Virus record (IMG/VR): IMGVR_UViG_3300029812_000016
Location: 1 to 48,419 of that record
DNA length: 48,419 nucleotides
Reading direction: 5' to 3' (one strand)
Source: a virus
The translations under genes and the position numbers were made by a program. Position 1 is the first letter of the stretch. Each line of letters starts with the position of its first letter. A model generated the notes under the pieces. It was not told where the DNA came from and searched no databases. It saw only the letters and a list, made by a program, of their open reading frames with translations. Positions 1-48,419 of the stretch are shown piece after piece.

Positions 1-1
1 T

Positions 2-385
2 ATGATCAAGCCATATAGCGAATTGTGGGATGCTCCCGGATGGGACTGGCAATACAAGCATAAAATTGATAAGGTATTATATAGACATGGTACTGGTTGC
101 GGGGGAATTCATCCTGCTTGGAATTTAATGAATAAATCTAAAATGTCTGTAGTAATAGGACATTGTCATAGCCGGGCTGGAATTAAGTGGAGCACAAATG
201 ATGAAGCAAGATTCTTTGGGATGGATGTAGGTTGTTTATTGGATGAGAAAGCGTGGCAATTTGCTTATGGACGGGATATTGTAGAGCGTCCCATTTTATC
301 TTGTGGCATAGTAATTGATGGGCATCCGTATTTGGAATTAATGCCTTGTAGTAAGGGTGAATTATATCACGATAGTAAATTTTAG
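2..385 (+). CDS. Metallophosphoesterase, C-terminal part (gene runs off the left end)
   Basis: This is the C-terminal half of a calcineurin-like phosphoesterase; the N-terminal half is at 48153-48419. Visible metal-ligand motifs are YRHG (about residue 29 of this part) and GHCH (about residue 54), which in the family complete the di-metal site begun by DLH, GD and GNHD. The stretch IKPYSELWDAPGWDW is typical of the phage subfamily just after GNHDER. Position 1 is the third base of a codon, so the ATG at 2 is probably internal and not a start. Phage members are thought to act on nucleotides or nucleic acids; the substrate here is unknown. Confidence 0.85.
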   Translation: MIKPYSELWDAPGWDWQYKHKIDKVLYRHGTGCGGIHPAWNLMNKSKMSVVIGHCHSRAGIKWSTNDEARFFGMDVGCLLDEKAWQFAYGRDIVERPILSCGIVIDGHPYLELMPCSKGELYHDSKF

Positions 386-395
386 GGAAAAAATA

Positions 396-680
396 ATGGC
401 ACAAATAAGATTTGATAACGGCATAACAGTAAATTTATCCAAAGAAACTGCAAAGAGATTACAGAAAGAATTATCTTCCGGTGGTAAACAGTTAGAAGTG
501 GATAAATTTAGGGCAGTAAGACGTTATAACGGTTTCCTATTTGCTATAATGAAACACGGAGACGATATATGGGATGGAGAAATGAAAGTCAGCCGCAGTA
601 ACGCTAAAGCTACTCATTATCTTATGCGTCTTGAAGTTGAAAGGATTATCGCAAGTTTAATCAGGATGCTTGATGAGTAG
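396..680 (+). CDS. Hypothetical protein, 94 aa
   Basis: I do not recognise the family. The start is the ATG at 396, ten bases after the preceding stop and behind a GGGAAAAAATA ribosome-site-like stretch; an upstream in-frame ATG at 357 lies inside the metallophosphoesterase and is less likely. The N-terminus (AQIRFDNGITVNLSKETA) reads as a beta strand or hairpin followed by an amphipathic helix. The protein is rich in Lys and Arg. It sits at the head of a run of tightly overlapping small genes leading to the polymerase, so it is probably part of the same transcript. Confidence 0.65.
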   Translation: MAQIRFDNGITVNLSKETAKRLQKELSSGGKQLEVDKFRAVRRYNGFLFAIMKHGDDIWDGEMKVSRSNAKATHYLMRLEVERIIASLIRMLDE

Positions 681-864
681 TGAGTACCAAAAATCATTCA
701 ACAAAATAGGTTATCTCAATGCCGAAATTATCACGCGGAAAGCCTATTGTGATCGCCCGTTTGGGACGGGGCGATGCGAATGTCAAATATGTATGCGAGC
801 ACGTATAGATTTAATGCGTAAAGTCAATAAGCTCATGAAACGTGAATTTTACGAGGGTGTCTAA
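673..864 (+). CDS. Small Cys-containing protein, 63 aa
   Basis: Unrecognised. It overlaps the previous gene by 8 bases and ends in a TAATG overlap with the next, as expected for translational coupling. A TTG at 670 is an alternative start. The middle contains GRCECQIC, a C-x-C-x2-C cluster that could hold a metal with Cys 27 further upstream, although only four cysteines are present. The C-terminal third is basic (RKVNKLMKR). Confidence 0.6.
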   Translation: MSSEYQKSFNKIGYLNAEIITRKAYCDRPFGTGRCECQICMRARIDLMRKVNKLMKREFYEGV

Positions 865-1289
865 TGGATCAGCTTCCCACAAAACAAGAGCTTAGATTCC
901 GGCGAGAACGTAAGGAATTGTATGAACGATTAGTTGTAGTAATACAAGGATTATCAGCTAAATTTCCTGTTCAGGTTGATAGTAAAAAGATATTAGAATT
1001 TACTTGTAATCTGCAACCTACGACTGCACAAGATATAGGTACATTTCCTTATATTAGCCCGAAGGGCAGGTTTTCTGAAAACCCATTTTCTGTTTTTTGC
1101 GTGCTCTCTGAAATCAGCCATACAGTTTTAGCTTTCTGGAAATTCATAGCGAATGAGAATGGATTTAGGAAATATACAAAAGCAACCAGAGAAGGAATTG
1201 AACGACTCGAATGGCTGCGGGATAACTGGGAACACTTAACCGTTATGGGAAATCTAAAAGATGGTTATGAATTGGGGGTAAAATTATGA
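864..1289 (+). CDS. Hypothetical protein, 141 aa
   Basis: No family recognised. The start codon shares one base with the preceding stop (TAATG). The N-terminal 30 residues are strongly charged and helical (KQELRFRRERKELYERL), followed by a mixed region with a hydrophobic stretch around residues 75-95. It ends in an ATGA overlap with the small zinc-finger gene. Being in this operon suggests an accessory DNA-metabolism role, but nothing in the sequence shows a function. Confidence 0.6.
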   Translation: MDQLPTKQELRFRRERKELYERLVVVIQGLSAKFPVQVDSKKILEFTCNLQPTTAQDIGTFPYISPKGRFSENPFSVFCVLSEISHTVLAFWKFIANENGFRKYTKATREGIERLEWLRDNWEHLTVMGNLKDGYELGVKL

Positions 1290-1471
1290 TAGTAATCTGT
1301 ACAGAGTGTGATGGAACCGGCCAGAGACGCTATGATGTTGGTACGCATAAAAGTGAATATCGGTATGAGCAATGTAAAAAATGTAAAGGTAGCGGCAGAC
1401 TTATTGAAACTACTGAAACTGAATATGAACCGTTTACACCTGGTGAAACTAAATCAAAATATATATCCTAA
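1286..1471 (+). CDS. DnaJ-type zinc-finger protein, 61 aa
   Basis: Two C-x2-C-x-G-x-G motifs are visible (CTECDGTG near residues 5-12 and CKKCKGSG near residues 30-37), the signature of the DnaJ central cysteine-rich domain. DnaJ has four such repeats binding two zincs; this protein has two and should bind one. There is no J domain. Stand-alone proteins of this sort are common in phages and may act as small scaffolding or nucleic-acid-binding modules. It overlaps the previous gene by four bases. Confidence 0.75.
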   Translation: MIVICTECDGTGQRRYDVGTHKSEYRYEQCKKCKGSGRLIETTETEYEPFTPGETKSKYIS

Positions 1472-1508
1472 GGAGAAAAACCATGACTCTAAATAAGACG
1501 TGGAACCA

Positions 1509-1592
1509 ATGTTTGAAAATATGGTGATAGAAATATATTTTTTCGGAGAAGAAAAATTAGTAAATTTGCTGTTAAAAATCAAGTCACAATGA
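1509..1592 (+). CDS. Possible 27-aa ORF coupled to the polymerase gene
   Basis: A short open frame (starting MFENMVIEIYFFGEEK) ends in a TGA that overlaps the polymerase ATG as ATGA. A GTG at 1500 would add three residues. The amphipathic, non-random composition and the stop-start overlap suggest a real coupling peptide, but the length is too small to be sure. A second tiny frame at 1483, behind AAGGAG, stops after 14 codons and is ignored. Confidence 0.35.
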   Translation: MFENMVIEIYFFGEEKLVNLLLKIKSQ

Positions 1593-4363
1593 AAATCCTT
1601 GATTATGAGACTGCTAAAAAGGTTGTGGTCAAGAATCATTATAGTGGTCGTATGCCGCCTTATCAATTAGCATTGGGATTTTATATAAAAGACAGATTAA
1701 ATTGTGTAATACTTTTTGGTCCCAGTGCGACTGCAAAAATGACTGATAGTTTGCCGTCATCAAATTATTGGGAGCTTTCACGGTTATTTTCATTCGATTG
1801 GGGTAGTAAGAATATCGAAAGTATCTGTATCTCGAAAGCATTAAAATATATTGAAAAAAATTGTAATAAAGATATAATCGTTTCTTTTGCTGATCCATCA
1901 GAGAATCATGTAGGGTATATTTATCAGGCAACAAATTGGCTTTATTGCGGTTTGTCATTAAAAACAGGTGGATACACATACTTTTTTGATAATAAGTGGC
2001 AACACCCTCGTTCAACAGTTGCTAAATATGGAACGCGGAAACATGCTGATATACTCAAAATCGAACCTGATGTTAAATTCAAACGTATCCCGCAAAAGCA
2101 CCGTTACATTTATTTGCTTGGTAGTAAGAAAAAGAAAAAAGAATTGCGGAAAAAATTAAAATATAAGATTCTGCCATATCCTAAACTTAACGCCTCTGAA
2201 GCGGGCGAAGTGTCGAGGGTGACACGCATTGCGTCCAGCGATGAAGGGCTGGTTCGACTCCAGCAGCCCGCTTCAGGGGCGTTAGGCTGGTTCTCAAACT
2301 TACAACAAGCTAACTGGCCCACAGAGATACTTTTACTCGACTTCGAGACGTTTTTTAGTAAGGACTATCATTTGGGTAACGATAAGACAGCTATATCTAT
2401 CCCAGAATATGTAGCCGATCCTCGCTTCGAGTTTACCGGGCTTGGCTTTCAGGTTTTTAACCATCCGTTATATTACAGTGGGCCAACTTTCATCCCTGGG
2501 CCGAGTGTAGAGTGGGCGATTGAAAGATTACAAAAGCACTTTGGTAAAGCCCTGCATAATTGTACAGTTGTAGCTAAAAATAATAAGTTTGATATGCTGA
2601 TTCTTGCTGAAAAATTTGGTATTTATCCCGCTTATCCACTTGACATAGAAGACCTATCCCGGTATCTTGATTCCCGGATGAAACATGATCTTGGAAGCCT
2701 GGCGAAGTTATTCAAACTTCCAAATAAAGGCGATACGGGCCAATTCAAAGGCCAACATTGGGTTGCCAGTTGGTTGACTTCTGGTAATAAGGTCCCAGAC
2801 CGCAGGCTCTGTTCGGGGGACTCTCGTCCCCCGGATAAACCCTTAAAGGATATGGATCATGCGGTAATGAAAGAATATTGTCTAAACGATATTCGACTTG
2901 AAGCAGCCTTATTAAAGAAGTTGCTTCCCATTATAGATAATCCAGAATTTGAATTTACTCTGATGCGACATACTCTTAACCTATTTCTAAAACCTAAGCT
3001 GAAATTGGATTACGAATTAGCGGAACAACTTGCTAATGATATGGAATTAGAGGTTGACCGTACCGTTGAGAGCGTAAAGAAATACTGGCCCCCTAATACT
3101 GGCGAAGCTGAAGTCAGTCGTGTATTACGAACCAGAAAAGAATTTCCTGCTATGTTACAACGATTACTCGGCGATGAGCCGCTACCTATGAAGCAGGGTA
3201 AAAAGGAAATGATCCCTGCTCTGGCTAAGACAGATGAAGCCTGTCAGGCCCTCTTAGTACATAAGAAGGAAAATATACGTGATTTAGTAGCCGCGAAATT
3301 AGGCATGACAACGTGGCCTAAACATGCGAAACGGGTACGAAAGATGATAATCCAGACTCAGTGTTCGGGTGATATGCTTAGAGTACCTCTTAAATACTAC
3401 GGATGTCATACTGGACGTTGGAGTGGATCGGGTGGGATAAACCTTCACAATCTTGGCGGCAAAGGTCGCGGTAAACCTATACATCTGCTTATTGCTAAGG
3501 TTCGTAATTGTTTATTAGCTCCACCTGGATATATATTATCTATAACTGATTCGAGACAAATTGAAGCAAGAGTATTAGCCTGGATAGCAGAATGTGATAA
3601 ACTTGTAAAGGGTTTCGCTAATAAGGAAGATATTTACTCTGAATTTGCAACCGGGTTATTTGGGCATCGAGTATGGAATCCATCAGAAAAGGAAGAAAAA
3701 ACACCTGAAAGTAAATTAGCGGGTATTGAACGGGGGTTTGGAAAGGATGGAATTCTCGGTTGTGGATACGGTCTCGGTTCTAATACATTTTATCAGCGTT
3801 GTCGGGAGAATGATTCCCTTCGCCCAATGTTCGATTCCGGAAAATATGATTGGGATTTTATCAATAAACTCATCAAAACTTACCGGAAAACTTATTCTGA
3901 AATCCCTAAATTCTGGACTAACATAGAAAAAGCATTTCGGTGGGTGACAAAATATCCGGATCAGAAAGCTGAAGTGTTCAAGGGCAAGATTAAAGTGTGG
4001 ATGCAACACGGTACTTTGTGTTGTAGGCTTCCATCAGATCGTGTTCTCTATTACCGACACATGAGTGTAAACACTAAGGGTGATTTGAAATACTTACATG
4101 GACACCTATGGGGCGGTAGCATCACGGAAAATGTAGTTCAGGCAATAAGCCGTGATTTGCTCGGATACTGGGTTTTAGAATTTGAGAAAACAGGAATACC
4201 AATTGTACTTACTTCCCACGATGAGGCTGTCGGATGCGTGTTGAAATCCGGAGCTGAAGATAAATTAGAACAGATGCTTGATATTATGCGAGTCGGTCCC
4301 GCCTGGGCAGAGGGACTGCCATTGGATGCCGAAGGTTATTTGTCGGGGTTTTATAAGAAATAA
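1589..4363 (+). CDS. Mom-like DNA-modification domain fused to family A DNA polymerase with 3'-5' exonuclease
   Basis: Residues 1-198 match the Mom acyltransferase-like family: NHYSG (His17), a YWELSRLF core, SFADPSENH-GYIYQATNW (Asp102, His108), HPRSTVAKYG, QKHRYIYLLG and the usual C-terminal ILPYPK. Mu Mom converts adenine to a carbamoylmethyl form that resists restriction. Residues 200-234 are encoded by a tRNA-like stem segment. The exonuclease follows: Asp251-x-Glu253 (LLDFETF), Asp335 (NNKFD) and Tyr430-x3-Asp434. Polymerase motif A is Asp654 (TDSRQIEAR), motif B has Arg715 and Lys719 then GYG, and motif C is His877-Asp878-Glu879. It is the likely replicative polymerase. Fusion to Mom is unusual. 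Mom and polymerase could also be made separately, but I see no good internal start. Confidence 0.9.
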   Translation: MKILDYETAKKVVVKNHYSGRMPPYQLALGFYIKDRLNCVILFGPSATAKMTDSLPSSNYWELSRLFSFDWGSKNIESICISKALKYIEKNCNKDIIVSFADPSENHVGYIYQATNWLYCGLSLKTGGYTYFFDNKWQHPRSTVAKYGTRKHADILKIEPDVKFKRIPQKHRYIYLLGSKKKKKELRKKLKYKILPYPKLNASEAGEVSRVTRIASSDEGLVRLQQPASGALGWFSNLQQANWPTEILLLDFETFFSKDYHLGNDKTAISIPEYVADPRFEFTGLGFQVFNHPLYYSGPTFIPGPSVEWAIERLQKHFGKALHNCTVVAKNNKFDMLILAEKFGIYPAYPLDIEDLSRYLDSRMKHDLGSLAKLFKLPNKGDTGQFKGQHWVASWLTSGNKVPDRRLCSGDSRPPDKPLKDMDHAVMKEYCLNDIRLEAALLKKLLPIIDNPEFEFTLMRHTLNLFLKPKLKLDYELAEQLANDMELEVDRTVESVKKYWPPNTGEAEVSRVLRTRKEFPAMLQRLLGDEPLPMKQGKKEMIPALAKTDEACQALLVHKKENIRDLVAAKLGMTTWPKHAKRVRKMIIQTQCSGDMLRVPLKYYGCHTGRWSGSGGINLHNLGGKGRGKPIHLLIAKVRNCLLAPPGYILSITDSRQIEARVLAWIAECDKLVKGFANKEDIYSEFATGLFGHRVWNPSEKEEKTPESKLAGIERGFGKDGILGCGYGLGSNTFYQRCRENDSLRPMFDSGKYDWDFINKLIKTYRKTYSEIPKFWTNIEKAFRWVTKYPDQKAEVFKGKIKVWMQHGTLCCRLPSDRVLYYRHMSVNTKGDLKYLHGHLWGGSITENVVQAISRDLLGYWVLEFEKTGIPIVLTSHDEAVGCVLKSGAEDKLEQMLDIMRVGPAWAEGLPLDAEGYLSGFYKK
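2186..2286 (+). other. tRNA-like structured segment inside the polymerase fusion gene
   Basis: Bases 2186-2206 pair with 2266-2286 over 21 bp with only two G-T wobbles. Inside, the sequence folds like a tRNA: acceptor arm around 2201-2207 (one mismatch), a D-like arm GTGTC/GACAC, an anticodon-like arm CATTG/CGATG with a 7-base loop, and a perfect T arm (GCTGG, loop TTCGACT, CCAGC at 2248-2264). The anticodon loop has G where U33 is expected, so it is not an ordinary tRNA. The segment is in frame without stops, encodes the Mom-polymerase linker and is much more GC-rich than its surroundings. Confidence 0.7.
2763..2842 (+). repeat. Structured repeat element, copy 1 (inside the polymerase gene)
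   Basis: It is near-identical to 43615-43697. Three stems are visible: TTGCCAG/CTGGTAA (2763-2769 with 2781-2787, one wobble), GGTC/GACC (2791-2794 with 2798-2801) and CGGGGGA/TCCCCCG (2814-2820 with 2827-2833). The linker GCAGGCTCTGTTC and the tail GATAAACC are conserved between copies, while hairpin loops differ, which suggests conservation of RNA structure. Here the element is translated as a Pro/Arg/Ser-rich insert between exonuclease motifs II and III. Confidence 0.75.
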
Positions 4364-4818
4364 TGAAACGCCGTACTAAACAGCAGAAACTCGATGACCA
4401 GTATACTGCATATCAGGCCATGCTTGCGGGTGAGAAACCTAAGCGGTCTACTCACAAAGATGGGTCTCTTGCAACGAAGCCTATTGTTCCGTGTGAAGAT
4501 TTTTTAGAAGCAGGTGTTCTTAGTGGGTGTTTAGATTGGCTAAGAATGTATGGCTTTATAGCCGACCGTATGAACGTAGGGGCAGGTGATTTTGGCGGGG
4601 GTTATAAAACTTATGGTATTGTTGGAGCAGGTGATATTTTAGCTATAGCCCCGGATGGTAAGTATATAGAAATTGAGTGCAAGGCTGGTAAAGGTGGATT
4701 ATGGAGTGCGAGCCAACAGAAACGCTGTAAGAGAATACGAAAGAATAATGCAGTATATATGGTGGTGCACGGTGTTTCCGAGTTATCATATAGATTCAAG
4801 CAAGAGGGATTGATATGA
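4363..4818 (+). CDS. VRR-NUC family nuclease, 151 aa
   Basis: The VRR-NUC core is visible from about residue 84: GIVGAGDILAI (Asp91), EIECKAG (Glu105, Lys107) and SASQQKRCKRI (Gln118/119), the G-D-ExK-Q series of this PD-(D/E)XK branch. The family includes structure-specific nucleases such as FAN1, and phage members are thought to cut branched or flapped DNA. The basic N-terminal 35 residues may bind DNA. It shares one base with the polymerase stop, so it is translationally coupled and probably processes replication or recombination intermediates. Confidence 0.85.
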   Translation: MKRRTKQQKLDDQYTAYQAMLAGEKPKRSTHKDGSLATKPIVPCEDFLEAGVLSGCLDWLRMYGFIADRMNVGAGDFGGGYKTYGIVGAGDILAIAPDGKYIEIECKAGKGGLWSASQQKRCKRIRKNNAVYMVVHGVSELSYRFKQEGLI

Positions 4819-4964
4819 GTGAATACTTAGAATGCGAAGACTGCGGCAGAAAAGATGAAACGGTGCAAGAAACAATATGTCCTTATAATGCTGAAATAAA
4901 CGATATAGAGGTTCCAATGAATCTGTGTGATGATTGTTATCAGGACAGGGCAGATGATATTTAG
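4815..4964 (+). CDS. Small zinc-binding protein, 49 aa
   Basis: Two Cys pairs, CEDC (about residues 7-10) and LCDDC (about residues 38-42), predict a single zinc site. The protein is acidic. The ATG overlaps the VRR-NUC stop by four bases (ATGA). Function unknown; it belongs to a large set of mini Cys-pair proteins in this genome. Confidence 0.6.
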   Translation: MSEYLECEDCGRKDETVQETICPYNAEINDIEVPMNLCDDCYQDRADDI

Positions 4965-4973
4965 GAGATTGAT

Positions 4974-5132
4974 ATGACCAGCGATCCAGTAGAGCAATTT
5001 CCTGATGGTAAGTGGTGGTTTTGGGATGAAATCTGGGAATTTCCACACGGTCCGTATGATACTAAACAGGAAGCACGTAAAGCGTGTCTAGAACATGCAA
5101 GGAGACTCGATGAAACAACGCAGACTAATTAA
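4974..5132 (+). CDS. Hypothetical protein, 52 aa, Trp-rich
   Basis: It starts behind GGAGATTGAT, nine bases after the previous stop. The sequence has PDGKWWFWDEIWEFPHGPY, dense in aromatic residues, then a helical basic tail. It overlaps the nuclease gene start by 23 bases in another frame. The pattern of short aromatic strands with a conserved GPY-D-T-K-x-E-A-R helix resembles many small phage proteins of unknown role. Confidence 0.6.
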   Translation: MTSDPVEQFPDGKWWFWDEIWEFPHGPYDTKQEARKACLEHARRLDETTQTN

Positions 5133-6315
5133 ACTATCCGCATCGGCTATTAACTGTTTCAAAACCTGTCCCTGGCGATACTATGTAAAATATATCCTGG
5201 GTATCCGGCGTATTGAGGATACCGAAGCACAGAGAACTGGAACTAACTGGCATGAAATTCAGGATATAGTCAGCCGTGAACCTGGTAGTGTTTGTTGGCC
5301 CTGTGCTAATTTGGGTAAACCTGATCTACATTGTCCATTGTGTGATGGTGTTGGATATTTACCCGAAGATATAATGGATGCTGTTATACGTGTGCTTGAT
5401 AATGCCTATGAAAATATTCCGACAGGCGTAGATACAGCAGTCCTTGAACGAGAACGAACAGTCCTGCTCTATAGCCTTAGCGGGTATAGATGGAATTATA
5501 GTAATGCTCCAGTTGAAGTTTTAGCAAGAGAATTAAAGTTCTCTATGCCGTTGCTTGGCCCTTCAGGTCGTGCTTTACCAAACGTATGTGTCGATGGTAT
5601 GATTGATAAGTTAGTAAGATATAATGGTAAACTTGCTATTGTAGAGCATAAATCTACCAGTAAATCAGTCGATTCTGATTCGTCTTTCTGGGCACACTTG
5701 AAACTGGATGTACAAACTACACTTTACATCGCGGCTGCTCAAAAAATGCAACTTGATGGCGACTTAGAAGCGTATGGTGTTAAGCCAACAGACGAGCTTA
5801 TCAACACGATACTCTATGACGCCTGGCATAAACCGGGAATCAGCCCGAAGAAACTTACACAGGCTGATAGTAAGAAGTTTGTCGAGACTGGTGAGTATAT
5901 GGGGCAACAATTTAGCCCATATACTATAACTGGCGGCGGGAATGACTGGATGATTGATGATAAATTATTAGAGATTGAACCTGGCAAAAAAGAAGGAACC
6001 TTCGCTATCCGAGAAACTACTGAGATGTTCGGTGCTCGTCTACTTGTGGATATAACCGAACGCCCTGAATTCTACTTTGCAAGAAAAGAGCTTAGTAAAA
6101 CTGGTGATGAGATGAAACGATTTCGGGGTGAGCTTCTAAGTATTTACTGTACTATTCGGAATATGTTGAAAACCGATAGTTTTTACCACGATGAACATTC
6201 TTGTGAGGCAACATTCCGGTGTGATTATACTAATGAATGCTACAACGGTATAGAACTTGATAGTGATAATCCACCAGACGGTTTTGAGAATATATTTAAG
6301 AAGGAGAAAAGCTAA
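5110..6315 (+). CDS. PD-(D/E)XK exonuclease with likely Fe-S cluster (Cas4/RecB type), 401 aa
   Basis: The start is the ATG at 5110 behind AAGGAG (5099-5104), not the upstream in-frame ATG at 5095. Nuclease motifs: GTNWHEI (His48), VDGMID (Asp166), IVEHKST (Glu179, Lys181) and Gln202. Cys20 (CPWRYY) with three C-terminal cysteines (C-x5-C-x5-C around 368-382) matches the 4Fe-4S clamp of AddB/Cas4-type nucleases. An extra CWPC...CPLC pair near residues 62-78 suggests an inserted zinc finger. It probably resects DNA ends for the neighbouring Sak4-like annealing ATPase. Confidence 0.85.
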   Translation: MKQRRLIKLSASAINCFKTCPWRYYVKYILGIRRIEDTEAQRTGTNWHEIQDIVSREPGSVCWPCANLGKPDLHCPLCDGVGYLPEDIMDAVIRVLDNAYENIPTGVDTAVLERERTVLLYSLSGYRWNYSNAPVEVLARELKFSMPLLGPSGRALPNVCVDGMIDKLVRYNGKLAIVEHKSTSKSVDSDSSFWAHLKLDVQTTLYIAAAQKMQLDGDLEAYGVKPTDELINTILYDAWHKPGISPKKLTQADSKKFVETGEYMGQQFSPYTITGGGNDWMIDDKLLEIEPGKKEGTFAIRETTEMFGARLLVDITERPEFYFARKELSKTGDEMKRFRGELLSIYCTIRNMLKTDSFYHDEHSCEATFRCDYTNECYNGIELDSDNPPDGFENIFKKEKS

Positions 6316-6587
6316 TGACTTATGATTCTAAAAATAGATTAAGCTATACCAAAGATGAGTATAAGCAGCTTGAAAATGAAAATGAACGATTAAAGAAGGC
6401 TATTAAAGACTTTGGTAACAATCCAGCAGGTTTTGATTGGGGAATTTTGGGTAGGATAGATGATTTGGAAAATCTATTAGAATCTGTAGCGGGTTTCATG
6501 GGGCATCTTGAACAATCTGAGTATGCTGAAGAAGCTATGACATATAGAGCAGATATTGAACATATTTTAGACGAGGAGAAAAGCTGA
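6315..6587 (+). CDS. Coiled-coil protein, 90 aa
   Basis: Unrecognised. Residues 12-35 (YKQLENENERLKKAIKDF) form a clear coiled coil, followed by a second helical, acidic half. The gene shares one base with both the nuclease stop and the next start (TAATG and TGATG overlaps), so the three are likely co-translated. It may act as an adaptor between the nuclease and the ATPase; this is inference from position only. Confidence 0.6.
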   Translation: MTYDSKNRLSYTKDEYKQLENENERLKKAIKDFGNNPAGFDWGILGRIDDLENLLESVAGFMGHLEQSEYAEEAMTYRADIEHILDEEKS

Positions 6588-7453
6588 TGACTAAAAAACC
6601 ATCTCTTCCACCCCCGCGTAAAATAGCACCACCGCCAGCCGGTAGAACTGAACCCAAGAAAAAGTTCCATATTGAAGACTGGGATGGCGGGAATGAAGGG
6701 GAGAAAGGTATTATCTATGCCCCACCGGGTATGGGTAAAACCACACTTGCTTCAATGTTACCCGATCCCGTGTTTCTCGGTCTTGATGATGGTGGCCGTA
6801 AAATCAGAAATCCAAAAACAGGTGAAGTTCTAAAGCGGGTTCCTAATGTTGAAACTTATCAGGATGTGCGGGATGTTCTTATCCAACGATCCCTATTTGA
6901 TTCTTATAAGTCACTTGTGATTGATACAGGCACTAAACTCGAAACTTGGGCTTTACAGTGGGTACTTCAGAACATAAAGGTAGGAAAAGATTCTGCACGT
7001 AATATCGAAAGCTATGGTTACGCTAAAGGGTATCGTCACGTATATGATGCTATGCACCTGATTCTTAGCGATCTGGATCCCTTAGTACGAGCAGGTATTA
7101 ACGTGTTTATTATCTGTCAACTGGTTCCTGTTCGTATAGCTAATCCAGGTGGTGAAGATTATCTTTGCGATGCTCCTGAATTACAAGATCGTAAGCCGTC
7201 TGTCTTATCAGATTATCTTGGATGGTGTGATCATACCCTAAAGATAGGATATGAAGGAGTAGTAGCCTCGGATAAAAAAGCTACAAGCAGTGGTAGTCGT
7301 GTAATATGTGTTCATCCTGAGATTCACTATAAGGCTAAATCCCGTTCGATACCACATACGTTTCCTCTGCTTACTTTTGATAGCCCGGATGATGACACGG
7401 TGTGGAAATATCTGTTTGATGAGGTTTGGAAAAATGAAAAAGAAAATATGTAA
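6587..7453 (+). CDS. Sak4-like RecA-fold ATPase (single-strand annealing/recombination), 288 aa
   Basis: Walker A is APPGMGKTT (residues 45-53) and Walker B is SLVIDT (Asp113), in the short RecA-type arrangement typical of phage Sak4/AAA_24 proteins. A proline-rich basic N-terminal 25 residues precede the core. Homologues are found beside nucleases and ssDNA-binding proteins and promote annealing or strand exchange in phage recombination. The position directly after the RecB-type nuclease supports this. ATP hydrolysis and DNA binding are family knowledge, not shown here. Confidence 0.85.
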   Translation: MTKKPSLPPPRKIAPPPAGRTEPKKKFHIEDWDGGNEGEKGIIYAPPGMGKTTLASMLPDPVFLGLDDGGRKIRNPKTGEVLKRVPNVETYQDVRDVLIQRSLFDSYKSLVIDTGTKLETWALQWVLQNIKVGKDSARNIESYGYAKGYRHVYDAMHLILSDLDPLVRAGINVFIICQLVPVRIANPGGEDYLCDAPELQDRKPSVLSDYLGWCDHTLKIGYEGVVASDKKATSSGSRVICVHPEIHYKAKSRSIPHTFPLLTFDSPDDDTVWKYLFDEVWKNEKENM

Positions 7454-7649
7454 TCTAAAATCAGGCACGCCGTTTAAGTATAAAAGACAGGTTTTTATCT
7501 TAGATGAAACTACGTCTGCGGTAAACCTTATTAGTGGTAAAATTTCTTATCCTTACTTGAGTGAAAGTAATCCTTTTGAGAATGGAAGAGATACTCTTGT
7601 AACCGTATGTAAGCAAATTAGAAAATCAGATATTGTGGAGAGAAAATAA
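7434..7649 (+). CDS. Hypothetical protein, 71 aa
   Basis: The ATG at 7434 follows GAGG 7-10 bases upstream and overlaps the ATPase end by 20 bases; a longer upstream frame lies wholly inside the ATPase gene and is rejected. The sequence begins with Lys-rich MKKKICNLKSG then strands (FKYKRQVFILDETTSAVNLISG). No family recognised. It ends in a TAATG overlap with the next gene. Confidence 0.6.
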   Translation: MKKKICNLKSGTPFKYKRQVFILDETTSAVNLISGKISYPYLSESNPFENGRDTLVTVCKQIRKSDIVERK

Positions 7650-7804
7650 TGCAAGTCTACAAGTGTGATAGATGCGGTAATTATTTTGACTTGGAAATTC
7701 CGCATATAATAAAGATAAGTGGGCCTTTTCCCAATAGGTATGAATTATGTTCAAAGTGTTTGGAAAAATTACAAAACTTTTTGAAAAACAAGGAGATTAA
7801 ATAA
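7649..7804 (+). CDS. Small zinc-ribbon protein, 51 aa
   Basis: Two pairs, CDRC (residues 6-9) and CSKC (about residues 36-39), give a classical one-zinc ribbon. The C-terminal 14 residues are a basic helix. Start and stop both overlap the neighbours by one base (TAATG). Likely nucleic-acid binding or structural; no family assigned. Confidence 0.65.
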   Translation: MQVYKCDRCGNYFDLEIPHIIKISGPFPNRYELCSKCLEKLQNFLKNKEIK

Positions 7805-8067
7805 TGATTACAATCAGAGGTAAACAGTTTTCAGAAGATACTATCGCCAAAGCATTAGAGAAGCATTGTAATTTCGAGAAACCGTATATTTTCAAATCTG
7901 GAGATATTGTAACCTATAATGGTCATCCGTGTATTCTCCTATCTACAGATTTTGGATTAACTGGTTTTTGTCCAGATGGAGCTATAACGGTTACAGGACA
8001 ATGTGCATTTGTCGAACAAGGGTATAAAAAAGTGAGTAGCTTAGATAATTATGATGAAAGGAACTAA
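7804..8067 (+). CDS. Hypothetical protein, 87 aa
   Basis: Start overlaps the preceding stop by one base. The sequence predicts mostly beta structure (FKSGDIVTYNGHPCILLSTD), similar in style to small SH3-like barrels, but no family is recognised. It lies two bases before the next gene in the recombination operon. Confidence 0.55.
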   Translation: MITIRGKQFSEDTIAKALEKHCNFEKPYIFKSGDIVTYNGHPCILLSTDFGLTGFCPDGAITVTGQCAFVEQGYKKVSSLDNYDERN

Positions 8068-8069
8068 AC

Positions 8070-8927
8070 ATGCAAATTGACCGAATAGGAACATTTAGAG
8101 TCAAGGAAATTGATAGGGCGTTAGCGGAATCTACAAAGCAGGGGCTTCCAGAACTTCACCTTCGTATGCAAATACTCGAATATTATGACGCCCAAGAAGA
8201 TGCGTGGGTAGATTTTTCCGAGTATAATATGGAGACAATCGCTTATTTCAATCTTGTCTTTTACAACAAAAAGGGCGAACAGGAAACTTCACTTAACTAT
8301 AAACAGTTAATGGAAGTTTTCAAATGGGATGGCAGGGATCTTCAGGAATTAGTTACGATGGATATTCCTGATATTTTTCAGATACGGGTTGGAGACAATG
8401 ACCTTGAATATGCTGCTAAGAGACCGTTTGTTGTGAACTGGATCAATGATAAGGATGCCGATCCCAGGGGCGGGTTAAAGAAATTAGATACCGAGGGAAT
8501 TAAAGCCTTACAGGCAAAATTCGGTGCTATTTTCAAGAAATCTGGTAAACCAGTTACTGCGAAAAAAGCCCCGCCAGTCGCACCTAAGGAAGCAGAGAAA
8601 CCTACTGTGCCGGGTAAACAGTCTAAATCTGACCGGGTGAAAGAAGCTAATGAAAAACTTCGCCAGGAAATAGCAGAACGAGATGCAAAAAAAGCACCAG
8701 AACCCGTTGATAAACAGACTGAGGAAATCAGAGACGGCGTGACAAAACAGGAAGCATGGGAATTTGTAATTGAACTGGGTGATGCAGCCTGTACTGATGA
8801 GCAACGTACTGCCGCATGGCGAGCAGCAATTCAGGAAATTGCCGGAGAGATTGACGAGAAAGAAATTACTCCGCAGCAGTGGCATAAGATTATGCACAAG
8901 ACATTGGACGATATTGGGTCGATCTAA
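8070..8927 (+). CDS. Candidate DNA-binding accessory protein beside Sak4, 285 aa
   Basis: No certain family. Residues 1-150 look like a mixed beta domain (HLRMQILEYYDAQEDAWVDF, YFNLVFYNKKGEQETSLNY), followed by a Lys/Ala/Pro-rich flexible linker (about 155-200), a highly charged helix (DRVKEANEKLRQEIAERDAK) and a C-terminal helical domain. A folded N-domain with a charged tail in a Sak4 neighbourhood fits an ssDNA-binding protein, but the SSB-type acidic C-terminal tip is not present. Treat the role as inference. Confidence 0.55.
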   Translation: MQIDRIGTFRVKEIDRALAESTKQGLPELHLRMQILEYYDAQEDAWVDFSEYNMETIAYFNLVFYNKKGEQETSLNYKQLMEVFKWDGRDLQELVTMDIPDIFQIRVGDNDLEYAAKRPFVVNWINDKDADPRGGLKKLDTEGIKALQAKFGAIFKKSGKPVTAKKAPPVAPKEAEKPTVPGKQSKSDRVKEANEKLRQEIAERDAKKAPEPVDKQTEEIRDGVTKQEAWEFVIELGDAACTDEQRTAAWRAAIQEIAGEIDEKEITPQQWHKIMHKTLDDIGSI

Positions 8928-8935
8928 ATTATAAT

Positions 8936-8996
8936 CGATGGGGCGGCTTGTAAGACGCTCGGTTGATCGCGAGTGCAACCCCGCCCCATCGTTTTT
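8936..8996 (+). promoter_or_regulatory. GC-rich stem structure with T-run (possible terminator or leader element)
   Basis: CGATGGGGCGG (8936-8946) pairs perfectly with CCGCCCCATCG (8981-8991) and is followed by five T. The 34-base interior can form GGTTG/CAACC (8961-8965 with 8976-8980) or, instead, CTCG/CGAG. It fills the gap between two genes and ends just before the ribosome site GGAG at 8997. It could be an intrinsic terminator with a long loop, or a structured leader. The outer stem resembles that at 12894-12946. Confidence 0.6.
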
Positions 8997-9007
8997 GGAG
9001 ATAAGAA

Positions 9008-9214
9008 ATGAAAGACAGACTACAATTACTCAGAGAAGCTCAGCAAATCACTCATGGGATAATAGATATGTCATCTGCATTAAATGATGAAAGATATTAT
9101 GACCTTAGAGAGGAAGGAATTACAGATCAAGAAATAATAGCCAGATTAGCTGGTGAAATTTTGGAAGAGGCACGGAGTTATTACAGGGAAGATGAATATG
9201 CTGAGGAGTTTTAA
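9008..9214 (+). CDS. Hypothetical acidic helical protein, 68 aa
   Basis: Behind GGAGATAAGAA. Entirely helical and acidic in appearance, with REEGITDQEIIARLAGEILEEA in the middle. It overlaps the primase-helicase start by one base, so it is probably co-translated with it. No family recognised. Confidence 0.6.
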   Translation: MKDRLQLLREAQQITHGIIDMSSALNDERYYDLREEGITDQEIIARLAGEILEEARSYYREDEYAEEF

Positions 9215-11514
9215 TGTCCTTAGCTGAACTCTTTGATATATACCAGAATAACATCTCTCTGGCAATGCTGGATTTCTTAGCCAAAGATCTGGGAGTGAAG
9301 GTATCCTCGCTCCAGACTCTCGGCGTAGGATTTTATCCAGGTTATCAAGCGTGGGTATTTGCAGAACGTGATGCTAAAGGAGACATAGTAGGTCTTAAAT
9401 ATCGTGGTATTGACGGGAAGAAAAGCTATGAAAAGGGATCTAAATCGGGACTCACATATCCGTTTAATCAGGAGTCTAACTTAAGACGAGATAAATATGC
9501 CCCTGGACGTTATAAATGGGTGCGTATTGCTGATGTGGGAATCACTTGTCCAATCTGCAATAAACCGGACTGGTGCAGGGTGTCGCCTGATGATCCTCTC
9601 AACCCCTCAGCGGCTCTCTGTGCACGCATTGAAAAAGGTTGCACTAAAGTAATCTCTGAGAATAATTATCTGCATATTCTGGACCCGGAACGCAACAAAA
9701 AGATAACGAAAGGAAAAGCTAATGTATTACCTGATACGGATTTACCGATACTTATTGTGGAAGGTGCTACTGACGTATTGGCGGCTCTCGACCTGGATTT
9801 GGTTGCTATCGGCAGACCTTCGGCGACGGGTGGCTTCAAAGATTTACAAAAAATGCCACTCACAGGCCGCCAAATTTGGATCATCGGGGAAAATGACATT
9901 GCCCACAGACCAGACGGAACCCCCTATTACCCAGGAAAAGAAGGATTAGATAAATGTTTTATTGCCCTGAGAGATACCGTCAAAGACTTAGTACGGGTGA
10001 TGCCGCCTGAGAACATCAAGGACTTACGGCAGTGGGTTCAACAGGGTCTCACACAGGCAGAGTTAATTAGCTATGTTGAACAACATGGTAATAGTGACAC
10101 CATTGATTTGGGTATATTTGATAGCGATGCTCCATATCCTATTGCTGAACGGTTTCTTGGGGCAGAATTTACAGAAAACAATATGCCAATATTACGCAAC
10201 TATAAGGGACAGTGGCTTACATGGAAAGGAAACTGTTATGGTGATATGCCCGAAACTATTCTACGCGGTAATTTATATCGTTATCTTTCAGATAAGCAAT
10301 TTATCAAATCATTGAAAGAAGGCCCCGCCCTTATGCCCTATAAAGCAAGTGCTAATAGGGTACGTGATATTTTAGACGCTCTATCTGCATGGTGTCCTGT
10401 CACTGGAAATCCACCTGTATGGTTGCGAGATGGCGGGATAAATCCTAAAGACCTGATTGCATTCTGTAATGGCCTGTTGGATGTTAATGAATACCTAAAA
10501 GGGAATATAGTTTTATATCCCCCCGATCCATCTTTCTTCTCAATGTGTGTTTTCCCTTATGATTTTGATGCTAATGCGTGGCCAAATTTATTAGTACCGT
10601 CCCTCAATGATATTTTTAACGGCAATACAAGTATCATTGAGTATTTACAGGAATGGTTCGGCTATGTTTGTACGACTGATACATCCTTAGAAAAAATGAT
10701 GCTGTTTACTGGTCGTCCTCGATCTGGTAAAAGCACACTAATAGAAGTAATGACGGCTATGTTAGGCCGGGGTCAATGTGTTTCAACAGATTTTCAGTCT
10801 TTGGCTTCGCAATTTGGCCGGTTTCCATTAGTCGGTAAATTAGCTGCTACTCTTGGTGATGCTAAAACACCGAGGGCAGGAGAGGCCGATGCTGCCCTGG
10901 AAACTATCCTTCGTATTATTGGTCGTGATCCGGTTTTTATAAATCCAAAACATCGTCAGGGATTTGACATGTATCTAATAACGAGATTTACAGTAGCTAT
11001 GAACGGATTACCTACCTTTACAGATCATGCCAAAGCACTTGCAGCCAGGACAAATGTTATTGCTTTTCCAAATTCGTATGTAGGTCGAGAAGATTTCACA
11101 CTCAAAGATCGGCTGAGACATGAAGCAGCAGAAGGAAAAGTAATACCCTGGGCACTTGAAGGTTTACGGCGTCTTCGAGAACGGGGACGATTTGAAATAC
11201 CGTCTGAATCCGAGGATATACTTCAACAGATGATTAGTCTAACCTCGCCCCTAACGCTCTTTGTAAATGAATGCTGTAACCTGGAGAACGATAATGCTTT
11301 GAATATACAGATGGCGTATGAAGCATGGCAGCATTGGTGTGGGGAAAATGGGCGTAAGCCGGGAATGAATGCTCAGTTTGGGCGAAATCTGATGGCAGAG
11401 TGTCCAACATTATCGAAAGAAAAATCTGATAAGCAGGGACGAACCGAGTATGTATATAAAGGATTAACTTTACAGGCATGGGTTTATGGTAAGTATCTTG
11501 GGAGACCGGAATGA
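9214..11514 (+). CDS. Primase-helicase: zinc finger, TOPRIM, SF3 (D5-like) helicase, 766 aa
   Basis: Order of modules: N-terminal primase-like region; zinc cysteines near 112-121 (CPIC, DWC) and 136-143; TOPRIM motifs LIVEGATD (Glu183, Asp187) and IGENDIA (Asp228); then a D5/phage-plasmid type helicase with Walker A TGRPRSGKST (499-508), GDAKTPR (about 549-554) and the SF3-like core. TOPRIM primases lay RNA primers and SF3 helicases unwind at forks and origins. With the family A polymerase it would form the core replisome. A sensor-like MNGLPTF and a C-terminal winged-helix-like part complete it. Confidence 0.9.
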   Translation: MSLAELFDIYQNNISLAMLDFLAKDLGVKVSSLQTLGVGFYPGYQAWVFAERDAKGDIVGLKYRGIDGKKSYEKGSKSGLTYPFNQESNLRRDKYAPGRYKWVRIADVGITCPICNKPDWCRVSPDDPLNPSAALCARIEKGCTKVISENNYLHILDPERNKKITKGKANVLPDTDLPILIVEGATDVLAALDLDLVAIGRPSATGGFKDLQKMPLTGRQIWIIGENDIAHRPDGTPYYPGKEGLDKCFIALRDTVKDLVRVMPPENIKDLRQWVQQGLTQAELISYVEQHGNSDTIDLGIFDSDAPYPIAERFLGAEFTENNMPILRNYKGQWLTWKGNCYGDMPETILRGNLYRYLSDKQFIKSLKEGPALMPYKASANRVRDILDALSAWCPVTGNPPVWLRDGGINPKDLIAFCNGLLDVNEYLKGNIVLYPPDPSFFSMCVFPYDFDANAWPNLLVPSLNDIFNGNTSIIEYLQEWFGYVCTTDTSLEKMMLFTGRPRSGKSTLIEVMTAMLGRGQCVSTDFQSLASQFGRFPLVGKLAATLGDAKTPRAGEADAALETILRIIGRDPVFINPKHRQGFDMYLITRFTVAMNGLPTFTDHAKALAARTNVIAFPNSYVGREDFTLKDRLRHEAAEGKVIPWALEGLRRLRERGRFEIPSESEDILQQMISLTSPLTLFVNECCNLENDNALNIQMAYEAWQHWCGENGRKPGMNAQFGRNLMAECPTLSKEKSDKQGRTEYVYKGLTLQAWVYGKYLGRPE

Positions 11515-11714
11515 AGGAATTTGAGAAATGGTGGGAAAGTAATAATGAATTTTGTCATAATAAATCGGGTCAATTTAGTAAAGAAGATGCCAGAGATACT
11601 TGGCGAGCAGCTTTAGAACAAGTATATGATAATTTAGATTATAGTGAGGGACACAAAGGGATTAAAGATATAATTGAACAAGAATTGGGAGACCAGAATG
11701 ATAGATTTTTGTAG
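11511..11714 (+). CDS. Small protein of a tandem pair, 67 aa
   Basis: It begins MKEFEKWWESN and contains ARDTWRAALEQ, matching the protein at 11908 (MKEFEKWLY, DAWRAALKW). The DNA upstream of both starts is nearly the same (TTGGGAGACC-GAATGAAGG), so this is a duplicated cassette. Overlaps the helicase stop by four bases. The WRAALEW-type helix is common in short phage proteins of unknown role. Confidence 0.65.
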   Translation: MKEFEKWWESNNEFCHNKSGQFSKEDARDTWRAALEQVYDNLDYSEGHKGIKDIIEQELGDQNDRFL

Positions 11715-11850
11715 TATTATCCGTTCTACCCTTAAATCTTTATATCAGGGTACTTGGGAAGTAGAATATGAATTATCAAGTGATAGTTACATTGTTCAGA
11801 AACCTGGCGGTGGAAGCAGGATTCTTGAAGGTAAAAAAAATAAGGTATAA
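11698..11850 (+). CDS. Hypothetical protein, 50 aa
   Basis: The start lies in a third copy of the TTGGGAGACCAGAATGA ribosome-site cassette. The protein has a short helix then strands (TWEVEYELSSDSYIVQKPGGGSRILEG). It overlaps the preceding gene by 17 bases. No family recognised. Confidence 0.55.
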   Translation: MIDFCSIIRSTLKSLYQGTWEVEYELSSDSYIVQKPGGGSRILEGKKNKV

Positions 11851-11907
11851 TCGCTTCTCGGCAAAAGGGTTTATTGAATATATTACATCTATTTTTGGGA
11901 GACCAGA

Positions 11908-12093
11908 ATGAAGGAATTTGAAAAATGGCTATATAAATATACTCACGGTGAATTAGTAAGCCAAAGATATGAATTAGCCGATGCTTGGCGAGCAGCTTTG
12001 AAATGGATACAACAAAAATCAGCCAATGATTGTATCTATTTTTCAGATGTAAATAGTGCTATTAGAAAAGAGCTTCAGGGGAAATCAGAATGA
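11908..12093 (+). CDS. Small protein, paralogue of the 11511 product, 61 aa
   Basis: It shares MKEFEKW and the DAWRAALKW helix with the protein at 11511, and the same upstream ribosome-site block. The 57-base gap before it shows no other gene. It ends in an ATGA overlap with the next gene. Function unknown. Confidence 0.65.
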   Translation: MKEFEKWLYKYTHGELVSQRYELADAWRAALKWIQQKSANDCIYFSDVNSAIRKELQGKSE

Positions 12094-12269
12094 AAGCACA
12101 GATCATCAGACTAAATACGAAAATTGATAATCAACGGGATGAAATTTCCAGGTTAGAGCAAGTCTTAAAAGTCACGCGGGAGATATTGAAGAACAGTATA
12201 GAAGAAGTAGCATATCAGAAAAGGCAAGTAAAAAGGTTGAAGGAGAAAAATGATGAACCGAATTCTTGA
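12090..12269 (+). CDS. Coiled-coil protein, 59 aa
   Basis: Missing obvious globular content; nearly the whole length is a charged coiled coil (IIRLNTKIDNQRDEISRLEQ). It overlaps the previous gene by four bases and the following membrane-protein gene by about 17. Position next to two membrane proteins suggests a possible partner, but there is no direct evidence. Confidence 0.6.
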   Translation: MKAQIIRLNTKIDNQRDEISRLEQVLKVTREILKNSIEEVAYQKRQVKRLKEKNDEPNS

Positions 12270-12783
12270 AGTAACTATTTTCATAGCTATCTTAATTCTG
12301 ATAGCTACATCAGGCTGTGCTACCCTCAGAGAATTCTTACAAGGGCCGGATGCAGAAACTATAGCACCTAAACCGACAGAGCAATTATGGCAAGCGGCAA
12401 AAAAGAGCAACTGGTTAGTGACATTATCAATTTTAGGGGTCGCTGCCGGTGTGTTTGCCTTGATAAATGGGTCTGTAAAATTAGGGATCGCCGCCATCGC
12501 ATCCTGTTCTGTATCCCTATTTATGGCTCTTGCAGTAGCAAGATTTGCCTTATGGATGGCTGTATTTGGCCTCATCGGAAGTGCTGCTGCCGCCCTGTTT
12601 AGCATCCTTGTCCGGCGTAGGGCGTTGGTAGAGATAATTAGAGGAGTGCAAAATGCTAAGGATACCTACGCATTTGATAATAATACTGCTCCTCTTAAAG
12701 ATGAATTAGCAAAGCAGTCTAATACTACAAAAACAATTGTAAGTAAACTGAAAAATGAATTGAAATTACAGGGGAAAATCTAA
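12253..12783 (+). CDS. Membrane protein with lipobox-like signal, 176 aa
   Basis: Residues 3-22 form a hydrophobic signal ending in IATSGC, a lipobox-like site that would allow lipid attachment at the cysteine. Three further hydrophobic segments follow (about 50-70, 75-95 and 97-118), then a charged helical C-terminal third. An ATG at 12250 is an alternative start; 12253 is better spaced from GGAG at 12242. Possible roles are lysis or superinfection functions; the order lipobox plus several membrane spans is not a standard spanin. Confidence 0.65.
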   Translation: MNRILEVTIFIAILILIATSGCATLREFLQGPDAETIAPKPTEQLWQAAKKSNWLVTLSILGVAAGVFALINGSVKLGIAAIASCSVSLFMALAVARFALWMAVFGLIGSAAAALFSILVRRRALVEIIRGVQNAKDTYAFDNNTAPLKDELAKQSNTTKTIVSKLKNELKLQGKI

Positions 12784-12884
12784 TGTGGAATTTAATAATT
12801 GGATTAGTAATCGGCATTGCTGTTGGCTATATTGGCCATCCGTTGATCGAGAAGTTAATAAACCGTCTGCTCGGCAGGCTATAA
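12783..12884 (+). CDS. Single-span membrane mini-protein, 33 aa
   Basis: MWNLIIGLVIGIAVGYIGHP forms one membrane segment with small-residue repeats (G-x3-G), followed by a short basic helix. The start overlaps the preceding stop by one base. Size and topology are compatible with a small holin-like or regulatory membrane peptide; no family assigned. Confidence 0.6.
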   Translation: MWNLIIGLVIGIAVGYIGHPLIEKLINRLLGRL

Positions 12885-12893
12885 GAATCGGTG

Positions 12894-12946
12894 TGGGGCG
12901 GTGATAACGCCGAGACTGGCAGACAGTTCGATTGCTTGCCGCCCCA
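12894..12946 (+). promoter_or_regulatory. GC-rich stem structure before 12965 gene
   Basis: TGGGGCGG (12894-12901) pairs with CCGCCCCA (12939-12946). The 37-base interior contains AGTTCGATTGC and can form GGCA/TGCC, which competes with the outer stem. A ribosome site (TTTTAGGAATAATACT) follows directly. The outer stem and position mirror the element at 8936-8996; a terminator or structured translational leader are both possible. Confidence 0.55.
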
Positions 12947-12964
12947 TATTTTAGGAATAATACT

Positions 12965-13408
12965 ATGATTCATTTTTTATCACGTGAAGACCTGCTCCAG
13001 TGGCTTGAAAAAAACTGTACCCGTAAAGCAGTAGTGAGAGCACTCCAAGAAGGCTTAGTAGAACACTTAGGAGCGTTTACTAAACTTGGCCCTAATGGTA
13101 AGCCCGGCTGGATCGTACAGGTTACAAGTGCAGTTTCCCCTGTACGTGCTTGGGATATTGAAATAATACCGGAACGAAAACGATGTGGTGTTTTCATTCG
13201 AGTTGCTACCGATACTCCCTGGGAATATTGGGATGGTATTCAGGGATTTGACGAAATAGCTTCTGAAGAACCGATGCCACTTTATGATGGTGATAATCCT
13301 GATAAATACTGGGAATTAAAAAATGAACGAAAAACAGAAATTGCAGAAAAGAATCGAGCATCTAAGAATACGGAATCAGAACCTAAATCTGAGGATAAAA
13401 AAACTTAA
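12965..13408 (+). CDS. Hypothetical protein, 147 aa
   Basis: The ATG at 12965 behind AGGA is preferred to an upstream in-frame ATG at 12932 that lies inside the structured element. The N-terminal 30 residues are helical (REDLLQWLEKNCTRKAVVRALQ), then a beta-rich domain, then a Lys/Glu/Ser tail of about 30 residues that is probably disordered. No family recognised. Confidence 0.6.
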   Translation: MIHFLSREDLLQWLEKNCTRKAVVRALQEGLVEHLGAFTKLGPNGKPGWIVQVTSAVSPVRAWDIEIIPERKRCGVFIRVATDTPWEYWDGIQGFDEIASEEPMPLYDGDNPDKYWELKNERKTEIAEKNRASKNTESEPKSEDKKT

Positions 13409-13550
13409 AATGATCGGTGAAAAATGTTCAGGGGCAACTGAATTTTATGATAATCTAATAGCATGTGATTTTATAAAGATGTCCCCCATAACGCAAAAAT
13501 TAGTTAATCAAATAGGTGATGAAATCTTACAAGTTCTGAAAGGAAAATAA
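13323..13550 (+). CDS. Coiled-coil protein, 75 aa
   Basis: From the ATG at 13323 the first 28 residues show perfect heptad spacing of Leu/Ile (QKLQKRIEHLRIRNQNLNLR), which argues for this start although it overlaps the previous gene by 86 bases. A shorter alternative begins at 13410 (46 aa). The C-terminal half has a Cys and a small helical domain. No family recognised. Confidence 0.5.
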   Translation: MNEKQKLQKRIEHLRIRNQNLNLRIKKLKMIGEKCSGATEFYDNLIACDFIKMSPITQKLVNQIGDEILQVLKGK

Positions 13551-13551
13551 A

Positions 13552-13761
13552 ATGTTACTTCGACTTAGTCAAGTGCCCGATTATCTCTATAGAGAGTATA
13601 GTGTTATTCGCGGCCCAAGAGTAGTAAGAAACTGGGTGAACACAGGTTTGATAGTAAAAGACCGCCGTATAAAACTCAGAGCAGAGAAAGATCAGATGGG
13701 TGAATGGTTCACACGTACAGAATGGTTTACTAAGTTTATCGAGAAGGTGAGCACGAGATGA
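13552..13761 (+). CDS. Excisionase/MerR-like winged-helix DNA-binding protein, 69 aa
   Basis: Size and pattern (L-x-L-SQVPDYL, then RVVRNWVNTGL, then an R-x-IKL strand and WFTRTEWFTKFI) match small winged-helix excisionase or AlpA-type proteins, where the first helices form the HTH and the WFT wing follows. The family binds DNA as a recombination directionality or regulatory factor. No integrase is present, so regulation is more likely. Start is two bases after the previous stop. Confidence 0.6.
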   Translation: MLLRLSQVPDYLYREYSVIRGPRVVRNWVNTGLIVKDRRIKLRAEKDQMGEWFTRTEWFTKFIEKVSTR

Positions 13762-14015
13762 GGATAGTAAAGGGAACGGTATTAAATATGTCTGAATTAA
13801 CTGAAGCTGAACCAATACTTTTTTACCTCAAAGACGGTATTTATTTTTATGTGTGTTCAGGTATTGTAGATAATGAATTGCGGGTCCTGAAAAATTGGCG
13901 AGTAGGAGAACGATCTTCTGATGAACCCTGGCTTATAACTCATCAACAGGGTTGTCAGATACCACAGGAATTAGGTGACTATTTAGTGGAACAGCAGAAT
14001 GAAAACTTGCACTAA
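13758..14015 (+). CDS. Hypothetical protein, 85 aa
   Basis: ATGA overlap with the preceding gene. Beta-rich (EPILFYLKDGIYFYVCSGIV) with a C-terminal acidic and Gln-rich helix. No family recognised. It overlaps the HNH gene start by 17 bases. Confidence 0.55.
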   Translation: MRIVKGTVLNMSELTEAEPILFYLKDGIYFYVCSGIVDNELRVLKNWRVGERSSDEPWLITHQQGCQIPQELGDYLVEQQNENLH

Positions 14016-14529
14016 ATGCGACAAAGAATATCCTACTACAGCAGAATTTTTCCCACCAAATAAACGGGTTAAAGGTAATCTTGGCTCTTGGTGTAGGAAA
14101 TGTATACGAACTGCTATTAAAATCTGGCGGGAAAAAAATCCTAAGAAATGTCGCGAGTATGATAAAAAGCATCGGCAAGAGAATAAAGAAAAACGTCGTG
14201 AATATGCCAGATATTATAATAAAACATTACGCGGATATGTTACTCATTTAGTTAGTAGTATAAGAGATCGCTGCAATAATCCTAATTGCAAAGCATATAA
14301 ATATTATGGTGCTCGCGGCGTCAAATGCTTATTTACTACTGCTGAATTATATAGCTGGGTTATTACTAACAGTATTGATCCACGTGGATTATGTATCCAT
14401 AGAATCGATAATGGGAATTATATGCTCAGCAACATCGTATTTTTAAGTAAAAGCGAACATTTGAAATTACATCATGAAGGATTAACCGCCCACCAAGACA
14501 ATAATCAGACTCCCAACGAGACCGAGTAG
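13999..14529 (+). CDS. HNH endonuclease with N-terminal zinc ribbon, 176 aa
   Basis: Residues 4-7 (CTKC) and 32-35 (CRKC) form the zinc ribbon frequent in phage HNH homing-type enzymes, followed by a very basic helix (residues 40-75). The C-terminal nuclease part reads CIHRIDNGNYMLSNIVFLSKSEHLKLHH, with the H-N-H residues in H-R-ID, the central SN and the final EHLKLH. It sits at the end of the rightward unit, and its last 48 bases overlap the opposite-strand holin-like gene. Probably a selfish free-standing homing endonuclease. Confidence 0.8.
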   Translation: MKTCTKCDKEYPTTAEFFPPNKRVKGNLGSWCRKCIRTAIKIWREKNPKKCREYDKKHRQENKEKRREYARYYNKTLRGYVTHLVSSIRDRCNNPNCKAYKYYGARGVKCLFTTAELYSWVITNSIDPRGLCIHRIDNGNYMLSNIVFLSKSEHLKLHHEGLTAHQDNNQTPNETE

Positions 14530-14652
14530 ACCGAGGACCAGGCCAACGGTTAATTTCTGGTGATGCTGAAGATGATTACTAAGTGTCATCTTAACCCACG
14601 TCATGTCCGTGCATAGGCGTGTTAATTTATCGTCTTTCTCTTGCTCGTCCAC
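14482..14652 (-). CDS. Holin-like membrane protein with GTG start, 56 aa
   Basis: Translation from a GTG at 14652, behind a perfect AAGGAG (14661-14666), gives an acidic N-terminus (MDEQEKDDKLTRL), an amphipathic region with DMTWVKMTLSNHLQHH, and one membrane span (LTVGLVLGLLGLVGSLIIVL). The WVK-x3-NHLxHH then single-span layout resembles small XhlA-like and phage holin-type proteins. It is the last gene of the late operon, overlaps the 1122-residue gene by 26 bases, and overlaps the HNH gene on the other strand. Frame and start are seen directly; the lysis role is inferred. Confidence 0.7.
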   Translation of the reverse strand: MDEQEKDDKLTRLCTDMTWVKMTLSNHLQHHQKLTVGLVLGLLGLVGSLIIVLVGG

Positions 14653-17600
14653 GCTGTTTTCTCCTTACTATTCCGGGTCTCGCTTCTTCTTTCTCTTCTG
14701 CGAAAATACCCTTTTTATAAAATATAAGATCAGTCCAGGCTTTATCCTTATCTAACATTACGCTCATATCCTTAGCTGCGAGATAACCCGGTATGAAAGT
14801 CTTTAGCGCATATAGGAATTTTCTCTTAGCAGTAGCTCTGGCTCTTTCATTATCTGTGATAGTATATTTATACATGTTAATGAGCACTTGAGCAAGCGGT
14901 GGTACTCCTTCTGGGGCTGCTCCAAATAAGTAACTACTCGTATAGCCAAGAGTATTTAATACTACTCCACCGATTACCAGATAACGACCCCAACCAACTC
15001 TTCTGCTCCAGGGAAGTTTTAATCCTTCCCTTGTTTTTCCTGTAAAGAACCTATGGGCAGCTTCACGATGAAACTTAAAAAAATGATTCATCCACCAACT
15101 TTGTAAGCGTGTAAGTGGTGTAGCCCATTTTTGTTTGAACACTCCAGGCATAGCCATAGGGATATAATGATACTGAGTTACACCAGCACCGAATTCCATT
15201 TCATCGAGTATTACTTTCTTTTCACTTGGATAAAGAAAACCCTGTTCCTCGGTATAGGTTCGCTGTGGGTCGGCCCAACCTCTAAGATTTTTATATTTAG
15301 GATCTTCGATAAGCTCAAGCGTATCATAATAAGCTACTTTCATAGCTCTGGCCGCATTAGTTGTAGCAGTCCATTGGAATGGAGCTAACCATAAACGGCC
15401 TAAAGTACGCTTATCGATCTCTGTTAGATCTTCAAAACCCTTATAGGTTTTTAAGAATAGACTCTCATCCATCAGCCCTTTAAGCTGTTTACTGGCTGGA
15501 AAAAAACTTTTCAGATTAGCTTTTACGGTATAGAGGGCAAGATTCTGTAGGAACTGAAACTTATTTCTAATAAGCTGTTTCGGTCTCCAACCCATCACTC
15601 CATAAATCTGTAATCGTCCTGCTTTAGCCATCAGATTAGTCAAAGGTTTGTGACTAACTCTCCGGCCAAACGGTGTTAGAACTTTGTTAATTACCTTACC
15701 TATTCCAGATTCTCTAACCCAATCGTTCAAGCGTTTATCCGTAGCGGTTTGCTGTCCTATGATCATGTGGTTAATAAATTTCTCTGCCCATCGCCGGGTT
15801 GAATCAGGGATTACTTCCGAGTGTAATCCCATCTGAGTTTCAAAGAATTTCAGAGGTTTATCGAGATGTATTTCTTTCAGACCCGTCCACAGCATAGCCT
15901 TAGTTGCTTTAGTTAAATCATTTGAGAAAATTTCTTCAAGTTCATTACCAAGTTTACGCTGAAATTCCATCGGGTTTCTGATCTTCTTTGTAACATGTTC
16001 CTCAGCCCAATATTTGAGTTCTTCCGGTACTGGATGTCGTCCTTCCATAACATCCTGAGTTAATGTATCAACGATATGTCTCATATATCCGGGTCTATAC
16101 TCAATGGGTTCCATATTTAGTTCTTCACGTACTTCATTCTCTCTGGCTATAATCGTTCGATTCAGATTACGGAAATAGTTAAATACACTTGCTTCCTCTT
16201 CTGATAATCCAGCAGGTGGTTCTTCATGCTTATTAAGTAACTCAGCGAACTTAACAATAGATTTAGTTGGCTTACCTTTCAATCTTGCTGCTGTTTTTGT
16301 TCTTACCGTTTCTTTGCCTAAACGATTGATGACCCGTTCCATTTTATCAACCTGCTTGGCTTCTTTGGCAAATTCAAGGTCAAATTGTTGTTTGCCTATA
16401 GCAGCAGGTTTAGTCATAAATTCCACGCCAAGTATCTTTGCTTTGTAAAGCTGTGGTGTTAGACCAATGATAGGTTTCTTAAATATACGTTCGGGTGGCA
16501 ATATCCCAGTATCAATATCCTTTTCACGGGCTAATTTATGTAGGGCATTGATGTATTCCTGAGCCATACTCGGCGTCATCTTTGCCATAGAAGTCTCGCC
16601 GGTTTCTTTCTTCATAAACTTTCGGCGTTCAGCATCTTTCATATTAAGGATTTTAGGAATCTCATGCCCCGCTATATACTGTGATTTATAAGGTTTTTGT
16701 TGGGGTCGTTTCGTTTCTTCTCTTGGAGTTGTGTCCCATTCTAATAAGTCTTCAATATTAGTTCGTTTCTTTTTTAGGAATGTAAGTTCCTGTGCTTCTT
16801 TAGCAGTACGATCAGTAGTTTTCTTTTGCTTGAGTTCACGATAGCGGTCTTCAGCCTCTACAAGTCTGGTATTAACTTCCTCATTACTGAGGCCATATTG
16901 TTGACCTATAGCTTGCTCTGAGGTTGTGGGTTCGACAGCAGGTTCTGCTATAGCCGCAGTTTCTACTGCCGGGGGTGCTACCTTTCCACCCAGCATTCCT
17001 ATTCCAAGTTGTGCAGCACCAGGAACAGCTAAAACTATTGCCTCTGATATAATATTTTTAGTTTCCATATCCTGTGCGAGTCCGGCAGTTATTCTCTCAA
17101 TAGCACCAGCATCTTCTGCTGCCCCAAAATCCTCTGTTCCGGCTAACCCGTGCATAACCGTTGCGAGTCGTTCTTCACCCATCTCACCGATTATATTACT
17201 GTATCCCGCTTTCGTAGCCATTCGCTTTGCAAACAATGCTGCTGTATTAGATGGCTTTAAGCCTCTCCACACCTTCTCTAACTGTCTGACATATTTACCC
17301 GCGAATGGTAAACTCCTTAATATCTTACCACCAGCCGCTTCACTTGCAGCCTCGATATATGTACTCCCCATACCTTTAGCAATTGCTGTCGCCCATCCTT
17401 CATCTGGGTCTCGGAGACTTCGCTGCATAGTAGCAGAGAATATCCTTTGCGGCATACCTGCTGTCCGGGCTGCTGAACCGACAGCCCACGCTGTAATACC
17501 TGATGCAATACGGTTCTTAATTGCAACCCTCAATGCCCTCTTAACGGGCGTTGCAGCAGCACGATAAAGTCCGCTCGTTGCGGCAAATTCGATCATCCAG

Positions 17601-17995
17601 CCGGGCAGAGCACTCAAACCTCGTCCAACTTGACCAGGTATCGTATAACCACGTTCCTGCCGTTCTACTACTTTGCTGATGTAATCAGTAACCATTCCTA
17701 CATCTGCGGCATGAACTTCTTCCGGTGTAAAAGTTATGAATTCCGGCGAACCGTCACGCATAACCATTTCACCGCTACGTTCGCGTGCTGCCATTTTCCA
17801 GTCATAACTTGGGTCTTGGATTCGCGCAACAGCACCTCGAATCTGTAATAGATCATATCCCTCGATTGCTGGCCCGATAATCGGAATCTTATATTGCGGG
17901 TCTTGCGCTGCTGCTTCTACAAGTCCTATTGGTTCAGCAGCGGGAATAGTTTCCCACTCGTCTTCTTCAGAAATATTTATCCACTCATCTGCCAT
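14627..17995 (-). CDS. Large virion protein, candidate ejection/internal protein, 1122 aa
   Basis: The longest gene in the window. It has an acidic start (ADEWINISEEDEWET), Ala/Gly-rich hydrophobic stretches (around 135-180 and 310-335), a Lys/Glu-rich middle region and a basic C-terminus (RKQRGRARERR), with a further hydrophobic segment near residues 1025-1045. No enzyme motif is visible. A protein over 1000 residues with membrane-active-looking segments, at the end of a podovirus late operon, fits an internal virion protein ejected with the DNA. Family resemblance is to large polyvalent phage proteins; the exact role is inferred. Confidence 0.65.
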   Translation of the reverse strand: MADEWINISEEDEWETIPAAEPIGLVEAAAQDPQYKIPIIGPAIEGYDLLQIRGAVARIQDPSYDWKMAARERSGEMVMRDGSPEFITFTPEEVHAADVGMVTDYISKVVERQERGYTIPGQVGRGLSALPGWMIEFAATSGLYRAAATPVKRALRVAIKNRIASGITAWAVGSAARTAGMPQRIFSATMQRSLRDPDEGWATAIAKGMGSTYIEAASEAAGGKILRSLPFAGKYVRQLEKVWRGLKPSNTAALFAKRMATKAGYSNIIGEMGEERLATVMHGLAGTEDFGAAEDAGAIERITAGLAQDMETKNIISEAIVLAVPGAAQLGIGMLGGKVAPPAVETAAIAEPAVEPTTSEQAIGQQYGLSNEEVNTRLVEAEDRYRELKQKKTTDRTAKEAQELTFLKKKRTNIEDLLEWDTTPREETKRPQQKPYKSQYIAGHEIPKILNMKDAERRKFMKKETGETSMAKMTPSMAQEYINALHKLAREKDIDTGILPPERIFKKPIIGLTPQLYKAKILGVEFMTKPAAIGKQQFDLEFAKEAKQVDKMERVINRLGKETVRTKTAARLKGKPTKSIVKFAELLNKHEEPPAGLSEEEASVFNYFRNLNRTIIARENEVREELNMEPIEYRPGYMRHIVDTLTQDVMEGRHPVPEELKYWAEEHVTKKIRNPMEFQRKLGNELEEIFSNDLTKATKAMLWTGLKEIHLDKPLKFFETQMGLHSEVIPDSTRRWAEKFINHMIIGQQTATDKRLNDWVRESGIGKVINKVLTPFGRRVSHKPLTNLMAKAGRLQIYGVMGWRPKQLIRNKFQFLQNLALYTVKANLKSFFPASKQLKGLMDESLFLKTYKGFEDLTEIDKRTLGRLWLAPFQWTATTNAARAMKVAYYDTLELIEDPKYKNLRGWADPQRTYTEEQGFLYPSEKKVILDEMEFGAGVTQYHYIPMAMPGVFKQKWATPLTRLQSWWMNHFFKFHREAAHRFFTGKTREGLKLPWSRRVGWGRYLVIGGVVLNTLGYTSSYLFGAAPEGVPPLAQVLINMYKYTITDNERARATAKRKFLYALKTFIPGYLAAKDMSVMLDKDKAWTDLIFYKKGIFAEEKEEARPGIVRRKQRGRARERR

Positions 17996-18846
17996 GTGAT
18001 TCCACCATCGTAAGAGATTCGCGTTTGTCCGGTACGAGTATTACGTTGTCTGATTACTTTTTGTTCTCTCGGAGCAGACAATGCTTTTAGTTCCGGTTTC
18101 GACTGCTGTACTTTCGTATCGAAAGACGTATGTTCCGGGTCTCGTTTAGTTTTAAGCATAGCACTGCGAACCCTAACGGCAATATCAGGTTGATTGCGAA
18201 GTTCCTCTCTAACTTTTTTCAATTCCGTATCATAATACATTTTTTCCTGTATGTCTTCCTGCGTAGCAGGACGATAACCGCCCTTAGTCCATGTCTTTTT
18301 CTTTTCATCATACACTGGCTCAATGTCAGGATCATATACCATACGTGTTGGTCCTGTTAATTTCTCGTAACGTCTGGGCAGATACCATTTCTTAATCTCT
18401 TTACTGGGTATTGTCATAAAATCAGGTGCTTTTCTTTCGAGCCAGGATTCGTAACTACGCAATTCAGACACAGACGGGGGCCGTTTTTCTGGTGTAGGTT
18501 TCGGAAACATAGCTGTTTCGGTTTCGGGTCCGAGGACCATACGCATCTTAACTTCATTAGCATTGATAGAAGAATTCTGCTGAGCAAGTCTATCTACTAA
18601 TTGAAGTTGTTGCATCTGCTGTTGTGTCTGTTGCCGGAATGTCATTATTTCCTGTGTAGCTTTAGATTGCAATTCATTCAGCATTTCCATTTGTTTACGC
18701 TGTCCGAGTGTTTTAGCACGGCTATTAACTTCATTCCACTGTGACTCAAAACGTTGTTGTATATCCTGTAAACCCTGTTGTAGGTAATTATCTACTATAG
18801 ATTCAGGTGTATCCCGTTCGAGTTGTTTGTATGGTAAACCGTTCAT
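17977..18846 (-). CDS. Gln-rich coiled-coil virion protein, 289 aa
   Basis: Residues 20-90 are a long Gln-rich coiled coil (for example RQQTQQQMQQLQLVDRL). The rest is charged, with a C-terminal motif ending TGQTRISYDGGITWQM that looks like a small beta hairpin. It overlaps the ejection-protein gene by 19 bases and starts four bases inside the gene before it. Probably an internal or tail-associated structural partner of the 1122-residue protein. Confidence 0.6.
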   Translation of the reverse strand: MNGLPYKQLERDTPESIVDNYLQQGLQDIQQRFESQWNEVNSRAKTLGQRKQMEMLNELQSKATQEIMTFRQQTQQQMQQLQLVDRLAQQNSSINANEVKMRMVLGPETETAMFPKPTPEKRPPSVSELRSYESWLERKAPDFMTIPSKEIKKWYLPRRYEKLTGPTRMVYDPDIEPVYDEKKKTWTKGGYRPATQEDIQEKMYYDTELKKVREELRNQPDIAVRVRSAMLKTKRDPEHTSFDTKVQQSKPELKALSAPREQKVIRQRNTRTGQTRISYDGGITWQMSG

Positions 18847-19070
18847 TTTCTCTCCTTTAGTTTATCCGACTCAACTTCTACTTCTACAGTCCTTTTTTCG
18901 GCTTTTAATACATCAAGTTTGGAATTTATCTTATTTAATTCTTCTTGCAATACAAAAATTTCTCTTTCTTTTAGTTCTTTTTCTTGAAATAAATCTTCCT
19001 TAGTCATTATACGTTCATAAGTTGTTATGACTTTTATTTTTGTATCGTCAAGTTTTTCTATCGTTTCCAT
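18843..19070 (-). CDS. Coiled-coil protein, 75 aa
   Basis: The first 18 residues form a strand-like region and the remainder a continuous coiled coil with Leu/Ile heptads (KEREIFVLQEELNKINSK). It ends in a four-base overlap with the next gene. No family recognised. It lies next to a small membrane protein, so a lysis-accessory role is possible but unsupported. Confidence 0.6.
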   Translation of the reverse strand: METIEKLDDTKIKVITTYERIMTKEDLFQEKELKEREIFVLQEELNKINSKLDVLKAEKRTVEVEVESDKLKERK

Positions 19071-19081
19071 AATTAAAGTAC

Positions 19082-19315
19082 CTATTCATTCCAAAAAAGA
19101 TGCCCAATAATTACGCCCAACATTACGGGAATAAAAAGTTCTTGTTGTCCAATCCGCCAAACACCTACTAATAGTCCAATCATTATTGATATGTCCAACC
19201 ATTTTGGAAACATACGATGGATTCTCTGCGAGATGGTTTTCTGTTCCTCAAAATAAAGATATAGGTCAAAGACTCCTATACTAATTAGTAAAACTAAGAT
19301 TATCCAATTCCACAT
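19082..19315 (-). CDS. Small membrane protein, holin candidate, 77 aa
   Basis: An N-terminal span (WNWIILVLLISIGVFDLYLY), a short charged loop with basic residues, and a hydrophobic C-terminal half (about residues 43-74) that can make one or two more spans. Size and late-operon position fit a class I/II holin, but small membrane proteins have many roles. It follows the fibre gene by 17 bases. Confidence 0.6.
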   Translation of the reverse strand: MWNWIILVLLISIGVFDLYLYFEEQKTISQRIHRMFPKWLDISIMIGLLVGVWRIGQQELFIPVMLGVIIGHLFWNE

Positions 19316-19332
19316 TTTATACTTCTATTTTA

Positions 19333-22104
19333 TTAGACGTGCTTTGCGTGATTACACTCATACCAATTTGTTCCATCACAAACCAGCGTCCATCCCCCGT
19401 AACTACTCAAAGTTTCATCTGAATTATCTACTATCATAAATTTTTGGGTTCCTTCAGCTTCATTGGCTTCCAATGTCACACTATTCCCAAGAGTATGATG
19501 AGTAATTACTAATTTTTGTCCCACTACTCCACCACTCAATCCACCAAGCACCACATTTCCACCTGATGTATTAACGAGTACACTATTTACACCAGTTACA
19601 TCGAAAGCATCGGAAGAAGATGAGCAGGTTTTTTGGGCTGATGATATTGCTCCATTTACTTCTAACTTACTATGGGGATTTGTTACTCCAATACCAGTAT
19701 TACCTTCTATTATCATTCCATTGGTGGGTGTGGCAGTTGCTCGATAGGCATACCCAATACTTGTATTTCCTGCTACGCTTAAAGTGGATGCAGGTGCTCC
19801 TGTTCCAATTGCAACTCTACCATTTCCTGCATCCAGAAAAAACATATTCGGATTAGCGTTTGATTCTATTCTAAAATCTGCATCTATGCTGCCTTCGTTA
19901 AACACAGCCGTTCCATGTACATACAAACCAGCATTTATTCTTAGAGTTTGACTTGCTGGTGCAGCGGCCATAACACCATAAACAATAGCATTTGATAATT
20001 CTGTAGCTACATCTGCTCGCTCCTGATTATCAATTATTAAAAGGTTGGAAAGAGTTGTTTGGGTATAACCTGCATACTTCCCAAGGAATATATTAGAAGA
20101 ACCTGTGCTAAGGCTATAGCCCGCACGATTCCCGATTATCGTATTATTACTAAATGAATTACTTTCAGTTCCCTGTCCTGCGAAAACACCAATAACAACA
20201 TTATAATTCCCATCAATATTTCTATAAAGTGCTCCTCGGCCAATAGCAATATTTTCTTTTGCCTCGGTTCCCCATTGCCCTGCAAATGTACCCAAATAAG
20301 CATTATCATATCCAGATGTGTTCCTTTGTCCACAATCAGCCCCAATAAAAAAGTTTCTTTCTCCGCTGGTATTATAGTATCCCGCATTTGAGCCTATATA
20401 AATATTATATGCTCCTGAATTAGAGGCTGTACCGTGTCCTGCATAACGTCCAATGTAAACGTTTCTTGTTCCCTTAACACCCCCACCAGTAGCATCATTG
20501 TAATATCCGGCTTCGTAACCTATTGCTACATTATGTTCCCCAATAGTATCATTATATAATGCTCTATATCCAAATGCCACATTATAATTCGCAGTAGTGA
20601 GACTATGAAGTGCTTGATAACCCATAGCTGTATTATAACTACCTGATGTATTGCTATAAAGACATTGATAACCAACCGCTACGTCATAACTCCCAGAATT
20701 GATGATATAAAGGGTATCAACACCAAAAGCACAATTAAAAATACCAGTTATCGGAGTATCTGCTATTCCTTGCATAGCATCATTACCAAAAGCACAATTA
20801 TCACGCCCAGTAGTATTCATTTTAAGGGCATTATCACCAACAGCAGTGTTTTCATATCCAGTAGAATTTAAGGAAAGGGTAAGATGTCCTATTGCTATAT
20901 TCTCATTTCCATAATTATCTCCCCTTTCCCTATATACAGGTTTTAGAGGATTTGTTGTGCCAGTAAAATTAGTGGTAAGAGTTAAATGAGTATCATCAGT
21001 AATAGTAGCTATTTCATAGCCGCCCTGAAGCTCATGTGTTCTTATAATATCTCCTACTACAAGTTCTGATTCAAACAAAGTGCCGTCACCCACAATAGCA
21101 TTAGAACCATTGGTTGCTGTAACTGTACCTGTTAAAAGAACTTCACCTGCACCTGCCCTCGAACCAATATAAACATTATGACATCCATCATTTCCAACTA
21201 TTACATCAGTTGTATTATTACTATATCCCGCGTGATAACCACAAAAAACATTATGGTTTCCTATATCTCCGTGTGTTGTCCCTTTACCCAGAAATAAACT
21301 TCTCTGAGCTGAGTTGAAGTGCATTATAACAGAACCATCAGCACTAATTTTAGGATGTGCGGTTAAATCAATATCAGCAGTATAATCAAAACTGTCTCGA
21401 TATATCTGCAATCCATAACTTGTAGTAGCTTTGTTTGCTTGGAGATTATTAGCAATTCTTAGTCCAACAGCTTCAGTTATTGTACCGCCAGTTGAACCAT
21501 CCAAGATAAATTCTGCTACTCGCATAGTTGTAACACTATGACCTTTAGAGTCAGTACTAATAGATAATCCTTCAAGGACATTTACGTCATTACCTGTATC
21601 TCCTGGAGCTTCTGTTCTGGCTTTTAACTCCATTCCCCGTATTGTGCCTGTTGCCGCTGTGTTTCCATTACTAACATCAATGTAAGCACCACGCAGAGTG
21701 CCGGTCATTGCAGTTCCATCTGCTTGTAAACCAGTAACTCGCAAGAAATTTGCACCAGCAGCGATTAGACAGGTATCGGTTAGAGTTTGTCTCGCAAATG
21801 TAGGTGTGGCCGCGGTATGAATATTTTGTGGGAGTGATAAAGTAATTGTACCGTCACCATCATTAGCAATGTTTACTTGATTTGTTGTACCAGCTACCCA
21901 AGAAACTAAATTTGAAACGGATTCAAGTTTTTTATCAGTATCAGTCGAAAGTAATCTGGATGCTGTTAAACCAGATAACGTCAAACCCGTAAATGTAGGT
22001 GTAGACTCCAAACCAGCAACTTTTGTCGAGAGTTGTTGTATAGCTTGTCGTACCGAGAGACTACAGTCTTTCGGCGCTATTACTCCTGCATTCTTAGTAG
22101 CCAT
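19333..22104 (-). CDS. Repeat-rich tail fibre/spike protein, 923 aa
   Basis: The N-terminal 70 residues (with a short coiled coil LSVRQAIQQLSTKVAGLES) probably anchor to the tail. From about residue 290 to 680 there are many 20-24-residue repeats with a core like N-x-A-x-G-x-x-A (NTAVGDNAL, NVAIGYEAG, NIYIGSNAG), typical of trimeric beta-structured fibres. A non-repeat block around 310-360 with TGTVTATNGSNAIVGDGT interrupts them. The C-terminus ends in a compact Cys/Trp domain (GGWTLVCDGTNWYECNH). Likely receptor-binding fibre. Confidence 0.8.
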   Translation of the reverse strand: MATKNAGVIAPKDCSLSVRQAIQQLSTKVAGLESTPTFTGLTLSGLTASRLLSTDTDKKLESVSNLVSWVAGTTNQVNIANDGDGTITLSLPQNIHTAATPTFARQTLTDTCLIAAGANFLRVTGLQADGTAMTGTLRGAYIDVSNGNTAATGTIRGMELKARTEAPGDTGNDVNVLEGLSISTDSKGHSVTTMRVAEFILDGSTGGTITEAVGLRIANNLQANKATTSYGLQIYRDSFDYTADIDLTAHPKISADGSVIMHFNSAQRSLFLGKGTTHGDIGNHNVFCGYHAGYSNNTTDVIVGNDGCHNVYIGSRAGAGEVLLTGTVTATNGSNAIVGDGTLFESELVVGDIIRTHELQGGYEIATITDDTHLTLTTNFTGTTNPLKPVYRERGDNYGNENIAIGHLTLSLNSTGYENTAVGDNALKMNTTGRDNCAFGNDAMQGIADTPITGIFNCAFGVDTLYIINSGSYDVAVGYQCLYSNTSGSYNTAMGYQALHSLTTANYNVAFGYRALYNDTIGEHNVAIGYEAGYYNDATGGGVKGTRNVYIGRYAGHGTASNSGAYNIYIGSNAGYYNTSGERNFFIGADCGQRNTSGYDNAYLGTFAGQWGTEAKENIAIGRGALYRNIDGNYNVVIGVFAGQGTESNSFSNNTIIGNRAGYSLSTGSSNIFLGKYAGYTQTTLSNLLIIDNQERADVATELSNAIVYGVMAAAPASQTLRINAGLYVHGTAVFNEGSIDADFRIESNANPNMFFLDAGNGRVAIGTGAPASTLSVAGNTSIGYAYRATATPTNGMIIEGNTGIGVTNPHSKLEVNGAISSAQKTCSSSSDAFDVTGVNSVLVNTSGGNVVLGGLSGGVVGQKLVITHHTLGNSVTLEANEAEGTQKFMIVDNSDETLSSYGGWTLVCDGTNWYECNHAKHV

Positions 22105-22106
22105 TT

Positions 22107-22790
22107 TTACATTGCTCCAGCCATAAGTAAACCTGGCGGAATATTAGATGAACGAACTGGACCCCTTTCACCCATTTCCCAACGCTCGCCATTAAATTCC
22201 ATCCAGGGTGTTCCCTTATATGCAGTTGTTGCTGCTTGTATTAAATTAGGTGCTTGGGGTTGTTGTACCTGGGGTGTTATACCTTTAGTATAACCCGTAG
22301 ATATGTATGGAGCAGGTGCAGATGCGGACATAGTCGGAGTAGATATTTGCGGCATCCGACTGGGGGTAGTTCCAAATTGTCTACCAAGACCGGCTTGCAT
22401 CCCGCTCTGTTCCATCTGTGCGAGCATAACTTCTAAAGCAGATATTCTCTCAGCACGCATACTTTCTAATTGAGCACGTGTAGGAGCAGCAACTTCCTCT
22501 TCATATTTCTTTCCAAGACCACCAGCAATAGTAGTACCAGCAAGACCGGCGCTTACGAGACTTTGCATACCAGAGGCTAATGCCTTTACACGCCCGCGCT
22601 CAAGACCTGCTTCTATACCTTTCCCGAAACCACCACCAGGTGCGTATTGGGCCATAGCTCGCTGTAATGCCGTTCTTGCTCTCGAACTCACACTTGGTCC
22701 TACTGATGCAGCAGGTGCTGCATAACGTGTAGCTGCCGCCCTACCCCCCGGATAGTAAGAAGTTCCCATAAAAGATGTTGCCATCGCCAT
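22107..22790 (-). CDS. Small virion protein, Ala/Gly-rich, 227 aa
   Basis: Low-complexity N-terminus (Ala, Ser, Gly, Tyr) followed by a helix (about 95-135, with QLESMRAERISALEVMLAQM) and a Pro/Gln-rich C-terminal half ending in WMEFNGERWEMGERGPV. It lies two bases before the fibre gene and overlaps the preceding stop by one base. Probably a tail-tip or fibre-linked structural protein; no family recognised. Confidence 0.6.
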   Translation of the reverse strand: MAMATSFMGTSYYPGGRAAATRYAAPAASVGPSVSSRARTALQRAMAQYAPGGGFGKGIEAGLERGRVKALASGMQSLVSAGLAGTTIAGGLGKKYEEEVAAPTRAQLESMRAERISALEVMLAQMEQSGMQAGLGRQFGTTPSRMPQISTPTMSASAPAPYISTGYTKGITPQVQQPQAPNLIQAATTAYKGTPWMEFNGERWEMGERGPVRSSNIPPGLLMAGAM

Positions 22791-24367
22791 TATAACATTC
22801 TCCCGGCTTCCGTAGTCTTTAGGATAAGCCTTTCAAAACTGATACTTTTATTGTCGGTATTATTACTAAGTTCTATAGCCGCTAATCTACCCCTAACTTT
22901 ACGGCGTACCTTTTTACCTTTTTTCAAACCAGGTGCAGTAAATGTACCTGTCAAACGCGCCCCGCTACCAGCATCTACCTCTTCAAATATCTTAGCTGCT
23001 GAACGCCCCACAAAAACGGAATAGTCAATATCATCCGAATCAGTTTCTGTTCCATTGACTCCCCCGCCAGCAGTAATAATATCCATAGATTGTATCTTAC
23101 CATCAGACACATCGCCTGAAAGCATGAACGGTCCGAGTAAAACATTAGCGTCTATCTCTTTATTAGTATCGCCAATGTCATCACTTAGTGTAGTAGAACC
23201 GAACTTACGGATATAACCATCTTTACAACCTACAAGTAAATCTCGATAAGTTTCACTATTAGCATCATAGAAAAAGAGAGAATATGAACCACATTCCTCT
23301 GGATATGTCTCTGGAAAAAACCCTTTAGTATTTATACTATACCAGTAATTTGAATTTGTACCATCAGCTAATAGGGTTATTGTAACCAGGATACCATTTC
23401 GTTTTCGGTCGTAGGCCATACTTATACGATGCATAGATGGATCTACTGCTCTACTCGCTACTATAGCTGGTAATGATTCTGCCGTTAGACATACTGGTGT
23501 TCCTGGTATAGTAGTAACATAAATTCCATTTGTACCCCAGAAATATAGTAACCCTTTATTTCCAAAACACCAACTGGTTCCACCGAATATCCCGATAGAT
23601 AAATCAAGTTCATTAAGCGTACCGCCGTAAGGATCTCCAGACACAAACCATATAGAGGAAGCACAACCAAATGTTAGGTAATCATCTTTATACGGTGTCA
23701 GACAACGAATAATATCTCCAAGTTCACCGAGGTCGGAAGCACCGCCTTTAACTGGTGATTGCATATCACCAGCAATGTAAGCAAAATCCCAAAGGTTAGT
23801 TTGTCTGGTCATATACCACTGGAACGGATGTTCGGGATCTCCAGAAAGTACTCCTCGTCCTCGATAAAGACATCCTAAATATGCTTTATTTGGCATAGAA
23901 CCATACGATTTAGTAGACCCATCAATAGTAAGCACAACATCAGGATATACAGTCCAATCGTACCAATGTGGTCCCGCTGTTACTGTGGAGATGTTAGCGT
24001 GGGGGATTGGACTCGGATTCATAGTAGCAGTAGCATTATTACTTGAAATATCAGCAGTAGTTAAAAATGCTGTAGCACCGCCGCCATAATAGGCATAACC
24101 GTAGATTAAAGTTTTCGCTGTATTTACAAAATCAACAACCATATAAGCATATTTACTATCGCCTTGACTCTGGGTAAGAATATCTCCGTGTGCAGGTGGT
24201 GAAGTCATTGCCGATACAGTTATTTTAGTGTTTATAAAATCAGCTACTTTAAGATTAGCACCGTTTACAACAAATACCTTTTGATACGCTTCAAACATCA
24301 CAAGTTGATCAGACGTATCAATATCGTTGCGTGCATCTTCTAATTCTTTCATCGTTCCAGCAGCCAT
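22790..24367 (-). CDS. Tail protein, beta-propeller-like, 525 aa (nozzle/tubular candidate)
   Basis: Long series of beta-strand-like blades with G-x-W and Y-x-G patterns (WYDWTVYPDVVLTIDG, GLLYFWGTNGIYVTT, LLVGCKDGYIRKFGS). The repeated pattern of reading position, display and unit conversion strands is typical of phage tail nozzle or tail tubular B proteins, which are partly propeller-shaped. A basic patch (KKGKKVRRKVRGR) near the C-terminus could contact DNA or a partner. Position between tail genes and fibre supports a tail role. Confidence 0.6.
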   Translation of the reverse strand: MAAGTMKELEDARNDIDTSDQLVMFEAYQKVFVVNGANLKVADFINTKITVSAMTSPPAHGDILTQSQGDSKYAYMVVDFVNTAKTLIYGYAYYGGGATAFLTTADISSNNATATMNPSPIPHANISTVTAGPHWYDWTVYPDVVLTIDGSTKSYGSMPNKAYLGCLYRGRGVLSGDPEHPFQWYMTRQTNLWDFAYIAGDMQSPVKGGASDLGELGDIIRCLTPYKDDYLTFGCASSIWFVSGDPYGGTLNELDLSIGIFGGTSWCFGNKGLLYFWGTNGIYVTTIPGTPVCLTAESLPAIVASRAVDPSMHRISMAYDRKRNGILVTITLLADGTNSNYWYSINTKGFFPETYPEECGSYSLFFYDANSETYRDLLVGCKDGYIRKFGSTTLSDDIGDTNKEIDANVLLGPFMLSGDVSDGKIQSMDIITAGGGVNGTETDSDDIDYSVFVGRSAAKIFEEVDAGSGARLTGTFTAPGLKKGKKVRRKVRGRLAAIELSNNTDNKSISFERLILKTTEAGRML

Positions 24368-25081
24368 TTATATATCCTCATACCAAATTTGATTATTTCC
24401 GGCAGCAACTAAACGCTTGTAAGTATTATACTCACCCGCACGCACTAACACTGAACCCAAGTCACCGGAACCAGTTCCTACCGCAGCACAAGTACCTGCT
24501 AAAGCACTATAAGATTCTAATTCTAAATCCCCCGAACCATCTCCTGTTCCGGCACAAGTACCGGATAATTCAGAATATTCAACCCCAGATCCGACTACAG
24601 CATATATAGCTATAATCTGCGAGGCTTCACTACTATCTCCGGGCCACGTTTCAGGAAGTGTAGTAACCGTCCCTTTATAACTATCTGTACCCCCTGAAAC
24701 AGCATAATCAATTTTTGTATCAGAAGTAGTATTATCAAGTTGTACGACTATCCAGTAAATTGTTTCTGCTGTAATTTCCCAGTCAACAGCAACTGTTTGC
24801 CAAACTCCGCTCACTCCACCAGAAGCATTAGTATTATCAACAAACAAACGTGCATCTGGTTTATCATTTCCGACATCATGGCTGTAAAGACCTACTTCAA
24901 AGTTAGCTGATTGGAAAGCATAATCGCACCACCAACCGATTTCAGTAATCTTTGCAACATCTGCTGGGGAAGTATGCTTCACTGCTCGCATAGTTGTATC
25001 AAAATTTGTTGCTATTCCGCCCGGATTAGCAACCGGAGTTTCTGATACAAAACCGGCATTTATTCCTAATGCAAGAGCCAT
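24368..25081 (-). CDS. Tail-associated protein with shared C-terminal tag, 237 aa
   Basis: Beta-rich, jelly-roll-like composition (SANFEVGLYSHDVG, TIYWIVVQLDNTTSD) consistent with a carbohydrate-binding or tail lectin-like fold. A Gly/Ser/Thr-rich internal duplication (SGTCAGTGDGSGDLE and AGTCAAVGTGSGDLG) precedes the C-terminal tag KRLVAAGNNQIWYEDI. The same tag ends the protein at 25932. Start is one base from the HNH gene end. Confidence 0.65.
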   Translation of the reverse strand: MALALGINAGFVSETPVANPGGIATNFDTTMRAVKHTSPADVAKITEIGWWCDYAFQSANFEVGLYSHDVGNDKPDARLFVDNTNASGGVSGVWQTVAVDWEITAETIYWIVVQLDNTTSDTKIDYAVSGGTDSYKGTVTTLPETWPGDSSEASQIIAIYAVVGSGVEYSELSGTCAGTGDGSGDLELESYSALAGTCAAVGTGSGDLGSVLVRAGEYNTYKRLVAAGNNQIWYEDI

Positions 25082-25082
25082 A

Positions 25083-25535
25083 TTAACTCAATGTAATATT
25101 CAAACCTAAATACCTTAAATAATTTTTTTGGTGTTTCCTAAACCAACCTTCTGTAGTATTACATTTTACGCACAACAAACCCTTTACTTTACCTGTTTTA
25201 TGATTATGATGTACCTGGAGAACTCTACCCAATTCAGATTGATGCCGACCACAGATTAAACAACATCCTTTTTGCTTTTCGTATACCTTATCCCACTCCA
25301 AGATTGATAAACCATAACATCTTTTTAAGTGTTTCGCTCTATCAATTTCTTTATAATTGGGATGTGATTTTTTGTATTGTTCCCACTTAGTGTGACTACA
25401 CTTTCTTGCTAAAGTTTTATTATATTCATTTGAACATTTCTTGCAAATATGTGTTCTACCCAAATTACATTTTTTATTTTTAGTAAAGTCTTCTAAACCT
25501 TTGGTTTTACCACATTTTTTGCAAGTTCTTTCCAC
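25083..25535 (-). CDS. Endonuclease VII-like HNH endonuclease, 150 aa
   Basis: An N-terminal zinc ribbon (CKKC, CKKC) is followed by an endonuclease VII-type core: YGLSILEWDKVYEKQKGCC, CLICG, then VHHNHKTGKVKGLLCVKCN, with the His-Asn-His residues and four zinc cysteines. The start is a GTG. It lies between two tail genes, and its last six residues (LNITLS) are the same as those of the upstream tail gene. Most likely a homing endonuclease inserted at the 3' end of that gene; a structural-junction nuclease role is less likely. Confidence 0.8.
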   Translation of the reverse strand: MERTCKKCGKTKGLEDFTKNKKCNLGRTHICKKCSNEYNKTLARKCSHTKWEQYKKSHPNYKEIDRAKHLKRCYGLSILEWDKVYEKQKGCCLICGRHQSELGRVLQVHHNHKTGKVKGLLCVKCNTTEGWFRKHQKNYLRYLGLNITLS

Positions 25536-25545
25536 AACATTAACC

Positions 25546-25929
25546 CTATGACAGCGTAATGTTCAATTCACCAGCAGAAAATCTTGGTGTTACACCACTT
25601 GTTACACTTCGGGGAGTATCCAACGCGAATGATAACAAAAGATTACCAGCACTTTCAGCGTCAAATAAACCAGCATGTGTTATTGTTCCCCAACTACCAG
25701 TTGCTTCGGCGAAAGTTACCGCTGCATCATTATCAATTTCATTGCCACTTCTCGACCACGCGGCACAGGCTACTCTTGCATACCCATTCCCAGATGGTTC
25801 TGCTAAACCAGAGGCATCATCTGTCGGATCAGCAGTCGATAATCCAACATACATTGTAGGGGCACTATAAGCACCAATATTAAATAGATGGTCTAATAGT
25901 TCACCCTCAAGAAAATCTGCAAAGCTCAT
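25546..25929 (-). CDS. Phage tail fibre family protein (Gp80-like), 127 aa
   Basis: The sequence follows the small tail-fibre family closely: start MSFADFLEGELLDHLF, YVGLSTADPTD, EPSGNGYARV, ATGSWGTITHAGLFDA, GNLLLSFALDTPRSV, and C-terminal SAGELNITLS. Members are associated with virion tails in siphoviruses and other phages. It ends 11 bases before the HNH gene start region and its final six codons are echoed there. Confidence 0.8.
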   Translation of the reverse strand: MSFADFLEGELLDHLFNIGAYSAPTMYVGLSTADPTDDASGLAEPSGNGYARVACAAWSRSGNEIDNDAAVTFAEATGSWGTITHAGLFDAESAGNLLLSFALDTPRSVTSGVTPRFSAGELNITLS

Positions 25930-25931
25930 AA

Positions 25932-26759
25932 TTATATATCCTCATACCAAATTCGGTCATTCGCTGCGGCTACTAACCGTTTTACTGTTATCATATTACT
26001 TTCGCCAGTCGGAGTTCCAGTCGGTTCTCCATCTTCTAATGTTACTCCTGATGGTAAGGGTGGATCAAATACCATAGCATTAAATTGCCATACTGTACCA
26101 CCGTAACCTATTCCATAATCTACGGGTGGATTATAATTACTTCCGTATTCATTCTTAGCAATTACAACCCATTCATACAGTTCACCATAACTATAGTGAC
26201 CATTAAACGCTACTGTGAGTGCTACTATGGCGTCAGTAAATGTATCTGTTATATCGGAAGCTATCTTCCTAAAAAATTCACCGTAAGGTCGAAAATAAAC
26301 ATCATAAGTTTCTGCTCTGCCACCGTCTTCCCAAGTTAAAATAGTATCATCAAGTGTTATACCAGTTGCATTATCTGCTGGTGTTGGGTTTATGGGATCG
26401 GCTGGAATGGAATTAACTTTAGTAGTAAACGTCCGTGTTGCTGTATTAGTATATTCTAATCCTGTATATTCCCAATGATCATCTACCCAAGTTATTGTAG
26501 CTGCTGTATGAGCATATCTCACATACCACGAATAAGTAGTTTCATACGCCCAAGCACCCCCAGGCATACCGAGTTGAACCGGGTTTACAGTAGTGTCCCA
26601 TTCATTACCATCAGGATAAGAAAGTTTTTCTTCACCATCTACCCAGAATGCCCAGGGCAACAAGGTACCAGTGTAACTCAATTTAAGGTTAACATTTAAT
26701 TCTTGATCTTCGGCTGCGTCACTCGGCGAAACCAAACTTACTGACATATTATATGCCAT
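25932..26759 (-). CDS. Tail protein with Ig/fibronectin-like domains, 275 aa
   Basis: Start is the ATG at 26759 that shares one base with the preceding stop; the frame extends upstream without support. Two beta-sandwich-like units can be read (SLVSPSDAAEDQELNVNLKL and NPTPADNATGITLDDTILTW), each with the Pro-x2-x-A-x-G/x-L-x-W spacing of Ig/FnIII repeats. The C-terminal tag KRLVAAANDRIWYEDI is nearly the same as in the 24368 product, and the DNA of both tags is similar over about 50 bases. Probably a tail surface or fibre-linked protein. Confidence 0.7.
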   Translation of the reverse strand: MAYNMSVSLVSPSDAAEDQELNVNLKLSYTGTLLPWAFWVDGEEKLSYPDGNEWDTTVNPVQLGMPGGAWAYETTYSWYVRYAHTAATITWVDDHWEYTGLEYTNTATRTFTTKVNSIPADPINPTPADNATGITLDDTILTWEDGGRAETYDVYFRPYGEFFRKIASDITDTFTDAIVALTVAFNGHYSYGELYEWVVIAKNEYGSNYNPPVDYGIGYGGTVWQFNAMVFDPPLPSGVTLEDGEPTGTPTGESNMITVKRLVAAANDRIWYEDI

Positions 26760-26986
26760 TATGCAATACTCGATACGGTACACATTGCAACTACTGGATT
26801 TTCCGCCGTCCCAATCTGCGTACCAGCACCCCACTTATCGAGGGGGGGACGCTGGCCACCACGTAATCTACTGCCCTGTGTATCGTAGGGCCTCATATTA
26901 TTCATCCTGGATGTAGTATATTCGGGTTGAACTTCTGTCCCGAATCCAAGATGGATTCCCTTAATTGGAAATATTATGTTGAGCAT
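26759..26986 (-). CDS. Short tail-completion-type protein, 75 aa
   Basis: Starts at an ATG behind TAGGAATAATACTA and a GC-rich hairpin. It has the pattern MLNIIFPIKGIHLGFGTEVQP, then YTTSRMNNMRPYD-x4-R-x-RGGQRP, which recurs at the N-terminus of podovirus tail proteins. Here the protein ends early (VVAMCTVSSIA), so it may be a stand-alone N-terminal domain split from the neighbouring tail protein. Overlaps the next start by one base. Confidence 0.6.
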   Translation of the reverse strand: MLNIIFPIKGIHLGFGTEVQPEYTTSRMNNMRPYDTQGSRLRGGQRPPLDKWGAGTQIGTAENPVVAMCTVSSIA

Positions 26987-26999
26987 TAGTATTATTCCT

Positions 27000-27020
27000 A
27001 CCGGGGCATGTAGCCCCGGT
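27000..27020 (-). promoter_or_regulatory. GC-rich hairpin between two late genes
   Basis: ACCGGGGC (27000-27007) and GCCCCGGT (27013-27020) form a perfect 8-bp stem with a 5-base loop. It lies directly before the ribosome site of the 26986 gene; the leader TAGGAATAATACTA after it is also found after the structure at 12894-12946. No T-run follows, so a transcript-stability or partial-attenuation role is likelier than a terminator. Confidence 0.6.
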
Positions 27021-27025
27021 TAATT

Positions 27026-27601
27026 TTACTCGTCTGAAATTGAACGCTCGTCATCTTCATAGTAAACTAAGTCAGATGCGTAAACGACCTCAAGTCCGTA
27101 AACATTAAGAGCATCAGTTGTATGAGCACTTGTTGCAAACTCGCAACAGAGGGCATCCCCGGCCTTATGGCCGTCACCCTCAGATACATTCTCAACCCAG
27201 CCTGCTTTAGCAGTATTGTTATTTACTGCGGCAGAAATTGTAGGGTCAAGATCGCTCGATATAGCCGCACCTGCACGCTTACGATACATAACACAATCTA
27301 TCGTAGGTGTATTAGTATCCCCGGCTGAATTACACAACCACCGGATATGCAGTTTATCAACGCTCTCATCATAGTCTCTTGGAATCTGAAATACAAGACG
27401 ACCAAGATCAGTCTGACTGGAACTTACAACTACACCATCAAAAACAGTTTCGAGTGCTTCTCTCGACGGCTCAGTAGCTGCTGTCAAGATTATACCAGCA
27501 TCATCTCGTAATGTATTGAGATTCACTCCCTGAATTACTCTCTTAAACCCGTGTCCAGTCACAATAAACTGGAGTCTGTGTAAAAATGTTGCAGGATTCA
27601 T
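27026..27601 (-). CDS. Virion protein, 191 aa
   Basis: Mainly beta-structured (GRLVFQIPRDYDESVDKLHIRWLC, LNVYGLEVVYASDLVYYEDD) with an acidic C-terminus. Position between the adaptor-like gene and tail genes suggests a tail or head-tail connector component; no family recognised. Start at an ATG 35 bases downstream of the preceding stop. Confidence 0.6.
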   Translation of the reverse strand: MNPATFLHRLQFIVTGHGFKRVIQGVNLNTLRDDAGIILTAATEPSREALETVFDGVVVSSSQTDLGRLVFQIPRDYDESVDKLHIRWLCNSAGDTNTPTIDCVMYRKRAGAAISSDLDPTISAAVNNNTAKAGWVENVSEGDGHKAGDALCCEFATSAHTTDALNVYGLEVVYASDLVYYEDDERSISDE

Positions 27602-27636
27602 GTGTTTCCCTTTCTTACTTTGCAGTCCTAAAATTA

Positions 27637-28941
27637 TTATGTACTTGCGATGTCGTGATCTGTAGTGACATTACTCCAGCTACGACTTCTTATTTGTCTT
27701 GGCCCATTTGTCATAGGCCCCAAGTTTCGCGGTGCTGACCGCACATCTAATCTCATTGCTTCTGGCAATGCTACCTGTCGATATTCCTGTATCCAGTTGT
27801 CACCAGCATCCTGTGTTTCCATCTGAGCACGGGCCAGGCAAGCAGCCATAATCACGTTATCAAACATAAAACCAGCAGGATGTACGTTAGCGACAGGCTG
27901 TACAATATATAGAGAACCTGCTGCCGGATCAGTTCCGGCATCGCCGCCTTCCTCATCAAGCCAGTCTGCCACAGTAAATTTGCCACCAGTTTTTGCGTAA
28001 TCTGTAATTATAGCATAACTGCCTTTACCTGTACCGCTAACTATCCTTGCTATCCAACCCAAAAAGAAATCATCGGGTTCTGTTCTTGTGCTGTCCAAAA
28101 GAGTAAGACCTTCATCATCGCCACTGCCAACACTGGTTACTATTCCGCCCCGCATCTTCATCTTATCGAAATGAAGCGTATATGGAAATTCAACAGTATC
28201 ACTTGCTGCCGGTCTGGGGTCAAAAATAATTTCCCATTGTCTCGTAGCCGACAGGCTTTCACTTGTTGGCTGATATGGTCTGATAGCAGCATAATTCGGA
28301 TAACCAGTGCTAATTGATATTGCCCTTCGTGAACGAAGGAATGATTCATCACGCCATTCGATAGCAGCACCATGACTGGAATCTTTGATATATTCAATTC
28401 TGCCATCTACAGTACCACCGAAATTAGCAGGTAGTTTATACCGTGATCCGTCACCGTCAATAGTATTAGCTGATTTAGCGATACTATACTTTGTTGTAGT
28501 ATCGGGTGTACTCTCACCAGATAGTTTGCCGGAAAATGTAAATGTACCACTCGAACCTGTGTAATCAGTAACAGTTGCATACTCACCAATACCAGTACCG
28601 GATTCTATGTAGATGTTGTATCCGTTGAAGAAATCATCATCTTCAGTTCTGCTACTATCTACCAGAGTCGTGGACGACCCACCAGTAGCCGTACCAGTAT
28701 AAGTAACTACGACTGATACCGAGCATAACCTGCGCATCCATCGCCAGCCTTTAGGCGGACTATCACCAATGAACATCCGCATAGCATTATTAACTATACG
28801 CTGACATAGACTCAAGTTATACGCATCGGATACTGGTGCAAGTATATCACCGTCTGTACTATCCCAGTCTGCGATTTCAAGCAATTCAGCTACTGCTATA
28901 ATCAGATCCTCATACGAGAGGCTTGATGTCGGTTCCGTCAT
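27637..28941 (-). CDS. Head-tail adaptor-like (tail tubular A-type) protein with internal duplication, 434 aa
   Basis: The N-terminus (LSYEDLIIAVAELLEI, then SLCQRIVNNAMRMFI and GWRW) resembles podovirus adaptor/tail tubular A proteins, which carry a helical core. Two inserted beta modules are clear repeats: TLVDSSRTEDDDFFNGY...IGEYATVTDY...GTFTFSG and TLLDSTRTEPDDFFLGW...KGSYAIITDY...GKFTVAD. They are probably surface decorations. The gene overlaps the next small gene by 32 bases. Confidence 0.65.
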   Translation of the reverse strand: MTEPTSSLSYEDLIIAVAELLEIADWDSTDGDILAPVSDAYNLSLCQRIVNNAMRMFIGDSPPKGWRWMRRLCSVSVVVTYTGTATGGSSTTLVDSSRTEDDDFFNGYNIYIESGTGIGEYATVTDYTGSSGTFTFSGKLSGESTPDTTTKYSIAKSANTIDGDGSRYKLPANFGGTVDGRIEYIKDSSHGAAIEWRDESFLRSRRAISISTGYPNYAAIRPYQPTSESLSATRQWEIIFDPRPAASDTVEFPYTLHFDKMKMRGGIVTSVGSGDDEGLTLLDSTRTEPDDFFLGWIARIVSGTGKGSYAIITDYAKTGGKFTVADWLDEEGGDAGTDPAAGSLYIVQPVANVHPAGFMFDNVIMAACLARAQMETQDAGDNWIQEYRQVALPEAMRLDVRSAPRNLGPMTNGPRQIRSRSWSNVTTDHDIAST

Positions 28942-29086
28942 TTTCCTTTACCTCTTTCTTCTCTGCTTCCTGTGCTATCTTCGCCAGATGATCTAAACTC
29001 TGACTCAGAGCAATATGCTCCTGTCTGGTCAGCCGCGATGAAGCAATCAGGTTATCGAGATTCTGCACAGCGTCTTTAGTATTCAT
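28910..29086 (-). CDS. Small helical protein, 58 aa
   Basis: The start is the ATG at 29086, six bases after AAGGAG; an upstream in-frame GTG at 29104 would include the ribosome site in the coding region and is rejected. Helical and charged (AVQNLDNLIASSRLTRQEHI). It overlaps the adaptor-like gene by 32 bases. A pseudoknot-like region precedes it. No family recognised. Confidence 0.6.
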   Translation of the reverse strand: MNTKDAVQNLDNLIASSRLTRQEHIALSQSLDHLAKIAQEAEKKEVKENDGTDIKPLV

Positions 29087-29099
29087 ACTTTTCTCCTTT

Positions 29100-29155
29100 G
29101 ACACGGGTTAAAGACCCCGCCCGGCTCACCCGTGTCCGATTTCAGGAGAGCCGGG
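29100..29155 (-). promoter_or_regulatory. Interlocking GC-rich stems (possible pseudoknot) between head genes
   Basis: Stem A pairs 29100-29108 (GACACGGGT) with 29128-29136; stem B pairs 29120-29127 (CCCGGCTC) with 29148-29155. Both are perfect, and B begins inside the loop of A, giving H-type pseudoknot topology. The element fills the gap after the decoration-type gene and before the ribosome site of the 29086 gene, so it may limit read-through or translation of genes after the head genes. Confidence 0.65.
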
Positions 29156-29170
29156 AAAAGGGTCAGTTAA

Positions 29171-30031
29171 TTACGGGTTAATCTGTAAGTTGATAAATGG
29201 TGCAGCATCCTCAGCAGTACCAGAAGTCCTTTCCATAATGAAACCAGCAAGTTGATAACTTAACTGAGATTCTGTGGCTATATCCGTGTGCCACTTTACC
29301 AGGTCAACAATGCCACCATTTTGGTCAAACATCATTTGGCGTTTTCCTTCGTACACACCATAAGCAGAACCAGCAGGTGTAACCCTGAATGCACCCCAGG
29401 TCTGAATCCAAAAATACTGACCCAAAGTAGCAAGTACATTTGGCATACCAAAATAGGAACTCCATTTTCCGCATGTAGCTGAAGTATAACCACATCGTAC
29501 ATCACTATATGGATTCGCCAATATCTCGCATGCAACGGCTGATGTAAAGGCAGCCGATATTCCGGCATCAAGATAGACAACAATAGATGTTCCATCAGCG
29601 GCCAAAGCAGTATTGCCAATAATACCTCTTTGGTCGCGTACAGTTGAACTATTGTAGATAGAAATATGTCCGCCACGAAGTGCATCTTTCGCGATAACTC
29701 CATCTCTACTGACACCAATAGCAGCGGCTGTTACAGTAATTGTCAGTTCTTTTGCACCAACAATTGCGGCAGCTATGGAACCCGCAGGAGAGGTCTTTTC
29801 TATTACCAGTTGGTTATAGCCAGTTACAGCATACTTCATATTAGTTAAACTTGCACCGGCTTTTGCATACCGAAATACTCTACCATCAGGAAGCACTACA
29901 CGATCACCAAGATCATAGTTCTCGCCCTTAACGGTTGATGCTTCATATAGAAAATCCCAACTCGGAGCACTCCGAAGTCGAACGTCGCCGCTCTTATCAA
30001 CATAAATAACTTTAGCTTTACCTTTAGCCAT
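29171..30031 (-). CDS. Head decoration/stabilisation candidate, 286 aa
   Basis: It directly follows the capsid gene. Composition is beta-rich with Ala/Gly/Val stretches (AAAIVGAKELTITVTAAAIG) and a small-residue core; the N-terminus (KAKVIYVDKSGDVRLRSAPSWDFL) and C-terminus look structured. In podovirus-type phages a gene at this position is often a head decoration or capsid-associated protein. Function is inferred from position. Confidence 0.55.
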   Translation of the reverse strand: MAKGKAKVIYVDKSGDVRLRSAPSWDFLYEASTVKGENYDLGDRVVLPDGRVFRYAKAGASLTNMKYAVTGYNQLVIEKTSPAGSIAAAIVGAKELTITVTAAAIGVSRDGVIAKDALRGGHISIYNSSTVRDQRGIIGNTALAADGTSIVVYLDAGISAAFTSAVACEILANPYSDVRCGYTSATCGKWSSYFGMPNVLATLGQYFWIQTWGAFRVTPAGSAYGVYEGKRQMMFDQNGGIVDLVKWHTDIATESQLSYQLAGFIMERTSGTAEDAAPFINLQINP

Positions 30032-30059
30032 TTCTTATCTCCTTTAATCTATAAATACA

Positions 30060-30083
30060 TAGACGAACAATACTTGTCGTCTA
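30060..30083 (-). promoter_or_regulatory. Hairpin between capsid and decoration-type genes
   Basis: TAGACGA (30060-30066) and TCGTCTA (30077-30083) pair perfectly and can be extended by three pairs across a one-base bulge. It is followed on the minus strand by an AT-rich stretch and AAGGAG. No T-run; it may affect mRNA processing or protect the 3' end of the capsid message. Confidence 0.5.
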
Positions 30084-30101
30084 CATTTTCATAGACATTT
30101 T

Positions 30102-31208
30102 TTAGGCTACGATAGGCTTATGGATTACGAAACCGGCCTCACGCCTATTCGTACACAGGTTATTGTGTGAACCATCCAGGAACACCGTAAACGTAGTATG
30201 CTGTTCACGACTTGTCATCGGCTCTGACTCGTCCATCCAGTCACCCTCTTGTACGTAAGGGATGAATTTACGGAAGTCGACGCAATAAATCGGTGCATAC
30301 GCTGTAGAAGTTACGAGATCAGTCACACTGTTAAGTTGCGGAATATACACAACCGGCAGACGATTGATAGTAACCATACCAGCATCGTTAATACGGATGT
30401 TGCCAAGAATATCCTTGCCAACATGCCTATCTTCTCTCTGGTCAGCCAGATCTTGTAGAGCAACAGTCGTATCAGCATCAGCATAGATACGTTTTTCTCC
30501 ACCACGCTTCTGAGACGGATCATTCACAAATAACGGTGCTTTGAACCTGGTAAGCAAAAATGCCTTACGGAAAGTTTTCAGCAACGTGTTGTCTATCTTA
30601 GTATAGGTAGCTGCATAGTTACGCCACTTACTTGAAGTAGATTCAGCATCAATTCCGGCACAGATATGACTATGAGACGCATCCTGAAACCGAATTGTAT
30701 TACCGTGAAAACCAGCAGTAACACTATCAGCATCCAAACAGTTAATGTAATATGGCACACCGTAAGGATACAGGTCATCACTTGCACTTGTCGGGGTCTT
30801 CCACGCACGCTCTTCGATCAACTTAGCAAGATCCCAGAGACCGTCAATACGTCTGGTCTCCAGCAATCGGATATAACCCTTAGCAGAATTCTTATTACGA
30901 AGAATCTCACGCTTCTCCCACGAGTAGTGTGTGCCAATCTGAGTCCAGGGGACTTCGATTGTCTTCATAACGTCACCGATAGCAGGCTCGTCCTTATCGA
31001 ACAATCTACGATACCGGGCATTGCCAGTTGTATCAAACATTACCTTACGCTGAATTGAGGTTCCGCCGTCAACTTCCATCCTTTCGGTCTGGTAGATACG
31101 GCAAAACTCATAATCAGGATCATCCCACATCACTTCAAAATACTGGACGGGAAGATCAGGTAAAGTCGTAGCGAGAAGATCGACTAACTCACTATTCTTT
31201 ACTCCCAT
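30102..31208 (-). CDS. Major capsid protein, 368 aa
   Basis: Assigned from gene order (after scaffold, before decoration), length (368) and composition typical of HK97-fold capsids: N-terminal arm (VKNSELVDLLATTLPDLPVQ), a long spine-helix-like stretch (about 110-135, RLLETRRIDGLWDLAKLIEERAW), an extended E-loop region and a beta-rich C-terminus. No HK97 signature motif can be proven by eye. A single strong gene between two attenuator-like structures fits high expression. Confidence 0.7.
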   Translation of the reverse strand: MGVKNSELVDLLATTLPDLPVQYFEVMWDDPDYEFCRIYQTERMEVDGGTSIQRKVMFDTTGNARYRRLFDKDEPAIGDVMKTIEVPWTQIGTHYSWEKREILRNKNSAKGYIRLLETRRIDGLWDLAKLIEERAWKTPTSASDDLYPYGVPYYINCLDADSVTAGFHGNTIRFQDASHSHICAGIDAESTSSKWRNYAATYTKIDNTLLKTFRKAFLLTRFKAPLFVNDPSQKRGGEKRIYADADTTVALQDLADQREDRHVGKDILGNIRINDAGMVTINRLPVVYIPQLNSVTDLVTSTAYAPIYCVDFRKFIPYVQEGDWMDESEPMTSREQHTTFTVFLDGSHNNLCTNRREAGFVIHKPIVA

Positions 31209-31225
31209 TTAACTTTTCCTTTCAA

Positions 31226-32335
31226 CTATTTGCCGAATGTTTTGGCTAATAGTCTTTCTGTCTTAGAAAGTAACTCATTCTTAGTTTTGGATTTACCATC
31301 GCTACTGCCCTTTTTACTCTTACCGTCAGATGGTCTCATAAGCATACTGTTTTTTCGCTTAGTAGCTGTACTCTTAATTTCTGCTCGAATAGTTTCTTCC
31401 CGCACGTTTTCAGTAACAAGAAGGTGAGCTTTATCAAGAGCATCAGGTATACTCATCTGATAACCCTGCATAGCCGCACCGGCTAACATCTGATCGGCTG
31501 CGGTATACACGGCATAACGATTTCGTTTTTGACCAGCAGGAAGGTCTTCCCACGTTTCACCAAACTTTAATTCTCCATAAAATTTTCCGTAGGGCTTCAT
31601 CGAATCTTCCGAGAAGAAACTGTTAATCTGCTGTTCAGCAGCAGCTTCTGCCGCTACATCATAATTCTGAGCAGCACGTTCTACTTTCTTAGGATCAGCA
31701 ATAACTTTCTCTTCTCGAAGACTGTTTATAGCATCGGTAAGTTTCTGATCGCGTGCATTAGCGCTTTCAAGCATCCGTTCAACTGCCGGATCAATATCAA
31801 AATCCCTTTTGAGCGTAGCTACATCAATTCTACCATATTCTAACTTATCGACTTTCTCAGGTTCTGTTTCTTTAACATCCCCTGCGAGTCTCGCTCTTCC
31901 AAGAGCAGCCCATTCTCTTGACGCCTTATTTGTAGAGTTATAGAGATTCTCAAATGTCTTCGAGGCCATTTCAGGATTAGTCTCATATAACTTTTCTACG
32001 TCTTCCTGTTTCCACCCACTGTGAACAGCAGCACGTAAATAAGCGTCCGGTATCCCTTCCGTCTCCTTTTCCTTGTCCTTGCCATCCGGGGTAGAATCAT
32101 CTGAATCTTCGGAATCATCTGCCTGATCATCGTTATCAATATCCTCATCATCAGGGGTAGGTTCATCCTCATCATCATCCGAGACTGCCGGATTTTCATC
32201 TTTCTTTCGGCCAGTAAGCTCATTTAATTTATCCCATCTGCTCTCCACCGCAGTTATAAGTTCGGGATCTTCGATAGCTTCCAGATCAAGTTTCTTTGAA
32301 CCTTCTGGCTGACCTTCTGGTTTAAGTGTTCTCAT
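31226..32335 (-). CDS. Scaffold-like acidic coiled-coil protein, 369 aa
   Basis: The start is the ATG at 32335, six bases after GGAG; the frame opens earlier at a TTG (32347) and another ATG (32341) that overlap the ribosome site. Residues about 50-95 are extremely acidic (runs of D/E with S/T/P), followed by helical, coiled-coil-rich sequence and a basic C-terminus (KSKTKNELLSKTERLLAKTF). Acidic helical proteins just before the capsid gene are typical scaffolds that leave the procapsid. Confidence 0.75.
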   Translation of the reverse strand: MRTLKPEGQPEGSKKLDLEAIEDPELITAVESRWDKLNELTGRKKDENPAVSDDDEDEPTPDDEDIDNDDQADDSEDSDDSTPDGKDKEKETEGIPDAYLRAAVHSGWKQEDVEKLYETNPEMASKTFENLYNSTNKASREWAALGRARLAGDVKETEPEKVDKLEYGRIDVATLKRDFDIDPAVERMLESANARDQKLTDAINSLREEKVIADPKKVERAAQNYDVAAEAAAEQQINSFFSEDSMKPYGKFYGELKFGETWEDLPAGQKRNRYAVYTAADQMLAGAAMQGYQMSIPDALDKAHLLVTENVREETIRAEIKSTATKRKNSMLMRPSDGKSKKGSSDGKSKTKNELLSKTERLLAKTFGK

Positions 32336-32384
32336 ATTCATCTCCAATTATAAAGGGTAGGGTTTGTTAAAAGCAAACGCTGCT

Positions 32385-32744
32385 TTATTTTTTGGTTTTT
32401 CTTCTCTTCTTACCTGGCATCTTTACGAAACCAGTTTTCTCTAAATATGCGTCATGGTCTTTGAAATTATCAAATACAGGACGACATTCCGAATCAATTT
32501 TTATGTCCGGGAATAAGCGTTTATGCTCTTCAACCTGAGTAGGGCTAATAGCTAAAGAATTAGAATGTATTTCCTTTGAATATAACTTACCGCGAGATTG
32601 AACATTTGGTTTCTCAGCACATAAATTGCGGTGCATAACTACACCACACTCAGCACACAGAGCATCATCATTTCGATGCTTTATCTCTCGAAATAAAGTT
32701 CGTTCCCTACCGCAGTTAGGGCACGAGAAACAGTAAAACGGCAT
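32385..32744 (-). CDS. FmdB-type zinc-ribbon protein, 119 aa
   Basis: The N-terminus MPFYCFSCPNCGRERTLF matches the FmdB/zinc-ribbon family MPxYxFxCxxCG pattern; the second Cys pair is CAEC (about residues 30-33). The C-terminal half is basic and Lys-rich (KMPGKKRRKTKK). In phages these small zinc-ribbon proteins often sit near the packaging and portal genes, and may be head-associated. Single-base overlap with the preceding gene. Confidence 0.7.
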   Translation of the reverse strand: MPFYCFSCPNCGRERTLFREIKHRNDDALCAECGVVMHRNLCAEKPNVQSRGKLYSKEIHSNSLAISPTQVEEHKRLFPDIKIDSECRPVFDNFKDHDAYLEKTGFVKMPGKKRRKTKK

Positions 32745-32944
32745 TAGATACCCCCGTAGAGTTTCTTTAATTTTTTACCAACCATACGTTCCATTTCTTT
32801 CCGATCTCCTGGCGACAGACCTTTAAGTCTGCTTCGTTCAGCCGCGGTCATTGCTGATTCATACATCTGGGGATATTTGCGTTGTAATCTACCCCGGATA
32901 ATTTCTTTTTCCTTATGTGTTGGCTTAACTACTTTTCTTGCCAC
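32744..32944 (-). CDS. Basic protein, 66 aa
   Basis: Strongly basic and helical (ARKVVKPTHKEKEIIRGRLQ, SRLKGLSPGDRKEMERMVGK). It overlaps the previous gene by 20 bases and the next by one. No family recognised; highly basic small proteins in this position may bind DNA or scaffold. Confidence 0.6.
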   Translation of the reverse strand: MARKVVKPTHKEKEIIRGRLQRKYPQMYESAMTAAERSRLKGLSPGDRKEMERMVGKKLKKLYGGI

Positions 32945-33128
32945 GTTTCTTTCCTTTCTTAAATGTCTTATTCAGTCGTTTCTGAACTTTTTCTATAAGA
33001 TGTTTTTGATGCCCACTATGTTCAATAAACTTTTTAGCCTCAGCTTGACTAAGACCTTTGACTTTTGTTTTCTTGCCACTGGCTGCGGCATAAAACAATC
33101 TACGCTGGGCTTGTGATTCAAACGGCAT
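32925..33128 (-). CDS. DUF3008-like basic protein, 67 aa
   Basis: The start MPFESQAQRRLFYAAASGKK resembles the widespread MPFKSxAQRRxFYA small-protein family. The C-terminus is Lys-rich. The family is frequent in phage head modules but has no agreed function. It overlaps the next gene by 20 bases. Confidence 0.65.
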   Translation of the reverse strand: MPFESQAQRRLFYAAASGKKTKVKGLSQAEAKKFIEHSGHQKHLIEKVQKRLNKTFKKGKKRGKKSS

Positions 33129-33149
33129 GATTTTTCCTTATTGTTTTTT

Positions 33150-33281
33150 TTAATACCAAATATTACCTCTATACTTACCACATTTCATACAACCGTCACC
33201 AAATCGATATATTTTCCATTGATGCCAACAAAATAATTGTTTCAAAGTTTTCTTTAGTTTTTTAATCCATCCTTTTGCCAT
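33150..33281 (-). CDS. Small basic Cys-pair protein, 43 aa
   Basis: Start ATG at 33281 behind GGAAAGG, within the end of the previous gene (20-base overlap). The protein has an N-terminal basic helix (KGWIKKLKKTLKQL), then FCWHQW and a CMKCG pair that could bind zinc together with the upstream Cys/His. Frame and ribosome site support a real gene that is easily missed for its size. Function unknown. Confidence 0.6.
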   Translation of the reverse strand: MAKGWIKKLKKTLKQLFCWHQWKIYRFGDGCMKCGKYRGNIWY

Positions 33282-33498
33282 TCTTAAATACCTTTCCAAG
33301 TTGTTTCCTTGTTTTCCGTAGTAAAGCAGAAGTTTTATCTAACTTGACAGATTCCCTATCCATCTCGTCTAAAACAACTTTTAGAAATTTAGGATTGGCT
33401 TCTATTTCCTTAGCACGTTTAAGCGTATCTACCGCATTTGTTACTTCCCACCTATCATAGCCGTCTATCTTTTTTGGCCTTTCACTTTCTGGCATCAT
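33262..33498 (-). CDS. Charged helical protein, 78 aa
   Basis: The start overlaps the portal stop by one base (TAATG). Helical with mixed charge (YDRWEVTNAVDTLKRAKEIE) and a basic C-terminus. No family recognised; possibly a portal- or scaffold-linked protein by position. Confidence 0.6.
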   Translation of the reverse strand: MMPESERPKKIDGYDRWEVTNAVDTLKRAKEIEANPKFLKVVLDEMDRESVKLDKTSALLRKTRKQLGKVFKNGKRMD

Positions 33499-35294
33499 TA
33501 GTATACTCCCTGTATATTACTTTGCATATCATTAGCTCCCATTTGTTGGTTTTGCCTCTCCTCTTTTGCCATGTTCGATATATTCGGCATCAGAGGATTA
33601 CCACCATTCTGCATTATTCCAGCAGGTGACATACCCCCACCGCTTCCTGCTTTACCCTGATTCTGTGGTCCCATTGCCTGCATTAACGCCATTCGCTGCA
33701 TAAACTCAGGATCATGAAGCCAGTCATAAACCTCTTCAAGTATCCCTTGTTCCTCTGCTATATCAGTTAGAGCACGCTGAACATTAAATGGTAATCCTAT
33801 TTGCGAAGCTGAAACAGCAGACATAATAATAGATGGTATAACTTTTGTCCCAAATTCTATAACACGCCTGGATCTAATAACAGGATCAATATGTACAAGT
33901 GATCTTCGTTTTGTAGTGAAAGTAAAATCAAGGAAATCACCCCGCCGTTGTTCAGGTGTGAGGCGTAGTTGAATGTGTTCACCACCTGGTTTTCGATGGG
34001 CAAGGAGCATATCCATTAGCGGATCAGTATGCAAATACCAACCCATCTTACGATTTATTTCAGCTTGAGCATCCTCGGCCATATCGCGTGTATCTTCAAG
34101 GATAACACTGGCATTAGACTGAAGAATAGACTGTCCTGTAGCTGTTTTAGCACCCAGACTTATCCCTGCTAACTGATCCGGGTTATTTGCCATGTAGTTA
34201 AACCAACCGTGAAGACTCTGAAGAATAACCTCATTGCCTGGATTCTGTCCACCAATCGATACTGGTTTTACACCATCAGGATTACCGATTAAGATTTCAC
34301 CATCGGAAGCAGTACGCATATCTTCAGCTTCATCAACATAGGCTGGATCAGCAACGATAAGATCTTTCTGTCGCTTTGCCTGTTCAAATATCTTAACAGC
34401 CATTTCATTTGCTATATTGTGTAAGTCGTACCAGATCCCGACAGGAGCAACCGGGAATGGATTTCCAGGGACAGGTTGCGTGAGCGCCGTAAATGTATAC
34501 GGTCCGTCACTCGGTCCATAAAAATCCTTTATAGAAAGATAGTTATTCATTATCTTCTGTCGGGGATCAGCCATAACTATTTTTGTATTAGCACCAGGCA
34601 CAAACAATTCTACAACGTCTACGTGATCCTGAAGTTCATCCATCTCAACCTGAGATATTCTTGCTTTAGTGAGAGCATCAGCCCTACGTCTGGCGTCTGC
34701 ATGAGATGATCTTGGTAATGCTATTACAGCATCGTGATCAAAACTATCATCATCCAATAATATTTGGCGGGGAACGCGAGTACCGTCACCTACAAAAGCT
34801 GGTTTGCGAAAAGAAGTACAGGTCGGATCTATCGTCAGGTCGTCAAGGTCTACGTTATCAGTAAATACTTGTCCTTCATCGATCAACATATCGCCGAAAT
34901 TAAGTATATTTCCGCCGCGAGCAAGTCCACTTTTTAAGATACCTAAACCAAACATGGCGTCTACAACATTATACCGCAATATATCTTTCAATTTAATGCG
35001 TTTATCTATAACGTCAAGGGCTTTACTAAGTAAGAAAGCATAATCACGATATTCGATTATTTCTGTTTCAATTTTATTCGCACCATGTTTCTGAATAAGA
35101 TTCGGTACGGTAGAACGTATTGCATTAAATATTAGATTAATCGGTTCATCCCCGGTTAGTCCTTTTTCAGAAGCATATAATGTACCCACGTATGCCCGTA
35201 TTAACATAGCCCTAAGTTTACGATAACGCGATACACGTTCAAAACCTTGCTTTACGGCGTATGCAAATTTTCTTGGAAAAATTTCTTCCGGCAT
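33498..35294 (-). CDS. Portal protein, 598 aa
   Basis: The start chosen is the ATG at 35294, behind AGGAGA; an earlier in-frame start overlaps the terminase gene. Length is right for podovirus portals and it follows the large terminase directly. Visible traits are a helical N-terminal arm, an extended beta/wing middle (PGANTKIVMADPRQKIMNNY) and a Met/Gln/Gly-rich, probably disordered C-terminal region (PQNQGKAGSGGGMSPAGIMQ). The portal ring would form the DNA entry point and tail attachment. Confidence 0.75.
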   Translation of the reverse strand: MPEEIFPRKFAYAVKQGFERVSRYRKLRAMLIRAYVGTLYASEKGLTGDEPINLIFNAIRSTVPNLIQKHGANKIETEIIEYRDYAFLLSKALDVIDKRIKLKDILRYNVVDAMFGLGILKSGLARGGNILNFGDMLIDEGQVFTDNVDLDDLTIDPTCTSFRKPAFVGDGTRVPRQILLDDDSFDHDAVIALPRSSHADARRRADALTKARISQVEMDELQDHVDVVELFVPGANTKIVMADPRQKIMNNYLSIKDFYGPSDGPYTFTALTQPVPGNPFPVAPVGIWYDLHNIANEMAVKIFEQAKRQKDLIVADPAYVDEAEDMRTASDGEILIGNPDGVKPVSIGGQNPGNEVILQSLHGWFNYMANNPDQLAGISLGAKTATGQSILQSNASVILEDTRDMAEDAQAEINRKMGWYLHTDPLMDMLLAHRKPGGEHIQLRLTPEQRRGDFLDFTFTTKRRSLVHIDPVIRSRRVIEFGTKVIPSIIMSAVSASQIGLPFNVQRALTDIAEEQGILEEVYDWLHDPEFMQRMALMQAMGPQNQGKAGSGGGMSPAGIMQNGGNPLMPNISNMAKEERQNQQMGANDMQSNIQGVY

Positions 35295-35295
35295 A

Positions 35296-37209
35296 TTATC
35301 TCCTGGTGAAATCAAAAGCTCTACGATGCCCTGTAGGTTTCTTTCGAGCATTTTTTCTCATTCGTATTCTATAACCGACCGTCCCCGGTGGCGGCAAAAG
35401 TTTCCGTTCCTTGTATCGTACTTTCTTACCCTCACCTATAGTAAGAGCATCGGCGATGACAACGTCACCATGTGTCTTACGAGCAGACGCATTTTCTTCT
35501 ACCATACAAGCCGGACCCACTCCGCCACTATCATAGTGGACATACATCTTCATTTCATTTAATGCCCATTCTGAAGGATTGATATATGTCCCATTAGCGA
35601 GAGCACGATCATATTCTGTAAGTAATTCAAATTTAGCTTCAGTGCTGGAATGCCAACCATATCTTTTTGTCTGTTTATCACGAACATTACCTGGTTTCAC
35701 AGTACGATAATAAAACGGATAGTGGTATTTCTTAACTATAATTCTACCAAAATCCCAACCGGGACCGTTATTCTCCCATTTTATAAACGGAAGTTTCCTG
35801 CGTCCGCCACACCAAATAGCAAGTGCTGCGACAGTTCGAGCCATTTCATACGGTGGCGTGTTAGCATCACGCCATTCCATAATTTTCTCGCCACTTTGCA
35901 CACACTTAACTGAGATAACAGAATTCGATGCCCCCTGACCTTTACTCAGATCAATCCCAAATACATAATCTTTAGTCTGATCCGGTCGTCCACCGGGTAA
36001 TCTAATCCAGATACGTAAAGCACCTTTATTAGTGCGTATAGTTTCAACTCTGGTACGATCTCTCTTGCGGATTATATCAGGTATTATATCATCCGAGATA
36101 TTCTTTCGGAATTTTACTTGCCACCGAAGAAACGGTTTCCGTGCAAATATAGCAAGATGTCTCTCGATATTACTTGCTGTAAAAAACATAGATCCGGCTT
36201 CAAGATCTTCAGCATCGAGTTCCCGCGCCATTTCTTGCGGAGATCGAACTTTATTCTCAGCATCATAATAGGGTGAACGTATTTTCCAGCACTTAGTTAC
36301 ATCATCTTGAACTACATAACGCCCTTTACCCTTATCAGGATGTTCCCACCACATTAACGGGAATACTATTATTGTCCCGTCATTTTTCCACTTACTATAT
36401 TCTGTACCTGGACCAGCTACCGTGGAATTAACAATACGCATCAAACAAGCATCTCTGGAAGCAGATCTCATCATCCTGCCGTGTTCAACTTTTGCAAATT
36501 CATCAAGCAATCCCACAAGTCGCACATCACCAGATGCCGCATGTTTTGTAGTTGATTCACCGTCAAGACTATTATTGTTCAGCACATTTTTAAGGTGCAT
36601 CTTAGTGCGGTTTTTCTGGCCATACAAACAATCAGGCGGAACCATCCATTCCGGCAACCAATTATTTACATAATCATGTTTCTGGAACAAGGCTTTCATA
36701 TTACCGGGTTTATCTACATAATCTTCTACCCTTGACATTTCAAGTAATTGACTTTCCGGCCTAAATAACCATAACCAGTGCATGAACATAGCACATATCC
36801 ACGATGCTCCCATCTGTCGTGATTTATTTATAAGTATATCTTTAGCATTCTCAAGATGCCATTCAAGTCTACCACATAGGTCGTCTTGGATTTCCCAAGT
36901 TATAAATGGCACATGGGCATGTTCGGCAGCCATTCGTTGTCCAGTATCACCTCTTTCATCAACTTGTTTATATGTCCAGCCGAACGCATTGATCCAGTAA
37001 AGAAGGGATTCTTTACAAGCTGCCATCAAGTCTTCTTGCAGACCTGTATCATTTTCAGCTTGTGTGAGTAGATCTATTCGGTATGCCAAATTAGTTGTTT
37101 CGTATTTTGGTACAACTAACCCGGTTTTAGCGCATGTCCAGTATTCTGGTACATCAGGGAACGGTTCCCTAAGATGTGGTTTTAAGATTTCCTTTACTGC
37201 TACTGCCAA
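35296..37209 (-). CDS. Terminase large subunit, 637 aa
   Basis: ATPase: Walker A-like NKSRQMGAS (about 128-136), Walker B VGLLDEFA (Asp236-Glu237). Nuclease: FGIDLSKG (Asp420), IKWENNGPG (Glu479) and THGDVVIADAL (Asp582, Asp587), the RNase H-like metal residues. It cuts concatemeric or circular DNA and powers packaging through the portal. Its start overlaps the small terminase candidate by 41 bases. A podovirus-type packaging pair with a following portal gene. Confidence 0.9.
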   Translation of the reverse strand: MAVAVKEILKPHLREPFPDVPEYWTCAKTGLVVPKYETTNLAYRIDLLTQAENDTGLQEDLMAACKESLLYWINAFGWTYKQVDERGDTGQRMAAEHAHVPFITWEIQDDLCGRLEWHLENAKDILINKSRQMGASWICAMFMHWLWLFRPESQLLEMSRVEDYVDKPGNMKALFQKHDYVNNWLPEWMVPPDCLYGQKNRTKMHLKNVLNNNSLDGESTTKHAASGDVRLVGLLDEFAKVEHGRMMRSASRDACLMRIVNSTVAGPGTEYSKWKNDGTIIVFPLMWWEHPDKGKGRYVVQDDVTKCWKIRSPYYDAENKVRSPQEMARELDAEDLEAGSMFFTASNIERHLAIFARKPFLRWQVKFRKNISDDIIPDIIRKRDRTRVETIRTNKGALRIWIRLPGGRPDQTKDYVFGIDLSKGQGASNSVISVKCVQSGEKIMEWRDANTPPYEMARTVAALAIWCGGRRKLPFIKWENNGPGWDFGRIIVKKYHYPFYYRTVKPGNVRDKQTKRYGWHSSTEAKFELLTEYDRALANGTYINPSEWALNEMKMYVHYDSGGVGPACMVEENASARKTHGDVVIADALTIGEGKKVRYKERKLLPPPGTVGYRIRMRKNARKKPTGHRRAFDFTRR

Positions 37210-37525
37210 TTCCCTTAGCGAGAGTGTTCAATCGGTCCCTACTCTGCTCCTTAACTTTATCAACTATCGTTCGTTTCTTTCTATCCTTTATATCTGCTGT
37301 TGCTACTCTGCCTTCAAGGCGATTTATGATTTCAGCAATCATTGCCTTATCGGGTGCGTGTTTTCTTGTCTTATCGCCGCCTAATTCTTCATCATATCCC
37401 TGGGCCATCTGCCACATTTTTCTTGCCAGAGCCTCAGCTTGCGTTGTACTTTTCTTAGGCATAAACTTAGTGTCAACAGGTTCTTGGGCTATTTTACGGA
37501 TATATTGTGTAAGGGATTTACTCAT
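37169..37525 (-). CDS. Terminase small subunit candidate, 118 aa
   Basis: Located directly before the large subunit. The sequence PKKSTTQAEALARKMWQMAQ, then DKAMIAEIINRLEGRVATAD, matches the layout of small packaging proteins with an N-terminal HTH-like part, and the C-terminus is basic. It overlaps the next gene by 41 bases and the previous by four. Recognition of the packaging site is the expected role. Confidence 0.65.
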   Translation of the reverse strand: MSKSLTQYIRKIAQEPVDTKFMPKKSTTQAEALARKMWQMAQGYDEELGGDKTRKHAPDKAMIAEIINRLEGRVATADIKDRKKRTIVDKVKEQSRDRLNTLAKGIGSSSKGNLKTTS

Positions 37526-37746
37526 ACCTGTCGTGCTTCAAGAATCGCTAATTCAGCTATTTCCAACAGAAGCCAACGAATTTTCTTTCTAATCTTTTCC
37601 TCGGTTTCTACTTTATTGAGGTGGATATAACTCAAAACATCAATACTGAGCCTATGACCTTCTATATCGATTTCGGGGACTAAATTATATCCTTGTACAC
37701 TACATTTTTCCATTATATCGTGGATAGTTTTTTTGGTTTCATTCAT
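37522..37746 (-). CDS. Helical protein, 74 aa
   Basis: Unrecognised. It has a strand-like middle (YNLVPEIDIEGHRLSIDVLS) and a basic amphipathic C-terminal helix (EEKIRKKIRWLLLEIAELAI). Overlaps both neighbours by four bases, so it is co-translated with the protease and small terminase genes. Confidence 0.6.
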   Translation of the reverse strand: MNETKKTIHDIMEKCSVQGYNLVPEIDIEGHRLSIDVLSYIHLNKVETEEKIRKKIRWLLLEIAELAILEARQV

Positions 37747-38534
37747 TTCAATTCCGCCATTTTCAAAATACTTAAATAGGTGGTCATCGCCTGCTCACAT
37801 ATATTAACCGGTATGCAAAGACTCAAATTATCTGAACCCCAAACACCCCCAACCAGGATACCTATAATTTCACCCTCGTCATCTACTACTGGCCCACCAG
37901 AATTGCCTGGCCAACTGGCAGCATCAACTTGAAGCATTATCTTTTCACCAAAATAACCTTCACAGTCACGGTTTATACTTGACACTATTCCTTTGGTAAC
38001 ACTAAAACAATAATCCCATCCATACGGATTTCCATATACAAAAGCAACATCACCACGATTCAAGACTTCATCATCAAATTCCAAAACAGGACTATTACAA
38101 TCACCAATATAAATAAATCCAACATCAGCAGTCTCCTCTAAATAAAACTCAGTCGAAATATATTTAGTTCCATCCTCAAACATTATAGTAAACTCCATAG
38201 CACCATAACCTTCACCGCCTACGATGTGCCCCGCTGTAAGTATCAGACCGTTTCCAACATAGGAACCACTGCCTTGCCATCCGGCATCAACCTCAATATG
38301 AACTACTGATTGCATAATATCATTGGATCTAAATATAACAGGTTCAGGTTTAGGAATTTCTAACACATCAAGCCGTTTCTGTAACCATTCTATTTCATAC
38401 CTCAGACCAGTAGTTCTTTCGCCCCACATACTAACATTATTCTCAAGTTGCTTAAACGCTTGATAAATAAGTATATTATTTAATAGAAATAATATAAATA
38501 CAAACGCAATAATCGCTTGAAATAATTTTTTCAT
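37743..38534 (-). CDS. Membrane-anchored trypsin-like serine protease, 263 aa
   Basis: Residues 5-27 form a signal anchor (LFQAIIAFVFILFLLNNILI); a short coiled coil follows. The protease domain has His103 (LTAGH), Asp137 (ADVGF) and Ser212 (GNSGGP), the full trypsin triad in order, with the GxSGGP context. This is a HtrA/Deg-like or trypsin-family fold without a visible PDZ domain. It is unusual in a phage and is placed in the late operon before packaging genes. Possible roles are processing of envelope proteins or lysis; the substrate is unknown. Confidence 0.85.
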   Translation of the reverse strand: MKKLFQAIIAFVFILFLLNNILIYQAFKQLENNVSMWGERTTGLRYEIEWLQKRLDVLEIPKPEPVIFRSNDIMQSVVHIEVDAGWQGSGSYVGNGLILTAGHIVGGEGYGAMEFTIMFEDGTKYISTEFYLEETADVGFIYIGDCNSPVLEFDDEVLNRGDVAFVYGNPYGWDYCFSVTKGIVSSINRDCEGYFGEKIMLQVDAASWPGNSGGPVVDDEGEIIGILVGGVWGSDNLSLCIPVNICEQAMTTYLSILKMAELK

Positions 38535-38550
38535 CGTTCCGTCGCCTTTC

Positions 38551-38883
38551 TTACGCCACTGTTAGTTTCCGCAAATAGAGTTTTCTGGTATCACTTGGAC
38601 TCTGATAGTGTAAGACTGTATAATCAGCGGGAATCTTAATCACAATCGTATGTCCATCACCAACAGCCCAAATGATATTAGCAGCCGTAGTTGTAGTAGC
38701 AAGTCCAAATACGTGGAAACCAATTGAAGTAATCGCATACGATTCTCCGGCTACTACTGTGATTTCACCATTTGTGTTTTTACTACCAGCCTCAATCGTC
38801 TGGCCCGATGCCAAAACAGGGTCGCTGGCATTTACATCAGCGGAAATTCTATTTCCCGCGTTATCCGAACTATAATTTTCCAT
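38551..38883 (-). CDS. Beta-rich virion-type protein, 110 aa
   Basis: Strand-rich with Thr/Ala/Gly (ISADVNASDPVLASGQTIEA, ITSIGFHVFGLATTTTAANI). Size and composition resemble head decoration or fibre-tip proteins. Behind AAGGAG. No family recognised. Confidence 0.55.
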   Translation of the reverse strand: MENYSSDNAGNRISADVNASDPVLASGQTIEAGSKNTNGEITVVAGESYAITSIGFHVFGLATTTTAANIIWAVGDGHTIVIKIPADYTVLHYQSPSDTRKLYLRKLTVA

Positions 38884-38892
38884 TTCTTCTCC

Positions 38893-39027
38893 TTATTTTC
38901 TATATGCAGCAGAACACTGCGATAAACCTTTTCGCTTCCGGTATAGATGTATTGCACGGCATTCACCCTCGCATAAATGGCCGTTACATGCACATACTAA
39001 CTTACTCTTTTTTCGATTTTTCGTCAT
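38893..39027 (-). CDS. Cys-rich mini-protein, 44 aa
   Basis: ATG at 39027 inside the end of the previous gene (26-base overlap, other frame). After a basic N-terminus it has CACNGHLCEGEC and a distal C, with His, a good fit to a zinc site. No strong ribosome site is visible, so confidence is moderate. Ends ten bases before the next gene. Confidence 0.5.
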   Translation of the reverse strand: MTKNRKKSKLVCACNGHLCEGECRAIHLYRKRKGLSQCSAAYRK

Positions 39028-39202
39028 CTCTACGTTTTCGTCTCGTTATAGTCATCACAGCCCCACACTCCGCACAATATAAGAGATATGGTATATATAA
39101 TGTCCCCTTAACCGGACCCTTAAATTCTATTATCGGCGTTACTGTAACAGGAGCAGGACATTTCTGACACTGGATTTCAACTACAGTTTCCTCTAATTTC
39201 AT
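39002..39202 (-). CDS. Zinc-ribbon protein, 66 aa
   Basis: Starts at ATG 39202, overlapping the preceding stop region; in-frame TTG/GTG codons upstream overlap that gene. It has CQKC (about residues 13-16) and CAEC (about residues 43-46), with a strand-rich middle and a basic acidic-mixed tail (RRKRRDDEKSKK). A typical small zinc ribbon, perhaps nucleic-acid binding. Confidence 0.65.
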   Translation of the reverse strand: MKLEETVVEIQCQKCPAPVTVTPIIEFKGPVKGTLYIPYLLYCAECGAVMTITRRKRRDDEKSKKE

Positions 39203-39203
39203 A

Positions 39204-39530
39204 TTAGACACCAAAAGTATCCTCTATTATCTGTTTGAGTCTTTTCGCTTTTCTTTTATAGCGAATAACCAGACCTGACAATAGCTCATTAACAAGTTTT
39301 AGTTCTTTTTTCTCCGCCTTTAATTCACCCCTTTCCGCTATTAAAGCACCGATTTCACAATCCCTTACACCATTTAACCTTTTCAATTCCTTATTCTCCG
39401 CCTGTAATTTATTATTTTCCCCATTTAACCACTTATTTCTATTCTTCACCTGCTGATTATTAAGCCATATACCTGCATTAAGGATTTGGAGATCATGGTT
39501 TTTTTGTTGCAGTTCATTAATTTCAGGCAT
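39204..39530 (-). CDS. Coiled-coil protein, 108 aa
   Basis: Almost all helix: LQAENKELKRLNGVRDCEIG and ELKAEKKELKLVNELLSGLV show heptads, ending in a basic segment (RYKRKAKRLKQI). The leader carries an ACCGTGTCCGA motif shared with two other genes. No family recognised. Confidence 0.6.
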   Translation of the reverse strand: MPEINELQQKNHDLQILNAGIWLNNQQVKNRNKWLNGENNKLQAENKELKRLNGVRDCEIGALIAERGELKAEKKELKLVNELLSGLVIRYKRKAKRLKQIIEDTFGV

Positions 39531-39552
39531 AATATTTCTCCTCGGACACGGT

Positions 39553-39783
39553 TTAGTTCTTTATCAATCTCGAATCTATCGCCTTTTTCTGGCGCTGTGC
39601 TACTAATTCTTGCGTTTGTTGTACCTGTCTATATCCTACTACTTTATGCAAATCATCTTGTAACTTCTTAGGATCAGTAGCAGTCAGATACCTTCGCCGA
39701 AACTCCTTCAGGGTCATATCCTTCCGTGTGAAAGAGTTATACAATTTCTCAATATGATCTAATGTCCTGTTCTTTTTTATCAT
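39553..39783 (-). CDS. Helical basic protein, 76 aa
   Basis: Unrecognised. The sequence (LDHIEKLYNSFTRKDMTLKE) then Gln-rich helices suggests a three-helix protein. It overlaps the GroES-like gene end by four bases, so the two are co-translated. Confidence 0.6.
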   Translation of the reverse strand: MIKKNRTLDHIEKLYNSFTRKDMTLKEFRRRYLTATDPKKLQDDLHKVVGYRQVQQTQELVAQRQKKAIDSRLIKN

Positions 39784-40049
39784 ATTATCTTTGCCAATAT
39801 GTCTTCTTCAGCCGAGAGCCATAATTCTTCGCTTGTATCATCGTCGGTAACAATATATCGGGGGGGATCGGGCCGTACAACGATATTTCCCAGAGCAAGT
39901 CCTTTGACATCTGGCCCTACGGATACGATGACGGCGCCGTCCTCGAATTTTTCCCTAAATTGATTGGGCATTTGAATTCCCCCTTTAGTCTTGCTATCAG
40001 CCTTTATTGGCCGAAGCACGATATTATCTCTGAGAGCTTCAAGTTTCAT
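39780..40049 (-). CDS. GroES-like co-chaperonin, 89 aa
   Basis: Matches the Cpn10 fold signature: LRDNIVLRPIKADSKTKGGI (roof/mobile loop), IQMPNQF, EDGAVIVSVGP, GNIVVRP and the C-terminal AEEDILAKI. Slightly shorter than bacterial GroES (about 97). Phage co-chaperonins such as T4 gp31 replace or modify host GroES to fold the capsid protein; no GroEL is present. The leader has ACCGTGTCCGA-like sequence, and the gene sits with the SPFH and Cys-rich genes. Confidence 0.85.
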   Translation of the reverse strand: MKLEALRDNIVLRPIKADSKTKGGIQMPNQFREKFEDGAVIVSVGPDVKGLALGNIVVRPDPPRYIVTDDDTSEELWLSAEEDILAKII

Positions 40050-40070
40050 ATTATTCCCTTTCGGACACGG

Positions 40071-40223
40071 TTAAAACTGTTTCGCTGGACACGATTTACA
40101 CCTATCTACTGGCGGTTCGGTAGTCTCGCAACAATCATTACAACAATATGGTTGCTCGTCACCGAATTTCTCTACATAATCATCGTCATCAAATTCTTTG
40201 CCACACTGCCAGCAGATTTTCAT
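40071..40223 (-). CDS. Cys-rich mini-protein, 50 aa
   Basis: Three Cys pairs: CWQC (residues 4-7), CCNDCC (about 27-32) and CKSC (about 42-45), an acidic middle. ATG overlaps the SPFH stop by four bases. Could bind one or two zinc ions. The 21 bases after its stop form the ACCGTGTCCGA-type leader of the GroES-like gene. Confidence 0.6.
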   Translation of the reverse strand: MKICWQCGKEFDDDDYVEKFGDEQPYCCNDCCETTEPPVDRCKSCPAKQF

Positions 40224-40753
40224 ATTATTTCTCTTTCAGACGCGGTATTTGTCAGCAATCTTATATTCCTTGTACGCCCTATATCAGTAATATAAACTTT
40301 TTCTATTTTAAGACCCCATCCTTGTGATTCTTTCCGCAGAATTTCCAATATATCCCCTTCTAAAGCAGATGTTTTAATTGTCATTTCTTCGTGAGCCGCG
40401 CAATGACGCTGTATTATTCCTAAAGCCAGGGCTTGAACATTAGCATCATAATCATATACTTCAAATAGGGCCTTTCGTACATTTGCAACATAATATTTTA
40501 CAGCACCAGAAATTGTTAATTCCTTATGATCAGCAGACCAAACTGATTGAGCGCGTAAATCCTTTATCTGCGTTTTAACTTTAAGGCCACTGTATTCCTG
40601 AATAACCGGCCATAGAACATACCATCCTGGCGGCGCATCACTGACATATTTACCTAAAGTTATTCTAACCCCGTATTCATCCGGTGAAACAAGTTGCACT
40701 GATGGAAAAATACTTAATATTTTTTCAATCAGATTGTCTAACCAATTAAACAT
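40220..40753 (-). CDS. SPFH/band 7 domain protein, 177 aa
   Basis: The core reads VQLVSPDEYGVRITLGKYVS, PGWYVLWPVIQEYSG, KDLRAQSVWSADHKELTISG, VKYYVANV, ALALGIIQ and TSALEGDILEILRKESQGWG, the order of stomatin/prohibitin/flotillin domains. No membrane segment is evident and the C-terminal coiled coil is truncated. SPFH proteins organise membranes and bind proteases such as FtsH. A phage copy beside a GroES-like gene and a membrane-anchored protease suggests a host-membrane or late assembly role; this is inference. Confidence 0.8.
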   Translation of the reverse strand: MFNWLDNLIEKILSIFPSVQLVSPDEYGVRITLGKYVSDAPPGWYVLWPVIQEYSGLKVKTQIKDLRAQSVWSADHKELTISGAVKYYVANVRKALFEVYDYDANVQALALGIIQRHCAAHEEMTIKTSALEGDILEILRKESQGWGLKIEKVYITDIGRTRNIRLLTNTASEREII

Positions 40754-40964
40754 TTTTACGCCAGTGTATGAAATTCCTACAACTAATCATAAACCCCAAA
40801 ATAGCCGAGGCGATCAGACCATGAATACCGGACAACACCGCGACTGTTAGCCATGCCACACTACCTATCATTTTTATGACAAAGCCCCAACGATGTTTAT
40901 CGCCAATAATCCAGTTACCGAACATCTCTAAAGTAACTGCCAACCATGCGAGTAAACTAATCAT
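40746..40964 (-). CDS. Small membrane protein, 72 aa
   Basis: Two to three hydrophobic segments with W-x-x-x-E...G-x-W-x-x-G-x-K-x-R-x-G pattern (TLEMFGNWIIGDKHRWGF, then WLTVAVLSGIHGLIASAILG), resembling PnuC-like small membrane proteins of phages. It overlaps the SPFH gene by eight bases and is the first gene of the leftward operon. Role unknown. Confidence 0.65.
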   Translation of the reverse strand: MISLLAWLAVTLEMFGNWIIGDKHRWGFVIKMIGSVAWLTVAVLSGIHGLIASAILGFMISCRNFIHWRKNV

Positions 40965-40996
40965 AAAACATACCTTTCTCTATAAGGGCATCCAGA

Positions 40997-41013
40997 CTTC
41001 GGTATATACGCAA
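40997..41013 (-). promoter_or_regulatory. Degenerate dyad operator copy at head of the late operon
   Basis: On the minus strand it reads TTGCG-TATATAC-CGAAG, resembling the perfect CTTCG-N7-CGAAG sites at 42741 and 46492 in one half and in spacing. It lies about 35 bases upstream of the 40964 gene start, a position where it could control the late operon. Confidence 0.45.
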
Positions 41014-41124
41014 TATTTTCTCGATATTTTTTACTTTTCGCCGAGGAATAGATAGAAAATAGTGAATAATGCTAATTTGGTCTGAAACAGGGGAATCTGA
41101 GGAATAGGGTCAAAAACCTGTATA

Positions 41125-41199
41125 GCGAGGGGTGCCAGTTAGGGATCCAGGGTCCTATAACCTCGCGGAATTGAAGGGTCATACCTGGCCCTTCAGGTA
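41125..41199. other. Structured non-coding segment with overlapping hairpins
   Basis: GCGAGG (41125-41130) can pair with CCTCGC (41161-41166). Next, GAAGGG (41173-41178) pairs with CCCTTC (41189-41194), and TACCTG (41182-41187) with CAGGTA (41194-41199); the second hairpin loop supplies the partner of the first, so the two compete or form a pseudoknot. A CA-repeat follows. It could be a small RNA, an attenuator or part of the origin. Confidence 0.5.
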
Positions 41200-41201
41200 T
41201 C

Positions 41202-41233
41202 GAACACACACACACACACACACCCACCCACAC
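41202..41233. repeat. CA dinucleotide tract
   Basis: Nine to ten CA units pass into CCCACCCACAC. Such a tract is rare in compact phage genomes. It may form unusual DNA, but no function can be assigned. Confidence 0.7.
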
Positions 41234-41255
41234 GAAAATAAATCTGAGAATATAC

Positions 41256-41293
41256 TTGCATTATCCTGAAACTATGTTATACTATACATAGTT
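41256..41293 (+). promoter_or_regulatory. Early promoter P1 with overlapping dyad operator
   Basis: TTGCAT (41256-41261), 16 bases, TATACT (41278-41283), a sigma-70 pattern. AACTATGT (41270-41277) and ACATAGTT (41286-41293) form a perfect 8-bp dyad with an 8-base centre covering the -10, a likely repressor site. It would start transcription near 41290, ahead of the 41342 gene. P2 and P3 have the same boxes without the full dyad. Confidence 0.75.
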
Positions 41294-41341
41294 AAGGTTA
41301 TTTGACAAGTCAATAGTGGTTAGCAGAAAGTGAGGTTTATT

Positions 41342-41686
41342 ATGGGTTATTCTTGCACAGCGGTCGCAGGAACAGTATTAGGCTTTATCCTGGACGACTT
41401 AACCAAGAATGTAAACAATGGCACAAGCAATGGATGGTTCAACAATGGTAATGAGTATTTCTTTGAGCAGGGACAGGAGAATCAAGACGGAGCAATAACC
41501 GGCCAAGTCTGGCGTATTTTTAGTCGTAGCCACGACCTAAAACGTGCTGGTAATGTACGGATTGAACCAAATGGAACAGTAACAAAGTTTTACGGAATAC
41601 CAGCAAGTCTGCGTAAACTTGCAATGAGTAAACTGGCTGCGGGTGATTTCGGTAGTCTTTACTCAAGACCAGAATCAAACAGTTAA
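41342..41686 (+). CDS. First early gene, hypothetical protein, 114 aa
   Basis: ATG at 41342 behind GAGG; a GTG at 41330 lies before the ribosome site. Contents: a hydrophobic N-terminus (CTAVAGTVLGFIL), an Asn/Gly-rich middle (NVNNGTSNGWFNNGNEYF) and a C-terminal domain of about 50 residues (GQVWRIF, VRIEPNGTVTKFYGIP). The gene is flanked by an 11-bp inverted repeat (41312-41322 and 41684-41694) and closed by an intrinsic terminator, so it forms a separate unit controlled by P1. Role unknown; early host-takeover is plausible. Confidence 0.7.
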   Translation: MGYSCTAVAGTVLGFILDDLTKNVNNGTSNGWFNNGNEYFFEQGQENQDGAITGQVWRIFSRSHDLKRAGNVRIEPNGTVTKFYGIPASLRKLAMSKLAAGDFGSLYSRPESNS

Positions 41687-41701
41687 CCACTATTTGACGA
41701 A

Positions 41702-41731
41702 AGTCTGGCGGAGCAATCTGCCAGACTTTTT
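41702..41731 (+). terminator. Rho-independent terminator after the first early gene
   Basis: AGTCTGGC (41702-41709) pairs with GCCAGACT (41720-41727), loop of 10 bases, followed by a run of T. It ends just before the -35 of P2. Confidence 0.85.
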
Positions 41732-41733
41732 AT

Positions 41734-41761
41734 TTGCATATTCTCAAAAGTATGTTATACT
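41734..41761 (+). promoter_or_regulatory. Early promoter P2
   Basis: TTGCAT (41734-41739), 16-base spacer, TATACT (41756-41761). It is nearly identical to P1 and P3 in boxes and spacing, and directly follows a terminator. Expected start near 41768, which coincides with the A of the first ATG, so the first message could be leaderless. Confidence 0.75.
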
Positions 41762-41767
41762 ATAAGT

Positions 41768-41899
41768 ATGGTTATACTATTAACAATTACGCTGATATAC
41801 CTTATGCTGCTCAGACAGACAGCACAGAAACACACAGACAGGCGTATAAACTGGCTGCGTGGGCCGGTTCAGGGTTCAAGCACGTGGATTATACAATGA
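41768..41899 (+). CDS. Possible small membrane protein, 43 aa, leaderless
   Basis: The ATG is at the predicted transcription start of P2. It gives MVILLTITLIYLMLLRQ, one membrane span, followed by a basic tail, and ends in an ATGA overlap with another short frame. An alternative reading of this region in another frame from 41734 begins inside the promoter and is rejected. No ribosome site is possible at such a short leader, so confidence is limited. Confidence 0.4.
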   Translation: MVILLTITLIYLMLLRQTAQKHTDRRINWLRGPVQGSSTWIIQ

Positions 41900-41912
41900 A
41901 AGAGGTGAAATT

Positions 41913-42095
41913 ATGGAAACAGAAGAAAAACTTGAAATTGCATTGAATTTATTGACAGAAGAACAACAGCACGAATACGACAAGCAAACAGATTGGTCTT
42001 GTCCAAATTGTGGAACATCAGGCTTTGACGGATATTGCGGCTGGTGTAAACACAAGGGAAAACCAGAAGATGGTGTGAATTTCTATGACAGCTAA
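41913..42095 (+). CDS. Small zinc-ribbon protein, 60 aa
   Basis: ATG at 41913 behind GAGGTG. Helical N-terminus (EEKLEIALNLLTEEQQHEYD), then CPNC (about residues 30-33) and CGWC (about 42-45) with KHKG, a typical zinc ribbon. Early position after P2. Function unknown. Confidence 0.65.
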   Translation: METEEKLEIALNLLTEEQQHEYDKQTDWSCPNCGTSGFDGYCGWCKHKGKPEDGVNFYDS

Positions 42096-42152
42096 GCAGT
42101 TTATCTGGTTGTGTATATTGGCATATTTGACACTCTGTTAAGGAGCAGGAAA

Positions 42153-42338
42153 ATGAAACAGACAACAACAGTAATGAAACAGTACGAAATTGAGATACAG
42201 GAAACACTAACACTAACTCTCCCGGTCATAGCAGAGTCGCTGGATGCGGCCCTTGAGCGTATCGAGGAAGCTTATAGCTGCGGCGAAATTGAATTGGCCG
42301 TAGAGGGCCATCACGATGTAACCTTCAAACAGATCTAA
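42153..42338 (+). CDS. DpnD/PcfM-like protein, 61 aa
   Basis: The start is the ATG at 42153, behind AAGGAG. The pattern QYEIEIQETLTLTLPVIAES, then AALERIEEAYSCGEIELA, matches the DpnD/PcfM C-terminal family found in mobile elements and phages. No biochemical function is agreed. It is the last gene before a strong terminator, so it closes the P2 unit. Confidence 0.7.
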   Translation: MKQTTTVMKQYEIEIQETLTLTLPVIAESLDAALERIEEAYSCGEIELAVEGHHDVTFKQI

Positions 42339-42392
42339 GGAGCAGGAAACAGGTTTCTTGAAGCCTGCGAAGCAGACTAATCCCTCTCATAG

Positions 42393-42445
42393 AAGGCCCG
42401 TAGAAACGTCCTGAGACCCTCTCTAATCGCCTACGGGCCTTTTTA
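42393..42445 (+). terminator. Rho-independent terminator, long loop
   Basis: AAGGCCCGTAG (42393-42403) pairs perfectly with CTACGGGCCTT (42431-42441), followed by TTTTT at 42440-42444. The loop of 27 bases contains CTCTAATC (42421-42428). It ends the P2 transcript. A small hairpin (42350-42367) and an orphan ribosome-site sequence AAGGAGCAGGAAA lie just upstream. Confidence 0.8.
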
Positions 42446-42834
42446 TGGCCAAATATGCCTTACTATCTGGGAAATCGAATCCTGTGCAATTATTGAGCAT
42501 ACTGAATCTGACTACTGCTTAATCAGTAGATAGCGTTAACATCCAGACTTATGATTCGAGTATTACGAAATCCCCCCCTGATTAGAGCGATTAGTTTTAT
42601 GATAACCGTTTTTAGCTCTATATAGATTCTTCTTTCTTATTTTATATTTATATCTATTATTAATATAAATTAAAGAATAGCTTTACTACTACTCTAAAAG
42701 TGAATTAGATAAAATAAAACACTCTAATCTGGTCGGAATCCTTCGCATATACCGAAGTTCGCACGTAATACAGAGGAGACTTATAAAAATAATCGGGGGG
42801 CAAATGAAAGAATGCCATAATAGGAGACAAGATA
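42446..42834. other. Non-coding region, AT-rich, candidate replication origin
   Basis: No gene longer than a dozen codons is visible. It has a hairpin CTACTG/CAGTAG (42512-42517 with 42524-42529), a GATTAG pair (42580 and 42589), a strongly AT-rich stretch (about 42610-42720) and CTCTAATC (42722-42729); another CTCTAATC lies in the terminator loop at 42421. Repeated words on both strands around an AT-rich tract are typical of phage origins, but no protein-binding evidence exists. Confidence 0.45.
42741..42777 (+). promoter_or_regulatory. Conserved dyad block, copy 1 (CTTCG-N7-CGAAG)
   Basis: CTTCG (42741-42745), CATATAC, CGAAG (42753-42757), then TT, five bases, GTAATA, one base, AGAGGA, ending at 42777. 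Copy 2 at 46492-46528 has the same elements at the same spacing. The dyad is 17 bp. It lies upstream of the 42835 gene and could be the binding site of the HTH protein at 46534. Confidence 0.65.
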
Positions 42835-43272
42835 ATGTATAATTACACAAGCGTAATCGCAAATCTACTATTATATCGCGGCCCGGCTACTGGCGAAGAG
42901 CTTGCAAAGTATAAACCAGAGCTTGCAAGGCCCGTAAATACTTGTAGTGGAAAACGAGTATATGTGCGAACGAAATTCGACCATCATAAATACTGGTTTT
43001 ATACCTGTACTGTATGCGGGAAAACTGGTATTACGCGAACGGGCCGGATTAACAGTTTTCGATGCGAATGCCAGAAAAATGTAAAAAGGCGAAGAAAATG
43101 GAGACGCAAAAAGATTCAGCCGGAAAAGAAAATATGCTCGATGTGTAAGCAAATACTGCCCTTGACGACAGATTATTTTTATAGGACAAAAACCGGATAT
43201 TTCGGCAGTTATTGCAAGGAATGCCATAAAGAACGATACGTGCCTGACAGAGAATTTGGACAATTAATCTGA
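42835..43272 (+). CDS. Two-zinc protein with HNH-type zinc ribbon, 145 aa
   Basis: The first part has CTVCGKTG and CECQ as one zinc site around residues 58-80. After a basic stretch (KRRRKWRRKK) comes KICSMCKQILPLTTDYFYRT and CKECHKE, the zinc ribbon that precedes HNH nuclease domains in this genome (13999). No HNH nuclease domain follows. It may be a DNA-binding remnant of a homing enzyme or a regulator. Its gene follows the operator block and starts behind TAGGAGACAAGATA. Confidence 0.6.
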   Translation: MYNYTSVIANLLLYRGPATGEELAKYKPELARPVNTCSGKRVYVRTKFDHHKYWFYTCTVCGKTGITRTGRINSFRCECQKNVKRRRKWRRKKIQPEKKICSMCKQILPLTTDYFYRTKTGYFGSYCKECHKERYVPDREFGQLI

Positions 43273-43280
43273 GATTTTAT

Positions 43281-43308
43281 TTGCATATTCCTGAAAGTGT
43301 GTTATACT
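43281..43308 (+). promoter_or_regulatory. Early promoter P3
   Basis: TTGCAT (43281-43286), 16 bases, TATACT (43303-43308), the third copy of the same promoter. The expected start near 43315 is just upstream of AAAGGAGC, the ribosome site of the 43329 gene. Confidence 0.75.
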
Positions 43309-43328
43309 ATAAGAAAAGGAGCAAAACG

Positions 43329-43598
43329 ATGATACTTAGAATCCACACAGAAAACAAGAACAGAAATTGGATTGAGAGTTTAATTGGGCTGCATTTTTCC
43401 GATGGGTTCTCAATCAGCGAACAAGTCGGACATTGGAAAGGCGGATTCGAGCAGAGTCTATGTATCGAAATCGACACGCTTAATAGTAGTACTGGTTTTC
43501 ATCGACAACTTTGTGATATTATCCGTGAATTAAAAGCCCACAACGCACAAGAAGCTATATTGGTACAGGAAATTGAATCGAACAGCTATTTGGCATAG
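43329..43598 (+). CDS. Hypothetical protein, 89 aa
   Basis: ATG at 43329 behind AAAGGAGC; an upstream in-frame ATG at 43281 overlaps the promoter and is rejected. Sequence features: RIHTENKNRNWIESLIGLHF, GHWKGGFEQSLCIEI and EAILVQEIESNS. The last part reads like the common phage motif Q-E-A-x-L-VQ-x-x-E-x-x-S. Function unknown; it starts the P3 unit. Confidence 0.6.
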   Translation: MILRIHTENKNRNWIESLIGLHFSDGFSISEQVGHWKGGFEQSLCIEIDTLNSSTGFHRQLCDIIRELKAHNAQEAILVQEIESNSYLA

Positions 43599-43614
43599 GA
43601 GCAGTTGCCAGTTG

Positions 43615-43697
43615 ATTAAATCTTCTGGTAACAAGGTCGAAAGACCGCAGGCTCTGTTCGGGGGAGAAGGCTCCCCCGGATAAACCTTTGAGGAGCA
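43615..43697 (+). repeat. Structured repeat element, copy 2 (intergenic)
   Basis: Same stems as at 2763-2842: TTGCCAG/CTGGTAA (43615-43621, 43635-43641), GGTC-GAAA-GACC (43645-43656, a GNRA-type tetraloop) and CGGGGGA/TCCCCCG (43669-43675, 43682-43688). The linker and tail are the same, while loops differ. It lies between two genes and directly before the ribosome site GAGGAGCAG of the 43702 gene. Confidence 0.75.
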
Positions 43698-43701
43698 GAA
43701 A

Positions 43702-43878
43702 ATGGATAATTTTGAAGCAGTCGGAATGTGTGAAGGGTTCATTGAACCTGAAAATGAGGAACAGACGATTGAAGCCTGGCAATACTTAATCGACACGGGC
43801 CTTGCCTGGACACTACAAGGGTGCTTCGGACGTCAAGCAAAAACCTTAATCGAAGCCGGAATATGCACAGGGGGATAA
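43702..43878 (+). CDS. Small protein with conserved WQYLIDTG motif, 58 aa
   Basis: ATG at 43702 behind GAGGAGCAGAAA. It has QTIEAWQYLIDTGLAWTLQG and FGRQAKTLIEAGIC, a motif order seen in many small phage proteins. Start is close to the structured repeat. Function not known. Confidence 0.65.
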   Translation: MDNFEAVGMCEGFIEPENEEQTIEAWQYLIDTGLAWTLQGCFGRQAKTLIEAGICTGG

Positions 43879-43879
43879 A

Positions 43880-44092
43880 ATGAGTAGAGAAACAAGACCG
43901 GGCGTATGCCCTAAGTGTGGTGGTGGAAACCTAAATTATGAGTGTTCGGAACCCTGCGATGAAAGCATCAAATATCCTTATACTTGTGAGGATTGTGGGT
44001 TTGAAGGTGTAGAATGGTACGGCCTTCAATTTGCCGGACACTGGGATACAGATGGAAACGAATTAGAGGAGCAGGAAAATGAATCAGGTTGA
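43880..44092 (+). CDS. Zinc-ribbon protein, 70 aa
   Basis: Cys sites: CPKC (residues 10-13), a CSEPC segment and CEDC (about 36-39); two metal sites are possible. The C-terminus is acidic. Separated from the previous gene by one base. Function unknown. Confidence 0.6.
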   Translation: MSRETRPGVCPKCGGGNLNYECSEPCDESIKYPYTCEDCGFEGVEWYGLQFAGHWDTDGNELEEQENESG

Positions 44093-44183
44093 TTATGACG
44101 AGAAAAAATTCGATAAAGACGAGTATGGGAATTTATATGAAAAAGAAATAAAACAGGATGAAAAGGAGAAAAATGATGCGTAA
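44079..44183 (+). CDS. Acidic mini-protein, 34 aa
   Basis: ATG at 44079 behind GAGGAGCAGGAAA, the recurrent ribosome site of this arm. Highly charged (NQVDYDEKKFDKDEYGNLYE). It overlaps the previous and following genes by 14 and 11 bases. The good ribosome site argues for expression. Confidence 0.5.
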   Translation: MNQVDYDEKKFDKDEYGNLYEKEIKQDEKEKNDA

Positions 44184-44382
44184 ATTAGAGAGACTCAGAA
44201 AAGAAGCGTTAGAATCCTGTAAGTTTCACGGACACAAGATGAAACCATTTTCTCGGAAATACCGCTATTGGTGGGATTCAGAATGCAAAGTATGTGGGAT
44301 GAGAGTAAATCTTAACGCGGAACCGTATCCGGATGCCATAGAAATTAGGGGCGATGCAATAACATTACATTGTGGCCGTTGA
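44173..44382 (+). CDS. Basic Cys/His protein, 69 aa
   Basis: Start at 44173 or 44176 behind AAGGAG. N-terminal basic helix (KLERLRKEALESCKFHGHKM), then CKVCG and a distal CG. A C-H-C-C zinc finger is plausible. It may bind nucleic acid. No family recognised. Confidence 0.6.
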   Translation: MMRKLERLRKEALESCKFHGHKMKPFSRKYRYWWDSECKVCGMRVNLNAEPYPDAIEIRGDAITLHCGR

Positions 44383-44406
44383 AAATAAAGAAAATAGAGG
44401 AAAAAA

Positions 44407-44610
44407 ATGATGATGAAAAAACATTATAAGGCAATAGCAGAGATTATTGCGGAGAGTGTAGAATTTGCTGCTACAACACCGGGACACTGTTATAATTGCA
44501 ATGAACGAATGCGGAATATAACAAATGAATTGACAGATTATTTTTACTCCGAGGACAGTACGTTTGACCGAGACGAGTTTCTCCGAATTGCCGGATATAC
44601 TGTAAGTTAA
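44407..44610 (+). CDS. Hypothetical helical protein, 67 aa
   Basis: Helical (HYKAIAEIIAESVEFA, RMRNITNELTDYF) with a CYNC pair at about residues 28-31 and a C-terminal acidic helix. This is the form of small phage proteins that carry a conserved NITNEL helix. Behind AGAGG. Function unknown. Confidence 0.6.
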   Translation: MMMKKHYKAIAEIIAESVEFAATTPGHCYNCNERMRNITNELTDYFYSEDSTFDRDEFLRIAGYTVS

Positions 44611-44630
44611 ATAAGAAAGGAAAAAACAAT

Positions 44631-44807
44631 ATGCCACATACCAGTGAAAACATACAGAGACTCAGTAAAGTCGATCTGATTGTAAGCGGTTATGAGTGGA
44701 CGTGTCCGCACTGTGGTAAACTTAACAGTGAGCCAATAGAGTCTGTTATTGTGGGGTGCTGCGAATGCGATAGTGTATTTCGTGTGAACCAGATTTTTGA
44801 AGGGTAG
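44631..44807 (+). CDS. Zinc-ribbon protein, 58 aa
   Basis: ATG at 44631 behind AGAAAGGA. Two pairs, CPHC (about residues 27-30) and CCEC (about 44-47), form a ribbon typical of small transcription- or DNA-linked proteins. Function unknown. Confidence 0.65.
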   Translation: MPHTSENIQRLSKVDLIVSGYEWTCPHCGKLNSEPIESVIVGCCECDSVFRVNQIFEG

Positions 44808-44812
44808 AAAAG

Positions 44813-45112
44813 ATGAAACAAACTGATCAAGGTGGAAATAAAATACCTGATGATTTAGTGGTATTGCCGGAGATAGGATTTTTAGAGCGTGAAGAAATAG
44901 CGATAATTACTACTGCTGACTGGTATGACGTAAAAATAGATCAGGGCGATGATGAAGATCAACCGATTACTTATCTTATGGCGTCTGCAAAAGCGATAGA
45001 TTATTTTTCTGATATTGACCTTAACGAGCTTGGTGGGATACCTATTGAAGCTCTGAAAGTCGATGACAGATTAAAACGCTGGAGCGTAGAGGACGGTTTT
45101 TATCATAGCTGA
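44813..45112 (+). CDS. Hypothetical acidic protein, 99 aa
   Basis: Contains DLVVLPEIGFLEREEIAIIT and YLMASAKAIDYFSDIDLN. No family recognised. The frame ends just before a Cys-rich frame that lacks a standard start (45102-45266), and the T5 run at the end could be a frameshift point. Confidence 0.6.
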   Translation: MKQTDQGGNKIPDDLVVLPEIGFLEREEIAIITTADWYDVKIDQGDDEDQPITYLMASAKAIDYFSDIDLNELGGIPIEALKVDDRLKRWSVEDGFYHS

Positions 45113-45266
45113 CAAAAAACTTACAGCCGAAGAACAGGAACAGTATGGAAAATGCTTGGCTCAGTGTACAATCTGCCTGCTTAATGGCTGTTGTAAACTC
45201 CAAGAAAAGATTAAAGGGAAAAATGATGGGCAAAGTAACGATGAGTATGCGAAATACGATTGCTAA
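45102..45266 (+). CDS. Cys-rich frame of 54 codons without a normal start (possible frameshift extension)
   Basis: A clean, protein-like frame (ADKKLTAEEQEQYGKCLAQC, then CTICLLNGCCK) has no ATG, GTG or TTG; the first codons are ATC and ATA. It is in the +1 frame relative to the upstream gene, which reaches it through GGT-TTT-TAT. Either a +1 slip on the U run, a one-base sequence error or an unusual start could connect them. The five-cysteine cluster is unlike a random frame. Confidence 0.4.
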   Translation: MIADKKLTAEEQEQYGKCLAQCTICLLNGCCKLQEKIKGKNDGQSNDEYAKYDC

Positions 45267-45375
45267 ACACTTACGGTATTACCGTAATCGCAAGACGTAT
45301 AGGGATATTGCAGAACGGCATATTGTTTATATTCGCCGTATTGCTAAAAAGTTTCCAAAAAGTAGAAAAGGATAG
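45223..45375 (+). CDS. Basic small protein, 50 aa
   Basis: Start at 45223 behind AAAGGGAAAA. Strongly basic and helical (AKHLRYYRNRKTYRDIAERH), ending KKFPKSRKG. Possible nucleic-acid binding protein, related in style to ribosomal or HTH fragments. A longer upstream reading in the same frame from 45145 has no ribosome site. Confidence 0.5.
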   Translation: MMGKVTMSMRNTIAKHLRYYRNRKTYRDIAERHIVYIRRIAKKFPKSRKG

Positions 45376-45380
45376 AAAAG

Positions 45381-45548
45381 ATGAAAGCGACAATACGACT
45401 ATTTTTAGAAACAGATGAACACGGTCGGCAATACTTTAGGAACGACCGTGAAGCCAGCACGCGACTGGTGCGGGATGCTATTGAAGCAACAGAAGCGGAC
45501 GGTGTTATACGCCGAATTGGATACGAGGTAAGCAGAGATGGGAGCTAA
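45381..45548 (+). CDS. Hypothetical protein, 55 aa
   Basis: ATG at 45381 behind AAAGGATAG. The sequence ATIRLFLETDEHGRQYFRND is strand-rich, then a helix (STRLVRDAIEATEADGVI). No family recognised. Overlaps the next gene by 11 bases. Confidence 0.55.
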   Translation: MKATIRLFLETDEHGRQYFRNDREASTRLVRDAIEATEADGVIRRIGYEVSRDGS

Positions 45549-45654
45549 ATCAAACATAAAGAGAAACCGATACGAGCGGAAAAAGCAGCGGAAAAAGATG
45601 TATAAGAACCTCAAGGCTGATCCGCGAACAGGTCAAAGGAGATATGCGAAATGA
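45538..45654 (+). CDS. Very basic mini-protein, 38 aa
   Basis: Almost half Lys/Arg (NIKRNRYERKKQRKKMYKNL). It could bind nucleic acid, or be a chance frame, but the start is coupled to the preceding gene and the stop overlaps the next start (ATGA). Confidence 0.5.
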   Translation: MGAKSNIKRNRYERKKQRKKMYKNLKADPRTGQRRYAK

Positions 45655-45818
45655 GTGAAAAGAAAGTAGTTGAAATTTCAGTAATGAACGGGGCTGTTGA
45701 AGTTGAGAATATTCCGGATGGGATAGAGGTTCATATTAGGGATTATGACATTGACGGAGCACCAGAGGAAGAATTGCTCAGGGATGAATGGGGTTGGTAT
45801 ATTTTAACGAAATGGTAA
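45651..45818 (+). CDS. Hypothetical acidic protein, 55 aa
   Basis: ATG overlaps the preceding stop. Strand-rich (EISVMNGAVEVENIPDGIEV) with an aromatic end (WGWYILTKW). It is the common layout for tiny phage proteins of unknown function. Confidence 0.6.
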   Translation: MSEKKVVEISVMNGAVEVENIPDGIEVHIRDYDIDGAPEEELLRDEWGWYILTKW

Positions 45819-45819
45819 G

Positions 45820-46047
45820 ATGCCTGAAATCCCTAATTATCGTGCGTTTTTTGCTGAATGTTATTATGAGTGTGCAAGATGTTTTCCCGCCATCAGCGAT
45901 GATATTCTTGAGCAGATGACAGATAGATTAGTAAGCAGCTTTATGTATGATCCCGAACGAACGATGACACTATTTGAGGTAAAGGTTCGATGTCATCAGC
46001 TTATAAGAAGCCTAAAAGAATCAGAAAGGAAAGGCCATGATCAGTGA
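45820..46047 (+). CDS. Hypothetical helical protein, 75 aa
   Basis: Helical, aromatic N-terminus (EIPNYRAFFAECYYECARCF) then a basic C-terminal helix. Cys residues are present but without a clear zinc pattern. Overlaps the next gene by 11 bases. Confidence 0.55.
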   Translation: MPEIPNYRAFFAECYYECARCFPAISDDILEQMTDRLVSSFMYDPERTMTLFEVKVRCHQLIRSLKESERKGHDQ

Positions 46048-46345
46048 AAGTAAATCTGAAAGGTTTATAAGGCTCGCAGAAAAACGCGTAACAAACGCCT
46101 TAACAGAGCTTAGGAAAATTGGCAACCTTGCTGGACCTGCTTATGAGTACACTGAAAAGCAAGTCCAGGCTATTATCACAGCTTTGAACGATGGGATCAG
46201 TAATATCAATGTTCGATTTGATAAACCCTGTTCGGCAGAGGATGAAGACTTCAAATTTGAAGACTGGATTGAAGCCGGGACAGATTCAGAGGATGAAGAT
46301 TTAGAAGGATACGAGACTATAATTCACACAGACGAAAGCGGATGA
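46037..46345 (+). CDS. Hypothetical protein, 102 aa
   Basis: N-terminal helix (SERFIRLAEKRVTNALTELR), LAGPAYEYTEKQVQAIITAL, then an acidic disordered C-terminus. Such helix-plus-acidic-tail proteins are found in phage early regions. No family assigned. Confidence 0.6.
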   Translation: MISESKSERFIRLAEKRVTNALTELRKIGNLAGPAYEYTEKQVQAIITALNDGISNINVRFDKPCSAEDEDFKFEDWIEAGTDSEDEDLEGYETIIHTDESG

Positions 46346-46349
46346 AAAT

Positions 46350-46499
46350 ATGGATAAGAAAATCTATGACGACATCAAGCGGTTTGAAGCTGAAACTGGG
46401 ATTCCTTTTCGCACAGTCCATCGACAGACGAAGGGAAAATATCACCATACAGTGGTTTTAGCAGATTTATTTCGGAATTATCCCGAAAAGGCTTCGTAA
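46350..46499 (+). CDS. Hypothetical protein, 49 aa
   Basis: ATG at 46350 follows the preceding stop. Features: DIKRFEAETGIPFRTVHRQT and HHTVVLADLFRNYP. Its last codons contain the first half of the dyad operator (46492). Function unknown. Confidence 0.55.
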   Translation: MDKKIYDDIKRFEAETGIPFRTVHRQTKGKYHHTVVLADLFRNYPEKAS

Positions 46500-46528
46500 T
46501 TGCCGAAGTTTCAAGGTAATATAGAGGA
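46492..46528 (+). promoter_or_regulatory. Conserved dyad block, copy 2 (CTTCG-N7-CGAAG), before HTH gene
   Basis: CTTCG (46492-46496), TAATTGC, CGAAG (46504-46508), TT, five bases, GTAATA, one base, AGAGGA (to 46528). Same spacing as copy 1 at 42741. AGAGGA is also the ribosome site of the HTH gene at 46534, so the block is probably an operator or 5' leader controlling that gene. Confidence 0.65.
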
Positions 46529-46533
46529 ACACA

Positions 46534-46896
46534 ATGACTGATCAAGAAACAGCTTATCGCTTATGCCATCAGGACTTTCAAGAATTATCTACTACTCAAG
46601 CCGCTTTATATATGGAAATAACACCACGCCGTGTTCAGCAGCTTCTTGCAGCCCTAAAGAAAAAAGCCCCACATTTATTTCCCATACTCTCCAAAATACA
46701 GGCCAGGGATTATCACCTTTTTACTGTTGAAGGCTGGAGTATGACAGACATTGCAGAGAATACACATCGGGCTGTTCACACAGTATCGAATAATATCGCG
46801 GCTGCTGTTAAAAAAGGTATGCCGAAGCCTACTAAGGGCGGAGGAATACTACGGTATCAATCAGATATGGATAATAAAATCAAAGAGAGATTTTAG
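46534..46896 (+). CDS. HTH DNA-binding regulator, 120 aa
   Basis: Two helix-turn-helix-like regions are readable: STTQAALYMEITPRRVQQLL (about residues 18-40) and SMTDIAENTHRAVHTVSNNI (about residues 69-88), each with the A-x3-G/T-turn pattern. The sigma-like or LuxR-like second HTH would bind DNA. The dyad block lies directly upstream, so autoregulation is likely. Ends one base before the next gene. Confidence 0.7.
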   Translation: MTDQETAYRLCHQDFQELSTTQAALYMEITPRRVQQLLAALKKKAPHLFPILSKIQARDYHLFTVEGWSMTDIAENTHRAVHTVSNNIAAAVKKGMPKPTKGGGILRYQSDMDNKIKERF

Positions 46897-47403
46897 ATGA
46901 TAAAAAAAGAAAGTGGTGCGGAACGAAAATTTGAAACTGGGGCAAGAAAACAAAATGCTAAAGGTAAAGGGACACCAGTATTATTTCCCGGTGATGCTTA
47001 TTTGGAAATTAGTAAACATTTTGAAGATGGTGCAGATCATTATGAGCCAAGAAATTGGGAAAAAGGAATACCCTTATCCAAGTTGATAGATTCTTTAGAG
47101 CGTCATATTGCCCAGGAAAAAATGGGCCTAACCGATGAAAGTCATGACAGAGCACTTGCTTGGAATGCTGTTGTTTATTTAGCTACAAAATTACGGATTA
47201 AAGCTGGTATTTTACCAAAGGAATTAGATGACTTAGAGGGAGCGTATGCTAAATCTGTAGAAACGAAACCGGAATACAGGGATGGTGTTGAAAGATTATG
47301 TCTATCCTGTGTTTACTTTCGTATAAAGTACGATGATCCACCCTGTAATACTTGTTTTGGTTTGAACGAAGATCATCCAAATTGGGAGCCAAAACCATGC
47401 TAA
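46897..47403 (+). CDS. dATP/dGTP diphosphohydrolase-type (MazG-like) protein with zinc ribbon, 168 aa
   Basis: The N-terminal part matches the phage dATP/dGTP diphosphohydrolase family: TGARKQ (residues 14-19), LEISKHFEDGADHYEPRNWE (residues 36-54), SLERHIAQ (residues 66-73) and SHDRALAWNAVVYLATKLR. In Z-genome phages a homologue (MazZ) helps replace adenine by 2-aminoadenine. Cys135, Cys138, Cys150 and Cys153 form a C-terminal zinc ribbon. It is co-located with HAD and deoxyribosyltransferase-like genes. PurZ and DatZ are not seen in the window. Confidence 0.7.
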   Translation: MIKKESGAERKFETGARKQNAKGKGTPVLFPGDAYLEISKHFEDGADHYEPRNWEKGIPLSKLIDSLERHIAQEKMGLTDESHDRALAWNAVVYLATKLRIKAGILPKELDDLEGAYAKSVETKPEYRDGVERLCLSCVYFRIKYDDPPCNTCFGLNEDHPNWEPKPC

Positions 47404-47759
47404 GCCAACGTCCGGTAGAAAAAATAGCAATTATAGATTTTGACGGAACGCTATGTAAGTTTGCATTTCCTGATGTCGGGCCGATTGAGCCAGATGTTAG
47501 AGAAGCATTAGAAACTCTCAAAGAAGCTGGTTATGTGATAAAAATTCATTCTTGCCGAACCGCAGCTTATTGGGGAAATAAAAAAGAACGCAGAATTCAT
47601 ACATACTTAATAAGGAATTTTATGCAGGAACATAGTTTAATATATGATGAAATTATTTTGTCGCCGACAATGGATAAGCCAATAGCAGATGTTTATATTG
47701 ATGATAGGGCAATTAAATATGATAATAATTGGTCGGAAATTGCGAGGATATTAGTATGA
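47397..47759 (+). CDS. HAD-superfamily phosphatase (nucleotidase-type), 120 aa
   Basis: ATG at 47397; an upstream in-frame start lies inside the previous gene. HAD motifs: IIDFDGTL (Asp14, Asp16), IHSCRT (Ser52), and ADVYIDDRA (Asp102, Asp103). Small HADs of this shape remove phosphate from nucleotides or polynucleotide ends. With the neighbouring nucleotide genes this suggests dNTP pool adjustment. Confidence 0.8.
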   Translation: MLSQRPVEKIAIIDFDGTLCKFAFPDVGPIEPDVREALETLKEAGYVIKIHSCRTAAYWGNKKERRIHTYLIRNFMQEHSLIYDEIILSPTMDKPIADVYIDDRAIKYDNNWSEIARILV

Positions 47760-48151
47760 GGGTTTACTGTTCGCATAGCATACGCGGTAAGTATGGTAAA
47801 GATGCTACTCACGTGCAAATGCAGGCTAACTGTGATACAATCATAGGATTAGTAAAACAGCTTCGGGTAATATTCCCTACCATCGAATTTTATATCCCGG
47901 CAGAATCAGAACCATTTGTCCAGAGAGCATCTGATAAACATTATCTGACAGAGCATCAAATTCTTGAGATTGATTGCATGATTGTTGATAATTGTGATGC
48001 CGTTATTATTTACGTGCCGGAAGGAGATAAACTTCAGGGTGGTCGCGAAATAGAATTTGACTATGCTTTTGACCACAACATCCCAGTTTATGTATTCTCA
48101 ACGATAGCTGAAGCATCTGGCTGGATTTCATCCCTGATTATAAGGAATTGA
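47756..48151 (+). CDS. Nucleoside deoxyribosyltransferase-like protein (DUF4406 type), 131 aa
   Basis: ATG at 47756. Pattern: VYCSHSIRG, IIGLVKQLRVIFPTIEFYIP, then IDCMIVDNCDAVIIYVPEGD, GGREIEFDYAF and HNIPVYVFS, as in the deoxyribosyltransferase-like phage family. Such proteins transfer or cleave the N-glycosidic bond of nucleotides. Overlaps the HAD gene by four bases. Confidence 0.75.
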   Translation: MRVYCSHSIRGKYGKDATHVQMQANCDTIIGLVKQLRVIFPTIEFYIPAESEPFVQRASDKHYLTEHQILEIDCMIVDNCDAVIIYVPEGDKLQGGREIEFDYAFDHNIPVYVFSTIAEASGWISSLIIRN

Positions 48152-48152
48152 T

Positions 48153-48419
48153 ATGAGCAGAGTTGGAATCATATCTGATTTACATGAACCTGTATCCCGC
48201 AAGGGTGCTCTTGAATTTGTTATGGATACCTTTGAAATGTGGGATATTGATAAAATAGTATTTATCGGTGATCTCATTGATTGGCATGGTATTAGTTTTC
48301 ATCCAATGGAACCCCAATGTCCGGGTGTAGCTGATGAATATACTCTTGCAAAAGAGCGTATAGCTAAATGGGTAAAGGCTTTTCCAAAAGCAAAAGTTTG
48401 CATCGGTAATCATGATGAA
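48153..48419 (+). CDS. Metallophosphoesterase, N-terminal part (gene runs off the right end)
   Basis: ATG at 48153 behind AAGGAATTG. Metal motifs: IISDLHE (Asp9, His11), FIGDLIDWHG (Asp40) and IGNHDE (Asn86, His87, Asp88) at the very end. It is continued by the reading frame at 2-385 after a gap estimated at 15-25 codons. The number of missing bases should be 3n+2. It belongs to the nucleotide-handling cluster. Confidence 0.85.
   Translation, partial: MSRVGIISDLHEPVSRKGALEFVMDTFEMWDIDKIVFIGDLIDWHGISFHPMEPQCPGVADEYTLAKERIAKWVKAFPKAKVCIGNHDE

Follow-up and report, generated by a model that had tools for sequence, protein, structure and literature searches.

Why should a Mom domain be joined to a DNA polymerase, is the joint real, and what is the segment that lies between the two? 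These questions are raised by a single open reading frame in an IMG/VR virus record (IMGVR_UViG_3300029812_000016), the whole 48,419-nucleotide stretch of which was analysed and is called the window in the following. The Mom-polymerase fusion is real, and the more important result is that a conserved tRNA-Gly-like RNA is encoded within Mom genes.

One reading frame for Mom and a family A DNA polymerase

The reading frame is composed as follows:

1589..4363, + strand: fused open reading frame of 924 amino acids (Mom, tRNA-like linker, family A DNA polymerase), ATG start, no internal stop
1589..2185, + strand: Mom domain, residues 1-199 (Pfam PF25680; structural model; best solved match Mu Mom, 8bv8)
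2288..4363, + strand: family A DNA polymerase in the form found without Mom in relatives, from W234 (PHROG_17; comparison with relatives)
2764..2847, + strand: structured repeat of 84 nt, in frame within the exonuclease region; loci L003 and L004 lack it

The first-pass annotation had read this region as Mom and a family A polymerase in a single frame, and this is borne out, as the frame is open over all 924 codons and both profiles are matched. The Pfam Mom profile PF25680 aligns residues 3-199 with profile positions 6-202 (E 7.7e-41, 140.4 bits, cut-off 27.1), and the ILPYPK motif that had been taken as the end of the domain occupies residues 194-199. Residues that are invariant across 51 aligned Mom proteins, among them H17, Y18, E62, R65, S99, D102, H107, the stretch GYIYQATNW and Y173, are present in the window protein; their lack in relatives, together with a lack of adenine modification, had been named as a ground for rejecting the first-pass reading. 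The structure predicted for Mom (pLDDT 91.9) has phage Mu Mom (8bv8) as its top solved match in Foldseek (E 1.3e-11, TM 0.73), followed in rank by CoA-using enzymes, and according to this model the domain has the Mom fold, which is of the GNAT type. The window protein is therefore like Mu Mom in its whole-profile match, its invariant residues and its predicted fold, but differs from it in that it is joined to a polymerase and that its gene contains a tRNA-Gly-like RNA. With the window's protein as the query, Mom was detectable in 208 of 50,697 phage records. In jumbo phages, Mom domains are joined to endonuclease domains (PMC7824862); there, too, Mom is part of a larger protein, but the partner is a nuclease and not a polymerase.

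The polymerase part is matched by the PHROG_17 DNA polymerase profile over residues 244-920 (E 1.3e-65) and by Pfam DNA_pol_A PF00476 with 37.1 bits (cut-off 34.3). The match to the 3'-5' exonuclease profile PF01612 is suggestive (18.3 bits, cut-off 23.6), and the motifs DFET and YCLNDI are visible in the sequence. The nearest polymerases, encoded at L003, L004 and L006, are 64%, 56% and 41% identical and all lack Mom; the window shares the genomic setting of L003 but differs from its close family A relatives by the N-terminal Mom domain and the 84-nt in-frame repeat. When the structure of the 924-residue product was predicted, as the first-pass annotation had advised, good models were obtained for the Mom and polymerase cores, while residues 199-449 were poorly predicted from a shallow alignment. 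Other proteins found among the scanned open reading frames of the window are a primase, a Sak4-like protein, an exonuclease, a resolvase-like protein and a terminase; no second polymerase was seen among these scanned frames, which are a part of all frames in the window. A literature search, with subscription papers outside its reach, found no published Mom-polymerase fusion and no published link between Mom and tRNA, and as far as this search reached the architecture is new.

The joint lies at the former start of the polymerase gene

The polymerase of L003 starts within the 3' end of the preceding gene, and comparison with this locus reveals the following features around the joint:

1276..2287, strand not assigned: inserted segment of about 1.01 kb (about 1,012 bases), TGG at both edges (comparison with L003)
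1267..1281, + strand: what is left of the old polymerase start, ATG AAT TGG, followed by GGG TAA (ungapped comparison with L003)
864..1289, + strand: gene whose L003 homologue (35% identity) overlaps the polymerase start there
1286..1471, + strand: CxxCxGxG zinc-finger-like open reading frame of 61 amino acids in the insert (DnaJ_CXXCXGXG, E 9e-6, below cut-off)
2210..2221, + strand: two in-frame GTG codons (2210 and 2219), no Shine-Dalgarno sequence

In L003, the stretch CCAGTTGGTACTCAAATCTGCAAAAAGCTAACTGG gives an ungapped alignment with the window on both sides of the insert, the left edge ending with GAATTGG (position 1275) and the right edge starting with TGGTTCTCAAAC (position 2288). Because of this ungapped fit to both edges, the ancestral polymerase gene can be reconstructed as having begun with ATG AAT TGG TTC TCA, with the insert placed after codon 3. 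The old 3' end of the gene at 864-1289, encoding LVLKLTTS and a stop, survives at the right edge (2288-2314). In order, the insert contains the zinc-finger-like frame, a decayed reading frame, Mom and a GC-rich hairpin with a cloverleaf; the GC content is 0.62 in the hairpin versus 0.335 in Mom, and 0.419 in the polymerase. As judged from this comparison, the fusion arose by insertion of a module of Mom and a tRNA-like element into the start of the polymerase gene. The first-pass annotation had considered a frameshift or assembly error between residues 198 and 246, and no frameshift is visible there.

A separate start of the polymerase within the linker was considered and rejected. From the end of Mom to TTG 2372 in the exonuclease region, GTG 2210 and GTG 2219 are the sole ATG, GTG or TTG codons. 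Since the polymerase alone has no ATG and just these two GTG codons without a Shine-Dalgarno sequence ahead of TTG 2372, the fusion protein is the most likely product of 1589-4363.

Two small frames precede Mom in the insert. At 1483-1527, a good Shine-Dalgarno sequence (AAGGAG) and an ATG open a short frame with its stop after codon 14 (MTLNKTWNQCLKIW), which is likely to be a decayed small gene between the zinc-finger-like frame and Mom. In phage Mu, the small zinc-finger protein Com controls translation of mom. The DnaJ-like frame of the window (1286-1471) sits just before Mom and is no more than a candidate relative of Com.

The linker is encoded by a tRNA-Gly-like cloverleaf

The DNA between the Mom domain and the polymerase has a distinctive structure:

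2201..2275, + strand: tRNA-Gly(UCC)-like cloverleaf, read in frame as residues 205-229 (ARAGORN pseudogene setting; covariance models)
2188..2206, + strand: 5' arm of a 19-bp stem, an extension of the acceptor stem (fold)
2266..2284, + strand: 3' arm of the same 19-bp stem (fold)

Over bases 2185-2287 the sequence folds into a hairpin, whose 19-bp stem is topped by a four-armed cloverleaf. In its pseudogene setting, ARAGORN calls the cloverleaf as tRNA-Gly(tcc), the sole such call in the window and one matched by 1 of 5000 shuffles; no tRNA was called at the linker by ARAGORN in default mode, nor by Rfam at the gathering threshold. The window copy scores 87 bits with covariance model R1 and 72.6 bits with R2, both of which include this copy. 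It has kept the identity elements for glycyl-tRNA synthetase (GCG...CGC, U73 and TCC), but carries G33 and UCA where U33 and CCA are found in most of the other copies. Its acceptor stem is longer by 15 base pairs, as against an extension of 0-2 pairs in the other copies checked. Such changes might prevent processing and thereby leave the polymerase message intact; alternatively, they may be signs of decay.

Other identities of the linker were sought. Neither a group I or group II intron nor a riboswitch or any other Rfam family was found at the gathering threshold, the weak match to tRNA-Sec reaching 24.3 bits as against 47, and when plasmids and phages were searched by blastn with the linker, a tRNA-Thr was the sole match. 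Loci L088 and L089 were dismissed as linker relatives as they have the stem sequence alone in common with the window.

The same RNA recurs in Mom genes of many phages

The Mom proteins of L027, L031 and L059 have linkers of similar peptide sequence, and the cloverleaf is also formed by the DNA that encodes them. When IMG/VR was scanned with a pattern, further copies were obtained, all of them within Mom reading frames apart from two chance matches (L099 and L101). In a gap-free alignment of six copies, pairing is kept in 99.2% of the paired cells, and both partners have changed in 12 of 21 pairs. A looser pattern, restricted to RNA features but derived from Mom-linked copies and including their altered T-loop, retrieved 91 stretches, 81 of which were taken forward as copies falling into 26 clusters at 80% identity. 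A Mom frame overlaps the element on the same strand in 16 of these 26 clusters and is directly adjacent in two more (18/26 in total), in one of which the Mom gene has internal TGA codons. The analysed loci contain 57 other tRNAs, and none of these has a Mom gene on its strand within 200 nt. The strict pattern gave four matches in genome contigs, which had no score with R1 or R2 and were taken as chance.

Placement of the element at the 5' end of Mom is as frequent as placement at the 3' end, and three codon phases are represented. The Mom proteins linked to it are very different from one another. Among the checked copies with a Mom frame in the locus, this frame is open through the element in all but three. 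Across 22 copies, pairing amounts to 97%, 17 of 21 pairs are doubly changed, and covariation reaches 0.849, whereas shuffled alignments give 0.229 and slid ones no more than 0.141. It follows from this conservation that constancy is a property of the RNA and not of the peptide, even though the element is translated in most Mom frames. The cloverleaf structure and its linkage to Mom are observations in their own right. At the same time, only 5 of 80 loci fetched by means of Mom carry the element, it is absent from six isolated phages with Mom, and in bacterial genomes Mom scored over the cut-off in 4 of 399 cases, with the element in none of these four loci; the element is therefore not an obligate partner of Mom.

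With phage tRNA-Gly(UCC) genes the element shares the cloverleaf, the anticodon UCC, U73 and, usually, an encoded CCA, but it differs from them in overlapping a Mom frame, and most Mom-linked copies are missed by ARAGORN in default mode. The T-loop TTC is changed to TGC in all of the 22 copies except that of the window, and many D-loops lack GG. The altered T-loop is not diagnostic, because it formed part of the search pattern and occurs as well in phage tRNA-Gly genes that are not linked to Mom.

Some individual loci deserve mention. On contig L116 there are two Mom genes that differ from each other, and both are accompanied by a separate element (1025-1101 and 2478-2554). In L172 (G011:C1:16-567), a Mom match with ten internal TGA codons lies directly before the tRNA-like element, as if TGA were recoded. 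Loci L106, L117, L151, L158, L177 and L186 contain arrays of tRNA-Gly-like genes, some with a TGCRANT T-loop, in phages in which Mom was not detected.

A second fusion, to a family B polymerase

The first-pass annotation had recommended a search for further Mom-polymerase fusions, and one came to light in L027/L100. In L027, a family B DNA polymerase is followed by the cloverleaf and then by Mom, an order opposite to that in the window. This fusion is independent of the one in the window and lends credibility to a connection of Mom with replication. Mom is thus documented in fusion with replicative polymerases from two families, and tRNA-like genes are documented that are translated as part of a protein. 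In Microbacterium phage Lifes (L194, 1971-4513), a Mom-like gene is located two genes upstream of DNA polymerase I, and the element is absent.

Glycyl-tRNA as a candidate glycine donor for Mom

The product of Mom is given as an adenine glycinamide (Swinton 1983, as cited in PMC4461284), and its donor has been supposed to be an acyl-CoA such as glycyl-CoA (PMC7824862). In the literature searched the donor is only presumed; the paper behind 8bv8, which lay outside the reach of the search, may name it. Recognition of tRNA-Gly for charging depends on its first three acceptor pairs together with base 73, C35 and C36 (PMC3990555). In the 22 copies, G1-C72, C2-G71, U73, C35 and C36 are invariant, while the third acceptor pair varies. 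Because the Mom product is an adenine glycinamide and the element keeps the identity bases of tRNA-Gly, we propose glycyl-tRNA as the donor.

The Mom module landed within the start of the phage's polymerase gene, which leaves the polymerase readable only as the C-terminal part of a Mom-linker-polymerase protein or from the two poor GTG codons. The element would be a dedicated tRNA-Gly that is charged by the host's glycyl-tRNA synthetase, and Mom, as a GNAT-fold transferase, would move the glycyl residue from this tRNA to N6 of adenine, where it would rearrange to adenine glycinamide by chemistry that we infer. A GNAT enzyme that takes its glycine from a dedicated tRNA would explain why Mom and tRNA travel as one gene, working together; where a phage lacks the element, its Mom would draw on the glycyl-tRNA of the host. 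The diverged tRNA of the window (U33 to G, CCA to UCA, 15 additional base pairs) may escape being cut from the polymerase message, and one may speculate that fusion to the polymerase places modification near new DNA. Aminoacyl-tRNA-dependent transferases are represented by FemX and Leu/Phe-tRNA-protein transferase, and staphylococci have glycine tRNAs that do not serve translation. The mode proposed to be shared with these systems is the combination of a GNAT-type fold with a tRNA exempt from translation; in the proposed Mom reaction, unlike that of FemX-type transferases, the acceptor would be a DNA base.

Several points speak against a tRNA donor, namely that most Mom loci are devoid of the element, that an acyl-CoA is supposed in the literature and that the next-best structural matches of Mom use CoA; the loss of CCA and U33 argues against a tRNA role for the window copy in particular. 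On balance, we consider it rather probable that insertion of a Mom/tRNA-Gly module and glycyl-tRNA as the glycine source of Mom together account for the locus. For the wider proposition that Mom is a tRNA-dependent DNA-modifying enzyme, with a dedicated tRNA-Gly within the Mom gene in many phages and the module fused to a polymerase in two, we see an even chance. The covarying tRNA-Gly-like RNA that overlaps many Mom genes makes the question of Mom's donor directly testable, and if the proposal is true, tRNA-dependent modification of DNA bases opens as a class.

Alternative explanations

The fusion itself might be what was selected, a covalent Mom-polymerase modifying new DNA as it is replicated, with the tRNA-like sequence as a mere linker; that modification could follow the polymerase had been suggested in the first-pass annotation. 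Two independent fusions with different polymerase families in opposite order fit this idea, as does the position of Mom two genes before DNA polymerase I in phage Lifes, but the conservation of the cloverleaf is at the RNA level, and its linkage to Mom is seen in the absence of a fused polymerase. Furthermore, the insert destroyed the old polymerase start; because the module hit this start and read-through of the tRNA-like RNA is usual in such Mom genes, the fusion could be a by-product of the module's landing site. We therefore hold selection for replication coupling to be unlikely. Regulation of Mom translation by the RNA, bound by glycyl-tRNA synthetase or another factor without donation of glycine, appears still less likely to us. 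It would suit the tight control of Mu Mom, which is toxic when over-made (PMC4461284), and an element that overlaps the Mom frame and is usually translated, yet 3' placement as frequent as 5' placement and differing codon phases are unlike a translation operator, and neither retention of the charging determinants nor that of an encoded CCA is in keeping with it.

Some of the copies found by pattern are ordinary phage tRNA-Gly genes, some of them within tRNA arrays, so Mom might simply happen to land in a tRNA-Gly gene that is a recombination hot spot. This we regard as decidedly improbable in view of the common strand, the overlap, the use of both ends, the great differences between the Mom proteins and Mom as almost the sole neighbour, with none of the 57 other tRNAs adjoining Mom. 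An assembly chimera, in which Mom and polymerase stem from different phages and were joined by the assembler, would agree with their different GC contents, and the junction is known from assembled sequence alone; but a single ancestral sequence accounts for both edges with base precision and has left remnants on either side, the frame is open across the joint and a second fusion with the same RNA exists, which leaves very little room for an artefact. Least probable of all, to a degree that we hardly reckon with it, is an integron origin, with Mom as a gene cassette and the hairpin as an attC site: the ends ACTTAAC...GTTAGGC resemble R boxes and phages do carry attC sites (PMC9892861), but the interior belongs to the tRNA-like family, and the arms are fully paired without a spacer or extrahelical base, unlike the candidate attC sites of the integron-bearing phages L091 and L092. 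The preferred reading remains insertion of a Mom/tRNA-Gly module, in which the element would be charged with glycine and serve as donor.

A dispersed repeat in the polymerase gene

The 84-nt repeat in the exonuclease region belongs to a dispersed structured repeat of about 85 nt, which is present at 2764-2847 and 43604-43689 in the window and at 2949-3036 and 6223-6311 in L093. An Rfam search with it returned no match. Its layout is a hairpin, AAGGTCGNAAGACCGCAGGCTCTGTTC, a variable hairpin and GGATAAACC. The repeat is intergenic at three of these sites, whereas in the window polymerase it is inserted in frame.
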